Assembly (NCBI GenBank): GCA_034190085.1 | Contig: JAXHTS010000007.1 | Span: 62,001-126,000, forward strand | DNA from: Spirochaetota bacterium | GTDB lineage: Bacteria; Spirochaetota; UBA4802; JAFGDQ01 | Length of the DNA: 64,000 nt | Reading direction: 5' to 3' | Part shown: piece by piece, positions 1-64,000 of the stretch | Layout: each line of letters starts with the position of its first letter | Numbering within the stretch: position 1 is the stretch's first letter | Notes under the pieces: model-generated | Database searches by the model: none | The model's input: the letters and a program-made list of their open reading frames with translations, nothing else | What the model was told of the DNA's origin: nothing | Made by a program: the position numbers and the translations under genes

Positions 1-72
1 ATATTTTGAGTGCTGGCTACTCTTTTATTCACTTCAATATTTAACTAACTTACTTGAGGGAGGCATTGAGAT

Positions 73-747
73 ATGGATTGCGCCAAATGCAGGATCAATA
101 ATAAGATCTGTCGAAAACCCGATGGCAACGGCCCACAGGATTGTCCTACAAAAGCAGGAAGAGAAAGCATCGATAAGTCGCTCACAGAATACCAAAAGTC
201 TGAAAACGCTCAATTAGCGCGAATGGCCTCTGTACAGGAGGGAGAATGCTATGCAAAGAAAGGGGAAAAACCATTTGCAAGGCATCCTGTGAAGCCAAGG
301 CTTCAGGAGATTATTGAATTTGCTCAAAAAATGGGATATGCCAAAATTGGGATAGCCTTCTGTTCAGGTCTATCTTATGAGGCATCAATTTTATCGGATC
401 TATTGGAGAAGCATGGTTTCGAGATAGTGTCAGTGGCATGCAAGGTTGGGGGCATACCCAAGGAGAAGATTGGTATAAGTGAAAATGAAAAGGTAAATCC
501 CGGCAACTTTGAAAGCATGTGTAATCCCATTAGCCAGGCGAATCTGCTTAATGAGAAAAGCACTGAACTAAATATTATGCTGGGTTTATGTGTTGGACAT
601 GATTCCCTGTTTCTCAAATATGTTGAGGCTCCGACCACCGTCTTTGCAGTAAAAGATAGGGTAACAGGACATAATCCACTTGTCTCTCTATATACTTTAG
701 GATCCTATTCAGAAAGGTTTATCAAAAGGAATCCTGAACAATGGTAA
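73..747 (+). CDS. DUF1847 family metal-binding protein
   Basis: Predicted cytoplasmic protein of 224 residues with no signal peptide. The N-terminus carries a cysteine cluster (C3, C6, C13, C23) expected to bind a metal. The C-terminal half has GLCVGHDSLF followed by AVKDRVTGHNP, which I recognise as the signature of the DUF1847 family; the family's biochemical role is unknown. Further cysteines (SMCNP, LGLCVGH) are also present. The ATG is preceded by a good GGGAGG ribosome-binding site. It stands alone, with 280 bp of AT-rich DNA before the next gene. The family call is from memory of the motif, not from a search. Confidence 0.8.
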   Translation: MDCAKCRINNKICRKPDGNGPQDCPTKAGRESIDKSLTEYQKSENAQLARMASVQEGECYAKKGEKPFARHPVKPRLQEIIEFAQKMGYAKIGIAFCSGLSYEASILSDLLEKHGFEIVSVACKVGGIPKEKIGISENEKVNPGNFESMCNPISQANLLNEKSTELNIMLGLCVGHDSLFLKYVEAPTTVFAVKDRVTGHNPLVSLYTLGSYSERFIKRNPEQW

Positions 748-1027
748 ATTTGGTTTTTATCTTAATCCTCCGCTATATATCTAATGATGTGATAGAGAGA
801 AATGCCTTAAGCCTTGAGAATAGTATAGAGGCCTAATGATGAATTTGAAGCTATAATTCTCATATCAATTGCAGAAAAAAGGCAAATGTGAATTAAGATA
901 TGCAATAAATAACATAAAAGGTTTGAATTATTTATTAAAATGTATTATATATAATTCATTGAAAAAAATATCTCCATTCTTGTTTGTAGGATTGATATAA
1001 ACAATATTTATTGAAAAAGAGGATTTC

Positions 1028-1321
1028 ATGAAAGAGAAAAGGCAAGATCGAAGAATTAAAAAAAGAATCAAATCTGAGATACATTCATTAGAAGGGATGA
1101 CCTTCAGCCCTTCTGAAGATATGAGTAATGGCGGTATATTTATTTCAACCCCTGAGCCACTTATGATAGGTTCTGAATTAGATCTTTCGCTCTACGTCCC
1201 TGAAAGAGAGAATCCTATAAATATTAAAGGGGTCGTTCGATGGATACGGGATGATGATGCCAAGGGAGAAAAATCTGGAATGGGAATTGAATTTATAAGT
1301 TCCTTCATAGATATGATATAG
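1028..1321 (+). CDS. PilZ domain protein, short single-domain type
   Basis: A 97-residue protein made almost entirely of one PilZ domain, the c-di-GMP receptor fold. The N-terminal RQDRRIKKR supplies the RxxxR part of the ligand-binding site and DMSNGGIFI supplies the D/N-x-S-x-x-G part. The wording MSNGGIFISTPEPLMIGSEL resembles the short PilZ paralogues first noted in Myxococcus (TIGR02266). The protein ends soon after GMGIEFI, so its C-terminal helix is shorter than usual. The start has an AGAGGA site 6 nt upstream. It could relay c-di-GMP made by the diguanylate cyclases at 9.6-11.7 kb; that link is inference. Confidence 0.82.
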   Translation: MKEKRQDRRIKKRIKSEIHSLEGMTFSPSEDMSNGGIFISTPEPLMIGSELDLSLYVPERENPINIKGVVRWIRDDDAKGEKSGMGIEFISSFIDMI

Positions 1322-1424
1322 TGATCGCCTTAAGCAACTTCAACTTCACTTGTCCGTTGTAATGGATTCAAGAGTCATCCATCAACTTTGAAATGATGAT
1401 GAATAAATGGCATCCCCCCTTCCC

Positions 1425-4400
1425 TTATCTCATATCCTCTCTATATAGGTCTACTCCGAAGGGGATGTTCTCATCGATAACTGGCATAATTTTTGCTCTT
1501 CTCTGCTTAAATCCCCTTGCCAGATTTACCCTAGCATATTCATTTTCCCTATTAATTCTTTTAGCATAGTCAATGGCTCTCCAGTAACTGATGTTGCTTT
1601 TAACCTCGTTGTTTTGCAATTGATATAAAGCCCCGATGTTATTGTAAGCCGAAGAGAGTGTTTGGTATATCTTGATATGTTCAAGCCTATCCGGAAGGAC
1701 TTTCCTAATGCTATCCGCTTCATGCTCAAACATTGATATAATTTTCATATACTCCCCCTTACTCGCCCTTAAATTATTTAGATGATAGAAGGCATTACCC
1801 AAACCAAACATGAGTTCAGGCTTAGAGGAAAAGTCTTCATATAGATTCAACCATTGCTTTATTGCTTTGGCATATTGTCCCTTCATGTAATAGATTCGTC
1901 CGAGATTATAAAAGAGTTCCTGCGATTTATAGCCGAGTTCTCTAGCCTTCTCATATTTTTCCTGTGCAATCACGTAATTTGCCAGTCTCTCTCCCTCTGC
2001 TCCCAATTCTTCTTCCTCCAGTTCATCTCCAAATCTGTATTTGACCTTATCGAAATAATAATAGAATATATTGCCAATCATTGCATAGGTATTGCCTATG
2101 TCTTCAGTTTCAAAATAGAAGTCATCATAGCTAAAATCCGGTGGGGATAGGTTGGCTTTTATAGCCTGGTTAAAGTATCTATAAGCCTCAACAGGCTCTT
2201 TTACCATATAGTGATATTCGCCAAGAAGATGAAGGGCTCCAAAATAATTCTGCTCTTGACTGATAGCGCTTTTCAGATTCCGTTCCATCAGCACAAGATT
2301 TTTCTGCTCCCTTTCAAGCCTTGCGGAATGTAAAAAAAGGGGAGGATAATCCATATCCCTTTGCCTTAGGGCTTCAAGCACATTTTTCACCGCTGGATAA
2401 GGATTATCACTGAGATCCTTCACCTGTGGCGATTCTACCCCATAATCAATTCTTATGTTTGTCTTGTCTGTCCTCCTCTTGCTCAAATAATAATAGGCTA
2501 ACTTTCCAAGTAATGGAGATGGCATCTCTGAAAGCAGGTCTCTGCCACCTAGTGTAGAATGAACTGCTAAAACATCATTAAAAATATCCATCTCAATAAA
2601 GTGATTTAAAAGACCTGAATACCCTACTATAGAATTCTTGTCCACCTTTAGGATATTCTCGTAATATTCTCTAGCCTTATGATGCTCACCCTGAAAGGAA
2701 TATGCATTTCCAATACCAAAAAAGGCAGTAATATTCTCTGGATCAATATGTAATGTTTTACGGTAAAAATCGATTGCCACGTCTAATTGCGTCTCAATGG
2801 GACCTATGGATGGCACTTTTTTATAGTAGAAATCCGGGATTTGGGATTTTATTCTCTTATAGTAATCCTTTGACACCCTTGAATAAAAATGACCAAGATT
2901 GTTGATTGTATCTATGTTATGCGGATCAATATCATAGGCCTTATTCAGCTTTTTGAGAGCTAAATCGTACTCTTTTTTATCGAAGTAGGCTCTTGCATAA
3001 GAGTTATATCCATAAAGATAATTTTCTACATAGTTTTCATTTACATATGTAAAGAGGTTCTCTGCCTTTCTGTAATCCTTAACCTTCTGGTTCACAGGGT
3101 CACCCGGCCTTCTTATTAACTGAACGCCCTCTTGAATATCCTTTTTAGCCATTATTGGCTTATAGATGTATTGATATGAGAATATGGTTAGAATAAAGGC
3201 AGAAGCAGCGGCAATCCCAAAGATCCTGGTTATCTTTAAGAGTCGCTTCTGTCTCTCTCGTCCCTCTAGTGTATATTCCGGACGAGCAGTGATCACCCGT
3301 CTTCTGGAAACCTCCGCTTCTTCAATAGTATCAACCTCTTTCCCAAGCTTTTTTGCTAAGAAGTTTCCAACCTCATCCTCCCCCCTCTTCTCTAGAATAA
3401 TATCAATTAATTGTCTGATATCCTTGGGAGGGAGGAGATCATTCAGGATTGTGTCCTTGATTACCTTCCTGAGATTGGGGTGGAAGAGAAGAATCGCAGT
3501 TTTTAGCTTCTTTAACTCCTTATCAGAGACTTCAATAGTCTCTTCAATCTCTTCCTTTTGAGGAGCTTCTTGTAAAGCCTCAGCCTCTACTTCTTCTATA
3601 AATTCTTCCGACTTCGGGGGAGTTGTTTCGGGTGTTTCCATCTCCTCTGAAGATTTCTGTAATCCTTCTATTTCATCGAGTAAATCCTCATCATGGGTTC
3701 CTTCACTGATTTCATCCATGCCAGATGCCTCTTCCTGAGTCGGCCCAGTGTCAAAATCACCCAGATCTGGCATTTTATCTACTTCTATCGATGAAAATTC
3801 ATCCCCTTCCACCTTTTGGGACTCAGCTGACTCTTCAGAAGGGATATCTAGAAGATCAGCAGCTACTAAATCAGCACCTTCATCGATTTCATCAATGCTT
3901 ATATCTTCAAGCTCTCCAGTTCCTGTCTCCTCTTGATCTGGCAACCCTATCATTAACTCAGAATCCTCAGTGATTACCTCATCATCTATTATATCCTGAG
4001 ATTCCTGAGTCTCAACAGACTCCCCATTTGTTGTCAATGCCTCAAGTTCCTCCAGAGGGGACATCCCATCCTCATCGGTTGTGAGAACCTCATCAGAAAT
4101 TTCTATTGGCTCAACCTCCTGAATGTCCTCAGCTATATCCTCTGTCCCCTCAGCTAATGATTCATCTGTAGAAGCAATTGGTTCCTCAATACCAATATCC
4201 TCCGAACCCGCTTCATCAAGAGTTTCAGTTAAAGGTATTTCCTCTATTTCCTCAATCAAATCCGTAATATCAATAATATCTGATTCATCTCCCCCTGTAT
4301 CCAAGGCTTCTTCCTCAACCTCTTCTACCTCTTCCTTGGGTTCTACAGACTCCTCTTCAAGTAACTCTGAATCAACTTCTTCAACAGCTTCATGTTGATG

Positions 4401-4655
4401 AGGTTCCTCCCATGCCTCCTCCATATCCTCCCTGGCTTCACTAAGAGGTCTAATTGCCTCTTCGTCAGAATATTCGGATTGAATCTCCTCCTCGGGAAAT
4501 TCAATCTCTTCCTCAATTTTATCAACACCTACATTAGTCCTCGAATAACGCATAGGCTCATTTGGAAGGATTCCCAAAATCCTATCTATCTCTTGTAGTT
4601 CATCCGGGGTAAATTCTGTAGTGTCTTCTATTTCTTCATTCTTTCCCATTTCCAA
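1425..4655 (-). CDS. Large acidic membrane-anchored TPR protein, FlcA-like
   Basis: A protein of 1076 residues in three parts. Residues about 1-370 are extremely Glu/Asp rich and probably disordered. Residues about 371-475 form a conserved-looking helical block ending in a basic stretch. A single transmembrane helix follows at about 476-496 (FGIAAASAFILTIF), and then many tetratricopeptide repeats run to the C-terminus. The basic residues before the helix put the acidic part in the cytoplasm and the TPR part in the periplasm. This matches the general plan of spirochaete TPR collar proteins such as Borrelia FlcA (BB0236), which assembles around periplasmic flagella. I cannot prove that identity, and a generic TPR scaffold is the alternative. 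No flagellar gene is adjacent. Its 5' end faces a 504-bp divergent intergenic region. Confidence 0.75.
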   Translation of the reverse strand: MEMGKNEEIEDTTEFTPDELQEIDRILGILPNEPMRYSRTNVGVDKIEEEIEFPEEEIQSEYSDEEAIRPLSEAREDMEEAWEEPHQHEAVEEVDSELLEEESVEPKEEVEEVEEEALDTGGDESDIIDITDLIEEIEEIPLTETLDEAGSEDIGIEEPIASTDESLAEGTEDIAEDIQEVEPIEISDEVLTTDEDGMSPLEELEALTTNGESVETQESQDIIDDEVITEDSELMIGLPDQEETGTGELEDISIDEIDEGADLVAADLLDIPSEESAESQKVEGDEFSSIEVDKMPDLGDFDTGPTQEEASGMDEISEGTHDEDLLDEIEGLQKSSEEMETPETTPPKSEEFIEEVEAEALQEAPQKEEIEETIEVSDKELKKLKTAILLFHPNLRKVIKDTILNDLLPPKDIRQLIDIILEKRGEDEVGNFLAKKLGKEVDTIEEAEVSRRRVITARPEYTLEGRERQKRLLKITRIFGIAAASAFILTIFSYQYIYKPIMAKKDIQEGVQLIRRPGDPVNQKVKDYRKAENLFTYVNENYVENYLYGYNSYARAYFDKKEYDLALKKLNKAYDIDPHNIDTINNLGHFYSRVSKDYYKRIKSQIPDFYYKKVPSIGPIETQLDVAIDFYRKTLHIDPENITAFFGIGNAYSFQGEHHKAREYYENILKVDKNSIVGYSGLLNHFIEMDIFNDVLAVHSTLGGRDLLSEMPSPLLGKLAYYYLSKRRTDKTNIRIDYGVESPQVKDLSDNPYPAVKNVLEALRQRDMDYPPLFLHSARLEREQKNLVLMERNLKSAISQEQNYFGALHLLGEYHYMVKEPVEAYRYFNQAIKANLSPPDFSYDDFYFETEDIGNTYAMIGNIFYYYFDKVKYRFGDELEEEELGAEGERLANYVIAQEKYEKARELGYKSQELFYNLGRIYYMKGQYAKAIKQWLNLYEDFSSKPELMFGLGNAFYHLNNLRASKGEYMKIISMFEHEADSIRKVLPDRLEHIKIYQTLSSAYNNIGALYQLQNNEVKSNISYWRAIDYAKRINRENEYARVNLARGFKQRRAKIMPVIDENIPFGVDLYREDMR

Positions 4656-5159
4656 AACTCACTGAGATTTATTGATTCAGAAATTTTTAAGAAATCCATA
4701 CTATATTATTGTCACTATTGAAAATATTATGTCTTTTTCCATAAAAAATATCCTCTTCAATATGTGTTTGGCTTATTCAATTACAAGCCTTAGTGCAAAA
4801 AATCAACTAGTTTTCATGTTACTTCATAATTGAGTTTGAAAAACTATACTCTTATTGCTATGATATGTTAACCATTATATAAATAATCCTTCAAAGGAGA
4901 AAGTAATTCAAAACCATCCTTAATCTTTCATTTTTATATCAACCTTTTCTCTATTGTTATCGACATAATAAGTATAACTCTATATTGGAAATGAGCAAAT
5001 TCACAATCCATGATATTTCGTCTAATAATTTTATCAAAGATTGATACATAAAGAGTTAATTTAGAATGAAATATCAATCATAGTCATCAATATCCAATTA
5101 GTTTAACTATTTATAATATTAATAGATAGTTTTTCTAATCATGAATTGGAGATTTATTC
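4656..5159. other. Divergent AT-rich intergenic region
   Basis: About 500 bp between the divergent TPR gene and the CBM48-like gene. It is very AT-rich and must hold the promoters for both. I see no long hairpin, no repeat array and no open frame with a ribosome-binding site. The only clear signal is the TTGGAG site just before the ATG at 5160. Confidence 0.5.
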
Positions 5160-5900
5160 ATGCTGAAAAGACTGAAACGTATTATCTTAATATTACCATT
5201 ATTTATTACAGCATTCTCTCCGATTGACAATAACAACAATAGGGTAGAATTCTATTACAATTTAAGGTTCATGAAAAAATCATCCTCTCCCCAAAAAATG
5301 AAAATTCTTAATATAAAAGATGTAGCATACCAGAGAGGGACAGCAGAAAGGGGAGTGCTGATAACATATAAAAATAGAAGAGCAAAGGAAGTAAAAATTG
5401 CTGGTAATTTTTCCAATTGGAAATCATTCGCAATGGATAGAGGGAATTATGGTGTTTGGTATTATTTTATTAGCGAGAATAACCATGTAAAAGGAATAAA
5501 ATATAAATTGTCTGTGGACGAGATATGGATAACTGATCCTAAAAATCTCTTAAGGGAAGATGATGGCCAGGGAGGTTATATTTCGGTTATCCATATCGAC
5601 TATCCAAAAGAGGGTAGGCATCTCTCCTATAGATTTGTTGATAGCAATTGTGTAGAATTTAGAATCTATAAACCAAAAGCAAGATTTATTGCATTAGTTG
5701 GTGATTTTAATAATTGGAATCCGGAAAATGATTTACTCAATAAGGGAAAAGATGGAATATGGAGGTTGAAGAAACGACTTCCACCCGGGGAATACAGATA
5801 CAAGTATGTGATAGATGGCAAATGGATCGTTGATCTCTACAATTTTCGCACCGCATCAGATGGAATGGGTAGCGTCAGTTCAATAATTAATATTAAATAG
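5160..5900 (+). CDS. Secreted protein with two tandem CBM48/AMPK-type glycogen-binding domains
   Basis: A 246-residue protein with a hydrophobic N-terminus (IILILPLFITAFS) that looks like a signal peptide. Two beta-sandwich domains of the isoamylase-N/AMPK glycogen-binding type follow. The first, about residues 60-145, has VKIAGNFSNWKSFAM; the second, about 165-246, has ALVGDFNNWNPEN and ends with GEYRYKYVIDGKWIVD. The FxxW pairs and the GxYxYKYxxDG run are hallmarks of this fold. No catalytic domain is attached, so it is a binding or scaffold module rather than an amylase. Its substrate and place in the cell envelope are unknown. TTGGAG precedes the ATG by 9 nt. Confidence 0.8.
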   Translation: MLKRLKRIILILPLFITAFSPIDNNNNRVEFYYNLRFMKKSSSPQKMKILNIKDVAYQRGTAERGVLITYKNRRAKEVKIAGNFSNWKSFAMDRGNYGVWYYFISENNHVKGIKYKLSVDEIWITDPKNLLREDDGQGGYISVIHIDYPKEGRHLSYRFVDSNCVEFRIYKPKARFIALVGDFNNWNPENDLLNKGKDGIWRLKKRLPPGEYRYKYVIDGKWIVDLYNFRTASDGMGSVSSIINIK

Positions 5901-5918
5901 CTCTCTTACTTGAATATA

Positions 5919-6572
5919 TCATTCCATAACCCCATTACAATTTTCTGCTATACAGCAACCATCACAGAGTGGCTTCTTCTTACAAACATCCTTGCCATGC
6001 TTTACTATGAGAGCATGATACTCGTTGTAGTCTTGAATCCCTCCTTTAAATCTATTATGAAATATCTTCTGCATCTGAGTGTAATTTTCTTTGCCTGAGA
6101 GTATGCCCACCCTTGTAAATATCCTCTTTGTATAGGCATCTATAACAAATGTCTTTTTAGAGAGTGCATATAAAAGGATGGAATCAGCCGTTTCTGGGCC
6201 AATACCATTGATCAATAATAGCTCCTCTCTAAGGGTTTTCGTATCCATCCCCTTTAGAATATCAAAAGAAAAATCATATTTTAAAAACCATTCAAGAAAA
6301 TTCTTAACCTTCTTGGCTTTCTGATTAAAATAACCTGTAGATTTTATCAATGACGCGATCTCTTCCACTCCCTTAGAATTGAGAACCTCAGGGATTAAGA
6401 AATATTTTTGCTTTAGATTGCTGATGGCAATCTCAACATTTCTCCACGAAACACTTTGGGTGAGAATTGCTCCAATGCTTATCTCAAACTCAGTTTCACC
6501 CGGCCACCATCCCTGCTTACCATAGTATTGAAATAAAATTCTATATATTCTCTGTATAGAGATATTATCCAT
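5919..6572 (-). CDS. Endonuclease III-like HhH-GPD DNA glycosylase with [4Fe-4S] loop
   Basis: A 217-residue DNA repair protein. ILTQSVSWRNVEIAI, the helix-hairpin-helix LLINGIGPETADSILLYA and VIDAYTKRI define the HhH-GPD superfamily, and the last segment holds the catalytic Asp. The C-terminal pattern CKKKPLCDGCCIAENC supplies the four cysteines of an iron-sulfur cluster. The position that is Lys in bifunctional endonuclease III (after the hairpin) is Glu here, as in the COG2231/MagIII-like group. A monofunctional glycosylase acting on alkylated or damaged bases is therefore more likely than an AP lyase. Its start overlaps the stop of the Lrp/AsnC gene as TGATG, so the pair is translationally coupled. 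Confidence 0.85.
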   Translation of the reverse strand: MDNISIQRIYRILFQYYGKQGWWPGETEFEISIGAILTQSVSWRNVEIAISNLKQKYFLIPEVLNSKGVEEIASLIKSTGYFNQKAKKVKNFLEWFLKYDFSFDILKGMDTKTLREELLLINGIGPETADSILLYALSKKTFVIDAYTKRIFTRVGILSGKENYTQMQKIFHNRFKGGIQDYNEYHALIVKHGKDVCKKKPLCDGCCIAENCNGVME

Positions 6573-7078
6573 CAGAAGCTCAACGGTAATCTCTTTAGAT
6601 CTGCCTGATCTACAAGAATATCTCCATCCTCTTTGTACTTCTTTAAAAGGAAATGCGTTACAGTTGATTGAACATTACTTAGAGTAGCAAGCTTTTCAGA
6701 AACAAAGAGGGCTACCTCCTTGAGTGTAGGCCCCTCAACATGCACAAGAAGATCATAGCTCCCTGAAAGGAGATACACGGAAGAGACCTCAGAGAAACGG
6801 TATATCGATTCTGCTACAGTATCAAATCCGACACCCCGCTCAGGCACAACCTTGACCTCAATAAGCGCCCTTACCTCATGTTCCTTAATCCTCTCCCAGT
6901 TTACCAGCGTCTTGTATCTAAAAATAATCTTATCCTTCTCATATTTCTTAATGCGCCTCCTCACTGTTTCCTCAGGGATATTTAGTTGCTTGGCAATATC
7001 CGCAGCAGTTAATTTTGCATTTTTTGAAAGGATACTTAAAATATCCTCTCCAACCTCATCGACCTTATAGGGTTTCAT
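6572..7078 (-). CDS. Lrp/AsnC family transcriptional regulator
   Basis: A 168-residue regulator. Residues about 8-55 form the winged helix-turn-helix (AADIAKQLNIPEETVRRRI). Residues about 70-145 form the RAM ligand-binding domain (VRALIEVKV, VYLLSGSYDLLVHVEG), which normally binds an amino acid and controls oligomerisation. The gene shares one base with the downstream glycosylase gene (TGATG). The family usually regulates amino-acid metabolism, so its pairing with a repair enzyme gives no clear target. Autoregulation is common in the family, but I see no convincing operator upstream. Confidence 0.88.
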   Translation of the reverse strand: MKPYKVDEVGEDILSILSKNAKLTAADIAKQLNIPEETVRRRIKKYEKDKIIFRYKTLVNWERIKEHEVRALIEVKVVPERGVGFDTVAESIYRFSEVSSVYLLSGSYDLLVHVEGPTLKEVALFVSEKLATLSNVQSTVTHFLLKKYKEDGDILVDQADLKRLPLSF

Positions 7079-7509
7079 CTGTCCTCTCTAAGGATAGTAA
7101 ATATACTTTAGAATTTAGTTAGTCATTGAGCTAATTAAAGGGATATGCCCTATCTCCTATGAAAACCTGCCCAATTTAGACTACATCAATGAATAAATTC
7201 TCAAGAGATATATTAGTCAATAATAATTTATGATTAACTTTGATACCAAAAAGCTATTGATATTCCTAGGTATAGACTCTTATTCATATCAATAATGATG
7301 CTGAATGCTCTTCTATAGGAGTGATTCCTTTCCCTGTTGTCAGGGCAATTATTCCATGCTTCGATAATAGGATGGCAAAAGATCTAAAACCTTTTCGTAA
7401 TCTCTAATATCTGTGATATTTTTTTATCTACAAGCCTTGACTTTCTCATGGTCTATATTAAATTTGTTAACAATATTAATTGAAAACCTAAATGAGATAG
7501 AGGGGAGAG
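7079..7509. other. Intergenic region between divergent Lrp and nitroreductase genes
   Basis: About 430 bp without a supported gene. The one feature of note is a weak AT-rich inverted repeat, AATATC-TGT-GATATT at 7406-7420, followed by a run of T. It could be a terminator-like or attenuator structure about 90 bp before the nitroreductase, but the stem is short and has only two G-C pairs. Confidence 0.35.
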
Positions 7510-8175
7510 ATGGAATTTATTGACGTAATGAAAAACAGAAGAAGCATAAGACGATTTAAATCTGACACAATATCTCGCGATATTTTTGACGGAATATTAA
7601 AGGATGCTCTTTGGGCTCCAAGCTGGGGCAACACTCAACCATGGGAGATCGCTGTTTTAGGCCCAGATATTATTAAGAAGATATCTAATGAGTTTGTTGA
7701 AAATGTGACCAATGGTAAACCGATCGATCCTGATTTAGAGATGCCGGATTCATGGCCACCGAAACACAAAAGGCGTTATGTGGATGTTGGCAGGGCGCTT
7801 TTTACAACTATAGGCATCGAACGAACTGACAAGGAAGCAAGGTTTAATCATTACCTGAATATGTATAAATTTTTTGAGGCTCCGCATATGATATATGTCT
7901 ATCAGGACAAGGGTATTAGCTCACATTATGGCCCCTTTGATCTGGGAGCATTGACAAATAATATATGCCTATTGGCCTATGAAAGGGGTTTGGGAACCTG
8001 CATATTGGCCAGTTCTGCCCATTATCCTGATGTAATTCGCAAGCATACGAATATTTCAAAAGATAAATTGATAATAATTGGAATAGCTATTGGGTATCCA
8101 GATGAAAATGATCCATCATATACATTCAGGAGTGACAGGGATGAGAGCGTTATCTCCTGGCATGGGGTATCGTAA
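7510..8175 (+). CDS. Nitroreductase family FMN oxidoreductase
   Basis: A 221-residue FMN-dependent oxidoreductase. The N-terminal motif MKNRRSIRRFKSD and the following LWAPSWGNTQPWEI are the flavin-binding signatures of the family. GALTNNICLLAYERGLGTCIL and IIIGIAIGYPD are the later conserved blocks. The family reduces nitro-aromatics, quinones or flavins with NAD(P)H; the true substrate cannot be read from the sequence. The start has GGGGAGAG about 4 nt upstream. It converges with the icd gene, with only 19 bp between their stops. A second, shorter family member lies at 58413-58967. Confidence 0.88.
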   Translation: MEFIDVMKNRRSIRRFKSDTISRDIFDGILKDALWAPSWGNTQPWEIAVLGPDIIKKISNEFVENVTNGKPIDPDLEMPDSWPPKHKRRYVDVGRALFTTIGIERTDKEARFNHYLNMYKFFEAPHMIYVYQDKGISSHYGPFDLGALTNNICLLAYERGLGTCILASSAHYPDVIRKHTNISKDKLIIIGIAIGYPDENDPSYTFRSDRDESVISWHGVS

Positions 8176-8194
8176 TTGACCTGCATTTAGGATG

Positions 8195-9409
8195 TTACAT
8201 GTTCTCAATAATGGCTATACCAAATTCAGAACAACTTAATAGTGTTGCTCTATCCATCTGCCTTTCCAAGTCATAGGTAACCCTCTTCTGTTGTATCGTC
8301 TTCGCTAGAGCATGGTTGAGTCTATCTGCTGCTTCAATCCATCCCAGAAACCTGAGCATAAGCTCGCCAGATAAAATAAGCGAGCCGGGATTAACCTTGT
8401 CCAAACCAGCATATTTGGGAGCAGTGCCATGGGTAGCTTCAAAGATTGCAGCATTATCCCCAATATTGGCCCCTGGGGCCATCCCCAATCCTCCGACCTG
8501 AGCCGCTAACGCATCTGACAGATAATCGCCATTAAGATTTGGAGTTGCAATAATATCATATTCCTTGGGACGCAGCAGAATCTGCTGAAACATTGCATCA
8601 GCAATTCTGTCCTTAACTAAAATCTTACCTTCAGGTTGTACACCATTATATTTATTTATGAGTTCATCCTCTGTTAGTGTGAAATCCTCAAATTCCTCTT
8701 TAATCACCTCATAGCCCCAATCCCTGAATGCCCCCTCGGTGAACTTCATAATATTTCCCTTATGCACAAGCGTAATACTCTTTCGATCGTTTTTAAGGGC
8801 ATATTCTATTGCGCTCCTTACGAGATTTTTAGTATTTATTTTGCTTATAGGCTTTATCCCAATGCCAGTATCCAAGGACAGGTTTTGCCCCATCTTCATG
8901 TTTAGGAAATCTATTACACTAATAGCTTCAGGCGATCCTGCTTCCCATTCAATCCCTGAATACACATCCTCCATGTTCTCCCTAAAGATTATCATATCCA
9001 CGTCATCGGGTCTTTTAACAACACTGGGTATTCCCTTGATATATTTCACAGGCCGGACACAGGCATGCAATTTCAACCTCTGCCTAAGCGTAACATTTAT
9101 ACTTCTGAATCCACCTCCCACAGGTGTTGTGAGGGGGCCCTTAATAGCAATCTTATATTCCCCTATATTATCTATCGTCTCTTCTGGTAGATAGCTGCCG
9201 GTTTGCCTGAATGCCTTTTCACCTGCCAGTATCTCCTTCCAGTGAATTTCTCTCTTGCCGCTGTATGTCTTCTCTACCGCTGCATCGAGGACCATCTTAG
9301 TTGCTCTCCAGATATCAGGCCCGGTCCCATCCCCTTCAATATATAGAATTATTGGATTATCAGGTGTCTCAAGCTTCCCAGCATGATAATCTATCTTCCT
9401 CTCTATCAT
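8195..9409 (-). CDS. icd: NADP-dependent isocitrate dehydrogenase
   Basis: A 404-residue TCA-cycle enzyme that oxidatively decarboxylates isocitrate to 2-oxoglutarate. It is close to the E. coli enzyme in length and wording. [13 protein letters not shown] carries the substrate-binding Ser/Asn/Arg set, including the Ser that is phosphorylated in E. coli. [12 protein letters not shown] and [14 protein letters not shown] supply the metal and catalytic residues. [17 protein letters not shown] keeps the Lys-Tyr pair that fixes NADP specificity, and TYDLER keeps the matching Tyr and Arg. It stands alone. The 200 bp upstream show no strong structure. Confidence 0.96.
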
Positions 9410-9609
9410 AATCTTCCTTCTTTCTTTAAAAAATTTATCTCAACAAGTTACATGACTATACAATCCAATATAAATTGCCGTTAATGGTATTCATCATTAT
9501 CTATCTACTGACCTCTGCCTTTCTGATTATCCCTTCCAAGCCTTAGTTAGAATAATAGTAAGGCTAATTCGACTAGGTGGAATATGCCAATCGATGGGTA
9601 GGCAAAAAC

Positions 9610-10581
9610 TCATTCTGAGCAAATCACCCTGTTTCTTCCCTCTACCTTTGCCCTGTAGAGATGTCGATCTGCTAGTTTGCATAGGTTTTGCAGGTCTTCC
9701 ACATTTTCAGGATAGGTCGATATCCCCTGACTTACGGTTATCTGTGTAACCTGACCATTAAACATCTGGGATAGATTTATTTCAGCAACATCCCTGCCAA
9801 TCCTTTCAGCGATTTCCCTGGCTTTATTCATCTCCGTATCAGGCAGAAGGATTGTGAATTCATCTCCTCCATATCTGGCAAGGATGTCCTTCCCCCGTAT
9901 ATGTTTCTTGAAAACCTCAACAACCTGCAGGACTACATGATTCACCTTTTGATGACCATATATTTCACTGATCTTTTTGAAATTGTCAATATCAATCATA
10001 ATCATGGAGAGTGATTTGTCACTACCCCTTGCTTTTTGGAAATGATCTTCCAAAGCATCATCAAGAAATCGTCTATTGTAGATCCCAGTGAGTTCATCAG
10101 TAATCGCCCGCCTTCTCGCCTCCTCACCCCATTGAACCATATCAGATAAAAACTTGCTCTTCTCCAATAACCGCTCAGTTGTAATATTCAACATCCTATA
10201 CATCATCTTTATAGCAATATGAGGATAATATAATATCAGCTCAAAAAAATCCCTCTCACGAAGCGATATTAGCAAACACTTATCCTTAGTACAACAGGTA
10301 GCTGAGCGTGGCGCATTTTCAAATATTGACATCTCTCCGAAAAAATCTCCTGAAGTGAATTCAGCTATTTCCCGCTTATTTCCGTTCGGGAGCAGAACTG
10401 AACTTGCCACCCTGCCCATCTTCACAATGAATAGCTCATTCCCCTCATCACCCTCTTGAAAGAGGATCTTGTTTTCATCAATATCAACAAATTGCAACCG
10501 ACTAATCACTATGTTGATCTCATCGATTGTAAGCAATGAGAAGATATCTACCTGTTGTAAGAATGTTACGTTATCTTCCAT
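9610..10581 (-). CDS. Cyclic-nucleotide-binding diguanylate cyclase (intact GGDEF)
   Basis: A soluble signalling protein of about 323 residues. Residues about 10-125 form a cNMP-binding domain with the phosphate-binding cassette FGEMSIFENAPRSAT, so cAMP or cGMP binding is plausible. Residues about 165-323 form a GGDEF domain with an intact ARYGGDEF active site. The RGKD sequence five residues before it is a product-inhibition I-site. It should make c-di-GMP under cyclic-nucleotide control. I place the start at the ATG at 10581; the TTG three codons upstream is possible, and neither has a clear Shine-Dalgarno site. A paralogue with the same architecture lies 177 bp upstream. Confidence 0.9.
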   Translation of the reverse strand: MEDNVTFLQQVDIFSLLTIDEINIVISRLQFVDIDENKILFQEGDEGNELFIVKMGRVASSVLLPNGNKREIAEFTSGDFFGEMSIFENAPRSATCCTKDKCLLISLRERDFFELILYYPHIAIKMMYRMLNITTERLLEKSKFLSDMVQWGEEARRRAITDELTGIYNRRFLDDALEDHFQKARGSDKSLSMIMIDIDNFKKISEIYGHQKVNHVVLQVVEVFKKHIRGKDILARYGGDEFTILLPDTEMNKAREIAERIGRDVAEINLSQMFNGQVTQITVSQGISTYPENVEDLQNLCKLADRHLYRAKVEGRNRVICSE

Positions 10582-10638
10582 AATCAACAATATATTTGGT
10601 ATATTATATTATGTTAGCATTTAAATCCAGCTAATTGA

Positions 10639-10657
10639 TGCAATATTCTATATTGCA
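10639..10657. promoter_or_regulatory. Perfect inverted repeat between the two GGDEF paralogues
   Basis: TGCAATAT-TCT-ATATTGCA, an 8-bp perfect repeat with a 3-nt centre. It lies about 58 bp upstream of one GGDEF gene and about 100 bp downstream of the other, so it may be an operator or the hairpin of a terminator. No T-run follows it in the direction of transcription, which favours a protein-binding site. Confidence 0.4.
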
Positions 10658-10757
10658 GCTATCAATAAATTCGCAGTGATATACCTTTTACCAAGAGTGG
10701 ATAATTTGTAAATATTAAAGTATTGAATTGATCATTTTTTAAGCAATCATACTCTAG

Positions 10758-11738
10758 TTAAACAGATATAATACGATTGCCGCCACTTCTTCTTGCCTCA
10801 AACATCTTCTCATAAGCCAGCTTAATAAGCTGTGCGCTTTCATTAGCGTGAATGGGGTATACAGCAATTCCTATGCTGAAAGTAACGTTGAAATTTATAT
10901 CGCTTGTGATATGACTTATGTCCATCTCGAATAAGGTTGTATTGATTTCCCCTGCAATCTTGAATGCAGTCTCTAATCCTGTGTCTGGAAGTATTGCAAC
11001 AAACTCATCACCCCTATATCTAACCCCAACATCATCTTCCCTCAATATTGATTGAACAAATATTGCCATCATTCTCAACACCTTATCCCCTGCATCATGG
11101 CCATACTTGTCATTTATCACTTTAAAGTTATCGGGCTTTATCATAATTAAACTGGTATTTTCGCCATATTCCGGCAAAAGCGTAGCAAAATCCTCATGCA
11201 AAAAAGATCGATTATAGAGTCCTGTAAGTTGATCGCTATAGAGCTGCCTTCTTAAATCTCGAATCCATGGGGACTTCTCAGTAATAAGCCTATTTGTGTT
11301 GCGTATCCTGCTTGCAATAATACCCAGCAGTGTATGCAATATTCGTGCTGAAATCTCAGGATATTTTTGTAATACATCCCTAAAGACAATCCCTTTTTTG
11401 GGGAAACGTAGAAGTGTCGTTTCCTCTTCCGCAATTGCTGTCGCGTTTCTAGGGGTATTCTTTAATAGTTCCATCTCACCAAAACATTCACCTGAAATAA
11501 ACCGAGCTATGTTTATCTCTTTATCATCATCCTTATGCTTAGTGATGAGGGCCTCTCCTTCCTTTATTATATATAGCCCATCTTCTTGACTCCCTTCGCT
11601 GAAGATAATCTCTCCCTTATTATAATGAAGATATTCACTATACCTGGCTACAACTTCCAGATCCATCTCCATCAGACTTGAGAAGAGGCTGGCAGTCTTT
11701 AATAAGTCGATCTTCTCTCTCAATGGTATTTCCCCCAT
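10758..11738 (-). CDS. Cyclic-nucleotide-binding GGDEF-domain protein with RGDEF variant
   Basis: A 326-residue paralogue of the protein encoded downstream at 9610-10581, with the same order of domains. The cNMP-binding domain keeps FGEMELLKNTPRNAT. In the GGDEF domain the first Gly is replaced (RYRGDEF), while the metal-binding DEF and an I-site-like REDD remain. RGDEF enzymes can be active in some bacteria, so loss of function is not certain. The start overlaps the end of the RluA-type gene by 19 bp, suggesting co-transcription. The immediate AGGAG just before the ATG leaves some doubt about the exact start. Confidence 0.88.
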   Translation of the reverse strand: MGEIPLREKIDLLKTASLFSSLMEMDLEVVARYSEYLHYNKGEIIFSEGSQEDGLYIIKEGEALITKHKDDDKEINIARFISGECFGEMELLKNTPRNATAIAEEETTLLRFPKKGIVFRDVLQKYPEISARILHTLLGIIASRIRNTNRLITEKSPWIRDLRRQLYSDQLTGLYNRSFLHEDFATLLPEYGENTSLIMIKPDNFKVINDKYGHDAGDKVLRMMAIFVQSILREDDVGVRYRGDEFVAILPDTGLETAFKIAGEINTTLFEMDISHITSDINFNVTFSIGIAVYPIHANESAQLIKLAYEKMFEARRSGGNRIISV

Positions 11739-12613
11739 CTCCTCTTCTCACGTCTCAAAAATGAATCGAACTTATCCGCTTCCTTTATCCTAAAACTTAA
11801 CTCAGAGCCGCTGATAGGATGTTTAAAGGAAATCTCAACACCCCAGAGGAATAATCCCTTGCTCCTAAGGATTTCACCCTCCACTCCATATAGTTTATCA
11901 CCAAGAATGGGAAATCCCAGATTTGACAGATGACGACGGAGCTGATGGGTTCTTCCTGTCCTAGACCACAGGTCAATCAATGTCACCCAGCCATTTTTGA
12001 GAGAGGGAACATGTTCAACTGCCGTGAATATTGTCTCCGCATTCCGGCCATCCAGGGGATATTGTATTGATCCACTGCCTTCAAGCCTTCCGATAACAAT
12101 GGCTCTATATCTTTTCCGCACCTCCCTTCCCTGAAATTGCCACCCTAATCTGACTAATGATAAATGTGTCTTTGCGGCAATCATCAAACCACCAGTAGAA
12201 TTATCCAAACGGTGAACAGGCTTTGGCCATCTTAAGGCATCTTTCTGATTAGATGTATTCAGGTTATAGAGAAGCATATTCTCTACTGTCCTGTATCGGT
12301 TTCCATTAACTGCAAAACCTGGCGGTTTTTCCACAACAGCCAACCATTGGTCCTCAAAAACTATTCTCAGCGGAAATCGAAATGGTCTTGGTGTTGATGT
12401 CTGTAGACGATGTAGCTCTACATCCTGACCGGGTTTAATCCAAAAACCTGGATCACATATTTTGCCATCAACCCGAATTTCTCCACGCTTAATAGCTTTT
12501 CTAACACTCTTCCGTGTGGGTAGTATCTCATCAAAGACATCAAAGGCATATCTCTCAAGCCTTGATTCAACTACTCCTTCAGGTACTGTATGATTCATCA
12601 TTGTATTATTCAT
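11720..12613 (-). CDS. RluA family RNA pseudouridine synthase
   Basis: A 297-residue enzyme that isomerises uridine to pseudouridine in rRNA or tRNA. An N-terminal S4-like RNA-binding segment (RKAIKRGEIRVDGK) is followed by the catalytic domain. Its active-site motif HRLDNSTGGLMIAAK contains the catalytic Asp, and RTGRTHQLRRHLSNLGFPI and LGDKLYG are the later family blocks. The second Gly of STGG replaces the Ser of the more common TSG form. Its exact target base cannot be assigned. It overlaps the downstream cNMP-GGDEF gene. Confidence 0.9.
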   Translation of the reverse strand: MNNTMMNHTVPEGVVESRLERYAFDVFDEILPTRKSVRKAIKRGEIRVDGKICDPGFWIKPGQDVELHRLQTSTPRPFRFPLRIVFEDQWLAVVEKPPGFAVNGNRYRTVENMLLYNLNTSNQKDALRWPKPVHRLDNSTGGLMIAAKTHLSLVRLGWQFQGREVRKRYRAIVIGRLEGSGSIQYPLDGRNAETIFTAVEHVPSLKNGWVTLIDLWSRTGRTHQLRRHLSNLGFPILGDKLYGVEGEILRSKGLFLWGVEISFKHPISGSELSFRIKEADKFDSFLRREKRRWGKYH

Positions 12614-12833
12614 ATTTCTATGATAAGCAACCCTTTAACATATTCATAAGAGATGCACCACTACAGGAATTCTGGACTTGATTACTATGATAAAAGAAAT
12701 TATCAAGTACTTTTATATAAATCAAGAATTTATCTTTGCAACAGTTTATTTTGTTCATAAAGATAATACAATAGAATGCTGCCAATGACATATTTCTCCC
12801 TTGACAAGAATATGTCTATATTCTATCGATTGA

Positions 12834-12853
12834 CCTTATAATACTATAAGGGG
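12834..12853 (+). promoter_or_regulatory. Hairpin covering the Shine-Dalgarno site of the repeat lipoprotein gene
   Basis: CCTTATA-ATAC-TATAAGG is a perfect 7-bp inverted repeat (12834-12851). Its 3' arm contains part of the AAGGGG ribosome-binding site that ends 7 nt before the ATG at 12861. In mRNA this stem would partly hide the site, as a simple temperature- or protein-sensitive switch might. A weak promoter-like TTGACA stands at 12801-12806. The switch is inference; the repeat is seen directly. Confidence 0.45.
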
Positions 12854-12860
12854 TAGTTAT

Positions 12861-15830
12861 ATGAAAAATACAAATAAATACTTACGGTGTTCTTTTTTAT
12901 CCATATTATTTTTATCTCTATTACTAATATTAAATTTAGCCTGCGGGGATGATGGGGAAAGTGTATCGTTTTATCCGCAACCCTGTGAAGAGTGCGAGGA
13001 GAGCGAAGATTGTGAGGATTGTGAAGAATGCGAGCAATGTGAAGAGTGTGAAGCGTGTGAAGTGTGTGAAGATTGTGAGGAGTGTGAGGAGTGTGAATGT
13101 GAAACCGAAGTTGCTGGAAACCCGACCAAGTTAAATGATGCCACATATTCTATTGTCACGGAATACAAAAACGCATTTAATAACGATGGCGATGGAATAG
13201 CTTTGATAAAGATTGATTTGGGGCCAGCAAGAAGGATCGTGTATAGAATCTATGATAGTAATTCCGGAATCTGGTCAGAGGGGGGGGAGTTTGGCACAAA
13301 TATTAATTCATTTGACATTGCCAGCAATGGCACTGATTTTATGGTTATATATAATCAAGGCAGTCGCTTATATGCCAGAGGATACAGCAGCAGCGGTTGG
13401 GGTGATAAAAATCTATTAAATACAAATGAGTATTGGGCATATAATATTAAAATCCATACAAACGGTATGGGATATTGTGCAGTATGGAGAGAATATGTGC
13501 AAGGATCTGCGGATTATAGACTTTTTTCAAATATATACGATGGGGTTTGGCTGGGATATGAGCAAATTTCAGATAGTGTTCCAGTTGGTAATTCAATCGA
13601 GATATCTACAAATGGCACAGGATATTGTGTGACATGGGAAGATAGCGATTCTGGATCTGATATCTTAGCAAACATCTATGAAGCCCCTGCCTGGGTAGGG
13701 GAAACTAAGATCGATGACACGAATACTGGGAATTATGTTGGTTACCCCTATATCGCTTCAAATGGAATTGGATACTGCATCACTTGGCAGCAGTATGATG
13801 GCTCTAGTTATTATGACATATACGCTAATATTTACAATGGCGCTTGGGAAGGCGCGACTGAGATTGATCTAGTCTCAGGATCAGAGGCTGATGATCCACA
13901 GATAGCATCAGATGGAAGCGGGTATTGTGTCGCATGGGAGCAATATGATGGATCCAATAACATATACGCTAACATATACAATGGTAGTTGGGGAGGCGCG
14001 ATTGAGATTGATCTAGTCTCAGGGGGGTATGCCTATAGACCCCTGATAGCATCAGATGGAAGCGGTTATTGTGTCACGTGGGGGCAATATGCGGTCTCGG
14101 AAGAGAACATCTATGCAAATATATACAATGGAGCTTGGTCAGGCGCTGCAGAAATAGATGAAATATCCGGATCAGATTCTGATATCTACTCTACGCAAAT
14201 AGCTTCAAATAATTCCGGATACTGTATATTATGGCAGCAGAATAGCTCTCCAGATGACAGGATGTATGCAAAAATCTATGATAGTGGAAGTTGGGGGACA
14301 TCGAATATTGTGGATGCGGGCATATATCCGGATTATAGCGATCCCTACTTGTATTCTAATAATTCAGGGTATCACATCAACTGGATTGAATCAAATATCA
14401 CTGGCAATACTGCTTATACAAATACTTATTCCTTAAGCGCTTGGGACGGAGGAATCGGGATTGGCAGTGGAGAGGAAGGGGAAGGCTCCTGCCGAACCTC
14501 GCATGTGCCAGTCGTTGCTACAAATAACTCGGGTAATATTTTAGCCCTATGGTCACAATTTAGTTTGGGGGATAATAATTTATATGCATCAGAAAACGAT
14601 GGGAATGGCTGGAAGGCGCCATTTGTAATTGCAGAAGATGTTGAATATTTTGATGTTGCCAGCAATGGCACTGATTTTATGATAGTATATTCCATGTATA
14701 ATGATCTCTACTCGGTCATTTATAATGGCGCTCTTGGAACAGAAGTGGAAATTGATTCAAGTGTATATGGGAAAAATAATGTCAGTATCCACACCAACGG
14801 GACGGGATATTGTGCAGTATGGAGCGAATGGACTGAATATTCGCCAGGATTATGGGATAATAGAGTTTTCTCGAATATTTACGATGGTGGTTGGCAGGGA
14901 GATGAGCAAATTTCAGAGAGCGATCCAGGGTATAATTTGATAAGGATATCTACAAATGGAACAGGATATTGCGTGATATGGGAAGACAACGATTCGAGTA
15001 CTGATATCTATGCAAACATCTATGAAGCCCTTGCCTGGGGGGGAGAAACAAAGATCGATAACTCGAATCCAGGAAATAATGTTAACGATCCTGAGATTGC
15101 CTCAAATGGGAGTGGATACTGTATCACATGGGAACAGTATGACGGTTCTAATTATTATGATGTCTATTATAATCAATATGATGGCGGCTGGGGAGTCTCC
15201 ACATTGATTCCAGATGATCCTGGACTTACTCTTCACTCTGTCTATAATCCAAAAATTGCTTCAAATAATGATGGATATTGTATCACCTGGTCTCATCAGG
15301 ATGATACTTATAACAGAAATATATATGCATATTCCTATAACGGATTAACCTGGGATCCCTTGCCAACAGAGATTGATGCTGATATTGAGGATGCAGAAAT
15401 CAATTATTATGCTTATTCACCTGAAATTTCGTCCGATGGCTCGGGATATTGTGTCGTATGGAGGCAATATGATGATTCCCCATTAACACGTATTTATGCA
15501 CGAATTTATGATGGGGGATGGAGCGCAGAAGCGACAAAATTAAATCCAGGCCTGGTATATGACGAAAGTCCGCAGGTTATTTCAAATGGGAACAGCTATC
15601 TTGTCTTCTGGCTCGGCTATCATAAGTTCAACAACAGCCTATTTGGCAGTTATTATAGCGGTGGTTCCTGGGGCGAAAAGCTGCTTCTGGAGACAAATGA
15701 TGGGGATATACATTACAATAAACTAATAACCGAGTCCAACAATGGATTGGACTATGTTGCAGTGTGGTTTCAAGAGGAGGATGATGATCCATTGGTATAC
15801 AATATTTGGGGCAACATCATCACTCCATAG
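12861..15830 (+). CDS. Giant repeat lipoprotein with Cys-Glu ladder
   Basis: A surface or periplasmic lipoprotein of 989 residues. The lipobox LNLAC puts the lipidated Cys at residue 28. Residues 42-80 form a ladder in which nearly every third residue is Cys and most others are Glu or Asp; 13 Cys are present at 42, 45, 51-78 in steps of three, and 80, and residue 48 is Ser. The rest consists of about 15 repeats of 50-60 residues marked by G-Y-C-x-x-W and followed by IYANIY-like strands, probably beta-propeller blades. The second half repeats the first with an offset of 446 residues and is nearly identical in places at DNA level. No enzyme motif is visible. The ladder may bind metal or cross-link by disulfides, but that is inference. 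I do not recognise a named family. Confidence 0.85.
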   Translation: MKNTNKYLRCSFLSILFLSLLLILNLACGDDGESVSFYPQPCEECEESEDCEDCEECEQCEECEACEVCEDCEECEECECETEVAGNPTKLNDATYSIVTEYKNAFNNDGDGIALIKIDLGPARRIVYRIYDSNSGIWSEGGEFGTNINSFDIASNGTDFMVIYNQGSRLYARGYSSSGWGDKNLLNTNEYWAYNIKIHTNGMGYCAVWREYVQGSADYRLFSNIYDGVWLGYEQISDSVPVGNSIEISTNGTGYCVTWEDSDSGSDILANIYEAPAWVGETKIDDTNTGNYVGYPYIASNGIGYCITWQQYDGSSYYDIYANIYNGAWEGATEIDLVSGSEADDPQIASDGSGYCVAWEQYDGSNNIYANIYNGSWGGAIEIDLVSGGYAYRPLIASDGSGYCVTWGQYAVSEENIYANIYNGAWSGAAEIDEISGSDSDIYSTQIASNNSGYCILWQQNSSPDDRMYAKIYDSGSWGTSNIVDAGIYPDYSDPYLYSNNSGYHINWIESNITGNTAYTNTYSLSAWDGGIGIGSGEEGEGSCRTSHVPVVATNNSGNILALWSQFSLGDNNLYASENDGNGWKAPFVIAEDVEYFDVASNGTDFMIVYSMYNDLYSVIYNGALGTEVEIDSSVYGKNNVSIHTNGTGYCAVWSEWTEYSPGLWDNRVFSNIYDGGWQGDEQISESDPGYNLIRISTNGTGYCVIWEDNDSSTDIYANIYEALAWGGETKIDNSNPGNNVNDPEIASNGSGYCITWEQYDGSNYYDVYYNQYDGGWGVSTLIPDDPGLTLHSVYNPKIASNNDGYCITWSHQDDTYNRNIYAYSYNGLTWDPLPTEIDADIEDAEINYYAYSPEISSDGSGYCVVWRQYDDSPLTRIYARIYDGGWSAEATKLNPGLVYDESPQVISNGNSYLVFWLGYHKFNNSLFGSYYSGGSWGEKLLLETNDGDIHYNKLITESNNGLDYVAVWFQEEDDDPLVYNIWGNIITP
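12984..13100 (+). repeat. Coding 9-bp-period Cys-rich repeat
   Basis: DNA encoding residues 42-80 of the lipoprotein. It is built of 9-bp units of the form TGTGARGAN, giving Cys-Glu-x triplets. The regular period and purine bias suggest growth by replication slippage. The same stretch is open on the other strand, but that reading has no start signals. Confidence 0.8.
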
Positions 15831-15947
15831 ATGTAATAAAAGCACTATCAGAATGATGCTGTATCCTTGTAAAACAAAGATCTTCTCCGCTTAATTGCTT
15901 GATAATGAAAGATAAGCTTATTAAAGCACAATGCTTAGAAATTGGAA

Positions 15948-15985
15948 AGCAGGATTGAGGGATAGCGCATCCGCTCAATCCTGCT
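15948..15985 (-). terminator. Strong hairpin after the octaheme cytochrome gene
   Basis: AGCAGGATTGAG pairs perfectly with CTCAATCCTGCT (12 bp), and the loop adds a second GGAT/ATCC pairing, giving a stem of 16 bp with one bulged base. It begins 6 bp beyond the cytochrome stop codon, so it probably ends that transcript. The converging lipoprotein gene could also use it. Only a weak T-run follows on the minus strand, so it is not a textbook intrinsic terminator. Confidence 0.6.
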
Positions 15986-15990
15986 AATTA

Positions 15991-17874
15991 TTATAGCGGA
16001 TTTGCTTCCAGTCTCCTTTTCTCCTCTGCCGAATAACCTAGAGCCATCCAGTCCAATGCGCCATTCGGTTTATGGCAGGCATTGCAGGAGAAGGCGCCAT
16101 CCTTTCTAATAGCGTGGCTTATCTCAAGATGGGCATTCTTGGGTATCCATCTTGGCTCTACTCTATTCATATTTTTAACATCCTTGTATGATGATGTATT
16201 CCAGCTATCAACATCCATAAAGGACATGAATTTATCCATCATATAGACCTTAAACATCAAACCATACATCCGCTTCATCATGCTCTTCTCCATCTCCTTT
16301 GCTGCCGCAAGATCAGGATTGCCGGTTGTGTAATATGTTGGGAAATTGTAGGGTATAAACATTCCTCCAAAGGGCCCCATATTCTGCAGATCAATATGCT
16401 GCCTTCCGTTAAATAATTTCATAGCGTAGATTTTGGATGGCCTTCCCTCTTTTGCAATAGGTCTCATGGTCTTTTCATACCACGAATCATAGTCAAAATC
16501 CTTGAATTCCGGCCAGATGTGTTCCGGGGTATAAAATTTGTACAGATTCTTTCCGTTTGGATTGTCCCCGATTGGATTGCCGAGAAATGTCGCATCGCCA
16601 TTCCACCAAGAATAGACAATGCCCTTCCCGGGCCTGCTCTCCTTCTTGATATCCTTGTATATGTATATGCCGGGATGTTCTTCGTAAACGACCTGGCTGA
16701 AATCCCTCATGGTTGCGTTGTCCGGATGCAGGGAGGGGATATGGCATGTCACACAGGCAATCCTTTTAATGTGAGTGTTCAAATATTCTGCATGCTTTAC
16801 ATCGCTATGCGGTTTGGATGAATGGCATTTTTCACAGGATACTTCTACATCAGGAAGGTCATTTGCCATCATGGTTGTGGTATGCGTGCCCTTGGCTATC
16901 AGGTGTCCCTCCGTTGTATGACATTCAATGCACGACATCCCGGCCCTGGCATGCACATCCCATGAGGGTGAATAGGGTGTGCCCCTCTTTGAACCAGGAT
17001 GAAGAACCCTGGGACGCTCATATCCAAGATTCAGGAAACTCTGCATATATGAGGGATCCTTTTTGTCTATATAAATATCCCCGCCCATATTATGCTGATG
17101 ACAGCGAAGGCATGCCTGAGCTGTGGGGGACCCAACCGACATGGCGGCCTTCATGGAGCGGTCCTGATCCCATCTCCTGAGCCCATTGTCATCCTCAACA
17201 ACCTGCTTTTTATTCATATCATAGGCCACAGAGTGACAGATGAGGCAATCTATGGCATCCTTCTCTTTATCGAGAGTTCTATAAAGGGGCATCATCTCTC
17301 CAAGAGGCGCCTGATATTGACTGCCGATGTGACATTGCCCGCAACCCTCTGAAAGCGTTTTCCCCTCTTTGGTTGTAATCAATTCCGCCCAGGCAGTCAT
17401 TGCAAAGGACCCCGGTTTTGGGCAGGGTCTGTTTATTTTACCCATTGGGAAATTGTCGGCTAACTTGCCGTTAAAGCCATATACGTTGGGATGTCTCGTT
17501 GTAAAAAAGCGATAATGCGCTGAGCTGGTCAGGTTTTCCATTAAATCTTCCTTCCTCTCCTTGCCTGTATGAGCATCCACTACCTTGATCTCCCTATGGC
17601 ACCTCAGGCATGTTTCTGGTCCTTCATATTCAAGGATTCCTTCAGCCTCGAATATTTCTATGTGTTTTAGTTCTTCTGAGTACTCCTTGCTTATTTTTTT
17701 TGAAATGGCAGAGAACTCCTCTGGAGTAATCCTATCAACAGTAAATACAATCTCTCCTGGTCGGCTATCTGCAGGCATCATTATATTTATCATATGAGAC
17801 CATGCCCGATAACCTATGAAAAAAACGAGAAGTAAAAGTCCTAAAAGCATAAGTAATAATTGTCTTTTTTCCAT
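15991..17874 (-). CDS. Membrane-anchored octaheme cytochrome c
   Basis: A 627-residue electron-transfer protein. An uncleaved N-terminal helix (about residues 5-22) anchors it, with the rest exported. Eight CxxCH heme sites are visible, with first cysteines near residues 89, 178, 210, 255, 315, 347, 374 and 597; the last is more than 200 residues from the seventh. Many additional His residues could act as distal ligands. Length and heme count recall the octaheme tetrathionate reductase and hydroxylamine oxidoreductase groups. The spacing does not let me choose, and it may be a new type. The start has a very strong GGAGGAGGG site. It lies 79 bp behind a MarR gene on the same strand and ends in a large hairpin. 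Role in respiration of a sulfur or nitrogen compound is inference. Confidence 0.9.
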   Translation of the reverse strand: MEKRQLLLMLLGLLLLVFFIGYRAWSHMINIMMPADSRPGEIVFTVDRITPEEFSAISKKISKEYSEELKHIEIFEAEGILEYEGPETCLRCHREIKVVDAHTGKERKEDLMENLTSSAHYRFFTTRHPNVYGFNGKLADNFPMGKINRPCPKPGSFAMTAWAELITTKEGKTLSEGCGQCHIGSQYQAPLGEMMPLYRTLDKEKDAIDCLICHSVAYDMNKKQVVEDDNGLRRWDQDRSMKAAMSVGSPTAQACLRCHQHNMGGDIYIDKKDPSYMQSFLNLGYERPRVLHPGSKRGTPYSPSWDVHARAGMSCIECHTTEGHLIAKGTHTTTMMANDLPDVEVSCEKCHSSKPHSDVKHAEYLNTHIKRIACVTCHIPSLHPDNATMRDFSQVVYEEHPGIYIYKDIKKESRPGKGIVYSWWNGDATFLGNPIGDNPNGKNLYKFYTPEHIWPEFKDFDYDSWYEKTMRPIAKEGRPSKIYAMKLFNGRQHIDLQNMGPFGGMFIPYNFPTYYTTGNPDLAAAKEMEKSMMKRMYGLMFKVYMMDKFMSFMDVDSWNTSSYKDVKNMNRVEPRWIPKNAHLEISHAIRKDGAFSCNACHKPNGALDWMALGYSAEEKRRLEANPL

Positions 17875-17953
17875 TTCCCCCTCCTCCTACACAAAAAATT
17901 AGTTAATTCTGTTAACCATATTGCTAAAAAAATAGAGAACACATCCCTGAATG

Positions 17954-18430
17954 CTAGGCAAAAGTCCCCTTTACAAATTCCATCGCAACTCTAAGAATCT
18001 CTAAATTTTCAAGTATGCGCTCCCTTACATCAGGCTCCAACTGCAGCATAAGTTTCTCATGAATCTCTATTATGAATGATTCCATCTCGCCTATTTTTTT
18101 TTCTCCCTTTGTAGTAATGCTTATCAGCTTTATTCTGCCATCCTTCGGATCATCAATCCGCTCAACTAATCCCTTTTTCAATAATGAAGTAATAATTTTG
18201 GTTACCCTGCTCTTGGCAACATCCATTTTATGAGCAATTTCCTTGGCTGTAAGATTTTTTTCACCTTTAAAGAGCATTAGACATCTTAGTTCTGACTGAG
18301 GAAGGTTGAATTTATTGGATTCATATAGCATTCTATCCTGACAACAATCGTGCATCTCTCTGATTAGATAGCGCAATCTCTGAGTCTGTTCATCCAGTAA
18401 ATGGATGTTATTCTCATTCCTGTAGTTCAT
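17954..18430 (-). CDS. MarR family transcriptional regulator
   Basis: A regulator of about 158 residues with the MarR winged-helix fold. AKEIAHKMDVAKSRVTKIITSL is the recognition region, and KKGLVERIDDPKDGRIKLI is the beta-wing with the conserved D-x-R. I place the start at the ATG at 18430 (MNYRNEN) rather than at the ATG at 18457, because the upstream one falls between the -35 and -10 boxes of a good promoter. If that promoter is used, the message is essentially leaderless. An inverted repeat overlaps the -10 box and start codon, pointing to autorepression. The octaheme cytochrome gene follows 79 bp downstream and is the likely co-regulated target. Residue pair CC in HDCCQD could be a redox sensor, but that is only a possibility. 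Confidence 0.88.
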   Translation of the reverse strand: MNYRNENNIHLLDEQTQRLRYLIREMHDCCQDRMLYESNKFNLPQSELRCLMLFKGEKNLTAKEIAHKMDVAKSRVTKIITSLLKKGLVERIDDPKDGRIKLISITTKGEKKIGEMESFIIEIHEKLMLQLEPDVRERILENLEILRVAMEFVKGTFA

Positions 18431-18468
18431 ACAGTGAACTGTATAGCTACAAAGCATTCATTAGTCAA
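18430..18468 (-). promoter_or_regulatory. MarR gene promoter with overlapping palindromic operator
   Basis: Read on the minus strand, TTGACT (18463-18468) and TATACA (18440-18445) are separated by exactly 17 bp. TACAGT-TC-ACTGTA, a 6+6-bp inverted repeat at 18430-18443, covers most of the -10 box and reaches the first base of the start codon. A repressor bound there would block RNA polymerase, as MarR proteins often do at their own genes. The boxes and repeat are seen; autoregulation is inference from the family. Confidence 0.6.
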
Positions 18469-18522
18469 GTATTTTAATAGCACTTCCCAAAAATTACCAA
18501 AGGTTAAATCGCCATAATATAA

Positions 18523-19569
18523 TTATGGATAGAAGGCAATATTATCAAGCCCAAGGCCTTCATCGAATCCGAGGATTAGATTTGCGTTCTGAACTGCATT
18601 CCCTGATTGTCCCTTTACAAGGTTGTCAATCACAGAGGTAACGAGGAGCTTCCCTGTTCTCTCATCCACCATTGGACGGATTATACACCTGTTCGTGCCT
18701 CTGACATCTGTGGTGTTTGGTGATTTATCCGAAATAAATACAAAGGGCTTGCCAACATAATAGTCCTTGTAAATTTTGATAAGCCTTTCCGTATTATACT
18801 TTTCCTTTAAGTCAGCATACATTGTGGTTAATATTCCTCTATTCAGAGGCACGATCTGTGGAACGAATAGAATCCTTATGGGATTATTGCTTATGCTGCT
18901 AAGGATGCCTTCTACCTCAATTATATGCTGATGCCTCCCTTCCCTATAGGTATTGACGTTTTCGTATCGCTGAGGATAGAAGTTGGCGTGACCGGGATTC
19001 TTCCCGGCTCCAGAAACCCCTGTCTTCCCATCACAAATAATTGTATCGGAATCTATAATACCCATCTTCACAGCTGGCAGAAGCCCAAGTATCATTGATA
19101 TGGCGAGACAACCTGGATTCCCAACCACCCTCGCCTTCCTTATTCTATCAGCATAGATCTCAGGCAGACCATAGACAGAGTGCTTAAGGATAGACGACGA
19201 GAGATGCTCCCCTTCCATCCCCTTAAATCTAGCATAGGATGCATACTCCTCAGTGGTGCTAAATCTAAAATCTCCGCTAAAGTCTATTACCGGAATGCCC
19301 CTCTCAAAGAATTCGCTTATAAGCGTCATACCGGCCCTGTCTGGTGTGGAGAAGAAAGCAATATCAATACTCGAATAGTCGATCATCTCAATGCCCTCAA
19401 CTGTCACATCACAGAATCCCATGAGATGAGGAAAAACTTCACACACCGGGATATTGATATCGCTCCTTGCGATAAGCTGTTTTATCTCAATCCCAGGGTG
19501 TCGAAGGAGTATCTCTATTAGTCCAAGACCGCCGAATCCTGTGGCTCCAATAATTAATGCTCTTTTCAT
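18523..19569 (-). CDS. argC: N-acetyl-gamma-glutamyl-phosphate reductase
   Basis: A 348-residue enzyme of arginine synthesis that reduces N-acetylglutamyl phosphate to the semialdehyde with NADPH. The Rossmann motif GATGFGGLGLIEILLRHP opens the protein. VVGNPGCLAISMILGLLP contains the catalytic Cys, and KTGVSGAGKNPG and the later HRHIIEVEG-type block (HQHIIEVE) bind substrate. Length is normal for the family. Other arginine genes are not adjacent, although an N-acetylglutamate-synthase-like gene lies at 59648-60157. It is followed 22 bp upstream on the same strand by the metallo-hydrolase gene, so the two may share a transcript. Confidence 0.95.
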   Translation of the reverse strand: MKRALIIGATGFGGLGLIEILLRHPGIEIKQLIARSDINIPVCEVFPHLMGFCDVTVEGIEMIDYSSIDIAFFSTPDRAGMTLISEFFERGIPVIDFSGDFRFSTTEEYASYARFKGMEGEHLSSSILKHSVYGLPEIYADRIRKARVVGNPGCLAISMILGLLPAVKMGIIDSDTIICDGKTGVSGAGKNPGHANFYPQRYENVNTYREGRHQHIIEVEGILSSISNNPIRILFVPQIVPLNRGILTTMYADLKEKYNTERLIKIYKDYYVGKPFVFISDKSPNTTDVRGTNRCIIRPMVDERTGKLLVTSVIDNLVKGQSGNAVQNANLILGFDEGLGLDNIAFYP

Positions 19570-19591
19570 AATATCAATAATCTAAATAGTG

Positions 19592-20551
19592 TTAGTTTAA
19601 TTCAATTTCCATTCCCTCATAAGCGATATCCACCCTTAGTTTCCCCCGCTTCTTTAGATTAACCTCCATATATGCCTTTGCGCTAGATAGCACATGATCG
19701 AGCTTCTCGTCATCATAATCAGGATCATGATGAAATAGTATTAACCTATCTACATTAAACTGTGAAGCAATATCTATTGCGATTGATGCCGGGGAATGCC
19801 CCCAATCGATTTTGTCAACATACTCTTCAAAGGTATACTGAGTATCAAAAACAACAACATCCGCATTGTTGAAGAAATCGTGATATGCGTTAATTCTGTC
19901 AATCTCATCGATATTAAATTCGCAATCACTTGTATAGACAAAGGATTTCCCATTCTCCTCTATCCGATAACCAAAGGCTCCACCGGGATGACGCATGCTC
20001 TTATTTATTATCTTTACATTGTTCAAGTAGAATTCACCTTCCTCCTCAAGTTGAAAAAACACCTTTGTTGCAAGCATATAATCCAGGTTAACAGGGAAAT
20101 GAGTGTTAATCTGTTGATATTCAAGCCGTTCCTTGCAATCATTTACAGGGGAAAAGATATTAAACCTATTACCCTGAATATAAAAGGGCAAAAAAAATGG
20201 TATACCCTGAATATGGTCCCAATGAGTATGTGTCAACAATATATTCCCCACCCCTTTGCCCTTGCCAAAATCCTCCTTCATCAATTCCTGCCCAAGTCTC
20301 TTAATTCCGGTACCGCAATCCAAAATAACTAATTCACCGCTCTTGGTTCTAATCTCAAGGGATGTTGAATTCCCGCCATAGGTTCCGCGAGTTGAGAAAG
20401 GCAAAGATTCTATAAATTTATCTATTGCCTCCTCTGAGGAGATATCCCTGGCTGTGGCAATAGTTAAAGCCCCCTTCAATTTTTCCCTTATTAAATTATT
20501 AGTCAGCGTGGTGGGCACTGAACCCCTAACTCCCCAAAATCTTATCTTCAT
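19592..20551 (-). CDS. MBL-fold metallo-hydrolase (PhnP/RNase Z-like)
   Basis: A 319-residue cytoplasmic enzyme. It opens with MKIRFWGVRGSVPT, typical of the metallo-beta-lactamase subgroup that includes cyclic phosphodiesterases such as PhnP. The zinc-binding run HTHWDHIQGIPFF gives the H-x-H-x-D-H set, and later metal ligands are MRHPGG and LFHHDPDYDDEKL. A preceding STRGTYGGNSTSLEI segment resembles the family's N-terminal strand. A phosphodiesterase role is the best guess, but the substrate is unknown. It lies 22 bp before argC. Confidence 0.85.
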   Translation of the reverse strand: MKIRFWGVRGSVPTTLTNNLIREKLKGALTIATARDISSEEAIDKFIESLPFSTRGTYGGNSTSLEIRTKSGELVILDCGTGIKRLGQELMKEDFGKGKGVGNILLTHTHWDHIQGIPFFLPFYIQGNRFNIFSPVNDCKERLEYQQINTHFPVNLDYMLATKVFFQLEEEGEFYLNNVKIINKSMRHPGGAFGYRIEENGKSFVYTSDCEFNIDEIDRINAYHDFFNNADVVVFDTQYTFEEYVDKIDWGHSPASIAIDIASQFNVDRLILFHHDPDYDDEKLDHVLSSAKAYMEVNLKKRGKLRVDIAYEGMEIELN

Positions 20552-20967
20552 TATAAATTACCAAATTCGTTAATGATTTTTATTATTACACTACTCAATA
20601 TTATATTTCGGTGTATAAACACACTTCCATTTAGAAAATTAATTGAGTATACAATTAATGAGACTTATCAAAATATCAACCAATAAATTTTTGTTTATAA
20701 AATTTCGATTATTCACATAAGCGATCAATAAAGAAGAAGGAACCTCATAAATCCTGCTATTGTAGGGGACTAGCCACCAATCTTTTTTCAAATTCCTTGC
20801 CCCCTATAGTATTACACAAAAATATGTTGACAGAAATATATTATATAATAGAGCAGCAATCACCGGTCAACACAATCATTTGATACATTCAACCAAGGTT
20901 AGAGGGATATCGATAATATTCATTGGGTTCAAGGGTATTTTTTACTCTACGGATATGTGTATTACAC
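20552..20967. other. AT-rich intergenic stretch upstream of the aminotransferase leader
   Basis: No gene is supported here. A TTGACA at about 20824 is followed by TATAAT after only 11 bp, too close for a normal promoter. TAGGGG and CCCCTA segments about 40 bp apart in the 20760-20810 region could pair. I cannot assign them to a known riboswitch class. Confidence 0.35.
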
Positions 20968-21088
20968 AAAGGAGAAACAATTGAGTCAGCGCTCAAGGGT
21001 GATCCTATCCTCTCTAAAGGGGATAAAAGAGCATATTCATTTTAAGGATAGAGAATCATGCAATTTTCAAAAAAAATTCTTAATGTAA
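20968..21088 (+). promoter_or_regulatory. Possible leader-peptide ORF and alternating hairpins before the aminotransferase gene
   Basis: An AAAGGAG site (20968-20974) stands 6 nt before a TTG at 20981 that opens a 35-codon frame ending at TAA 21086-21088, inside the aminotransferase gene in another frame. CTATCCT at 21005-21011 can pair with AGGATAG at 21045-21051, which contains the downstream gene's ribosome-binding site. TATCC can instead pair with the nearer GGATA of AAAGGGGATA. Such mutually exclusive pairing is how translational attenuators work. The peptide has no recognisable motif and the case rests on pattern only. Confidence 0.3.
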
Positions 21089-22269
21089 AGCCCTCTCCAA
21101 CATTGGAGGTTACGGCCCTTGCCAATTCTCTAAAAGCTAAAGGGATAGATGTGATCGGTTTCGGATCAGGCGAGCCTGATTTCGATACTCCTCAGTTTAT
21201 TAAGGATGCTGCTATTAAGGCCATTGTTGACGGCAAAACAAAATACACGCCAGCAGGCGGAATAGGCGAACTAAAGGAGGCCATAGTAGATAAATTTAAA
21301 AGAGACAATAATCTCGATTACACAATCCCTAATGTGACTGTTAACTGTGGCGGGAAGCACTCCTTTTACAATCTGATGCAGGTGCTGCTCAATGATGGGG
21401 ATGAGGTAATTATTCCATCACCCTATTGGGTCTCATATCCCCCGATGGTTCTCCTTGCCGGAGGCATCCCCCTTATCATAGAATCCAGAGAGGAGAAGGG
21501 ATTTAAGATCAGTCCTCAGGACCTAGAAGGGGTTATTACAGAGAGGACCAGGGCTATTGTAATTAACTCGCCCTCCAATCCTACTGGAGCCACCCATTCA
21601 ATGGAAGAGCTTCAAGCCCTTGCGGAAATTATAATAAAAAAGAATATTCTTATTATATCAGATGATATCTATGAATCAATACTATATGACAATCGCAGCT
21701 TTGTTAATATCGCATATCTATCTGATGAATTGAAGAGTAAAACCATTGTTTTAAATGGGGTCTCCAAATCCTACTCAATGACAGGATGGAGGATCGGGTA
21801 TATGGCTGGCGATGAGACTATAATAAAGAAGACCGAGATATTGCAGAGTCAGTCTACATCTAATCCCACCTCAATATCTCAATGGGCGGCCCTTGCGGCA
21901 CTCAGGGGTGATCAGGGTGTAGTGAAGGAGATGGTAAAGGAATTTTCAAGAAGAAGAATCCTGATCGTTGATGGACTAAACGACATTCCAGGTTGTAATT
22001 GTCTGCAGTCTGAAGGGGCATTCTATGTATTTCCAAATATTGAAAAAGTATTTGATTTTAATGGTTGGAAATCAGTTGAGGGTAAATATAAGAGCGAAAA
22101 TAAATCCGCAAAACTCAGCACATACCTGTTGGAAGAGTCAAAGGTGGCCGTAGTTCCAGGCATAGCCTTTGGAAGCGACAATCATATCAGATTATCCTTT
22201 GCCACTTCCGATGATAATATTATCAAGGGGATCGATAGGATACGAGAAGCAATAGAGAAGCTTGTGTAG
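21058..22269 (+). CDS. Class I aminotransferase, aspartate aminotransferase-like
   Basis: A 403-residue PLP enzyme of the AAT I-beta type. GFGSGEPDFDTPQFIKDAA and KYTPAGGIGELKEAI are the N-terminal substrate-binding blocks. VINSPSNPTGA and ISDDIYESI bind PLP, and the Schiff-base Lys lies in NGVSKSYSMTGWRIGY. The C-terminal Arg that binds the substrate carboxylate is in HIRLSFATSDD. Transfer of an amino group from aspartate to 2-oxoglutarate is the likely reaction, but related enzymes use other amino acids. AAGGA stands about 10 nt before the ATG and can be hidden by an upstream hairpin. Converges on the polyprenyl synthase gene. Confidence 0.93.
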   Translation: MQFSKKILNVKPSPTLEVTALANSLKAKGIDVIGFGSGEPDFDTPQFIKDAAIKAIVDGKTKYTPAGGIGELKEAIVDKFKRDNNLDYTIPNVTVNCGGKHSFYNLMQVLLNDGDEVIIPSPYWVSYPPMVLLAGGIPLIIESREEKGFKISPQDLEGVITERTRAIVINSPSNPTGATHSMEELQALAEIIIKKNILIISDDIYESILYDNRSFVNIAYLSDELKSKTIVLNGVSKSYSMTGWRIGYMAGDETIIKKTEILQSQSTSNPTSISQWAALAALRGDQGVVKEMVKEFSRRRILIVDGLNDIPGCNCLQSEGAFYVFPNIEKVFDFNGWKSVEGKYKSENKSAKLSTYLLEESKVAVVPGIAFGSDNHIRLSFATSDDNIIKGIDRIREAIEKLV

Positions 22270-22345
22270 AATACAACTGATGTTGGTTAGTTAAATGCTT
22301 ATCATAGAGCGAACATCCTCACGATACCCCTGGGACAAGGCCTCC

Positions 22346-23404
22346 CTAAAGTTTGGTAATCAAGTCGATAAATCCGGATAAGATATCCTTCTCTTCCCTC
22401 TTCATTCGCAAAGACAGAAGCGTTTCCCTAGTGGTATCGATTAGCTCCCCCAATTTTTTCTCAGAAATGCTTAATGCGCCGCTCCTTCGGATCATACACT
22501 TTATGCTATCAATCTCCCTCTTTGTCTTCTTCTTCTTTGTGAAGAGGGAAAGGAACTCATCCCTTTCACCCCCCTTAAGGTTCCTGGCCGTGTTCTGTAT
22601 TAAGAGGGTCAGCTTCCCCTCCTCAATATCTGAGTTCAAGGATTTCCCGGTGTCCTCAATGCTGCCGAATACGCCCAGAATGTCATCCCTCACCTGAAAG
22701 GCCAATCCAAGGGGGATCGAGAATTCCCTGATTCTCTCCCCTTCCCCATCCTCCTTTGACCTGGATAAGAGGAATCCCATAAGCATTGGGCTCAATATTG
22801 TATAATGAGCCGTCTTCAAGGCGCTTATCTGCATTGGGGCGGGGCTGTTAATATCTATTCTAACTGGCAGGGAGTGGAGGCTGTCCAGAATCTGTCCACA
22901 GGCTGTCAACTCATAGGTTTTGGCGAAGAGCTTTATAAATTCATCCTTAATCCTTGGATTGATTCTCAGCTCCCCAATTATCTCTAGCGCATTTGAAAAT
23001 AGTATATCACCCATAACTATTGCGACATCCCTTCCAATATTGCTGTTCCAGGTAATATCACAATATCTGTCATATGATACAACATGAAGCGCATCACTTC
23101 CCCTGCGTATGAGTGAATTATCTATTATATCATCCTGAATTAGCAGAAAGGAGTGCATCATTTCAAGGATTGATGCTATACGTATTATAGCATCAAGATT
23201 ATCCTTTCTCCTGCTGTATCCGAGGTAGGATAAGAGGAGGAGGAGGGGTCTTACCCTTTTACCCTTCCTAATACAATATTCCTCAAGATCAGAATACAGA
23301 TTCTCAATAAACTCAAACTCGGCATTCTCCCTCTTCTTCCTAAAGAAGTCCTTAATCGATTGATCAATCATTGGAATATAGGTATTACTAAAATCCTTGA
23401 ACAT
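22346..23404 (-). CDS. Polyprenyl (isoprenoid) diphosphate synthase
   Basis: A trans-prenyltransferase of about 352 residues that condenses isopentenyl diphosphate with an allylic diphosphate. The first Asp-rich motif is DDIID in LLIQDDIIDNSLIRRG, and the second is DD in AFQVRDDILGVFG. GKRVRPLLLLLS is the N-terminal substrate-binding block. A Phe five residues before the first motif is the kind of bulky residue that limits chain length, so farnesyl or geranylgeranyl diphosphate is the likelier product; this is inference. The start is ATG 23404, with a GTG one codon earlier as an alternative. The neighbour at 23626 is a divergent membrane enzyme. Confidence 0.92.
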   Translation of the reverse strand: MFKDFSNTYIPMIDQSIKDFFRKKRENAEFEFIENLYSDLEEYCIRKGKRVRPLLLLLSYLGYSRRKDNLDAIIRIASILEMMHSFLLIQDDIIDNSLIRRGSDALHVVSYDRYCDITWNSNIGRDVAIVMGDILFSNALEIIGELRINPRIKDEFIKLFAKTYELTACGQILDSLHSLPVRIDINSPAPMQISALKTAHYTILSPMLMGFLLSRSKEDGEGERIREFSIPLGLAFQVRDDILGVFGSIEDTGKSLNSDIEEGKLTLLIQNTARNLKGGERDEFLSLFTKKKKTKREIDSIKCMIRRSGALSISEKKLGELIDTTRETLLSLRMKREEKDILSGFIDLITKL

Positions 23405-23625
23405 CACTTAGCCCTTATTAAGCAATCAAATTTAATCTTTATTTAATGATATTGTAAAAGATTTGCATTTTTAACCACCCTTTAGCATACTTTGCAATCA
23501 CAGGACATTCCTCTCAGCACTTGGTGAAGATATGCTACACCAATGATGATTATCTACAGTCAAAGCTAAGAAGTCCAATTACCCCCTTCATCCAATCTAA
23601 TTGTGAAGCGATAAGCGATTAAAAG

Positions 23626-25290
23626 ATGAATAAATACATTATCATAATTTTCTACATATCAATTGTCATCTACCTGATGAAAATAAACAACTATCTTTTT
23701 GATCACTTCATCGATCCTTTGGACTACAGTAAAGTCAATAATTATAATGAAGGATACAATAAACTGAAAAAGAGGGATTATCCTCCGCAATACGGGAAGG
23801 TTATTCTCTTCATATTGGATGGAGCAAGGAAGGACTGCCTGTATAATAAGGAGATATCACCAAACATTGTCAAAAGATGGGAGGAAAGGGGAGTACGATT
23901 TACAAACGTCTATACCATGCTTCCTAGCGTAAGCGCCCCGAACTACTTTTCCATCCTCTCTGGAGCCCCAGTCTATCTTCATGGTGTTACAAACAATTAC
24001 AGGCGATACCCTCAGCACCAAAGGACAAACACCATCTTTGAACATCTCTCAAATTACGGGTTCACCTCTTCAGTCATAGGATTCAACTGGCACAAGGACC
24101 TATTCAAGAATAGGACTATCTATATGCCTGCTGAATGCTGCGAAAGGGACGATGCAGGGGAGGTTTTGGATATCCTTGCCCGTCTGATTGAGTCCAGGAC
24201 GCTCCCATCCTTTACTGTTGTTCATTTTCTTGGCCCTGATAATGCCGCGCACGCTACCGGATCTAACAAGAGCCGCAGGTATATTGATTCAATCGCTACT
24301 ATTGATAGACTCATGGATAACATCTTCCCGATTATCGAGAAGAACTATCCGAATTCCCTATCCATCATCACGTCCGATCATGGAATGAACATAGACGGGA
24401 ACCATGGGGGCAGCGATGAAGAATCACTTAGGGTGCCGCTCTACTTCATAGCCAGGGACTTGAAGAGCCAGGAGATACATAGGGAAATTTACAATATCTC
24501 AATCGTCCCAACCCTATCGGCCATCTTTGGGATTCCAATCCCAAATTTTTCATCAGCCGGTCCGATATATGAGATCATTGACAGCGACAGGAGACTCGAC
24601 TACCTGTATGAATCCATAGACAAAAAGGAGAAGATAATTGAGGTGATGGAGGGTATTGAAGCCAGAAGCTTTATAATGAACAAGGACCTGATGGAATCGA
24701 TAACAAACCATGATAAAGAACTGACAGAGAGGATACTGGATTATAAGGGAAGGTATATAGATAATATCCTAATGAATCAGAGAATTATTGCGATTATTCT
24801 TTTTATCCTATTCATTATATGGGCAATCTACAAGACGGAATCCGGCATTCCCCTGCTCTTAATCCTCAGCTCCCTTCTGCCGCTGCTCATGGGATTCTCC
24901 ATGGATCTGATCAACTCCCGAAATGTTTACGATATATCCATCGCAATATATTTATTATCTCTATCTGCTATCGCCTTTTATTATACTCTATCCTTTGATA
25001 ATCCTATACTCTTTGATAAAAGGCATCCCCTTGCCACCTTTCTGCCCTTGCTGTCGCTCCTAATGATACCAAACATCATAATCGCCGGTTTCTTTATCCC
25101 CTTTCACACACTGTCGCCTGATGAGAACATCTTTGCCTTCAGATTTTTCTCAATATCCTTCATTCACCCCCCCCTATTCCTCAGTCTGCTGGTGTTTATG
25201 GATTGGATCAAAAGGGAGAGTGGGGGCGACATTCAGGAGGGCGTCAGCCTAGCCCCTGACGAGGATGAAGAGAGGGATCACAGCGATTGA
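23626..25290 (+). CDS. Membrane alkaline-phosphatase-superfamily enzyme, GPI ethanolamine-phosphate-transferase-like
   Basis: A 554-residue protein with an N-terminal signal anchor (IIIIFYISIVIYLM), an extracytoplasmic catalytic domain of about 330 residues, and a C-terminal block of four or more transmembrane helices from about residue 385. Metal and active-site residues of the phosphodiesterase/sulfatase superfamily are all visible: FILDGARKD, the nucleophile region SVSAPNYFSILSG, GPDNAAHATG, ITSDHGMN and GNHGGSDEESLRVPL. The order catalytic domain then helices is that of eukaryotic PIG-N/PIG-O and not of E. coli EptA, where the helices come first. It probably transfers or hydrolyses a phosphodiester on a lipid or glycan. 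Substrate is unknown. Confidence 0.82.
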   Translation: MNKYIIIIFYISIVIYLMKINNYLFDHFIDPLDYSKVNNYNEGYNKLKKRDYPPQYGKVILFILDGARKDCLYNKEISPNIVKRWEERGVRFTNVYTMLPSVSAPNYFSILSGAPVYLHGVTNNYRRYPQHQRTNTIFEHLSNYGFTSSVIGFNWHKDLFKNRTIYMPAECCERDDAGEVLDILARLIESRTLPSFTVVHFLGPDNAAHATGSNKSRRYIDSIATIDRLMDNIFPIIEKNYPNSLSIITSDHGMNIDGNHGGSDEESLRVPLYFIARDLKSQEIHREIYNISIVPTLSAIFGIPIPNFSSAGPIYEIIDSDRRLDYLYESIDKKEKIIEVMEGIEARSFIMNKDLMESITNHDKELTERILDYKGRYIDNILMNQRIIAIILFILFIIWAIYKTESGIPLLLILSSLLPLLMGFSMDLINSRNVYDISIAIYLLSLSAIAFYYTLSFDNPILFDKRHPLATFLPLLSLLMIPNIIIAGFFIPFHTLSPDENIFAFRFFSISFIHPPLFLSLLVFMDWIKRESGGDIQEGVSLAPDEDEERDHSD

Positions 25291-25335
25291 TCCCCCCATC
25301 AACCTGGCTGAGATAGACTACAAGGAATATATTTA

Positions 25336-25362
25336 TAATCTGACTTGACTAATCTGATTGAC
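25336..25362 (+). repeat. Short tandem direct repeat upstream of hisF
   Basis: TAATCTGACTTGAC is followed at once by TAATCTGATTGAC, about 65 bp before the hisF ATG. Two same-direction copies on the promoter side could be a regulator site. No further evidence supports this. Confidence 0.3.
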
Positions 25363-25425
25363 CGGAATTTAATCTTCCTCTTCACTATTACTTTAACACT
25401 ATCACAGCCTAAAGAGGTTATCTGA

Positions 25426-26187
25426 ATGCTTGCTAAACGAATAATTCCCTGCCTTGATGTCAAGGATGGGCGTGTAGTCAAAGGGGTAAACTTTGTAAAT
25501 TTAAGGGATGCCGGCGACCCTGTGGAAAATGGCAAATATTATGATGAGGAGGGCGCTGACGAACTGGTGTTTCTCGATATTACCGCATCCTCGGACAGGA
25601 GGGAGATTATTCTAAGGATGGTAAAGGATGTAGCGGAAACCGTTAATATCCCCTTTACTGTTGGAGGGGGCATCAGGAGCGTTGATGATGTCCGCCTAAT
25701 ACTAGGGAACGGCGCTGATAAGGTTTCAATCAATACAGCGGCGGTGTTAAATCCTGAGATTATTAGCGATTGTTCAAATCGTTTTGGATCCCAGTGCATT
25801 GTGATCGCCATTGACGCGAAGAGAAACGACAAGGGTAGCTGGGACGTCTATCTTCATGGCGGAAGAACACCCACAGATGTTGATGTTCTTCAATGGGCCA
25901 AGAGGGCATACGAACTGGGCGCCGGGGAGATACTGTTAACCAGCATGGACAAGGATGGAACAAGGGCTGGGTATGACCTTGAACTGACGCAAAGGGTGGC
26001 AGAGTCAATGCCACTCCCCTTAATCGCTTCAGGGGGTGTTGGGACAATGGAACACTTGTATGAGGGACTCACTATCGGAAAGGCTGATGCGGTTTTGGCC
26101 GCGTCAATATTTCACTTCAGGGAAATATCCATTCAAGAGGTGAAGGAATACCTAAAAGGACGGCAAATCACCATCAGAACCATCTGA
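25426..26187 (+). CDS. hisF: Imidazole glycerol phosphate synthase cyclase subunit
   Basis: A 253-residue TIM barrel of histidine synthesis. With HisH it turns PRFAR and ammonia into imidazole glycerol phosphate and AICAR. The catalytic Asp pair is present, one in [15 protein letters not shown] and one in [23 protein letters not shown] and [13 protein letters not shown] are the phosphate-binding loops, and VFLDITAS is the conserved strand after the barrel entry. Length is typical. No other his biosynthesis gene is in the window, so the pathway is split on this chromosome. AAGAGG precedes the ATG by 8 nt. Confidence 0.97.
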
Positions 26188-26227
26188 TCTAGGGATGCAG
26201 TGGGAACTATCCACTCTTAGGCAAGGG

Positions 26228-26671
26228 TTACTCCCCTTTTTGCAGGATTGTTTTTATTCTTTTTAGGATTCTATCCCTGTTGATCGGCTTTAATATAAAG
26301 CCAGCCGCTCCCATCCCCAATAAATCTTCAAGAACCCCCTTTGTTGTATCATCGCTGATAAAGACGGTCTTTAACTTTAGATTCTTCTGCCCAAGTTCAT
26401 AGAGCAGGGCATAGCCATCAAGGATCGGCATATCCAGATTGGTTGTAATGAGATCAATATCCTTCAGATTCTTGTCTAGCATATCAAGCGCCTCCTTGCC
26501 GTTTGAGGCAGTGGCGGCAATCTCATATTCCTCAGACTCCAGTATCTGCGCTATCTGCTTTCTGTGAAATTCCTTATCCTCCACTACCAATACCCTATAT
26601 GGTTTTCCGCCTGGCCGAATTCCATCAGCTTGCTTTTGATTCAAACTTGGAAAATCATGTTGACTCTTCAT
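26228..26671 (-). CDS. Single-domain receiver protein lacking the phosphoacceptor Asp
   Basis: A 147-residue protein that is a CheY-like receiver with a 25-residue N-terminal extension. The acidic pair (E31, D32 in VVEDKEF), the Ser in VFISDD and the Lys in FILKPI are present. The residue three before the conserved MP is N78 (TNLDMP), where the phosphorylated Asp normally stands; the codon is AAT. It is therefore probably not phosphorylated in the usual way and may be locked in one state or bind a partner constitutively. A good GGAGG site lies 6 nt before the ATG. It converges with hisF. No kinase is adjacent. Confidence 0.85.
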   Translation of the reverse strand: MKSQHDFPSLNQKQADGIRPGGKPYRVLVVEDKEFHRKQIAQILESEEYEIAATASNGKEALDMLDKNLKDIDLITTNLDMPILDGYALLYELGQKNLKLKTVFISDDTTKGVLEDLLGMGAAGFILKPINRDRILKRIKTILQKGE

Positions 26672-26848
26672 AATTTACCTCCGAATAAGAAACACCCTCC
26701 AAAAAAATTTATAATTAGCAAATAACATTTCATTGCAATAAGGATAAATAAGCACATGATTCGATGTATTAGTTACAACATATTATAAACCCCAAAAAAA
26801 TAAATGTCAATTTTTAATCAAAATTTAGTTTTAATTAAATCCTAACAC

Positions 26849-26964
26849 CCTTCAACTACCACCATCCGTCAGAATATCTATTTCATTTCGGTAACCAGGA
26901 TCACATTGATCAGCAATATCATTTTGTTGTTGATAATAAATTCTGGATTTCTTATAGTTGAAGG
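26849..26964 (+). ncRNA. Candidate structured RNA element in the leader of the 27061 gene
   Basis: CCTTCAACTA (26849-26858) and TAGTTGAAGG (26955-26964) are a perfect 10-bp inverted repeat 96 nt apart. Inside it CAGAA pairs with TTCTG, with an adjoining TCC/GGA pairing, and near the tip ATCAGCAA pairs with TTGTTGAT with one wobble. The nested helices suggest a folded RNA, either a cis leader ending 97 nt before the ATG at 27061 or a separate small RNA. A tiny transposon remnant with inverted ends is the alternative, but I see no target-site duplication. I do not recognise a known class. Confidence 0.4.
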
Positions 26965-27060
26965 ATAGTTTTAAGGGAGGTTTTACATTATCTGTCCCAG
27001 ATACAGCATTGTCTGTATTCGATCTATCGATAATCCACATTATAGATAGGGGTGATAGAT

Positions 27061-27426
27061 ATGGCAAGGTTAACAGAAACAACAAAGCGCGAGTTTTCCA
27101 AGAGGCTTTTGGATATTCTCAACTCAAATGCCGCTGCGCTTCAGGATGCGGGGGTTGACATTAAACCCAAATCTGATGAGTTGAGCGGGCTTATTGACGA
27201 CGCATTCTCCGCAGAGGAGAAACAATTGAAGGCTCAAACTGAGGCGAGAAGGGCCACTGAGACTTCACAGATGGCCACTTCAGAGGCATATCAGAAGGCC
27301 TCGGACATAGTAGAGTTGATAATCGGCGCCTTGGGGAAGAAGGACGCCCTTTCTAGGAGGCTCAGAAATCTGCGCAATGAAATAGGGAGGGAACCCTCCA
27401 GGGGGATCAGGGGATCAGGGGAATAG
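27061..27426 (+). CDS. Hypothetical small helical protein
   Basis: A 121-residue protein that I do not recognise. It is charged, Ala- and Glu-rich and probably all helical, with a likely coiled-coil section around residues 50-95 (AEEKQLKAQTEARRATETSQ). No signal peptide or membrane helix is visible. The start is taken at the second in-frame ATG (27061), which has GGGGTG 7 nt upstream; the first ATG is three codons earlier. The last dozen residues (REPSRGIRGSGE) are encoded by a GC-rich repeat tract that continues past the stop, so the native C-terminus may have been rewritten by that repeat. Confidence 0.6.
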   Translation: MARLTETTKREFSKRLLDILNSNAAALQDAGVDIKPKSDELSGLIDDAFSAEEKQLKAQTEARRATETSQMATSEAYQKASDIVELIIGALGKKDALSRRLRNLRNEIGREPSRGIRGSGE

Positions 27427-27560
27427 GATTTTTCATAGGGCTGTTATTCGCCTCTTCCGCTGAATCACCCGGACACATGGGATTCCGGTTATCCCCAGAG
27501 GGATAGCCATCCGGACACAGGGGAAAGCGGATATCCCCAGGGGGATAGCCATCCGGATAG
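27386..27560. repeat. GC-rich palindromic repeat tract with 42-bp tandem copies
   Basis: The tract opens with GGAGGG-AA-CCCTCC (27386-27399) and GGGGATCA direct repeats at the end of the preceding gene. Then two 42-bp tandem copies (27469-27510 and 27511-27552) and a partial third follow. Each copy holds TATCCC...GGGATA hairpins; the second has TATCCCC-AG-GGGGATA. The look is that of REP-type extragenic palindromes. Its base composition differs sharply from the AT-rich surroundings. Confidence 0.6.
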
Positions 27561-27605
27561 GTAAAGATATTTAGAATGCGTGTTGAGAATAGCGGCAGGA
27601 GCGAT

Positions 27606-28472
27606 ATGAGGGTTGGCACGATAATCGAACCGAGAAGGATTGCGGAGGCATTCCTTAGCTCAGATGACGAGCGGTCGCTTACCACGGAGGCTAAAAGGCT
27701 GGTGAAGGCGGGGGCGGATCACATTGAGATAAACGGGGAGGCCATTGCCGCCCTTCCCCGTCCATTTCAGAAAAAATTCAGCCAGGAGGCATCAGTCGGG
27801 TTGAGGGGGCTTCACGAGGATGATGGAGTCTCCTTCTCTGTGCATCTTCCCTTTCTTGGAGGGGTCAACTTCACTACCAGCATTGACCCCATTCGAAGGG
27901 CATCCATTGAGGTTGTTAAACACATTGTTGATCAGTGCTCTCCCTTAGCCCCGGTTAATTATATACTCCACATTTCCGGACTGCTTGAGGAGTTAGCTGA
28001 GCTTGGGGTTCGCGGGGACGCCGTTTCCGCGGCATATCTTGATTATGCCGCAGAGAGCTTGGCTCAGATAACCGAGTTTATACCAGCCGGGAAGCTATGC
28101 ATCGAAAATCTCGAATATATATCCTTTAGTAAAATATACCCGCTGGTAAAAGAATTCAACGCGCGCGTCTGCATGGATGTGGGGCATATTCTGCTTCGAA
28201 ATGAAGAAATAGAGGATTTTATCCAAAATTACGGATGCCGCGTCAGCCATGTCCACATGCATGATGTGTCAAAGAGACGATATGAGAGGCGTGTCACGGT
28301 TATTGATGATCATAAGGAACTCGGTTCCGGAATAATTGACCTTGATGCCATAATCCGCATGTTGAGGGAACTGGACTTCCGTGGCCCCGTTGTCCTGGAA
28401 ATATACGGCACTGATCCTGTAAATTCTATCAGCATTTTGAAAAATTCTATTAATAGATCGATGGAAGGATAG
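27606..28472 (+). CDS. Sugar-phosphate isomerase/epimerase-like TIM barrel (xylose isomerase-like)
   Basis: A protein of about 288 residues in the xylose isomerase-like / AP endonuclease 2 superfamily. Expected metal ligands appear in order: CIENLEY (Glu), CMDVGHILL (Asp and His), VSHVHMHDV (His cluster), and VVLEIYG (final Glu). The N-terminal strand VGTIIEP and VSFSVHLPF fit strands of the barrel. The reaction could be sugar epimerisation or a lyase step; the substrate is unknown. I prefer ATG 27606, which has an AGGAG site 4 nt upstream, over the earlier ATG at 27576. It begins just after the palindromic repeat tract and is followed by a HAMP-TPR gene on the same strand. Confidence 0.82.
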   Translation: MRVGTIIEPRRIAEAFLSSDDERSLTTEAKRLVKAGADHIEINGEAIAALPRPFQKKFSQEASVGLRGLHEDDGVSFSVHLPFLGGVNFTTSIDPIRRASIEVVKHIVDQCSPLAPVNYILHISGLLEELAELGVRGDAVSAAYLDYAAESLAQITEFIPAGKLCIENLEYISFSKIYPLVKEFNARVCMDVGHILLRNEEIEDFIQNYGCRVSHVHMHDVSKRRYERRVTVIDDHKELGSGIIDLDAIIRMLRELDFRGPVVLEIYGTDPVNSISILKNSINRSMEG

Positions 28473-28562
28473 TCGCATAGACGAGAGCCAATGGATGCAA
28501 CTAACGTTATGAGGCATCTAATCGCCATCGCCATTACAGCATTTATATAAAAGGAAATACAG

Positions 28563-29687
28563 ATGTCAAAGGGTATAAGAAGTTCAACGAAATACGTCTT
28601 CAACATCGCTCTTCTCTATTCGCTGTTGATAATAATTTCATCACTCTCCTTCCACTATATCCTGAAGAAAAATTCAAGGCTCTTGAGGGAGACAACATTA
28701 AGGAATAATGAGCATCTTTTATTGGAAAAGACGGGCTTAATAATCGATAGATTGGCCGATGACAACATCAAAAGCCTAAAGGCCCTTTCCAGCAAACTGA
28801 AGGGATATTGCTCCGGGGATGAGAATTTATTGTATATCCTCATCTTCTCTCAAAGCGAGGATGAAGCCTACTTTAAGATGATCAAAAAGATCGCAAATAA
28901 TCCAGCCTTTGATATTGGGATAAAGGGGAGACAGAGGGTGAAAGAGGACCGGGCGATCAATTATTTACAAAAGGGGATGTTCGGAGAAATCGCTGACGAG
29001 AAGATATATTCATCCAACGGACTATACTGGAGAAACGTCTACCATCCCTTTAAAATCAGGAATAAAACCCTGGTCATAGAGTTCATCGTCTCCACTTCAA
29101 TGACCATGAACTCTATAAACGAATATTATACAACATTGAACAAGACAAATAGATACATAATTATCATATCCGCAATAATAATCGTCATCGCCTTCATCAT
29201 AACCTTTCTCTTTACTCATAATTTGTCTCTCTTTATAAAGGGGCTGTCGCAGCATATTAAGGATGCTGCGGATGGGAAGCTGGATGTGCAGCTTAATCCG
29301 ACAATCGATGAGGACTTTAGCGAGATCGCCCTCTCATTTAATAACCTCATTGTCAAGCTCAAGGAATTGACAGAAAAGGAGAAGTCAACAGAGGATATTG
29401 AGCATAGTGATCCCCTGAGCGAAGCCTTTAGTTATGGGGTGGCCTTTATTAAGGAGAAGAGGATAGATGACGCTATAGCGATCTTTAAGACGCTCACTAT
29501 ACTGAAACCTGAAGGTTTCGCATCCCTCTTCAATCTGGGAGTGGCCTATGCAAAGAATAGGGATTATAATAACGCCCTCCTCTCCTTCCGAAAGGCGATG
29601 GAGTTTAATCCGGATCATGAACTCACACTAAAATATATTGAAAAGGTAGGGTTATTACAGAGAAGAGATGAAGAATTCGCCAATTGA
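28563..29687 (+). CDS. Membrane protein with periplasmic sensor, HAMP and TPR domains
   Basis: A 374-residue protein. A first membrane helix (about residues 12-33), a periplasmic domain of about 160 residues and a second helix (about 196-220) are followed by a HAMP linker (LSQHIKDAADGKLDVQLN through FNNLIVKLKEL). The cytoplasmic end is not a kinase or cyclase but two or three TPR units (FASLFNLGVAYAKNRDYNNAL). This suggests a sensor that signals through protein contacts. The HAMP residues and TPR Ala/Gly/Tyr pattern are clear; ligand and partner are unknown. Its last 20 bp overlap the start of uvrC, so they are probably co-transcribed. Confidence 0.82.
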   Translation: MSKGIRSSTKYVFNIALLYSLLIIISSLSFHYILKKNSRLLRETTLRNNEHLLLEKTGLIIDRLADDNIKSLKALSSKLKGYCSGDENLLYILIFSQSEDEAYFKMIKKIANNPAFDIGIKGRQRVKEDRAINYLQKGMFGEIADEKIYSSNGLYWRNVYHPFKIRNKTLVIEFIVSTSMTMNSINEYYTTLNKTNRYIIIISAIIIVIAFIITFLFTHNLSLFIKGLSQHIKDAADGKLDVQLNPTIDEDFSEIALSFNNLIVKLKELTEKEKSTEDIEHSDPLSEAFSYGVAFIKEKRIDDAIAIFKTLTILKPEGFASLFNLGVAYAKNRDYNNALLSFRKAMEFNPDHELTLKYIEKVGLLQRRDEEFAN

Positions 29688-31482
29688 TCTGCAGAATAAG
29701 ATCGCTGCCCTGCCCAATGAGATCGGCGTTTATCTCATGAAGGACAAGCTGGACGGCATTATATACATAGGCAAGGCCTCAAGCCTAAAGAAACGAGTCT
29801 CTTCCTATTTCCGGAAATCCGATGATAATCCAAAGACCGCGGTTTTAGTGAAGAATATTCATGACATCGAATTTATAGTAACGGACTCAGAGGTTGAGGC
29901 CCTGATCCTTGAGAGCACCCTGATAAAGAGCCACAAGCCCAAATATAATATCAGGCTCAAGGATGATAAGCGGTATCCCTACATCGCTGTGACACTGAGC
30001 GAGGAGTATCCAAGGGTAATCTATACTCGTAGATTAATCGAAAATGGAGACAGGTACTTCGGCCCTTACACCGATTCCAATGCCGCCAGAAAAATAGTAT
30101 CAATGATGAACATCACATTCAAATTAAAGACCTGCAAAAAGGAACTCCCCATAAAGAAAGAAGAAAGGCCCTGCCTTAACCACCAGATGAAGAGATGCTC
30201 CGGCGTGTGCCAGGGAATAATTTCCAGAAAGGAATATCTCGAGATCATCGATAATGCCATAAGGTTCCTGGATGGAGAGATCGAGCCGGTTGTTAATAAC
30301 CTGCAAAGAATGATGACTGATCATTCAAAAAGGATGGAGTATGAATCAGCGGCGGATATAAGGGATATGATCAATAATATTCATGCGGTAACCGAGAAAC
30401 AGAAGGTATATGCGCCCATTGGCATGGATCAGGACTATGTCTGCATATCAACCCAAGGAGACGAGGCTGTAATGCTCCTATTCGAATTCCGCAAGGGGGT
30501 GTTGGTTGGAAGAAAAATTTCTATCTTTGAAAACGTCCAATACCATGCGCCTGGAGATATAATAAAATCCTTCATTCTGGAGTATTACCAACGGAAGGAG
30601 CCACCCTCAAGGATCACCGCTTCTCATCAGTCAGAGGATAGGGCCACATTAGAGGAGTGTCTGACGAGGATAGCCTGTCAGAATGTGCGGATTTTTACCC
30701 CAACATCGAACAACGACAGGGCTATAATAAACATGATGAAGAAAAACCTTGACATTATTGTCGCTGAGAGGGAATCCCATAGAGAGCGGTCGGATAAGAA
30801 CAGGGGTCTTACCGAGATGAAGGAGATGCTGAGCCTAGAGTCACTGCCGAGGGTGTTAGAATGCTTTGACATATCCAATATTCAGGGAAAATTCGCTGTT
30901 GGCTCAATGTCCCGATTCATTGACGGTGTTCCGGACAAGAGCGGTTATCGGAGGTACAGGATCAGGGCCTATGATTCATCCAATGATCCTGGCATGATAC
31001 ATGAGGTGGTGGGGAGAAGATTGCAGATGCTCATCAACGAAACCCTTGACCTGCCTGATCTTATCATAATCGATGGAGGCAAAACACAACTAGCCAGGGC
31101 CTATGAAGCAGCCAATTCCCTTGAGGTCGATATAAGGATCATCTCCATTGCCAAGCGCTTTGAGGAGATTTACACTGATATATCAGAGGAGCCTATTAGA
31201 TTACAGAAAGGCTCTCCTGCATTGAGGATAATTCAAAACATCAGGGACGAGGCTCACCGGTTTGCTATTGAGTATCATAGGACGCTGAGGAGCAAGGGCA
31301 TGAGAGAATCAGCCTTTGATGAGATACCGATGATCGGAGAGAAGAAGAAGAATCTTCTCCTCCAAAATCTGAAGAGCCTGGAGAATGTGAAGAACTCCTC
31401 ATTAGAGGAGCTTATTAACGTGCCCGGCATTGGCGTTAAAACAGCTAAAATAGTCTACAATTATTTCCATGATACTGAATAA
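29668..31482 (+). CDS. uvrC: Excinuclease ABC subunit C
   Basis: A 604-residue nuclease of nucleotide excision repair that makes both incisions beside a lesion held by UvrB. The GIY-YIG domain opens the protein (IGVYLMKDKLDGIIYIGKAS). A cysteine cluster (CKKELP, CLNHQMKRCSGVC) and the UVR motif for UvrB contact follow. The RNase H-like C-terminal nuclease has CFDISNIQG and IIDGGKTQL, and paired helix-hairpin-helix motifs finish it (INVPGIGVKTAKIV). Length is typical. It overlaps the HAMP-TPR gene by 20 bp. The last bases of that gene (AGAGAAGAG) can serve as ribosome-binding site. Confidence 0.97.
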   Translation: MKNSPIDLQNKIAALPNEIGVYLMKDKLDGIIYIGKASSLKKRVSSYFRKSDDNPKTAVLVKNIHDIEFIVTDSEVEALILESTLIKSHKPKYNIRLKDDKRYPYIAVTLSEEYPRVIYTRRLIENGDRYFGPYTDSNAARKIVSMMNITFKLKTCKKELPIKKEERPCLNHQMKRCSGVCQGIISRKEYLEIIDNAIRFLDGEIEPVVNNLQRMMTDHSKRMEYESAADIRDMINNIHAVTEKQKVYAPIGMDQDYVCISTQGDEAVMLLFEFRKGVLVGRKISIFENVQYHAPGDIIKSFILEYYQRKEPPSRITASHQSEDRATLEECLTRIACQNVRIFTPTSNNDRAIINMMKKNLDIIVAERESHRERSDKNRGLTEMKEMLSLESLPRVLECFDISNIQGKFAVGSMSRFIDGVPDKSGYRRYRIRAYDSSNDPGMIHEVVGRRLQMLINETLDLPDLIIIDGGKTQLARAYEAANSLEVDIRIISIAKRFEEIYTDISEEPIRLQKGSPALRIIQNIRDEAHRFAIEYHRTLRSKGMRESAFDEIPMIGEKKKNLLLQNLKSLENVKNSSLEELINVPGIGVKTAKIVYNYFHDTE

Positions 31483-31570
31483 TAGACCCTCCTAACCACG
31501 AGCCTTTGGATCTTCTCCATCCTTGATGTTGATTTGCGCATCTTTACCCGAGCCGATATAAGAGCGAGGA

Positions 31571-32212
31571 TTATCTCAAATTCGAGAGGCTTATAATCCC
31601 AATCTGGTTCAATCCATTTATGATAAACTGAACAGCCATTGCGGATAGTATAAGACCCATAATTCGCTGGATGACCGATAGTCCAGTCTCTCCAAGCAGG
31701 CGCTCAATAAATACTGAGAAGAACATAACAATCCCAGCGATAATGAACATTATCACTGAAATAGTAACGATGGTGATTATTTTCCCTGTATCTCCGTCTG
31801 CCTGGGAGCTGAACATCAAGAGGGCGGCGATGTTCCCTGGTCCGCAGAGCATGGGGATTGCCAGGGGGAAGACCGATGTATCCCCTCCCCCCGGGGATTC
31901 AATATCCTCCTTTGAGACCTTTGTCCTCGTAGGCCTGGCAAAGAGCATATCCATTGAAATGAGGAATAACAATATTCCGCCGGCAAAGAGAAAGGAAGCC
32001 GGTGTAATCCCGAGAAAATTGAGAAAAACCTTCCCGAATAGAACAAAAAATACAGACACTGAGGCCGCGACGCCTGTTGCCCTAAGAATGATCAACCTCT
32101 GTCGTCTGGATTCATAACCGGAGAGGTATATGATAAAAGCCGGTATTAGGCCAAGGGGATCCACTACAAAGAAGAGTGTAAAAAAAACCGTTGGGATAAA
32201 ATTTGCATCCAT
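31571..32212 (-). CDS. MarC family integral membrane protein
   Basis: A 213-residue protein with six predicted membrane helices. FFVVDPLGLIPAFI at the start, IPMLCGPGNIAALLMF in the middle and GLSVIQRIMGLILSAMAVQFIINGL at the end are the conserved blocks of the MarC/UPF0056 family. The family was once linked to multiple antibiotic resistance and later dissociated from it; some members have been reported to move amino acids, and the role here is unknown. It lies 37 bp behind serA on the same strand, so the pair may form an operon. Confidence 0.9.
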   Translation of the reverse strand: MDANFIPTVFFTLFFVVDPLGLIPAFIIYLSGYESRRQRLIILRATGVAASVSVFFVLFGKVFLNFLGITPASFLFAGGILLFLISMDMLFARPTRTKVSKEDIESPGGGDTSVFPLAIPMLCGPGNIAALLMFSSQADGDTGKIITIVTISVIMFIIAGIVMFFSVFIERLLGETGLSVIQRIMGLILSAMAVQFIINGLNQIGIISLSNLR

Positions 32213-32248
32213 AACTAATCCCCTCGTATGAATCTCTAATTATATGGC

Positions 32249-33844
32249 TCAACCTATGCAGAGATTGATGTACTTCAAATCAATGATCTCAGGGAGGCCC
32301 TTCATCTTATCCAAAAGCTCAGGGTTCAATTCATCATCCACCCCAACAATCACAAGCGCTCTGCCTCCCTTCTTAGCCCTGGATAGGTGCAGGTTCGCTA
32401 TGTTTATTCCGTTGTCTCCCAGAAATGTTCCAATGGAGCCAATTACATTGGGAACATCATTATTGTGTAAAACCAGCATGCGGCCCGATGGAACAAAATC
32501 AACCAGATAATCATCAAACCTGACAAAGCGTACATTTCGGGCCAGTATCGTTCCCCATAACTCATTTACACCCTCCTGCCCAACCACCTTAACCCTGATG
32601 AGATGAGAATAATCCCTTGATGTTGTATCCTCCCCTATCTGTATCTTAATTCCCCTCTCCTTTGCTATTACTGAGGCATTCACAAAGTTGATATTGAAAT
32701 CAATATATGGGGACATCATGCCCTTAATATAGGCTGATGTAAGCGGGGCAATGTTTGAATTCTGAAAATCCCCGGAATAATAGATATTTACCTCCTCCAC
32801 CTTCCCATTCATCACGGATCCCTGAAATGATCCCATCCTTTCAATCAGCTCAATATAGGGCTTCAGGAAATTGTATTCGTTAATATCCAGGGAAGGGAAA
32901 TTAACGCTGTTTCTGGCAATGCCAGTGAGCAAGAATTCAGCCACATTTTCCGCAGCCTCAATGGCCACTGAAACCTGAGCCTCGTCAGTCGACGCCCCCA
33001 GGTGAGGTGTAAGAATGACATTGTCCAACTCATGAAATGGTTTCAGCGTCTTTGGCGGCTCCTCTGTAAAGACATCCAACGCCGCGCCTGCGATCCTCCT
33101 CTCCTTAAGGGCTTCATACAAATCATTCTCATTGTATATTCCGCCCCTTGCGCAATTTATCAGTCTAACAGTGGGCTTCATCATCTCAATCTCCCTCCTG
33201 GTAACCATATCCCTTGTCTGATCAGTTAAGGGTGTATGGACGGTAATGAAATCAGCCTCCTTCCAGATCTCATCCGGTTCTTTAGCCTCAATATCATAAT
33301 CGGATAACTTATCGCTAGACATATAGGGATCATATCCAACGACCCTCATCGATAATCCCTTGCATCTCTTTGCCACCTCCAAGCCTATTCTCCCCAACCC
33401 GATTACACCCACAGTCTTGCCGCGAAGCTCAGTCCCCCTAAAGAGCTTCTTTTCCCATGCCCCCCTCTTCATTGAAGAATCAGCCAGGGGAACCCTTCTG
33501 GCTATTGAAAACATCAATGCAATCGCATGCTCCGCTGTTGATATGGTGTTCCCCCCGGGAGTATTCATTACAACTATACCCTTCTCAGTCGCCCTCTCAA
33601 TATCGACATTGTCCAAGCCAACCCCTGCCCTAGCAATTACCTGTAATCTATCAGCAGATCTTATTACATCATCTGTAACCATGGTTGCGGACCGAATTAT
33701 TAATCCATAGGCATCAGCTATTTCTACAAGCAACCCCTCTGGTGACAGTCCAGGTTTATTTATAACTTCAAAATCACTATGCTTTTGCAAAAGTTCAATT
33801 CCCTCTTGTGCCAACTTGTCGCTTATTAAAATTTTCTTCTTCAT
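32249..33844 (-). CDS. serA: D-3-phosphoglycerate dehydrogenase, long ACT-domain form
   Basis: A 531-residue enzyme that starts serine synthesis by oxidising 3-phosphoglycerate with NAD. The NAD-binding motif is VGVIGLGRIGLEVAKR. Catalytic Arg, Glu and His lie in INCARGGIYNENDL, DVFTEEPP and LTPHLGAST. An allosteric substrate-binding insert (about residues 325-450) and a C-terminal ACT domain (VLHNNDVPNVIGSIGTFLGD) mark the long form, which is normally feedback-inhibited by serine. Length is typical of that form. The marC-like gene follows 36 bp downstream. Confidence 0.96.
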   Translation of the reverse strand: MKKKILISDKLAQEGIELLQKHSDFEVINKPGLSPEGLLVEIADAYGLIIRSATMVTDDVIRSADRLQVIARAGVGLDNVDIERATEKGIVVMNTPGGNTISTAEHAIALMFSIARRVPLADSSMKRGAWEKKLFRGTELRGKTVGVIGLGRIGLEVAKRCKGLSMRVVGYDPYMSSDKLSDYDIEAKEPDEIWKEADFITVHTPLTDQTRDMVTRREIEMMKPTVRLINCARGGIYNENDLYEALKERRIAGAALDVFTEEPPKTLKPFHELDNVILTPHLGASTDEAQVSVAIEAAENVAEFLLTGIARNSVNFPSLDINEYNFLKPYIELIERMGSFQGSVMNGKVEEVNIYYSGDFQNSNIAPLTSAYIKGMMSPYIDFNINFVNASVIAKERGIKIQIGEDTTSRDYSHLIRVKVVGQEGVNELWGTILARNVRFVRFDDYLVDFVPSGRMLVLHNNDVPNVIGSIGTFLGDNGINIANLHLSRAKKGGRALVIVGVDDELNPELLDKMKGLPEIIDLKYINLCIG

Positions 33845-33996
33845 CGATATACTTCTCCTTATTTGCTGCTAATATTCATCATTATCTCAGTTTCTACATT
33901 TTAAATAGATTGAAAAAACAAAAATATTCACTATTGAATTCATTACCCCACCCTTATAGCATTCTTCCGGGTGAACCCCTTAAAGGATTATCTCAT

Positions 33997-36141
33997 CTAC
34001 ATTATCTTCAATACAATAACCACAACATCCGATTTCAAAGGAGAGAACCTCATAAAAGAGGCGAACCTCTCTTTTATTATTTCAACAATCTCTGTAGGTG
34101 TGCTTCTTCTGTTCTCCTTAATTATACCCCGAAGCTGAGCTAATTCAAACCTCTCGCCCCTTTGGTTTAGGGATTCAACCAGCGCCCTTGAATATAGAAC
34201 ACCTATATCTCCTCTAATCAGGCTTATCCTTCCCATACCAAAGGTCGTTCCCTTCTCATAACCTAAGGGAATGCCTTCAGTATCGCAGGAATTAAAGTCA
34301 CCCCTCTCAATCCCAAAGATCTCAAGGGGAGAAAAGCCTGCATTGGTATACATGAGTCTCCTTGATTCTACATCATAATAATAGTAATACGCTGTAACGA
34401 ATTTCCCCTTCCCTCCTGAATATTCATATAAAACATTGTTCAGACTGCGCATTACAGTGAATGTTGAATGGGCTTCTGCCATACATGAGTGAAAGGCTGA
34501 TCTCAGAATAACCGAGTAGATTGCGCTGCCCACCCCAACGCCAGAGATGCCGGTGGCAATCACACCCAAACCATTATTGCTTGGCTCGATGAAATCAAAA
34601 TAATCCATACCCTCCCTGTGGCTAGGGATATAGAAGGCGCCAATCTTTATCCCCCTTAGGCTGGGAAGGGATACTGGCACAGCCCTGGATAGGATATCAG
34701 AGGATAGACCTACAGCCCTGCTGATGATTTGTTCCCGCTTTGATTCCTCATATAAATATGCATTTGAGATGATAATGTTGCTCTCCCTCTGGAAGTATTG
34801 AAGTCTCTCTAATTCATTGGTCTTAAAGGATGAAAGATTATTCTTTGCCCCTAGACAAAATAGTCCTAATACCCTCCCATCATGATAAATTGGTAGGATT
34901 ACTTTAATACTATTATTGATAAAGAAATCTACAACATATTCACGAATCTCACCAAAGCTTTTATCATCAATATATACCCTATCAATATCAATTATCCTAT
35001 GATTCTGCATGAACCACTCAATAATAACTGAGTATCTGTCTATGGAATCGATGTCAGTATCATCACCCTTCAGGTAATATAATTCATATTTTTTTTCTTC
35101 ATCATTTAACATAACAAAGTAGGCAGTATTCAGAAAGAGCGCGTCATTGAGGGTATCTGTTATCTGCTGAATTACGCTCCTGAAATCCTTTATACCTTCA
35201 ACCCTTTGTAAAAAATTATTCAATACATTCTCAAATTCATATTGTTTTCTCTTAAATAATCTATCAATTATCGGCTGGATATATATATAAAAAAGGACAA
35301 AGAGTATTGCTATGATGCCTGCATAGATTAGGGTGGGAATATTTGTAAAATATCCCCATTTCATACTATAGACTCTAACAATGCCATATACCGGGGCAAT
35401 TATTATGGCTGAGAGCGTAAGGTGCATAGCGGTTTTATGTAAAACCGTTGTAATATCCATTAAATTTGATGTTACTACTGAATAGAAGAATGATCCAACA
35501 CCCAGGAATGCGGCAATAGAAGCCCCAAAAACATATAGCTCGCTGTAATTAAAAAATTTTGGCATAATAATTGAACATATCGCAGCCAGGATAATCGCTG
35601 TGGAGGTGATAATAAAGACGTATTGGATCTGCAGCCTGTATACCTCCACATCAGTCTTAAAGTACTTTCTAATAAAATTCGCTGTTCCCAATAAGAGATA
35701 TATAAAAGCAACAACCATATATGCTGTATAACCAGGCCTATAATCCCTTACTATGGAGCCATTCTCAAAATATGCCCTTGTGATAGTTAAATCTGTAAAA
35801 GCCGTGACAAAAGAGATAGCAAATGCTGGGAGGAGAATAAGCAGGGTATAGAGGATAGGGATTTTTTTCACACCCTTAGGGAAAACCAAAGACATTGTTA
35901 GAATAGATGAGAATAGGAGAGTCGTTGACATTTGAGAAAATCTATTTATCTGGGTGAGATATTGAGAGGAAGGATAGACATAGGCAAGGAACATGGTAAT
36001 AAGGATCCCAAAGGCTGACATCGAAACAAAAGCATAATACCTATGCACCTGATCGCGCCAATCCTTAATTAGCACAAAAATTGTCAATAATATTAGCAAG
36101 ATTGATGCTAATAATGATGTCGCTATATTCAATATTTGCAC
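33997..36141 (-). CDS. Membrane sensor with GAF and degenerate SpoIIE/PP2C-like domain
   Basis: A 714-residue protein. About eight hydrophobic helices fill residues 1-300 and resemble the 7TM region found before histidine kinases. A GAF-like domain follows (about 330-470), then a domain that matches SpoIIE/RsbU phosphatases by position of its motifs (about 495-714). Key acids are altered: the D of the usual GDxSGxG is missing in ATGISGVG, the D of YTDG/YSDG is Arg in LYSRALVES, and the final DD is SD in LKSDVVVIVLK. The D-x-x-D start, MDYFDF, remains. It is probably a pseudophosphatase acting by binding, for example to an anti-sigma factor antagonist. That is inference; no Rsb gene is nearby. 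Confidence 0.78.
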   Translation of the reverse strand: MQILNIATSLLASILLILLTIFVLIKDWRDQVHRYYAFVSMSAFGILITMFLAYVYPSSQYLTQINRFSQMSTTLLFSSILTMSLVFPKGVKKIPILYTLLILLPAFAISFVTAFTDLTITRAYFENGSIVRDYRPGYTAYMVVAFIYLLLGTANFIRKYFKTDVEVYRLQIQYVFIITSTAIILAAICSIIMPKFFNYSELYVFGASIAAFLGVGSFFYSVVTSNLMDITTVLHKTAMHLTLSAIIIAPVYGIVRVYSMKWGYFTNIPTLIYAGIIAILFVLFYIYIQPIIDRLFKRKQYEFENVLNNFLQRVEGIKDFRSVIQQITDTLNDALFLNTAYFVMLNDEEKKYELYYLKGDDTDIDSIDRYSVIIEWFMQNHRIIDIDRVYIDDKSFGEIREYVVDFFINNSIKVILPIYHDGRVLGLFCLGAKNNLSSFKTNELERLQYFQRESNIIISNAYLYEESKREQIISRAVGLSSDILSRAVPVSLPSLRGIKIGAFYIPSHREGMDYFDFIEPSNNGLGVIATGISGVGVGSAIYSVILRSAFHSCMAEAHSTFTVMRSLNNVLYEYSGGKGKFVTAYYYYYDVESRRLMYTNAGFSPLEIFGIERGDFNSCDTEGIPLGYEKGTTFGMGRISLIRGDIGVLYSRALVESLNQRGERFELAQLRGIIKENRRSTPTEIVEIIKERFASFMRFSPLKSDVVVIVLKIM

Positions 36142-36299
36142 CTATCGCTCCTCAATGCTATCCTGCAAAATTTGATCTCCCAGTAAAATTATTCAATAAC
36201 AAAATCAAATAACATATATCCTTATCACCCTCCAATAACTGAGATAAGGGCATTACCCTCAATATGATCTTTTGCATATTGATATATTCCAACTTATTC

Positions 36300-36950
36300 T
36301 TAAAGATCGAATACATGTAAATCCTTGTATTTCAACCTCATGAGAGCATTCGTGCTTATCTTCCATAAACGATATTCAACATCCTCAAGCCATTTAACAT
36401 AAATATTAGCAATCTTCAACTTCGTCTGCACATCCTCAACATCACCCACCCTGCTTACCTTTAAAGCATCATTATCGCCATCAGGCATCTTCTCAAAATC
36501 ATAGTCCTTAAACTCCATTTTAAGATTATCTATATTCTCGGATAATGGGTTGTCATTGATAATGTTTCTAATCTGCCTCAAACCGCTCTTCTCTTTTATC
36601 CTGATCCCAGCAAAAATGATCAATCCCAACTTATCATTATCACTAAATTTCATTTTACATTTTAATTGTTCTCGAATCATTTCCCCGCCATAATACTCTA
36701 TATTACTCAGTGATTTCAAGAATATGGAGAAAGTCAATACCTTATCAACTTTACCTGTTTTTTTATTAAAGTAATAAGGAGCCTTCAACTTATCAGTGAC
36801 AGTCCTTATTCTCTTATAAACATGCATTAGCTCCTTCTCATAAATACTACTCACCTTATTGGTATTCTGCGATTCACCTGAGATAGACTCTATTAAGACG
36901 AAGGGAAAAATAATAATAGGACATACTGTTTTGATGAGATTGTTTTTCAT
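36300..36950 (-). CDS. Hypothetical secreted protein
   Basis: A 216-residue protein that I do not recognise. An N-terminal Lys-rich and hydrophobic stretch (NNLIKTVCPIIIFPFVLIES) looks like a signal peptide or anchor; an upstream Cys there is not a clear lipobox. The rest is charged with alternating helix-like segments and a few aromatic residues. No repeats or catalytic motif are seen. It is preceded by a strong AGGG site and stands alone between the SpoIIE-like gene and the htpG region. Predicted location is periplasm. Confidence 0.6.
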   Translation of the reverse strand: MKNNLIKTVCPIIIFPFVLIESISGESQNTNKVSSIYEKELMHVYKRIRTVTDKLKAPYYFNKKTGKVDKVLTFSIFLKSLSNIEYYGGEMIREQLKCKMKFSDNDKLGLIIFAGIRIKEKSGLRQIRNIINDNPLSENIDNLKMEFKDYDFEKMPDGDNDALKVSRVGDVEDVQTKLKIANIYVKWLEDVEYRLWKISTNALMRLKYKDLHVFDL

Positions 36951-37274
36951 GGTAACCCTCTTTAAATAATTATTTACTTATATACTGATTATGAGTAATT
37001 ATTGATATCACTATCGCAACAAGGAGGAGTATTCTCAACTAAATATATACAATTAGATTCCCTGCCCATAGGGGATAATTTAAAATATTATATAAGAAAA
37101 CCAATTTTAACAATATTATCGGGATATAAATCAACAATTATTATTTAAAAATAACTCATACATTGATGAATAAATACCATCCAAATATTTATAAAAAATT
37201 ATTCTTGGAAGGCAAATATCTTGACATACAGGATTTATCATGATAGATGAAAAACCACTATTACTAAAGTGGAA
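36951..37274. other. AT-rich intergenic stretch upstream of the htpG leader
   Basis: No gene, long hairpin or repeat is supported in these 320 bp. The sequence is very AT-rich and may hold the promoter of the leftward gene at 36300-36950. Confidence 0.4.
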
Positions 37275-37477
37275 GCCTTATAATTTTTATAAGGCGTGCC
37301 TGCAATAGGTTATAACCTCAAAGATTAAGACTGATTTCAGATAATTTAAGTCATTTAACAGTAAATAAGATTACATTGAAAGCAGTTTTTGCTTGTAGGA
37401 TCAGATATTCATTTTGATAGATATTTATCATTTATTACTGTTATCTTTGCAAAGATTAAAGAGATATGTATCTCTTT
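37275..37477 (+). promoter_or_regulatory. Hairpin-rich leader upstream of htpG
   Basis: Three perfect inverted repeats lie in order: GCCTTATAA-TTT-TTATAAGGC (37275-37295), the palindrome AGGTTATAACCT (37307-37318), and AAAGAGATA-TG-TATCTCTTT (37458-37477) followed by T residues. The last has the form of an intrinsic terminator but sits 92 bp before the htpG ATG. It may attenuate htpG or end a small upstream RNA. The first two are possible operators. I see no CIRCE element. Confidence 0.5.
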
Positions 37478-37569
37478 TTTATAAGATACAGTTTTACGGT
37501 TTCAGATAACCTTAATAATATTTAATATCTTTACACATATCAATACTATTAAAAGGAAAGGATTAGAAA

Positions 37570-39441
37570 ATGACAACACGAAAGTTTGAAACAGAAGTAA
37601 ACCAATTGCTTCATATCATCATTCACTCCCTCTATTCTCATAAGGAAATATTCTTGAGAGAGTTGGTTTCAAATGCCTCAGATGCCTTGGATAAGCTTAA
37701 GTATCTTACGCTCACTGAAGAGGAATACAAGAAGCTTTCCTTTGATCCACGGATTGATATCTATTTTGATAGCAAGAACAGCACATTGACTGTTAGCGAT
37801 AGCGGTATAGGTATGAATGAAGAAGATCTCATAGAGCAGATAGGAACTATAGCTAACTCAGGAACAAGGAAATTTGTTGAGCATCTTACTGGGGATAACA
37901 AAAAGGACTCAAATCTTATTGGACAATTCGGGGTTGGATTCTATTCATCATTTATGGTTGCTGAAAAGGTCGAGATCATAAGCAGGAAGGCTGGAGAGGA
38001 GAAGGCTTACAAATGGATTAGCGATGGGAAGGGTGAATATGAGATTGTTGATGCAGAGAGGGATGTCGCTGGCACAACTATCGCGCTTTCACTAAATGAG
38101 GAAGGGAAGGAGTTTACAAATCGTTGGTCAATCGAAAATATCATCAAGAAATATTCAAACCATATCCCTTTTCCAATCTACCTGCATTATGAGGATAGCC
38201 GATATGAAGGGGAGGGCGATGATCGGAAGGAGATCAAGGAACAGAAAACTGATCAGATAAATGATGCCTCAGCCCTCTGGAAAAGGCCAAAGAGGGAACT
38301 CAAGGAAGAGGATTATAATGAATTCTATAAAACGATCTCACACGAGAGAGAGGATCCATTGTTGTATGTTCATACTCAAGCAGAGGGAACTTTAGATTAT
38401 ACAACACTCTTTTATATTCCCCAAACAGCCCCTTTTGACCTATTCAATGCGGATTATAGACCAGGCGTAAAGCTCTATGTAAAGCGGGTTTTCATCACTG
38501 ACGATGATAAGGATCTATTGCCTGTTTATTTGCGCTTTGTTCGTGGGATTATAGATTCAGAGGATCTGCCGCTGAATGTGAGCAGGGAGATATTACAGAA
38601 GAATCGGATATTAGCTAAGATTAAGTCGTCATCGGTTAAGAAGCTTTTGGATGAGTTAAGAAAGCTTTCCGATGATAGGGAACAATATGATATATTCATA
38701 AAGGAATTTGGCATAACCCTGAAAGAAGGATTGTATCAGGATTTTGAAAACAGAGAAGCCCTCTTGGAATTAGTAAGATTCAAATCCACTAAAGTGGATG
38801 GTTATACCAGCCTTAGCGAGTATAAGGACAGGATGAAATCTGACCAGAACGCTATCTATTATATTACTGGTGAGAATGAGAATAATTTGAGGAATTCGCC
38901 TCTTCTTGAGATGTATAACGATAAGGATGTAGAAGTGTTCATAATGGATGACCGGTTAGATGAAATTGTGATGCCTACTATTGGAAGATATAAGGATCTT
39001 GAATTCAAATCGATTAACAAGAGCGATGCGGCTGAGGATCTCAAGTCAGAAGAGGAGAAGGAGGAAGAAAAACAGATTGAACCGATTATAAAACGGATGA
39101 AGGAAACGCTTGGTGATGAAGTTAAGGACGTAAAAGCTAGCACGCGACTTAGTGATTCTCCGTCATGCATTGTTGTTGACAAGGATGATCCTTCTGTTCA
39201 GATGCAGGGGCTTTTAAAATCAATGGGCAGGGGGAGTATACCAGAGATTAAACCGATTTTAGAGATAAATCCAAATCATGAAATCGTTAAAAAATTAGCG
39301 GATATTGAAGATTCAACCCTTTTTGGGGATATAACACGTATCTTACTTGAGCAGGCATTACTCGTAGAGGGGGTAGAGATTAAGGAACCTGCTTTCTTTG
39401 TTAAGAGAATTAATTCAGTTATGGAAAAGGCATTGCAGTAA
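37570..39441 (+). CDS. htpG: Molecular chaperone HtpG (Hsp90)
   Basis: A 623-residue ATP-dependent chaperone. The N-terminal GHKL ATPase has the family signatures ELVSNASDALDKL (catalytic Glu and Mg ligand Asn), DSGIGMNEEDLIEQIG and GQFGVGFYSSFMVA. The middle domain includes FIPQTAPFDLF-like wording and the Arg region LPLNVSREILQ that contacts ATP. The C-terminal domain dimerises. Length is normal. AAAGGAAAGG stands 8 nt before the ATG. It is monocistronic, and the leader holds several hairpins that may tune its expression. Confidence 0.97.
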   Translation: MTTRKFETEVNQLLHIIIHSLYSHKEIFLRELVSNASDALDKLKYLTLTEEEYKKLSFDPRIDIYFDSKNSTLTVSDSGIGMNEEDLIEQIGTIANSGTRKFVEHLTGDNKKDSNLIGQFGVGFYSSFMVAEKVEIISRKAGEEKAYKWISDGKGEYEIVDAERDVAGTTIALSLNEEGKEFTNRWSIENIIKKYSNHIPFPIYLHYEDSRYEGEGDDRKEIKEQKTDQINDASALWKRPKRELKEEDYNEFYKTISHEREDPLLYVHTQAEGTLDYTTLFYIPQTAPFDLFNADYRPGVKLYVKRVFITDDDKDLLPVYLRFVRGIIDSEDLPLNVSREILQKNRILAKIKSSSVKKLLDELRKLSDDREQYDIFIKEFGITLKEGLYQDFENREALLELVRFKSTKVDGYTSLSEYKDRMKSDQNAIYYITGENENNLRNSPLLEMYNDKDVEVFIMDDRLDEIVMPTIGRYKDLEFKSINKSDAAEDLKSEEEKEEEKQIEPIIKRMKETLGDEVKDVKASTRLSDSPSCIVVDKDDPSVQMQGLLKSMGRGSIPEIKPILEINPNHEIVKKLADIEDSTLFGDITRILLEQALLVEGVEIKEPAFFVKRINSVMEKALQ

Positions 39442-39656
39442 ATTATCGAATTACTTAGTATAATCTCCCTATTCCTAAAATTGTTACTAGGTCTTTGATA
39501 TCTTTTCATCAACCAGCGAAATCGGTTTAGATAACATTATTATTTGCCCACAGGGAGTTATGTAACAAAAATTTATAAGCTGACTTACAATCCAAAATTT
39601 TGAATGTTTTAGAATGGCCTTCTTGATATTGAAAAAGTTAGAATTGTGGATATATT

Positions 39657-41423
39657 ATGACCTTTGAAATAACGCTAGTTCTTTCTGTACTCTTTATTAC
39701 TATCATTCTTTTCGTAACCGAAAAACTGAGGGTTGATGTTGTTGCATTGCTTGTAATGATTGCCCTACCCTGGCTGGGGCTTATATCTCCAAAGGATAGT
39801 TTTACTGGTCTATCCAGCAATGCGGTTATCTCAATTATGGGAATAATGATACTTGGATATGGAATAGATAAGTCAGGGGTCATGAATTATATCACTTCTC
39901 CAATCATAAGAATTGCTGGGACTAGTGAGAGGAAATTATTAACCATTATTGCTTCAACTGTAGGTATTCTTAGCGCCTTTATTCAGAATATTGGCGCAAC
40001 CGCCCTATTTCTTCCCGCTATTATTAAAATCAGCAAAAGAATAAGAATATCTCCCTCCAAAATTTTAATGCCCATTGGATTTAGTGCAATTTTAGGCGGG
40101 ACACTTACGCTCTTTGGATCAGGGCCACTTATTATACTAAATGACCTTTTGAAGAGAAGCGGCGTACAGGGATTTGGAATCTTTGATGTCACTCCGTTAG
40201 GGCTTTCACTATTGGCAACAGGCATTCTTTACTTTTTGATCCTTGGAAGATGGGTTTTGCCTGAAACCATCAAAAAAGAAGATAAAGATGATCAAAGCGA
40301 ATTAATTAAAGAATGGAATCTATCTGAAGATATTTATCCTGTTAAGGGGAACCTTGAATCAATAATTCTACAAGACCTGAACCTGTGGAGCAAATATCAT
40401 CTCCATGTAATCGCTCTATCCAGAAACAATGATATCCTCTACTCTCCCTGGCGAAACTACAATTTCAAGGGAGATGAGGTTTTATTTCTCAGCGGCAACA
40501 AAGAAAATATTAAAAGATTTGTCTCTGATTACTCTCTAAGTCAGGTTACAGATAAACGACTAGAGGAAATAAGGGAGCAATTTAGTTATGCCCAGGCCAT
40601 TATCCCACCTTATTCCGGACTTGTTAATAGGACTATTAAGGAGTATGCCTTTAGAAAAAATTTTGAGGTTGAACCTGTTATACTGCAAGGGTATTGTCAA
40701 ACCACTGACACCGATTTCTCTGAAAGAAGACTTGAGGCTGGTGATATCCTGATCGTTCATGGTCATCTGGAAAGGCTTTGGAGACTCAAATGCGGGAAAG
40801 AACTCATCATCCTAACACCAATTAGAGAGCTTAATGATGATAGAGGAAGGCCGTTATTAGCGGTCATAGGTTTTATCGGCGCCATTATCCTTGCCTTAAA
40901 TGGATTTCAGTTATCATTAAGCCTCTTCAGTGGAGCACTCTTTATGATACTGACAAGGGTAGTAAAAATTGACGAGGCCTATAAATCTATAGACTGGCGC
41001 ACCATCTTTCTCTTGGCAGGGCTCATCCCCTTGGGATTTGCAATGGATAATACAGGCGCCTCAAAATATGTTGCAGAGAATATGATAGGTTTTTTTGCGA
41101 ACTCTCATCCAATCATCATCCTTTTGGTTATCGCACTTTTAGCCACCCTCTTTACCCTTTTCATGTCAAATATTGCAGCCACCGTGCTTCTGGTACCATT
41201 GGTTGTTATTATGGGTAAAATGATAGATATTAATTCATCCGCTTTGGGTCTTCTTGTGGCGGTTATGGCTTCCAACTCCTTTATCCTTCCAACTCATCAA
41301 GTAAATGCCTTTCTAATGGGGCCTGGAGGTTATAGAAACAGGGATTATATCAAATCTGGTAGCATTATGACCCTACTCTTCATGTTTGTTAGCATAGGTA
41401 TAATTTATTTCTTTTATTTATAG
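39657..41423 (+). CDS. SLC13/DASS-type permease with two TrkA-C domains
   Basis: A 588-residue membrane protein. About five N-terminal and about six C-terminal helices flank a soluble core of roughly 200 residues that contains two RCK_C (TrkA-C) domains (NLESIILQDLNLWSKYHLHVIALSR and YAFRKNFEVEPVILQGY). LSSNAVISIMGIMILGYG and the repeated FIQNIGATALFLP / FMSNIAATVLLVPLV are the paired substrate-site hairpins of the divalent anion:Na symporter superfamily. Homologues carry sulfate, other oxyanions or dicarboxylates. A persulfide dioxygenase gene follows after 74 bp, so a sulfur anion is a reasonable guess, but not proven. Confidence 0.88.
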   Translation: MTFEITLVLSVLFITIILFVTEKLRVDVVALLVMIALPWLGLISPKDSFTGLSSNAVISIMGIMILGYGIDKSGVMNYITSPIIRIAGTSERKLLTIIASTVGILSAFIQNIGATALFLPAIIKISKRIRISPSKILMPIGFSAILGGTLTLFGSGPLIILNDLLKRSGVQGFGIFDVTPLGLSLLATGILYFLILGRWVLPETIKKEDKDDQSELIKEWNLSEDIYPVKGNLESIILQDLNLWSKYHLHVIALSRNNDILYSPWRNYNFKGDEVLFLSGNKENIKRFVSDYSLSQVTDKRLEEIREQFSYAQAIIPPYSGLVNRTIKEYAFRKNFEVEPVILQGYCQTTDTDFSERRLEAGDILIVHGHLERLWRLKCGKELIILTPIRELNDDRGRPLLAVIGFIGAIILALNGFQLSLSLFSGALFMILTRVVKIDEAYKSIDWRTIFLLAGLIPLGFAMDNTGASKYVAENMIGFFANSHPIIILLVIALLATLFTLFMSNIAATVLLVPLVVIMGKMIDINSSALGLLVAVMASNSFILPTHQVNAFLMGPGGYRNRDYIKSGSIMTLLFMFVSIGIIYFFYL

Positions 41424-41497
41424 GTATTAAGTGATGAAATGATTGCTTAATATAAAACACATCATTTTAATTGGTAAACTTATAAAGGAGGTTTTCT

Positions 41498-42187
41498 ATG
41501 TTTTTTAGACAACTATTTGACATTAAGGGCGAGTCCTCAACTTATACTTATCTTCTTACTGATGATAAGAGCAAGGATGGCATAATCATCGATACGGTGA
41601 TAGAAAATGTGGATAGGGATTCAGGTATTATTAAAGAATTAGGGATTAACATCAAATATATAATGGATACTCACATCCATGCTGACCACATTACCGGAGC
41701 CGGGAAGTTAAAACAGATGTTTGGCTGTGAAACAGTAATCGGAAGCGGCGCGAATGTAAAGAGTTACGATATCGGCATTAGCGATGGAGAATCCCTGAGT
41801 TTTGGAAGCCATATTGTGAAGGCTATTTCAACCCCAGGCCATACTGACTCCTGCACAACCTTTCATATTGACAACATGATCTTTACCGGAGATGCTGTAC
41901 TCTATCGCGGGTGTGGAAGAACCGATTTTCAACAGGGTGATTCAAGGAAGTTGTATCATAGCGTAAGGGATAAGTTATTTGTTTTAGATAAAGACACACT
42001 CATTTACCCTGCTCACGATTATAATGGCAGAATGGTCACCACAATTGGAGAAGAAAAAGCTTACAACGCCAGACTGCGCGATGGGATAAGTGAAAATGAA
42101 TTTGTAGAAATTATGAAAAACCTGAATCTCGCAAAGCCCAAAAAAATTGACATCGCAGTGCCTGCAAATCTAAAATGTGGACTATAA
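41498..42187 (+). CDS. Persulfide dioxygenase (ETHE1-like MBL fold)
   Basis: A 229-residue iron enzyme that oxidises glutathione persulfide to sulfite. It has the metallo-beta-lactamase motif DTHIHADHITGAGKL, then STPGHTDSCTTF, IFTGDAVLYRGCGRTDFQQG and YPAHDYNG. The RGCGRTDF segment separates ETHE1-type dioxygenases from glyoxalase II. Iron ligands would be the first two His/Asp sets and the Asp of TGDAV. The start has AAAGGAGG about 7 nt upstream. The adjacent upstream gene is an anion permease. Converges with a lipoprotein gene at 42274. Confidence 0.9.
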   Translation: MFFRQLFDIKGESSTYTYLLTDDKSKDGIIIDTVIENVDRDSGIIKELGINIKYIMDTHIHADHITGAGKLKQMFGCETVIGSGANVKSYDIGISDGESLSFGSHIVKAISTPGHTDSCTTFHIDNMIFTGDAVLYRGCGRTDFQQGDSRKLYHSVRDKLFVLDKDTLIYPAHDYNGRMVTTIGEEKAYNARLRDGISENEFVEIMKNLNLAKPKKIDIAVPANLKCGL

Positions 42188-42273
42188 TTTGATTTGCGAA
42201 GGATAGATACCCGGTTTAGTTATTTTCTTCGATGTCCAATTATATAATTTCGATTCCCTAAACGATGTATGGG

Positions 42274-42765
42274 CTATCTGAATATATTTAACAATTCATA
42301 CTTATTGTTTCTTTCAACAACAGCCCCAAAAATTTTATCATCTACCACATCCCTTGTTGTACCATCATAATTGGCTATTGTTAACGTAACTGGTATCTTT
42401 TTTAGTATCTTAAATTCTCCAGTATCTGTTATAGTATCCGATTTCCCAATTGATTTCAACTCAATTATTCGACTTTGATATTTTTTTATCACATCCAAGG
42501 CTATATGTTTGCGTCTAAATCCAATAAAAATATCCCAGAAATCCCTTGCGGGCAAAGCATTTTTTTCTTTACCCTCCTTTGTGTATGGGTGAATTGATTC
42601 TACATATTCATCTGATGTTATTAAAATACTTAATAACTCATTTTTTTCACCCTTGTTTATATGTTCAACTACTGCTGAGACTAATTTTTCTAGGGAATCA
42701 AACTCGCACTTAGTTGAACATGAATTCATAAAAATTACTAGGAATAATATAAATATTTTTATCAT
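42274..42765 (-). CDS. Small hypothetical lipoprotein
   Basis: A 163-residue protein with a hydrophobic N-terminus ending in the lipobox-like FMNSC, giving a mature protein of about 147 residues. The mature part begins with another Cys (STKCEF) and contains LVSAVVEHINKGEKNELLSIL, a helix-rich segment. It ends with a beta-rich domain (VTLTIANYDGTTRDV). I do not recognise the family. It is the last gene of the minus-strand series behind the TonB receptor set, separated from it by a hairpin, so it may have its own promoter. Confidence 0.65.
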   Translation of the reverse strand: MIKIFILFLVIFMNSCSTKCEFDSLEKLVSAVVEHINKGEKNELLSILITSDEYVESIHPYTKEGKEKNALPARDFWDIFIGFRRKHIALDVIKKYQSRIIELKSIGKSDTITDTGEFKILKKIPVTLTIANYDGTTRDVVDDKIFGAVVERNNKYELLNIFR

Positions 42766-42799
42766 CTGTTTATCCTGATTTGTCTATAATTGTAAGGTT

Positions 42800-42823
42800 A
42801 GGGATGGCAGGACTGCCATCCCT
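42800..42823 (-). terminator. Hairpin between the beta-helix lipoprotein and the small lipoprotein genes
   Basis: AGGGATGGCAG and CTGCCATCCCT form an 11-bp perfect stem around a 2-nt centre. It begins 17 bp beyond the stop of the preceding gene. There is no T-run on the minus strand. It is a likely transcript end or stabilising 3' hairpin. Confidence 0.55.
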
Positions 42824-42839
42824 GGTGGGGTATTGATAT

Positions 42840-44162
42840 CTAATCTGCAGGGAAAGAAGTCCAACCGCTTATCCAATTGTTGGAAGAATCTTCAACAGCA
42901 CCTAGAAAAGTTGCTGAAGTGTCAAAAAATCCATCGTTAGGCGGTATGGCTGCTGCAACATTAGCATTAGTGGCTCCAGATTGAGGCACAAAAGCTGATG
43001 CGCCGGCTGATTCTAGGGCTGCAAAGGTTGCAAAATTTGATAGATCAATATAAGGGGTTGCAGGGGCATTATCAACAGTCAAGTCTGATGCTGTAACTGT
43101 TCCTCCATCCTCTGTGTATCCTACTGTTCCATTCTGCTCAATCAGGCAGTTCCCAACTGTTACCTCAGATTCAGTATCTTCTGAATAGATAGCCCTGTCA
43201 TCTTGTGAGCCAGCAAAGTAGGAATTATGGAAAGCTGCTACTGTTCCTCTTCTCATTCTGGCTCCTCTTACATCATCACCATCTCCTCTTACACATGTTA
43301 CATTATAATAGGTCACGTTTGTTTGCGGAGTCGCACTATGATCAACCTCATTGCTATCATGTTCAAAATTGCTATCTCCACCAGGCAAAGGTGCACAGGC
43401 TGCAAATTGGACCTTGCCCCTCCATCCCAATGTGCAGTCAATCTGATCATCTCCATTGCCTGTGCTTACAATATACTTAAGATTTACATTGCCACCAAAC
43501 ATCTCAATCCCATCATCTTTACAGTTGTGCATCTGTACATGATCAATAGTTGTGCCAGAGCCGACTCCCTGTAAACAAAGTCCATTCAGTTCATCAGTAC
43601 CAGTTAAGACTTTACCTGCAAAATATATTCTTACATACTGCATGGTTCCGCTGTTATCCTCATCATTATTGCCACCATAAAGTCCTGAATCACCTTCTCC
43701 ATATGCGGAGTCTCCGCTATTAATATCCGCATAACCATTTATAACAATCCCGCCCCAGTCCTCTTGGCCTCTTTCTCCTTCATCTTTACCGCTCGTGAAA
43801 GTTATTGGTTTTTCTGCTGTTCCTATAGCCTCAATTTTTGCACCCCTATCTATTATGAGATAAGAGGTTAAATTCGGATTCCCCTTAATTGTAGCGCCAG
43901 GCTCAATCACGAGGGTCGTTCCGGAATGAAATTTAACCTGACCCACAAGAGTGACTGTTGCATCCTCTGGAACTGTGACTGTTAATCCATTGGTAGATTC
44001 GCTTCTTAATTCATCACCATCCTCAAGGATTTTTTGTGTTTGAATTACCGGCACAATGTCTGCATCATCATCACTGCAACTAGCAAGTATTAAACTTGCT
44101 CCAATTAAGAAAATTAAAAATAAATTTGTAAAATTTATTAAAGATTGTTTTTTCCTTGTCAT
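42840..44162 (-). CDS. Beta-helix-like lipoprotein of the TonB receptor locus
   Basis: A 440-residue exported protein. The N-terminal signal ends at SLILASC, a good lipobox, followed by an acidic linker (SDDDADI). The main part has regularly spaced short strands with Gly/Asp turns (TLVIEPGATIKGN, YLIIDRGAKIEAIG, KPITFTSG), the pattern of a right-handed parallel beta-helix. The C-terminal part has many Asp residues that could bind calcium. AAAAGGAG is 10 nt before the ATG. It lies 273 bp downstream of the receptor gene on the same strand. A function as receptor partner or surface binding protein is inference. Confidence 0.8.
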   Translation of the reverse strand: MTRKKQSLINFTNLFLIFLIGASLILASCSDDDADIVPVIQTQKILEDGDELRSESTNGLTVTVPEDATVTLVGQVKFHSGTTLVIEPGATIKGNPNLTSYLIIDRGAKIEAIGTAEKPITFTSGKDEGERGQEDWGGIVINGYADINSGDSAYGEGDSGLYGGNNDEDNSGTMQYVRIYFAGKVLTGTDELNGLCLQGVGSGTTIDHVQMHNCKDDGIEMFGGNVNLKYIVSTGNGDDQIDCTLGWRGKVQFAACAPLPGGDSNFEHDSNEVDHSATPQTNVTYYNVTCVRGDGDDVRGARMRRGTVAAFHNSYFAGSQDDRAIYSEDTESEVTVGNCLIEQNGTVGYTEDGGTVTASDLTVDNAPATPYIDLSNFATFAALESAGASAFVPQSGATNANVAAAIPPNDGFFDTSATFLGAVEDSSNNWISGWTSFPAD

Positions 44163-44230
44163 GTTTATTACACTCCTTTTAAAGTCTGTTTCTATTTCTT
44201 AATTTATTCTTGACATTTTGTTAATCTGCT

Positions 44231-44245
44231 ATGCTAATATAGCAT
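44231..44245 (-). promoter_or_regulatory. Inverted repeat in the promoter region of the beta-helix lipoprotein
   Basis: ATGCTA-ATA-TAGCAT is a perfect 6+6-bp repeat about 70 bp before the ATG at 44162. It could be an operator for a metal- or phosphate-responsive regulator. No known box is matched exactly. Confidence 0.4.
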
Positions 44246-44266
44246 CATACAATTAATAACTTACTA

Positions 44267-44335
44267 AGGGCTGACTTGGCAAATAAATTGTCTGCAGCCC
44301 TAGCTTTTTACATTTGATTTTGTATCACCTCCTTT
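44267..44335 (-). promoter_or_regulatory. Ribosome-binding site without an ORF, plus hairpin
   Basis: On the minus strand AAAGGAGGTGAT (44324-44335) matches the 16S anti-Shine-Dalgarno sequence almost completely. It leads only to ATG (44313-44311) immediately followed by TAA (44310-44308). A 7-bp stem, AGGGCTG with CAGCCCT (44267-44301), lies just beyond. Strong binding sites without a gene protect mRNA 5' ends in some bacteria (stab-SD elements); a start-stop codon could stall ribosomes. The arrangement is seen, the role is inferred. Confidence 0.45.
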
Positions 44336-44435
44336 ATTAAAATTTGTTAACACATCGGTTTTCAATAAATATCACTGATGTAGATTAAAAAAATTCTCAA
44401 ACAACACTAAAATAGAACATTTAGGGATACCCTAT

Positions 44436-47321
44436 TTATAAGTTATAACTATAGCTAATACTATAGTTGCGTCCCTCTCTATATGATTCAAGGGTAAATT
44501 TTTTCTCCAAGCTAGTCCCGCTTTTTGGTCTCTTTTGACTAATTTCAATTGCAGGATCAAGTATATTGGATATGGATATTTTCAAATGGCCCTTTGAAAA
44601 CAACTTTTGTTTGGCAACAAAATCAAGCTTTCCGACTGGCTCTTCGTATATATCACCCCTCGGATTTGTTCCATAAATTGTTCCAACCTTTACTATCCTC
44701 CTTCCGTAAATATTGTAAAGGAGTGTGCCGTTAAGTCCTATATTATCATTGTTATAATTAAGCGATGAGTTTAGAACATATGGAGATTGTCCCTGCAAGG
44801 GTCTATCGTCTGTTGTGTACTTTGCGGATTCAATATCCTCAACATCAACATTTGAATGGATGAAGGCAATATTCGTGGAAAATGATAAATCACCTAAGAT
44901 ATTTTTAATATTTGATGATTCTAGGTTGAATAAATCTGAAATAAAACTAAAGGTTTTCTTAACCTCAAACTCAATACCCATATTTTCAGCAGATTCTGCA
45001 TTCTGGTACTTCAATGTGGTTGAACCTGGTGTACCTGTGACCTCAAGCAATTCTATCGGCTTTTCCATGTCCTTATAAAACAGGGATAGAGCTAATATTT
45101 CGGATGCAGAAGGGAACCATTCAACCCTTAGATCATAATTATGTATATCACACTGCTCTAGATCTGGATTACCTATTAAAACCTCCGAGGATATCATGGG
45201 AGAATACTTAAATTCAGTGACTTCTCTAAAATCGGGTCGTGCTACAGTTTTACTGTATGCGAATCTTAGATTGGTGTTCTTTGTTGCAGAATAAGTGACA
45301 CTTACACCGGGCATAATGTTATCTTCTTCTAATGGTTCTTTACTTAGATCCTTCTCCTCTTTCAAAATTGGATTATATGTTATCACATCCATATCTGAAT
45401 ACTCATATCTCAGACCACCGACAAATCTTAATCTGGGAATTATGGGCATATCAAACTGTCCATAACCCGCTATGATAGTCAGTTTGCCGGTATAGTAGTC
45501 ATTCTCGCCTGATGCCTCTTTAATAAAATAGTGTGTTGGATCTTCATCACCTGGTGCGACAATAAATCCAGGCGAAAGGAGGTTTTCTAATGGTTCAGGC
45601 GTTGTGGATATTGATCCCAGGCTATTGCCATTATCCCAAAGAAATGTCCGTGACTCTGAATCCCTTTCTCGATATGTAATAGCCCCTCCAATATTTAATT
45701 TAGATGATAGACCATTCCACTGCTTAAAGGGAATAGTTAAGGACGGCGAAAAACCATAGACTGAGTCATCATGTTCCTGGAAAAATCGTTTTACATCATC
45801 CGACCTATATACAATAAAACTACCAGTAGAGTTCAAATCAATAAGCTGACTTGTCCTAGTATCCGGTTCATATCTTGAGGCCCTTGAGTAAGATGCGGTC
45901 CAATCTAAAATGGTCTTAAATATTTTTTCAAAATAATGCTCTCCGTTAATTTGACTGAAGAAAAGGCCTGTAGTAATAAATTGAAGTTTATATATTTTAG
46001 CCGTGCTGACAGCGCCAGCAACTGTAGACTCCTGCCTGTCATTATTGTAGCCAAAATATTCTGATGTGTTATCATCTGACTGGTGGGAATAGAATGATGT
46101 TAAACGTAATTTGTCTGTGCCTGCATTGAGTGATGATGATATGAGCAGGCCCTTGTTTGTCGAATATGTTGATTTATCAATATGATAATCTTTAATTGTA
46201 TTCCAGTTATCACTTACTCGAAAAAAATGAATATCTTTATTTTTGGAACTCTCCTTAAACAATCCGGAAAAAATTAGTCCCAAAGTCTTATTCTTACCAA
46301 TATTATAGCTATCACCATAAGAGAAGTTGACTTTAAAAGGGAACTTGCCATCCGTTGTATTCGGCGTGTATTCATTCTTAAACTCTCTACCAATCTGGGC
46401 AATCCGCTTGGGAGTGTAGAAAATATCATTTACATAATCATCTTTTATCCCATCCGGCAATTCTCTTGTGCCGTCATCAATGCCAAACCAATCATATTTG
46501 CCCCCATCGTAGGTCAAAAAATCCTTGCCTGTTGTATTTGAATGATAGCCTGACCCAATTGAAACCTTAAAGGTGGCTTTATCCGGATAATCCCTTGGAT
46601 TGATCTGCACTATGCCCCCTGCAAACTCTCCTGGTATATCCGGGGTGTAAGCCTTAATAATCACAAGATTATCAAGCAGCCCAACCGGAAATATATCCAA
46701 TGGAACCACCCTCTTGTCTGGGTCAGGAGATGGGATTGTTGAACCAGCGAACATAACACTCGAATATCGCTCACCGAGTCCCCGGATATAAACTGTCTTA
46801 CCATCTACTATAGTAACTCCAGTTACTCTTTTAGCAGCATCTGATGCATCGCTATCCGGTGATTTAGAGATTTGTTCAGAACTTATGGCGTCCTGAGCCA
46901 CAGGTGCCTTTTTTCTCTTGCTTAGAAGTGCTGCCTCGGTATTATTGATCCTACGGCCAGTGACGACAACCTCTTCTGCTGTCTTGTATGAGAGGCTGAT
47001 ATTAACAATATTCTTTTCACCTGGTTTTACATTTATCGCTGATAGAGTCTTATCATACCCCATCATTTGAAATAGTATATTCTGCTTACCTTCAGGAACA
47101 TCCTGAAGGGTGTATTTACCATTTATATCTGTAATAGAATATATTTTAAGTGTTTGAATAATTACATTTACTCCGATTAAGGGTTCACCGGTCATAGAAT
47201 CAATAACCTTACCTGAGACGTCAGTAGTCTTTTGTGCATAGAGCGTAAGGGGGGTAAACATAATTAGAATAACCATTAAGACTTTTTGTAGAATTCTGCT
47301 GTTGAGTGCTGACTTTTTCAT
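44436..47321 (-). CDS. TonB-dependent outer-membrane receptor with carboxypeptidase-regulatory-like N-terminus
   Basis: A 961-residue outer-membrane transporter. A signal peptide (residues about 1-29) is followed by a CarboxypepD-regulatory-like domain (VSGKVIDSMTGEPLIGVNVII and DINGKYTLQDVPEGKQN, about 32-118). A plug domain has VTIVDGKTVYIRGLGERYSS and IPSPDPDKR. The remainder is a 22-strand barrel rich in alternating Tyr/Thr/Arg strands. The Ile-Arg-Gly-Leu-Gly plug core is typical. The substrate is not shown by the sequence. It lies 24 bp behind tonB in the exbB-exbD-tonB-receptor order, so all four probably form one operon. Confidence 0.93.
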   Translation of the reverse strand: MKKSALNSRILQKVLMVILIMFTPLTLYAQKTTDVSGKVIDSMTGEPLIGVNVIIQTLKIYSITDINGKYTLQDVPEGKQNILFQMMGYDKTLSAINVKPGEKNIVNISLSYKTAEEVVVTGRRINNTEAALLSKRKKAPVAQDAISSEQISKSPDSDASDAAKRVTGVTIVDGKTVYIRGLGERYSSVMFAGSTIPSPDPDKRVVPLDIFPVGLLDNLVIIKAYTPDIPGEFAGGIVQINPRDYPDKATFKVSIGSGYHSNTTGKDFLTYDGGKYDWFGIDDGTRELPDGIKDDYVNDIFYTPKRIAQIGREFKNEYTPNTTDGKFPFKVNFSYGDSYNIGKNKTLGLIFSGLFKESSKNKDIHFFRVSDNWNTIKDYHIDKSTYSTNKGLLISSSLNAGTDKLRLTSFYSHQSDDNTSEYFGYNNDRQESTVAGAVSTAKIYKLQFITTGLFFSQINGEHYFEKIFKTILDWTASYSRASRYEPDTRTSQLIDLNSTGSFIVYRSDDVKRFFQEHDDSVYGFSPSLTIPFKQWNGLSSKLNIGGAITYRERDSESRTFLWDNGNSLGSISTTPEPLENLLSPGFIVAPGDEDPTHYFIKEASGENDYYTGKLTIIAGYGQFDMPIIPRLRFVGGLRYEYSDMDVITYNPILKEEKDLSKEPLEEDNIMPGVSVTYSATKNTNLRFAYSKTVARPDFREVTEFKYSPMISSEVLIGNPDLEQCDIHNYDLRVEWFPSASEILALSLFYKDMEKPIELLEVTGTPGSTTLKYQNAESAENMGIEFEVKKTFSFISDLFNLESSNIKNILGDLSFSTNIAFIHSNVDVEDIESAKYTTDDRPLQGQSPYVLNSSLNYNNDNIGLNGTLLYNIYGRRIVKVGTIYGTNPRGDIYEEPVGKLDFVAKQKLFSKGHLKISISNILDPAIEISQKRPKSGTSLEKKFTLESYREGRNYSISYSYNL

Positions 47322-47345
47322 ATCTTCTCCCGATAATCATTTATA

Positions 47346-48023
47346 CTATAATAATTGAAATCTGACAGGCTGAAATATTTTGACAGTTATTTTCTTCCCA
47401 TCACTATCTATACTGGGCTTATATCTCTTACCCTCATAACATTTAATTGCCATCCGCTCTAGACCATATCCCAGCTTCTTACCCACTGATCTAGCGCGAA
47501 GCACTTCACCTTCATCACTGATAATAAGTTCTAGAATTACAGTTCCCTCAATTCCATATGATCTTGCCGCTGCTGTATAGCTTGGCATTATCTCTGGATT
47601 AAGATCAATCGGAGCGGTTGCATTGCTTATGACTGGATTAACAGCTGTACCGATTCGAGGATCTATGATATCTCTATCAGGATTGAATTCCTTCTTTTTA
47701 TCCTTTATGTATTGATTACCAAAAACCTCATCAATCTCTACATAAGATCCACCGCTAGCCCTTTTTTTTAACGGAACAAAATCTCCAAAGTCCACAATAG
47801 TAACTACCATCTCATCATACATCCTGTTTCTTACCTCATCAAAAAAATCCCAATTAATAGAAAAAATAAAATAACCTATAAAGGCAGTAATAAAAAAAAT
47901 TGGAAATACAATATGCCTTTGCCACCAACTTATACTATTTTCTTCGAAGAAAGTATTATAAACTTGCAGTCTTGAAAATATATTATTTACATCCCTTACT
48001 GAAGGATTCTCATATGAATTCAT
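47346..48023 (-). CDS. tonB: Energy transducer TonB
   Basis: A 225-residue inner-membrane protein. About 40 cytoplasmic residues precede a single membrane helix ([18 protein letters not shown]), with the rest in the periplasm. The C-terminal TonB domain runs from about residue 140: [26 protein letters not shown] and [22 protein letters not shown]. Unlike E. coli TonB it has no long Pro-rich linker. It carries force from the ExbB-ExbD motor to the receptor encoded next to it. A GGGGGG site stands 8 nt upstream. The long cytoplasmic start is unusual. Confidence 0.92.
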
Positions 48024-48045
48024 AAAATGTACACCCCCCTGTTCA

Positions 48046-48480
48046 TTAAAGTTTTACTCTCTTTTTCTTGTTTGAATCAACTGCAAGCCCGACCTTTGAT
48101 ATACCTGCAAGCTTAACCTCATCCAGCAGATTTAAAAGCTGTTGATATTCAGTCTTTCCCTCTGCTCGAAGAATCACTGCCGTGTCAGGATGAAGCCTCT
48201 TGGCCGTTTTTAGCTGAACAGGGAGTGTATCCAATTTGTCTATCTTTTTATCATTCCAGTAAACCTCGCCATTAGGTTTTATAGTTAGCGCTATTTTATG
48301 GGGCTCTCTCTTAATCGCAGCGGCATTAACCTTCGGCAACGCAATTGGCACTGTTCTGTATTTGGTAAATTCAGCCGTTACCATTATAATAATTACGAGC
48401 ACAAGCATAATATCCACTAGTGGCGTCACATTGATACCGCTTATTTCTGTTTCATTTCCTGATGATGAGTTACCAGCCAT
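48046..48480 (-). CDS. exbD: Biopolymer transport protein ExbD
   Basis: A 144-residue inner-membrane protein. The N-terminal helix [20 protein letters not shown] contains the essential proton-carrying Asp. The periplasmic domain follows with the [17 protein letters not shown] and [37 protein letters not shown] pattern of ExbD/TolR. It forms the proton motor with ExbB. AAGGAG lies 6 nt before the ATG. It sits 22 bp before tonB and 35 bp after exbB. Confidence 0.95.
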
Positions 48481-48515
48481 TATGATTCTCCTTACTCTAT
48501 TGTATTATAGATTTA

Positions 48516-49469
48516 TTATATTACTTTTAAAGGTGATTGTGACAAATCGTCAGAATCCTTTCTCTCGAAAACCGATCTCAGGCCAGAAAGCATATCCACA
48601 ATTTCTTGTGCATTTGATAACCTATTTTTAACCTGTTTGGAAAACACATTAAAGGCTATCACACAGGGTATGGCTACCCCTAAGCCAAATGCTGTTGCAA
48701 TTAAAGCTTCTGATATACCCTTCATAACAACTGATGGTCCTGCATCTCCAACCAATGCAAGATCACGAAAGGCCTTCATAATACCCAGAACAGTTCCTAG
48801 AAGCCCAATAAATGGGGTGTTGTTGCCCAGTGTGGAGAGTATAACAAGCCGCTTATCTAATGCGCGGTTTTCTGCCCCTAAAGCTGCCTTTGAAAATTCG
48901 GACATCGCGTTCTGTCCATAGGACCAACCCTCCATTGTCTTTGCTGCAACGCGTCCTTCCATACCATACTTTTTATCCTTAATTGTTTTCATAAGTTGTG
49001 AATAATCACTACTGTTCTGAGTCAATTCTTTGGTTAAAACATTCACAAGCTCTGAGTTATTTCCGCGGTTTTTATAAAGAAACCAGGCCCTTTCTATAGA
49101 AACAGCAAGCGCTACATTAAATAGAAAGATGAGAACCCATACAGTTGGATCGAAATTCTCAACTGTAAACTCTCCAGCATCTGCTAAATAAGCCGTTTCG
49201 CTCTCTTCAGATTCCATTGTAGTTACCACTGATTCCAGCGTTTCCCCTTCTTTGTTTTGTTGAATACCATTATTGCCACCTGATTCTTCAAGATTATTGA
49301 TACTTGATACCGCTTGTTTGGAAGCGTATAGCATCTGCTGGTTGGAATGATCATTACTGAAAATCCAATATGAAACCACTAACAGCATTAGCACAACCGC
49401 TGTCATCATCCTTTTAGAATCACATATCATCATTAAATTTTGTTTACCTCGAGACTCCAAAACTCTCAT
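48516..49469 (-). CDS. exbB: MotA/TolQ/ExbB proton channel protein with long N-terminal extension
   Basis: A 317-residue protein. The C-terminal 200 residues are an ordinary ExbB/TolQ channel, with LSTLGNNTPFIGLLGTVLGIMKAF and ISEALIATAFGLGVAIPCVIAFNVF. Before this lies an extra part: a membrane helix (TAVVLMLLVVSYWIF) and about 70 periplasmic, Glu-rich residues. Such extended ExbB forms occur outside the gamma-proteobacteria. It opens the exbB-exbD-tonB-receptor operon and has a strong GGAGG site 7 nt before the ATG. Confidence 0.93.
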   Translation of the reverse strand: MRVLESRGKQNLMMICDSKRMMTAVVLMLLVVSYWIFSNDHSNQQMLYASKQAVSSINNLEESGGNNGIQQNKEGETLESVVTTMESEESETAYLADAGEFTVENFDPTVWVLIFLFNVALAVSIERAWFLYKNRGNNSELVNVLTKELTQNSSDYSQLMKTIKDKKYGMEGRVAAKTMEGWSYGQNAMSEFSKAALGAENRALDKRLVILSTLGNNTPFIGLLGTVLGIMKAFRDLALVGDAGPSVVMKGISEALIATAFGLGVAIPCVIAFNVFSKQVKNRLSNAQEIVDMLSGLRSVFERKDSDDLSQSPLKVI

Positions 49470-49990
49470 TGCTCTTCCTCCGGTCCATTGAATCTGTTAA
49501 TCCACAATAATAGTTAATTATATTGTAATTTAATTTTGTATACACTCAAGCCTGTCAAAATATGATCAGGCATATACTAAAGTCATGGAATGATTTCGAT
49601 TTTAAGATATAGTGATGATTTTGAAGAAATAATAAAGATTTTATAAATAATACATTTAATTGCTCAACATGACTGTCATATTGTTAATACTATAAAGATC
49701 ATATTTAAAAATTGTGGGAAAATATATTTTCTTTCATAAAACAAAAGACTTACTCCAAAAAATCAAATTTTATATATAATGCATAGGCTAACAACTACCC
49801 CTTTTTCTTGATGTTACTTCTCAATTTGTAGGATAGTGAAGTTGAGAAAATATTAAAGTCGTTATCGAACTTATCTAGATAATGGGATTAATTTATATAA
49901 TTTTTATTTTTTCTTTAAAAAAAATTATTATCTAACATGAACAATAACTTGAGATATTTTTTTAATAGGATAGAAAGAGAGGGGGAAATA
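49470..49990. promoter_or_regulatory. Divergent control region between exbB and the microprotein/PstS-like genes
   Basis: About 520 AT-rich bp between divergent genes. It contains a perfect palindrome TTATCTAGATAA (49871-49882) and an inverted repeat TTCTCAA...TTGAGAA (49818-49848). One half of a Pho-box-like sequence, CTGTCAT, is at about 49673-49679, but the second half is absent. The region probably controls both the TonB operon and the rightward genes. Confidence 0.4.
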
Positions 49991-50080
49991 ATGTTGGATT
50001 TGACAATTAAGGATTTCATACATGCGATCCTCTGGATGCTATTCGTATACACTGTACTTATAGTTTCAGCAATATTATGA
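49991..50080 (+). CDS. 29-residue single-helix membrane peptide
   Basis: An ATG at 49991 stands 3-4 nt after a GAGGGGG site and opens 29 codons ending in TGA at 50078-50080. The peptide starts with MLDLTIKDFIHAIL and continues as one strongly hydrophobic helix (LWMLFVYTVLIVSAIL), so it should span the inner membrane once. It lies 58 bp before a PstS-like lipoprotein gene on the same strand. Similar tiny proteins often act as subunits or regulators of transporters. It is below usual gene-calling size, and I know no homologue. Confidence 0.5.
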   Translation: MLDLTIKDFIHAILWMLFVYTVLIVSAIL

Positions 50081-50138
50081 TATTGATCATATAAAAATAT
50101 AATCTAAAACTTTTATCAATATAAAACAATTATAAGTC

Positions 50139-50981
50139 ATGACATTAAAAAACAATAGAGAAATTAAAGTCTTGGTTAAATATATTATACTGTTAATATT
50201 GATAGCATTATCACAATGCTCCAAAGAAAACAATAGAGAGGATAAAATATCAATAAAGGGATCAACTACACTATTGCCAATTGTTTTTAGGGCCACTGAG
50301 GTGTTTATGCAACAAAATAATATCTCCATAACCATATCTGCCACTGGTTCTGGAAATGGCATAAAAGGGCTTATAGATGGCATATGCGATATAGCCAGCA
50401 CATCAAGGGCTCTCAATGATAAAGAACTTGCACTGGCCAAGCAGAAAAAGATGAATATTGAAGAAATAGTCATAGCATATGATATGATAATAATTATTGT
50501 TCATCCCTCAAATAAAATAGAAAATCTCACATTAAAGGAACTTCATAATATATATAGCGGAAAAATTACAAACTGGAGTCAGTTAGGCAGCGTAGATAAC
50601 AAGATAGTAGTAATTTCTAGAGATAATAGTTCAGGGACCTATGGCATCTGGAACAAGATGGTAATTAAAGAAGATAAGATTGTACGCAAGGCTGTACGGG
50701 TTGCGGCTAATTCTGCAATGGTTTATACAGTTTCATCAACACCAGGGGCAATTGGATATATAGGATTGGGATATCTTAATAATAGTGTAAAGGCATTGAA
50801 GTTAAATTCTATAGAACCAGAACTAAAGAATGGAATGAGTGGCAAATATCCTATTAGTAGAAAATTATATATGATCATAGATAAAAAAAATGCCTCTGAA
50901 GAAATTACTTCTTTTATAGATTTTATGTTTTCTGAGAAAGGACAGAGAACTGTAAAAGAAGCAGGATTTATCCCCCTGTAA
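50139..50981 (+). CDS. PstS-like phosphate-binding lipoprotein
   Basis: A 280-residue periplasmic substrate-binding protein. The N-terminus ends in ALSQC, a relaxed lipobox of the kind known in spirochaetes. The phosphate-binding segments of PstS are present: ISIKGSTTLLPI, TISATGSGNGIKGLIDG, DIASTSRAL and ISRDNSSGTYGIWN. A Ser/Thr/Arg/Asp set for binding one phosphate is thus complete. No pstC, pstA or pstB is adjacent, so it either serves a distant ABC transporter or a sensing role. The ATG has no clear ribosome-binding site. It is preceded by the 29-residue membrane peptide. Confidence 0.9.
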   Translation: MTLKNNREIKVLVKYIILLILIALSQCSKENNREDKISIKGSTTLLPIVFRATEVFMQQNNISITISATGSGNGIKGLIDGICDIASTSRALNDKELALAKQKKMNIEEIVIAYDMIIIIVHPSNKIENLTLKELHNIYSGKITNWSQLGSVDNKIVVISRDNSSGTYGIWNKMVIKEDKIVRKAVRVAANSAMVYTVSSTPGAIGYIGLGYLNNSVKALKLNSIEPELKNGMSGKYPISRKLYMIIDKKNASEEITSFIDFMFSEKGQRTVKEAGFIPL

Positions 50982-51403
50982 AATATACATCAATTATTAT
51001 TGTTAAATTTTAAAAAAAGCATATTTCAAAATCAATCAGAATAATGCATCTGAATATGTTATGTGTAGGAATATTTTGAGAGTGTATTTATCTTAACGGG
51101 AAGCACTACAGTATCATCCTAATATCCCCCCCCTTAAATTGAAAAATTTCTGATATTTTCAATACAGCAAACACTTCTTCAAAACCTCATATATCAAGGA
51201 ATTCTTGAGATAACTTATTTAAAATTAATTATTCGATAATTCATTTTGTTTATATTCTCACATAGCTGAGACGATTGAAATTTTTTTTTGTTGACTTAGA
51301 TAAACTCTGATGCAAATTGATGCTATTATATATTTGAAATAAATACAAAATAGTATTATATTATCGTTGTGGCTTTGTTTCGATAATTTTTTTGACTACC
51401 ATT
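50982..51403. other. AT-rich intergenic region before the FmdB gene
   Basis: About 420 bp in which I see no gene, no strong hairpin and no repeat array. A TGATGC pair occurs twice near 51310-51326, and an in-frame extension upstream of the FmdB start is open but lacks a ribosome-binding site. Confidence 0.4.
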
Positions 51404-51414
51404 GGAGGATTAAA

Positions 51415-51693
51415 GTGCCAACTTATGAGTATGAGTGCAAAATGTGTAAACATAGATTTGATGTATTCCAGTCTATGAAGGATGAGCCTGTTAAGAAGTG
51501 TGAACGATGCGGCAATGAGGTTAGGAGGTTGTTTGGAGCTGGTGCAGGTATTATATTTAAGGGTTCAGGCTTCTATGTGAATGACTATAAAAAAAATGAT
51601 TCTCAAAAGGAGAAAAAAACTATTAAGAGTGATAATAAAGTGGAGGCAGATCCCAAACCTGCCAACACCACAAAAAAGGAGCGCAGCGCATAG
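51415..51693 (+). CDS. FmdB family zinc ribbon protein
   Basis: A protein of about 92 residues. The start is a GTG at 51415, giving PTYEYECKMCKHRFDVFQ; it has GGAGG 6 nt upstream and this is where the family normally begins. The two CxxC pairs (ECKMCKHRF and KKCERCGNEV) form the zinc ribbon called the FmdB/CxxC_CxxC_SSSS domain. GSGFYVNDYKK and a Lys/Ser-rich tail end the protein. The family is thought to have a regulatory or structural role, largely unknown. An upstream ATG (51367) would add 16 odd residues and is unlikely. Confidence 0.88.
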   Translation: MPTYEYECKMCKHRFDVFQSMKDEPVKKCERCGNEVRRLFGAGAGIIFKGSGFYVNDYKKNDSQKEKKTIKSDNKVEADPKPANTTKKERSA

Positions 51694-51694
51694 T

Positions 51695-53599
51695 CTATTT
51701 TTTTATTAATTGGGATCTTTTCTGATTGTATAGCGTTAGAAGATATTTCTCAATAACAATTAAAGCTTTGCTGGGCATGATTTCATTCTTAACTTTATAA
51801 CCGAGTAAAGAATCCACAAAATTTCTAATAATTTCCGGAGACTTAACAATACTTGGAGATAATAGAAGATATTCCATATCAGACATCAACAGATTTTGAC
51901 TCCTTTTAGGATATAAAACACTTCTTGCATTATAAATAGGAACAACAATCTTGACATTATGATCTCTCAACTCATTTATGATTTTATCTATCAATGCATC
52001 ATTTTCTGGCGTTATTTCAATTAGATCGGAAAGGGGAATAATAGGGGCATTTTTATTAAGAGCTTTTTTGTAGACATGATTTGCCTCTTTAGACATCTCT
52101 TTAACGGGTTTAGCAGTCTGGTGAGTGAGTGTTTTATCTATTTTTTTATCCTTCTTCTTAAATAATGAACTAAAAAATTGAATTATTACCCTCAGTATTG
52201 ACCTTCTCTTTTTCTGTTCAGTGAACTTCTTCTCATAATCATCCTTAATAGCTAACTTCTTTTTGTAGTCTCCATACTCTTCTACTATCTTTTGCAGGAT
52301 ATCGACCTTATTGTAATTTATGCTCAAAATGGACTGTATTTTCTCCTCTGTTGAGAGCAGATTGATTGCCAGCTTGTAAAACACTTCCATTTGGAAATGT
52401 TTTTTCTGCTTTTCATAATGAGATAAATTTGCTAACTTTTCAGGCTGATATAGAATTAACTGATTGAGTTCTGAAATTACGTTATAAAATTTCGTTCCAT
52501 CAATATAGTAGGTTTCTCCATCATCATGGAAAAAAGATAATATCCTGTTGTGTCTAAGATTCTCTTCTGTTGCCCATTTCTTTACGAGTTCATGATTGAG
52601 TTCAGTAATTACGTTACAAATATCCGTTTCTGAGCAAAACACCTGTTCCCGAATAAACTTAATAATGTCTTCATTATGAGTCTGCACTGGATCTAAAATC
52701 TTATCTACCTTTAACAGACAACTCACCAATGAACGAATGTTCTTTACTTCAATTAAATCTTTTTCTGATAATGTGGTTGAGAGATCATCTAAAAGAATGC
52801 TAAATAGATAATCTATCTTAGAATCCCTATAGTGGGTGAAATCAGCATTCAATAATCCAAATTTCTTTAATTCTCTTCTAACGGATTCAGAGTAGTATGA
52901 AATTATTTCCCTAAGCTTATTTAGGTTCAATGATTCTTTTACAGCATTATAATTTTCAGAACAAAAACAATAATCTTCCGCCTGTTCAATCTTGTTTTCA
53001 TTGATATTATAGTTCTTATACACAAATATCTGCTTCCCCAATTCAAGCTTAATAATTCTCGATAAATGTGTTTTATTCTTTGTTTTTTGGAGGAGTTTGG
53101 AAAGGTTAAATAGTCTATATTTTTTTAATAGTTTTAATAGGTTCTCTAGCGATTTGACATCCCTTATTGAGACAATCTTCTCATAATCCGCATTGTTGAG
53201 CATTACAGTATATTCTACAATCTCGTCAACCTTCAACTTTTTTGATGGTTCCTCAACCTGAAATTCAAATGATACAACTGGTTTTACGAAATTGGAATAT
53301 CTTTTAAATAATAAATCAATAAGATACTCAATGGTTTTGCCCCTTGTTGTAGTAAATGGTATAGAAATATTTCTGGATTTCTTCAACAATTCCAGGTTTG
53401 CCATAGGCTTTTCGCCTGAGGGCAGCGACTGTCTCTGGAATGCTAATATCTCATTCAACACCTCGAATATATAGGGCTCGTTTGCTGTCTTTTTATCAAG
53501 GAACGTAAAATTATCTCTGGGATCAATTGTATTAATATTTTTCATAATTACATCTTCTCTTATTATATCAATTGTGTATCCATTCCCATTTGAAATCAC
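51695..53599 (-). CDS. Uncharacterised 634-residue protein
   Basis: I do not recognise this protein. It is largely helical and rich in Lys, Leu, Ile and Asn. Its N-terminal third contains many charged helices and a YCFC motif near residue 205. Near residues 475-500 a run of basic residues flanks ILRVIIQFFSSLF, an amphipathic or peripheral membrane helix; no clear transmembrane helix or signal peptide is present. The last 100 residues form a separate alpha/beta-like domain (IVVPIYNARSVLY). The annotated GTG start has AAGGA 4 nt upstream; an ATG at 53545 (MKNIN) is an alternative. It stands between FmdB (converging, stops 1 bp apart) and hisS. Confidence 0.7.
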   Translation of the reverse strand: MISNGNGYTIDIIREDVIMKNINTIDPRDNFTFLDKKTANEPYIFEVLNEILAFQRQSLPSGEKPMANLELLKKSRNISIPFTTTRGKTIEYLIDLLFKRYSNFVKPVVSFEFQVEEPSKKLKVDEIVEYTVMLNNADYEKIVSIRDVKSLENLLKLLKKYRLFNLSKLLQKTKNKTHLSRIIKLELGKQIFVYKNYNINENKIEQAEDYCFCSENYNAVKESLNLNKLREIISYYSESVRRELKKFGLLNADFTHYRDSKIDYLFSILLDDLSTTLSEKDLIEVKNIRSLVSCLLKVDKILDPVQTHNEDIIKFIREQVFCSETDICNVITELNHELVKKWATEENLRHNRILSFFHDDGETYYIDGTKFYNVISELNQLILYQPEKLANLSHYEKQKKHFQMEVFYKLAINLLSTEEKIQSILSINYNKVDILQKIVEEYGDYKKKLAIKDDYEKKFTEQKKRRSILRVIIQFFSSLFKKKDKKIDKTLTHQTAKPVKEMSKEANHVYKKALNKNAPIIPLSDLIEITPENDALIDKIINELRDHNVKIVVPIYNARSVLYPKRSQNLLMSDMEYLLLSPSIVKSPEIIRNFVDSLLGYKVKNEIMPSKALIVIEKYLLTLYNQKRSQLIKK

Positions 53600-53804
53600 T
53601 TATTCCTTAATGCTTTACGGATTCACCTTTATATTACATAACAATTATAATGACCTAATTATCAATATTTCAAACTTTTTATTTGTAATCAGCATCCCTT
53701 AAGCAAGACTATCTCATTGAGTTGATGGAGGAAAAATTTTGTATATCCATCTCCCTTAGCAAGATGTATCACATCTTCCCTAATGTTGGGATAAATCACA
53801 TCAT

Positions 53805-55070
53805 TTACATTGCTGTCACATTCAAAAATGCAATTACATGATTTAGGACATTATCAATATGCACTTGCTCCTGGTTTCCCGTTTTCATGTCTTTAACAGT
53901 GCAACTATCTTCAGCCAACTCACCCTCGCCGATTATTATTGCAAGCCTGGCGTTTTCACGATCAGCTTTCTTAAACTGGGACTTAAATCCCCTAGAACCA
54001 GGATCCATATCTACTGATATGTTATGGACCCTAAACATGCCAGCAAGATCAAGAGCGCGTCTATACCCCAAGTCTCCAGAATATACTATGAAAATATCAA
54101 GAGAGTCAGCAATTACACTATTATCTTCAATGAGTAGGTTTATCCTTTCAATACCAGCGGCAAATCCAACTGCAGGTGTTGGCTTCCCTCCAAATACTTC
54201 CACAAGATTGTCGTATCTTCCCCCTGCAGCGAATGCATTCTGCCCGCCAAGTCTATCACTTACAAACTCGAAGGTCGTTTTTGTGTAGTAGTCAAGACCC
54301 CTCACAAGATATGGTTCCTCAATATAGTCTATATTATTCATATTAAGAAGTTCTTTTAACTGATTGTAATGGTTTCTGCAATTATCACATATATAAGATA
54401 ATATCTTTGGAGCGCCTAGTTTTAAGGATACACACTCCCCCTTCTTACAATCTAAAATCCTTAAAGGATTTCTATCGAACCTCTTCATACAATCATCACA
54501 GAGATTATTAACTCGATTCCTGTAGTATTCTTTTAGTTCCGTAATATAATCAACCCTACATTCAAGACATCCAATTGAATTGATGAGAAGAGAATAATCA
54601 TTAATATCCAACCTGCTGCTGATTGTATGCATCATGGAGATTATCTCATAATCATAAAAGGGATTATCGCTTCCGAAAGATTCACACCCGAATTGATTAA
54701 ATTGCCTTAGCCGTCCCTTCTGAGGTCTTTCAGCTCTAAACATTGGGCCAATGTAGAACAATTTGCTGTTTGAAAGCCTGTTGTAATTGCCGTTCCCAAC
54801 ATAGGCACGCACAACGGAAGCTGTTCCTTCGGGTCTCAGAGTAAGGCCTCTTCCACCCCTATCATTAAAGGAAAACATCTCCTTGGAAACAATATCCGTC
54901 TCATTTCCAATACCCCTCGAAAACACCTCTGTATACTCAAGTACAGGCACAATGATCTCCTTGTAATTATAAACCTTAAAGACCTCCCTTACAGTTTTAG
55001 TTATTAAATCCCATCTCAAAACAGAATCAGGAAAAACATCCTCAAATCCAGGGGGACTGGTCAGCATCAT
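53805..55070 (-). CDS. hisS: Histidyl-tRNA synthetase
   Basis: A 421-residue class II aminoacyl-tRNA synthetase. Motif 2 is TLRPEGTASVVRAY with FYIGPMFRAERPQKGRLRQFNQFGCE. The histidine-specific LVRGLDYYTKTTFEF and GGRYDNLVEVFGG (motif with the substrate Arg and Tyr) and AVGFAAGIERI (motif 3) follow. A C-terminal anticodon-binding domain ends it. Two cysteine pairs (CDDCMKRFD, CDNCRNHY) in the insert form a zinc-like site seen in some family members. The start overlaps the U32 gene end by 4 bp, so the two are coupled. Confidence 0.97.
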   Translation of the reverse strand: MMLTSPPGFEDVFPDSVLRWDLITKTVREVFKVYNYKEIIVPVLEYTEVFSRGIGNETDIVSKEMFSFNDRGGRGLTLRPEGTASVVRAYVGNGNYNRLSNSKLFYIGPMFRAERPQKGRLRQFNQFGCESFGSDNPFYDYEIISMMHTISSRLDINDYSLLINSIGCLECRVDYITELKEYYRNRVNNLCDDCMKRFDRNPLRILDCKKGECVSLKLGAPKILSYICDNCRNHYNQLKELLNMNNIDYIEEPYLVRGLDYYTKTTFEFVSDRLGGQNAFAAGGRYDNLVEVFGGKPTPAVGFAAGIERINLLIEDNSVIADSLDIFIVYSGDLGYRRALDLAGMFRVHNISVDMDPGSRGFKSQFKKADRENARLAIIIGEGELAEDSCTVKDMKTGNQEQVHIDNVLNHVIAFLNVTAM

Positions 55071-56302
55071 CTTCTCCTTCTAAATACAGCATCATTATTG
55101 ATCCCTTTATCAAATTTAATAAGGCATTCTCTTCCAGGCTGTGCCATCTCAACACTCTCTTCATCCTCAATAATCTCTCTTATATGAAATTTATCATCCT
55201 GAACAGTATCACCTTGGATTGGGAATATCGCCTCTATCTCCTCACCCTGATATATAGGATTAAAGGTTTTGACAAAAGCCTCGGTTTTATCCTTACCCTG
55301 TCTCAAGTAATATCCCAAGAATAAGGCCTTTCTGATATATGGGACTTTGCTAAACTCCAAATCATCAAATTCATTAAAAAGGTTATCAGTATAGGGTCTA
55401 TGACTAACTAAATCGAGTTCGCTCAACCAGAAAGGCATATGATTTCCATTTATACACCCTTCTGTTAAAACTCTAACAGCATGGCTATAGATTCTGGTTG
55501 TATTTGCTGTGTAATATAGGGATTTCATACGACCCTCAATTTTAAAGGCGTTCACCCCAGCAGAGATATAATCAGAAAGCCTTTCAATCAGACATAGATC
55601 TTTTGATGATAATATTTCAGTGCCCGATGCATACTCTATTATATCCATATGATTACCATTACGCTTCTCCTCAACTAACGCATAATTCCACCTGCATGGA
55701 TGGGAACAGTTTCCCTGGTTTGCATCTCTGCCTGAGAGATATCTGCTAAGGAGACACCTGCCAGAATAGGATATGCATAGCGCGCCATGAACGAATATCT
55801 CGATCTCCGCATCAGTATGTTCCCTAATGCTCTTTATCTCATCAAGCGTAGTCTCCCTTGCAAGAATGATCCTATTTATCCCCAGGCTATTCCAAAATTT
55901 GATAGATAAATGGTTAAGTATCGAGAACTGGGTTGATAAATGAATATTTGAATCAATTCCCTTCTCTTTCAGTAAAACAAACATACCTGGGTCAGAGACA
56001 ACAAAGGCATCAAATTTGAAATCCTTTATCTCCTCAATGTATCCCTCTGCCTCTCTTATCTCACCTTCATGTAGAAACGAATTCAAGAGGAATATGGTTC
56101 TTGCTCTGTGTGTTTTGCAAAAGGTTAACGCCTCTTCTATCTCTTGCAATGATAGATTGCCTGTATTATTACGAAGATTAAATCTTTTCCCGCCAAAATA
56201 TACTGCATCAGCGCCAAACCTTACCGCAATCTTTAATTTTTCAAGGTTGCCCGCTGGTGAAACAATCTCAATATTATTTCCATTGTCTATCGATATGGTC
56301 AT
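55067..56302 (-). CDS. Peptidase U32 family protein (YhbU/TrhP/RlhA-like)
   Basis: A 411-residue protein of the U32 family. The signature EIFVHGALCISYSGRCLLS contains the Cys, Gly and Ser residues of the group, and NCSHPCRWNYALVE is a second Cys pair of the same site. The N-terminal TIM-like part begins VSPAGNLEKLKIAV. Several members act in tRNA or rRNA hydroxylation rather than as proteases, with prephenate as cofactor source, so an RNA-modifying role is favoured here. It overlaps hisS by 4 bp, which fits a translation-related job. The exact reaction is not read from sequence. Confidence 0.88.
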   Translation of the reverse strand: MTISIDNGNNIEIVSPAGNLEKLKIAVRFGADAVYFGGKRFNLRNNTGNLSLQEIEEALTFCKTHRARTIFLLNSFLHEGEIREAEGYIEEIKDFKFDAFVVSDPGMFVLLKEKGIDSNIHLSTQFSILNHLSIKFWNSLGINRIILARETTLDEIKSIREHTDAEIEIFVHGALCISYSGRCLLSRYLSGRDANQGNCSHPCRWNYALVEEKRNGNHMDIIEYASGTEILSSKDLCLIERLSDYISAGVNAFKIEGRMKSLYYTANTTRIYSHAVRVLTEGCINGNHMPFWLSELDLVSHRPYTDNLFNEFDDLEFSKVPYIRKALFLGYYLRQGKDKTEAFVKTFNPIYQGEEIEAIFPIQGDTVQDDKFHIREIIEDEESVEMAQPGRECLIKFDKGINNDAVFRRRR

Positions 56303-56490
56303 TTCCGATTTTGTTCATTTATTATGCCATTATTGTTTGGGGAATTACATTCTGCACAATGTTTTACGAAAAGGGTGAATACACCATTATGAATATAAAG
56401 TTGCAGAATATCGTCCCATGTAGCCGATGTAAGCGATCAGGAATTAGTTAGGTTATTACAATTAATACACATATCAAAATTAATTTCAAC

Positions 56491-58305
56491 TCATAACTCA
56501 TTATAAACCTGAATAAACTTGCCAACCAGATCCTTAAAATAAGTTACCGCGTCAATTATCGGTTGCTCACTTCGCATATCAACACCAGCAACGAGCAACT
56601 CATCAATAGGAAACGCGCTGCTTCCCATAGATAAAAACTTAAGATATGCATCCCTTGCCAGCTCTCCACCCTGTTGGACTCTTTTGGCCAGTGCAATACT
56701 AGCTGATATACCTGTCGCGTATTGATAGACATAAAAGGAAGAATAAAAATGTGGTATTCTCAAACACTCTAATACAATTGACTCATCTATTTCTACTGTA
56801 TCTCCAAAATATATCTCAAGCAATTCCTTATAGGTTGATGTTAGGATGTCAAGTGTGAGTGCTTTATTCTCTTCCACCATATTATGTGTAATATTTTCGA
56901 AATGAGCAAACATGGTTTGCCTGAAAAGGGTACCTCGTATATTATCTATCTCACGATTGAGAATATATGCCCTCATCCTATTGTCGTCCTTATAGCGACT
57001 TAAGAGATAATTGCTTAGAAGCACTTCATTGAAGGTGGATGCTACTTCTGCAACAAATATTGAATAGCTATGATATACATAGGGCTGAGTTTTTGCAGAA
57101 TAATAGGAATGCATGGAATGACCAGCCTCATGAATTAATGTATATATGCTATTAATATTATCATCATGATAGTTCAATAGTATATATGGGGGAGAATCGT
57201 AACATCCCGAGGAATAAGCCCCGCTTCTCTTTCCACGATTCTCATATCTATCAACCCATCCCCCCAAAAGCCCCTCTCTCATTATTCTTACATACTCATC
57301 ACCCAATGGTGCTAAAGCATTTGCACAAAGGTCTACAGCTTCCTCAAAAGGCATCCCAAATTTGATGTCATCAACTATTGGGGCATAGATGTCACAAAAG
57401 CGCTGAACCTTTAAACCTAAAACCTTCTTCCTGAAATCTAAATATTCAAATAGGGGTGAGAGGTTCCCTTTAACTACATCAACCAGATTATCATAAACCT
57501 CTTCAGGGATATTATCTGGGAATATTGAAGCGCTCTTACTGCTATTAAATTTTCTGATTCTCGCATATATGCTATCCTTCTTGATTGAAGAGGATAATGA
57601 AGCTGCAATACTATGCTTATGATCCTTGTAAGCCCCATAGTACTGGGAAAAGGCTTTCTCTCTCACCTTGCTATTTCTGCTCATCAAAAAATGTACAAAA
57701 TTTCCATGGCTCAATTCTATTTCATTCCCATCTTCATCCTCAAGCATACCAAACTTCAGGTCAGCATTATCGAGTTGAGTAAAAAAAAGTGACGGCGCAT
57801 AGGCGATCTCCCTGGACATCGCCAAAACCTCTTCAACCCCCTCTGAAAGCGTATGTTCTCTAAATCTAAGTATCTTCTCAAGGTGAAAAGAATATTTCTT
57901 AATCCTCTCATCCTTGATATAACCATTCATATCATCTTCAGGAATGGCCTGTATTTCAGGCGTCATAAAACTTGAAAGCTCCGAGATTCTTGCATGAAGG
58001 GCTATAGCTCTCTGTTGAAATCCAAAATACTCCTGATTTGTTTTATCCTCATCACTCTTTAGATGAGCATATGTAAAAAGCCTATCCATCCTTCTCGATA
58101 TCTCTAAATCAAACTCAATCGCCTTACTGAATAGATCAACCGACTCACCTAAATATCCTTTGAAGGAAGCGTATCCCTTTATTCCTTCTTCCAATTCTCC
58201 ATAAAGGGACTCCCACCCCTCATCGCTATTAAAAAGGTGTGAAAGATTCCATTTGTGTTTATCAAGGATTTCATCCCTCTGGGGAATATGTTTATTAATA
58301 CTCAT
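56491..58305 (-). CDS. pepF: Oligoendopeptidase F
   Basis: A 604-residue M3-family zinc peptidase, cytoplasmic, that cuts short peptides. The zinc motif HEAGH lies in LIHEAGHSMHSYYS, with the third ligand Glu further on (FVAEVASTFNEV). PHFYSSFYVYQYATGISASIALAKRV is the conserved C-terminal block with the Tyr residues that stabilise the transition state. Length matches the PepF subfamily. The ATG at 58305 is the only likely start. It is transcribed alone, with a second nitroreductase gene starting 108 bp upstream on the same strand. Confidence 0.96.
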   Translation of the reverse strand: MSINKHIPQRDEILDKHKWNLSHLFNSDEGWESLYGELEEGIKGYASFKGYLGESVDLFSKAIEFDLEISRRMDRLFTYAHLKSDEDKTNQEYFGFQQRAIALHARISELSSFMTPEIQAIPEDDMNGYIKDERIKKYSFHLEKILRFREHTLSEGVEEVLAMSREIAYAPSLFFTQLDNADLKFGMLEDEDGNEIELSHGNFVHFLMSRNSKVREKAFSQYYGAYKDHKHSIAASLSSSIKKDSIYARIRKFNSSKSASIFPDNIPEEVYDNLVDVVKGNLSPLFEYLDFRKKVLGLKVQRFCDIYAPIVDDIKFGMPFEEAVDLCANALAPLGDEYVRIMREGLLGGWVDRYENRGKRSGAYSSGCYDSPPYILLNYHDDNINSIYTLIHEAGHSMHSYYSAKTQPYVYHSYSIFVAEVASTFNEVLLSNYLLSRYKDDNRMRAYILNREIDNIRGTLFRQTMFAHFENITHNMVEENKALTLDILTSTYKELLEIYFGDTVEIDESIVLECLRIPHFYSSFYVYQYATGISASIALAKRVQQGGELARDAYLKFLSMGSSAFPIDELLVAGVDMRSEQPIIDAVTYFKDLVGKFIQVYNEL

Positions 58306-58412
58306 AGGAGTGTCAACCCCTCCTTAGCAGATGTATTACTTTAACATAAATATTTCAACATGATTAGATAGCTTACCCTTATGTAAATAGAGTAATCCAA
58401 GAAGGTCTATTT

Positions 58413-58967
58413 CTACAGTGATTGTCCGAATCTATTAGAATGAGTAAATTCATTAAGCTCCTTACGAGGAGGTCCCTCCTTCACCTCTGTTGCTGGTTTA
58501 CCTATTGGCACAACAACAACAACCTCATAATCCTCAGGAAGTTCAATTAACTTCCTGCAGGCATCATGATCCAAGAGTCCAACAACCACGCTTCCCAGAC
58601 CTAACTCATGAGCCTTTAAACTAATATTCTGAACCGCCATACCTAGATCAAACATGAACCATTCGGAAAATTTAGTCCTTTTAATTCCTTGTTTATATCC
58701 TGCAACCCCCCTTTTAGCACAAGCGATGATCAAGACCGATGCAGCATTCGAGCATTTGGTAGCTGGATTCTTCTCTGAATATGTGGCTGTCACCTCTTTA
58801 ATAAGATTCTTTTCTCTGATTATAACAAACTCCCAGGTTTGTGTATTCGCCCATGATGGAGCCCATCTTGCTGCCTCGATTATCTCTCTTATCTCTTCAT
58901 TACTAACATAATAATCAGTGAAATTTCTAATGCTTCTCCTCTTTAGAATTGCTTCCTGTAACAGCAT
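58413..58967 (-). CDS. Nitroreductase family FMN oxidoreductase, short form
   Basis: A protein of about 184 residues. It begins MLLQEAILKRRSIRNFTDYYV and continues with RWAPSWANTQTWEFVI, the family's flavin-binding region. SLKAHELGLGSVVVGLLDHDACRKLIELP and VVPIGKPA are the later blocks. The start is the ATG at 58967, with GGAGG 5 nt upstream. The apparent upstream start (TTG) lies inside that ribosome-binding site. Compared with the 221-residue paralogue at 7510 it lacks a lid insertion, so the substrate may differ. Its substrate is unknown. Confidence 0.9.
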   Translation of the reverse strand: MLLQEAILKRRSIRNFTDYYVSNEEIREIIEAARWAPSWANTQTWEFVIIREKNLIKEVTATYSEKNPATKCSNAASVLIIACAKRGVAGYKQGIKRTKFSEWFMFDLGMAVQNISLKAHELGLGSVVVGLLDHDACRKLIELPEDYEVVVVVPIGKPATEVKEGPPRKELNEFTHSNRFGQSL

Positions 58968-59216
58968 ATTAACCTCCAAATAGTATAAGGATAGGTAATC
59001 TATGTGAAATGATGATTTCTTCCCAGCATTGTAGAGTTGAAAAGACCTTCGAGTTTAATGGCCATCCTCAAGTTATGTCGAATAATTGAACTCATTTTAT
59101 TTTAGATATCTTTAGCTGAATGAATTGTATGAGTTGAATTTCGAAAAAAAGATTCATACAAGTATTGTAATAAAACATATTAATAGACAACTAATTTTCG
59201 AACCTCCATAGGAATT

Positions 59217-59645
59217 TTAGTCATTATCAATATCAAATATATTCTTCAAGTCTTCATCATCAACTGCTTCCTTGTTTTGCATCAATAGGTAATTATCATC
59301 TTTTTGTATTAACTGTCTCTTCAGATAAGGGTATTCTTTATTGAAAATCTTAACAAATCGCTCTATCTCATCTTCAGGATTTAGAAATTGTACTGCTACC
59401 TCTTTCCCATCTATTCTCAATACCTTGCCAGTCATAATAATCCTTCTTGATCTAAAGGGGAATTTTATTTGAATAACGTCATTCTGATTTATTGTCGAGT
59501 TTCTTAAAAAACAGACTCCACCCGCGCTGAGATTAATAATCTCTACTTTAAATACAACATCACTCTCATTTGTTTTATATTCAACAAAAAGGGCAGTAGT
59601 TTTTAATCTATCAAAGTTTCTTCTTTCCATTGCTCTATCAATCAT
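59217..59645 (-). CDS. PilZ domain protein
   Basis: A 142-residue protein. The PilZ domain has the ligand motifs RNFDRLK (R-x-x-x-R form) and NLSAGGVCF (D/N-x-S-x-x-G form), so c-di-GMP binding is likely. The C-terminal 40 residues (NKEYPYLKRQLIQ and the acidic end) are extra. It is the last gene of a tight set: its ATG is 3 bp after the GNAT gene's stop. The role could be motility or envelope control; nothing more is visible. Confidence 0.87.
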   Translation of the reverse strand: MIDRAMERRNFDRLKTTALFVEYKTNESDVVFKVEIINLSAGGVCFLRNSTINQNDVIQIKFPFRSRRIIMTGKVLRIDGKEVAVQFLNPEDEIERFVKIFNKEYPYLKRQLIQKDDNYLLMQNKEAVDDEDLKNIFDIDND

Positions 59646-59647
59646 TG

Positions 59648-60157
59648 TCAGATAGGAGCTGTTTTATGATCAGAGAAGACAAGGGCTATCTCACCGCAAT
59701 TGTCCTTGTTTTTACAAGTTCGACAGTCTTTCCAAATCTTCTCTGGAAGAGTCTCTTTGGGAATCTCGATAAAACCGAATTTCCTAAAAAAATCCGGTGA
59801 ATAGGTTAGTGTAAATATCTTCGCTGTTAAGTATTTGTTTAATAACTCTCTGACTAAATATAATAATAAAGTTGAGCCGATCTCCCTACCACACAATTCC
59901 CTTTTAACTGCTAAAGATCTCACCTCCTTTAACTCTTTGCCATAGTCATAATAAGAGATAACACCTGCGACTTCGTTCAAATGATGGGAATCAATTATCT
60001 CAGCCAATAAAAAGTGTTTTATATGTTTACGAATATTGCTCCTGGTTCTTGCAAGGATTATGTCCTCATCAGAGTATGACTTTATTATTTGGTAAATATA
60101 TTCAACATCCACCAAGGTAGCTCTTCTAACACTAATACCTATGTCATTTGACTTCAT
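59648..60157 (-). CDS. GNAT N-acetyltransferase, short N-acetylglutamate-synthase-like
   Basis: A 169-residue acetyltransferase. EVRSLAVKRELCGREIGSTLL is the acetyl-CoA-binding segment (V-x-x-x-x-x-G-x-G/S form), and FFRKFGFIEIPKETLPEKIWKDC is the wording of short NAGS enzymes. A C-terminal CRTCKNKDNCGEIALVF cluster of three Cys also matches that group. If correct, it acetylates glutamate, the step that feeds ArgC (encoded at 18523). A general GNAT is the alternative. The gene lies 1 bp from the SPOR gene and 2 bp from the PilZ gene, so all three form an operon. Confidence 0.75.
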   Translation of the reverse strand: MKSNDIGISVRRATLVDVEYIYQIIKSYSDEDIILARTRSNIRKHIKHFLLAEIIDSHHLNEVAGVISYYDYGKELKEVRSLAVKRELCGREIGSTLLLYLVRELLNKYLTAKIFTLTYSPDFFRKFGFIEIPKETLPEKIWKDCRTCKNKDNCGEIALVFSDHKTAPI

Positions 60158-60158
60158 T

Positions 60159-60752
60159 TCATCTTTTGAAAATGGATGCTTTATTGTAGAGGTCTTTGCT
60201 ATAATTTAGTTCAATCTTCTTTAGAGATATTTCCGCTTCTTCCTTATTTCGATATGGTCCAACATACACCCTATAATATCCCTTATTTTTCGATAAAATT
60301 ACAGTATGTCCCTGATTACTCAAAGAGGAAGCGATTTCATGAGAACTTGTCCTATTATAATTTTCCCCTACCCTTATTACAAAGGGAAATTTTTCTCTTG
60401 GGAAAAGTTTCTTTGAGAAGGTAGAATCACCTGTATTAACTGAAACATCCTTTATTAGATGTGTAACCTTTTCACCAATGCTGGTTACTCTCTTTTTTGT
60501 ATCTTCATCAACAATCTCCTTTTTTGATCCAGAAGCGAATTTTATCCCCATAACCAATCCAACAGTATAAGAGGCGATACAGAGGGCAATAATGATAAAT
60601 ATCATCCCCCTTGCCCTTCTTCTGCTCTTTTCCTCGTCTTTATAATTTCTGGGAGGATATGTTTTTATAAATTCTGGATCAACTGAATAGAATTGATGGT
60701 GATGAGGAGGTGTTTTTTTTATCCTGTCAGTATAATGGTCCATATTCTGCAT
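60159..60752 (-). CDS. Single-pass membrane protein with C-terminal SPOR domain
   Basis: A 197-residue protein. About 48 cytoplasmic residues rich in basic and His residues precede a membrane helix (MIFIIIALCIASYTVGLVMGI), with the rest in the periplasm. The C-terminal 75 residues are a SPOR domain (FPFVIRVGENYNRTSSHEIASSLSNQG and YYRVYVGPYRNKEEAEISLKKI), which binds denuded peptidoglycan at the division site. It is the first gene of an operon with GNAT and PilZ genes. The family suggests a cell-division or envelope role; regulation is unknown. Confidence 0.85.
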   Translation of the reverse strand: MQNMDHYTDRIKKTPPHHHQFYSVDPEFIKTYPPRNYKDEEKSRRRARGMIFIIIALCIASYTVGLVMGIKFASGSKKEIVDEDTKKRVTSIGEKVTHLIKDVSVNTGDSTFSKKLFPREKFPFVIRVGENYNRTSSHEIASSLSNQGHTVILSKNKGYYRVYVGPYRNKEEAEISLKKIELNYSKDLYNKASIFKR

Positions 60753-60818
60753 AATAAGCCTTACCTTTTATTCGCAGTATTATACTTCCGTGAATTATTT
60801 TGCCGCAAATATTTATCA

Positions 60819-60854
60819 ATATCAATATATTACATCCATGTAATTAATTGATAT
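60819..60854. promoter_or_regulatory. Nested palindrome between the pseudouridine synthase and SPOR genes
   Basis: ATATCAAT-AT-ATTACAT-CC-ATGTAAT-TA-ATTGATAT: two perfect arms (8 and 7 bp) with one 2-by-2 mismatch. It lies about 67 bp upstream of the SPOR gene and downstream of the pseudouridine synthase gene. It may be an operator or a 3' hairpin. No T-run follows on the minus strand. Confidence 0.4.
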
Positions 60855-60945
60855 TACGCTGCATTAAGAAGTATATAGATAAAAAACAATATACATCCTA
60901 GCTTTTATTTTCGGCATTCAATTGAAAGATTTAAAGGTAAAAAAC

Positions 60946-61668
60946 TTATTCGTGAATCTGTACAATTTCCTTTAAGGCTTTAATCTCTCTATCAGTTAAA
61001 ATCCTATATTGTCCCGAACCTATTCCAGATAGTCCAAGAGGTCCAAAGGCGATTCTTTTCAAACCCTCTACCCTATATCCAAATCCCTGAAAGGTCATTC
61101 TTATCTGCCTTTTTCTACCCTCCATCATCCCCATCCTTATTGTTTGTCTTGAAATATCAAGGGTATCAATCTGAGAGGGATAAGTCTTTCTGTTATATAA
61201 ATATATCCCCTTCTCAATCTTATATTCATGTGATTTTTTTAGAGGTTTATCCAATTTTACTATATATACCTTAGTAACGTGATATTTTGGGTGGGATAAC
61301 TTATATGCCATATCGCCGTCATTGGTAAATAGAAGCAAACCCTCTGTATCCTTATCCAACCTTCCAACGGGAAAGATCCTCTCCTTTTTATATATAGCTG
61401 GAATCATATCCATAACGATCGGTCGTCCCCTGGAGTCGCTCATTGCTGTGATGTAACCCCTAGGCTTATTTAGGATAAGATAATGAAGCTTCTTAATAAG
61501 ATTAAGCCTTCCCCTATCTAATTCCACAATATCATTAACTGTATCAACTGTGAATGAGAGATCTTCAACAATGGCGCCATTCACCCTTATTCTTTTCGTC
61601 AGGATATAGTCTTCAACCTTTCGCCTAGAACCTAATCCACATAGAGAGAGATATCTATTTATTCTCAC
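60946..61668 (-). CDS. RsuA/RluB/RluE family pseudouridine synthase
   Basis: An enzyme of about 240 residues. An N-terminal S4 RNA-binding domain (RINRYLSLCGLGSRRKVEDYI) precedes the catalytic domain. The active-site motif is GRLDKDTEGLLLFTNDG, whose Asp is catalytic. GRKRQIRMTFQGFGYRVEGLKR is the later family block. I place the start at the GTG at 61668: the apparent upstream ATG (61698) would add a Gly-rich string that is really a GGGGGAGGAGG ribosome-binding site. The SH3 lipoprotein gene ends 10 bp before that upstream ATG on the same strand. It isomerises uridine in rRNA; exact position unknown. Confidence 0.92.
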   Translation of the reverse strand: MRINRYLSLCGLGSRRKVEDYILTKRIRVNGAIVEDLSFTVDTVNDIVELDRGRLNLIKKLHYLILNKPRGYITAMSDSRGRPIVMDMIPAIYKKERIFPVGRLDKDTEGLLLFTNDGDMAYKLSHPKYHVTKVYIVKLDKPLKKSHEYKIEKGIYLYNRKTYPSQIDTLDISRQTIRMGMMEGRKRQIRMTFQGFGYRVEGLKRIAFGPLGLSGIGSGQYRILTDREIKALKEIVQIHE

Positions 61669-61707
61669 CACACCTCCTCCCCCAATAACATTATTCATAG
61701 GGCAAGG

Positions 61708-62406
61708 TCATCTTCTAGAAATCCTCCTAAATTTCAGCTCACCCCTTCTCAGAATCTTTTTCAAATAGTATTCCTTACCCCTTTGTAAATAATTAAGATT
61801 ATACCCAAAGGATGTCCCATTTAAAAAAATGATCTCGTTATCTTTAAAGCTAAAATTATAATCTCCGGCAATCTTCTCATCACCCTTACGATATGATATA
61901 TATTCCCCATTTCTATATATCTCCAAACAGTGTTCAGTAAAATCACCCTGACTGTTTATACTCCACCATGTTCCCGCTAATTCGGACTTTAATTTCTTTG
62001 ATTCCTTCTCCCAAAAGCTTAATAAAAACTCATCTATGATCTTATCGCTATTACCCGAAAAAATCCTAATGTTCTTTCCATATGTCCAACCTACAATTCC
62101 ATTAAATAATCTTACCTTATACCAATAATCTTCACTCTTCCCAATCCAACTCTTCTCCTTCGAGGCCTCAACAATTTCGACAATGTCTCCAAGATTTAGT
62201 TGATCGATCAGAGAAGAGTATATAAAGGGATCTACCCTTAATGCGCTCTTATCGATGAGTATTAGCCCCTTTTTTTGTGAAACAGGAGTAGGACTCGTAT
62301 TCCTTTCAGTATTATAGTTGCATGATATTGATATCATAAATAGATAGAGCACCATGCATTGTGTTAAAAAAGAAGTGAATATTAATTTATGTTTTACATT
62401 ATACAT
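61708..62406 (-). CDS. SH3-domain lipoprotein
   Basis: A 232-residue exported protein. The hydrophobic start ends in the lipobox-like ISISC, with a short Asn/Thr-rich linker. Residues about 50-115 are a bacterial SH3 domain (LRVDPFIYSSLIDQLNLGDIVEIVE and WYKVRLFNGIVGWTYG), which usually binds peptidoglycan or protein. The last 100 residues have repeated beta strands with no recognised motif (GTWWSINSQGDFTEHCLEIYRNG). It lies just before the pseudouridine synthase gene, whose own ribosome-binding site is very strong, so their link is weak. A spirochaete-type lipoprotein is likely. Confidence 0.75.
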   Translation of the reverse strand: MYNVKHKLIFTSFLTQCMVLYLFMISISCNYNTERNTSPTPVSQKKGLILIDKSALRVDPFIYSSLIDQLNLGDIVEIVEASKEKSWIGKSEDYWYKVRLFNGIVGWTYGKNIRIFSGNSDKIIDEFLLSFWEKESKKLKSELAGTWWSINSQGDFTEHCLEIYRNGEYISYRKGDEKIAGDYNFSFKDNEIIFLNGTSFGYNLNYLQRGKEYYLKKILRRGELKFRRISRR

Positions 62407-62575
62407 TTTGAACCATTATAAATATCAATATTTTTATGAGTCGTGGTAATATCCTCCGCTATGTCGATGTATATCCCAACTAACCGACTTCATTTTGTAT
62501 TCATCATATTTCGTGATCCTTCTTTCATATATGTTTTATCCATCCGGTAATTAGTATTATGAAAAAATCGATACT

Positions 62576-64000
62576 TCAGCGAATTAAGATAATCCTCTCA
62601 TTCTCCTTTTTCTCGATAAACCTTGTAAACTCTCTAAATAGATCATACTCCTCGACATCTATCCTATAATGCTTAAAGTGTAATATGGAATATACCTCTA
62701 TCTTCTTATCACTCAGAATATACCTAAATGAAGCATCGTATTTATCGGAGTTGAATTCATCGTTATTCGGAATGCTGTGCACATCAAAACCATCAGGAAT
62801 ATGATATGTTATACTTATCTCGCTAGTCCACTTTCCTGGAAGCTCGAGAGGGAATCTTCTATCTTTAAGCATGCAATAGTTCCTATAGTAATTTGAAGGA
62901 ACCAAGAATGCCTTGAATACAATCTCCTCATTGCTCTTATTGAAAAAAGATGGGATGTCAACTCTATAACTATATGATACAGGCTTGTCTAAGTTGATTT
63001 CAAAATCCTTGAAATCTTTTACCCTTGACCCTGTAAATATCCTATTCCAGTATTCATTCAATCCCAGTATCCTCTTTTCCATATCGAGCATATCATATCT
63101 AACCCTTGAGGCGAATGATCCCTGTTTACGGATGGTTCTCTCAAGTTTTGCTTCACCATTTTTATGGATTTTTATCTCTGTTGTCACCGCCTCGATATTT
63201 TCATCGAGAAATCGATCATTTATTTTTACAAAACTATAATCCTTCTCATCCAACAATAGCGCTGTCCTACCACGATCATTTGCCGGTAGTTCCTTAAAAC
63301 CGGACATCTTTGCCGTACCGTCAACAAAGAGACCCTCACCAATGTCAACATAGCAGATTGCATGATTGAACTCACCCAGATATGGAACAGAGATGTCCGC
63401 ATCTCCATTATCACTGGTTCGCAGGAGAGCCAACTTAACATCCACACCAACCTCCCTCAGCATGGCCATCAATACTATTGTGATATCCTTACAATCCCCC
63501 ATCTTAGTATGATAGGTTAAATCAGCGCTTCTAGGCTGTATCCCCCCTATGCCAAATTCAAATCCCACATATCTTATCTCCCTATTAACATGATTGAAAA
63601 TTTTTCTAACAAGATCCAATTTGTCATCATCTTCATCGGTAATTTTCGAAATAACACTCTTCATCTCCCCGCTAACCCTGATCTTCCCCCTTACTAACGA
63701 AACATACCACCTATATAGATCACCCCAACTCTTATGAGAAGTGAAGCATACTGATGGTAAAATCTCTGAAGTATGAGGCATTGCAATCTCCTCTTTATAG
63801 GGAGGAAGATTATGCAAATCTATTCTTATGATTTTCTTTTTTTTATCTTTAATATGTTCAACACTATCCTCGCTAATACCCTTGAGATGATAGTTTATGC
63901 CCTTTTTTTCAGGGAAGCTAATAACAATATTTGAATAAATTGTCCTGTATTTGTTTCCTGCTATTATTCTTTCTCCATAATAATTTTTGTAAATATCTCC
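62576..64000 (-). CDS. DUF3857/transglutaminase-like protein, 5' end outside the window
   Basis: The frame is open from its stop at 62576 to the right edge of the window (at least 474 codons), so the start is missing. The visible N-terminal part (YRTIYSNIVISFPEKKG) and LPPYKEEIAMPH match the end of a DUF3857 domain. A transglutaminase core follows: catalytic Cys in TKMGDCKDITIVLMAML, His in EFNHAICYVDIG and Asp in FVDGTAK. The C-terminal 200 residues are beta-rich like DUF3858. The family is exported and its substrate is unknown; usually such proteins have a signal peptide that would lie off the window. Complete catalytic triad suggests an active enzyme. Confidence 0.85.
   Translation of the reverse strand, partial: GDIYKNYYGERIIAGNKYRTIYSNIVISFPEKKGINYHLKGISEDSVEHIKDKKKKIIRIDLHNLPPYKEEIAMPHTSEILPSVCFTSHKSWGDLYRWYVSLVRGKIRVSGEMKSVISKITDEDDDKLDLVRKIFNHVNREIRYVGFEFGIGGIQPRSADLTYHTKMGDCKDITIVLMAMLREVGVDVKLALLRTSDNGDADISVPYLGEFNHAICYVDIGEGLFVDGTAKMSGFKELPANDRGRTALLLDEKDYSFVKINDRFLDENIEAVTTEIKIHKNGEAKLERTIRKQGSFASRVRYDMLDMEKRILGLNEYWNRIFTGSRVKDFKDFEINLDKPVSYSYRVDIPSFFNKSNEEIVFKAFLVPSNYYRNYCMLKDRRFPLELPGKWTSEISITYHIPDGFDVHSIPNNDEFNSDKYDASFRYILSDKKIEVYSILHFKHYRIDVEEYDLFREFTRFIEKKENERIILIR

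Follow-up and report, generated by a model that had tools for sequence, protein, structure and literature searches.

What is the role of cysteines that recur at almost every third residue in the short segment between the membrane anchor of a bacterial lipoprotein and its large domain? The question is raised by a 989-aa probable lipoprotein encoded by the ORF at 12861-15830 (+) of the window, the 64,000-nucleotide stretch of a Spirochaetota contig that we analyzed (Table 1). Translation confirmed the 13 cysteines reported in the initial annotation (residues 42, 45, 51, 54, 57, 60, 63, 66, 69, 72, 75, 78, and 80; hereafter, the ladder), separated mostly by Glu or Asp, with codons running from 12984 (C42) to 13100 (C80). 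Ten of them, C51-C78, form an unbroken C-x-x run; the ladder is interrupted once, by Ser at 48, and its last step spans two residues. Residues 42-81 comprise 13 Cys, 20 Glu, 3 Asp, and one each of Ala, Gln, Ser, and Val, that is, 23 of the 27 non-Cys residues are Glu or Asp. Upstream of the ladder, we read a basic n-region, a hydrophobic core, and A27-C28, with an atypical Asn at -3 that makes the L-N-L-A-C28 box non-canonical; the signal peptides of homologues are alike and likewise end at a Cys. These observations support the original description: a probable lipid anchor is joined to a long repeat domain by a short segment that is acidic and dense in thiols. They also agree with its statement that the ladder is unlike simple CxxC zinc fingers, given that Pfam had no match in the segment and that His is absent from residues 42-81.

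Table 1. Features of the ladder lipoprotein gene (positions in the window)
Feature	Position	Strand	Basis
Signal peptide of the probable lipoprotein, residues 1-27, lipobox LNLA-C	12861..12941	+	Translation; similar signal peptides in homologues
Predicted lipid-modified Cys28	12942..12944	+	Inferred from place after lipobox
Cys-x-x ladder, 13 Cys, residues 42-80, acidic; diverged 9-bp repeat	12984..13100	+	Translation, repeat finding, selection test
First beta-propeller-like half, residues 84-540	13110..14480	+	45% identity to second half; AlphaFold2; Foldseek
Second beta-propeller-like half, residues 541-989, tandem duplicate of first	14481..15827	+	Alignment; fold inferred from first half

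Beyond the ladder, the protein consists of two tandemly duplicated halves, each of ~450 residues and 45% identical in an alignment. AlphaFold2 predicted the first half to be all-beta (pTM 0.82, mean pLDDT 77.5), and in Foldseek, propeller-containing proteins led the 705 PDB matches at E ≤ 0.001. As modeled, the head would be a beta-propeller, a toroid of four-stranded blades, with TM-scores of 0.2-0.5 that do not fix its exact family or blade number. Across the whole protein, no Pfam family scored above cut-off and no NCBIfam family matched; the sole Pfam listing, a sub-threshold GH85_C, lies elsewhere in the protein than the ladder. A PDB sequence search with the protein yielded chance-level matches alone (E above 0.1). 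In some homologues, Ala takes the place of the Cys in the 'GYC' repeats, suggesting that the cysteines of this later region are probably just part of the protein core.

Because one open reading frame of 989 aa takes in both the ladder and a domain that has homologues, the ladder is not the frameshift artefact that had been considered at the outset. Its DNA pattern occurs at a single site within its own genome, where the reversed control pattern had 0 matches, and a chance origin of the ladder is ruled out. Tandem Repeats Finder detected a period of 9 at 12984-13097 (12.7 copies, 77% match), so the 9-bp period proposed initially holds, whereas the proposal of fresh slippage growth is argued against by the divergence of the units. 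We then looked for signs of selection by setting each of the 12 full units against the consensus. Cys is retained in 11 of the 12, and the Cys and Glu codons together carry eight silent changes and one replacement (Ser at 48), versus two silent and six replacement changes in the third codon (Fisher p = 0.015). In a neutral simulation, one replacement or fewer in the Cys and Glu codons was obtained with p = 0.0008-0.008 by a conservative minimum-spanning-tree count, and with a lower p by a star count of changes. That the Cys and Glu codons vary almost exclusively at silent sites while the third codon drifts suggests selection on the ladder thiols; this modest constraint signal is suggestive rather than strong, since the units of an array duplicate one another and are not independent.

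A search of relatives gave matches in 7 of 39 genomes, its own genome included. Those homologues for which we read and tabulated the N terminus are probable lipoproteins, and their tethers are Cys-free and mostly rich in Gly, Ser, and Pro. No other in-frame acidic ladder was detected in 46 genomes of the order or in 393 of the phylum; the remaining ladder-pattern matches in the phylum lay out of frame or within short frames. Unrestricted Cxx patterns across the phylum hit mostly simple codon repeats, and reversed controls matched equally in several genomes. The order search listed 0 other genomes of the same genus. Conservation of the ladder is thus not supported: relatives in the same family and order have Cys-free tethers, and homologues without the ladder were, at the distance covered, among the findings that the initial annotation said would count against it. 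On these sequences, the ladder is a variant of the tether peculiar to one lineage and sampled from a single species. In a same-family relative, we noted a run of several probable lipoprotein genes (G001:C31:1642-6573; L016, L019, L023, and L026), at least two of them with related propeller repeats. Elsewhere in the phylum, a 395-aa frame (L187; G054:C30:41894-41986) has a long CSS repeat and then CGGGD at its end, an in-frame tail with Cys at every third residue that is C-terminal and not acidic.

Ladders were also present in viral contigs. We observed a lipobox, a short linker, and a ladder in three unrelated lipoproteins, L224/L227 (CDDCEVCEVCEVCEVCEVC), L259 (CPTCDVCEVCEVCEVCEVCEVC), and L354 (CETCPECPTCPACPVCEVCPTC), for which Pfam gave no family above cut-off; L259 and L354 had no relatives in annotated phages. 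Since the filler differs between the ladder lipoproteins, their shared feature is the Cys spacing, not acidity. Since they are unrelated, the layout probably evolved on more than one occasion, a view drawn from three cases, which are few, among the matches listed. From 84,980 genomes, one per species, most of the matches listed are apparently other repeats read in the wrong frame or on the opposite strand, and none of those listed passed a lipobox filter. This filter is strict, in that the LNLAC box of the window itself would fail it, so other ladder lipoproteins may be overlooked. The literature searched held nothing direct on Cys repeats in lipoproteins. A broad generalization, to which we give only a small chance, is that Cys-x-x ladder tethers constitute a recurrent, independently evolved, membrane-proximal metal-thiolate or redox stalk of bacterial and viral lipoproteins, cargo-independent and undescribed as such. 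Separately, six ORFs of 329-448 aa (L056, L073, L112, L115, L120, and L133; the first three named Streptomyces) share a recurrent Cys/Asp-rich terminus, CDCCDGCDCC, after a hydrophobic stretch, which is unrelated to the ladder.

We consider the ladder to be an unusual variant of the lipoprotein tether, probably functional at the thiol level. More specifically, we tentatively propose a thiol-dense acidic tether with a metal-binding or redox/thiol-buffering function, a proposal that we place somewhat short of an even chance. The N-terminal tether of this probable lipoprotein bears two tandem beta-propeller-like halves as cargo, and in this lineage the place of the usual flexible Gly/Ser/Pro spacer is taken by an acidic stretch with thiols at nearly every third residue. 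Mostly reduced in the envelope, the thiols might act together with the carboxylates as a multivalent soft-metal ligand (Zn, Cu(I), Cd, or Fe) or as a membrane-held thiol buffer, while charge may hold the stalk extended and the propellers clear of the bilayer. Cd, Pb, Ni, and Zn are reported to be bound by the thiolates of small CXnC peptides, with additional stability from histidyl or aspartyl side chains (PMC8028610). The proposal is favored by the modest constraint on the Cys and Glu codons, by the Cys-free tethers of homologues, and by the position of the three viral-contig ladders between a lipobox and differing cargo. Against it, we recognized no metal-handling gene beside the ladder gene, no ladder-bearing relative was found to show conservation, and cysteines could be tolerated, unused, in a hydrophilic spacer.

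The last objection leads to a second reading, in which the ladder is a plain hydrophilic, low-complexity spacer that grew by 9-bp duplication and whose cysteines have no role of their own. The 9-bp array fits this reading, as do the location of the ladder in the exact place of the homologues' Gly/Ser/Pro tethers and its occurrence in one genome only among 393 of the phylum. However, Cys was kept in all but one of the full units against drifting silent sites and third codons, unrelated lipoproteins show the same thiol spacing, and a useless run of free thiols would be reactive and costly. We regard a plain spacer as somewhat unlikely.

The redox setting of the genome bears on a third reading, the disulfide rod suggested in the initial annotation, in which CxxC pairs would close small loops or neighboring molecules would be cross-linked into a surface layer. 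A C-x-x-C spacing allows local disulfides, and spontaneous oxidation is possible; ladders are also found in large viral-contig proteins and, in L336, beside a predicted membrane segment. However, neither DsbB nor VKOR had a match in the genome, a 96%-complete draft, and a DsbD-type thiol-reductase protein is present. Two DsbA-family proteins were found, of the HCCA-isomerase-like and FrnE-like types; the former lacks a signal peptide, and neither is clearly exported. The ladder Cys count is odd as well. The lack of DsbB and VKOR together with the DsbD-type reductase favors ladder thiols that would be reduced in the envelope rather than enzymatically stapled, and hence a metal-thiolate or thiol-buffer tether. 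The enzymatically stapled rod is weakened accordingly, and we judge a disulfide rod of any kind improbable. The FrnE/DsbA-family ORF (L182, segment starting at 1528; G000:C40:49602-50171) contains one in-frame TGA directly before P-F-C, at the position of the relatives' first active-site Cys, which likely reflects selenocysteine (U-P-F-C) or a sequencing error. As to the viral contigs, the large proteins (L241:2714-3037, L271:12126-12173, and L280:5250-5297; frames of 820-972 aa) have long C-terminal C-x-x arrays, e.g., CDTCQSC and CENCEECDDCDYC, and the 284-aa frame of L336 contains CPVCEDCQDCPSCPVC, a Cys ladder just before the likely membrane segment that mirrors the anchor-proximal position of the ladder in the window.

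An electron-transfer strand, in which the ladder would hold Fe-S clusters or form a thiol relay, appears very unlikely. A multiheme c-type cytochrome that it might serve adjoins at 15991-17874, but its gene is convergent and on the other strand, and so shares no operon with the ladder gene. Furthermore, no Pfam profile for ferredoxins, other Fe-S families, or CXXC zinc fingers matched the ladder protein, and the tethers of homologues are devoid of Cys. An azole- or bacteriocin-type precursor, its cysteines converted to thiazoles, can be dismissed as having a negligible chance: the C-x-x periodicity and the 13 Cys are as in the Cys-Xaa-Xaa heterocycloanthracin precursor of Haft 2009 (PMC2674419), but here the repeat follows a signal peptide near the start of a protein that is 989 aa long and has a large C-terminal domain, and the YcaO family (PF02624) had 0 matches in the genome of the ladder protein and was matched in five control genomes.

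If its thiols are functional, the thiol-dense acidic tether would be a minimal, regular, membrane-fixed stalk with metal or redox activity, testable as a synthetic peptide, and recurrence in unrelated lipoproteins would turn the chemistry of tethers, usually taken as filler, into an annotatable trait. If they are not, the ladder usefully warns that a conspicuous low-complexity segment may be confined to a single species.

Comparison with known Cys-rich systems sets the ladder apart. Heterocycloanthracin-type precursors (TIGR03601) are short (the type case has 88 aa), carry their repeat at the C terminus, and occur in genomes that encode maturation enzymes (PMC2674419); the ladder protein has in common with them the tripeptide Cys repeat, the number of cysteines, and low complexity, and shares none of those three properties. 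Metallothioneins also use dense Cys, for metal-thiolate clusters, a comparison of working principle only; unlike them, the ladder has a strict C-x-x period and Glu/Asp filler, is probably membrane-anchored, and is part of a large protein, which matched no described metallothionein family in Pfam or NCBIfam. CXXCH multiheme c-type cytochromes resemble it in C-x-x-C spacing and in its predicted export; we rejected this identity, as no His follows the ladder Cys pairs and there is thus no heme attachment motif. Closer in position are the Gly/Ser-rich tethers of the homologues in G001, G031, and G034, which likewise connect the predicted lipidated Cys to the propeller repeats and are hydrophilic and of low complexity; they have no Cys and few acidic residues, whereas the ladder protein has 13 Cys and 23 Glu/Asp in 40 residues. 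Closest in layout are the uncharacterized viral-contig lipoproteins, whose ladders consist of 7-8 Cys in CEV or CPx units ahead of unrelated cargo, and which share with the ladder protein the same succession of putative lipobox, short linker, C-x-x ladder, and cargo.
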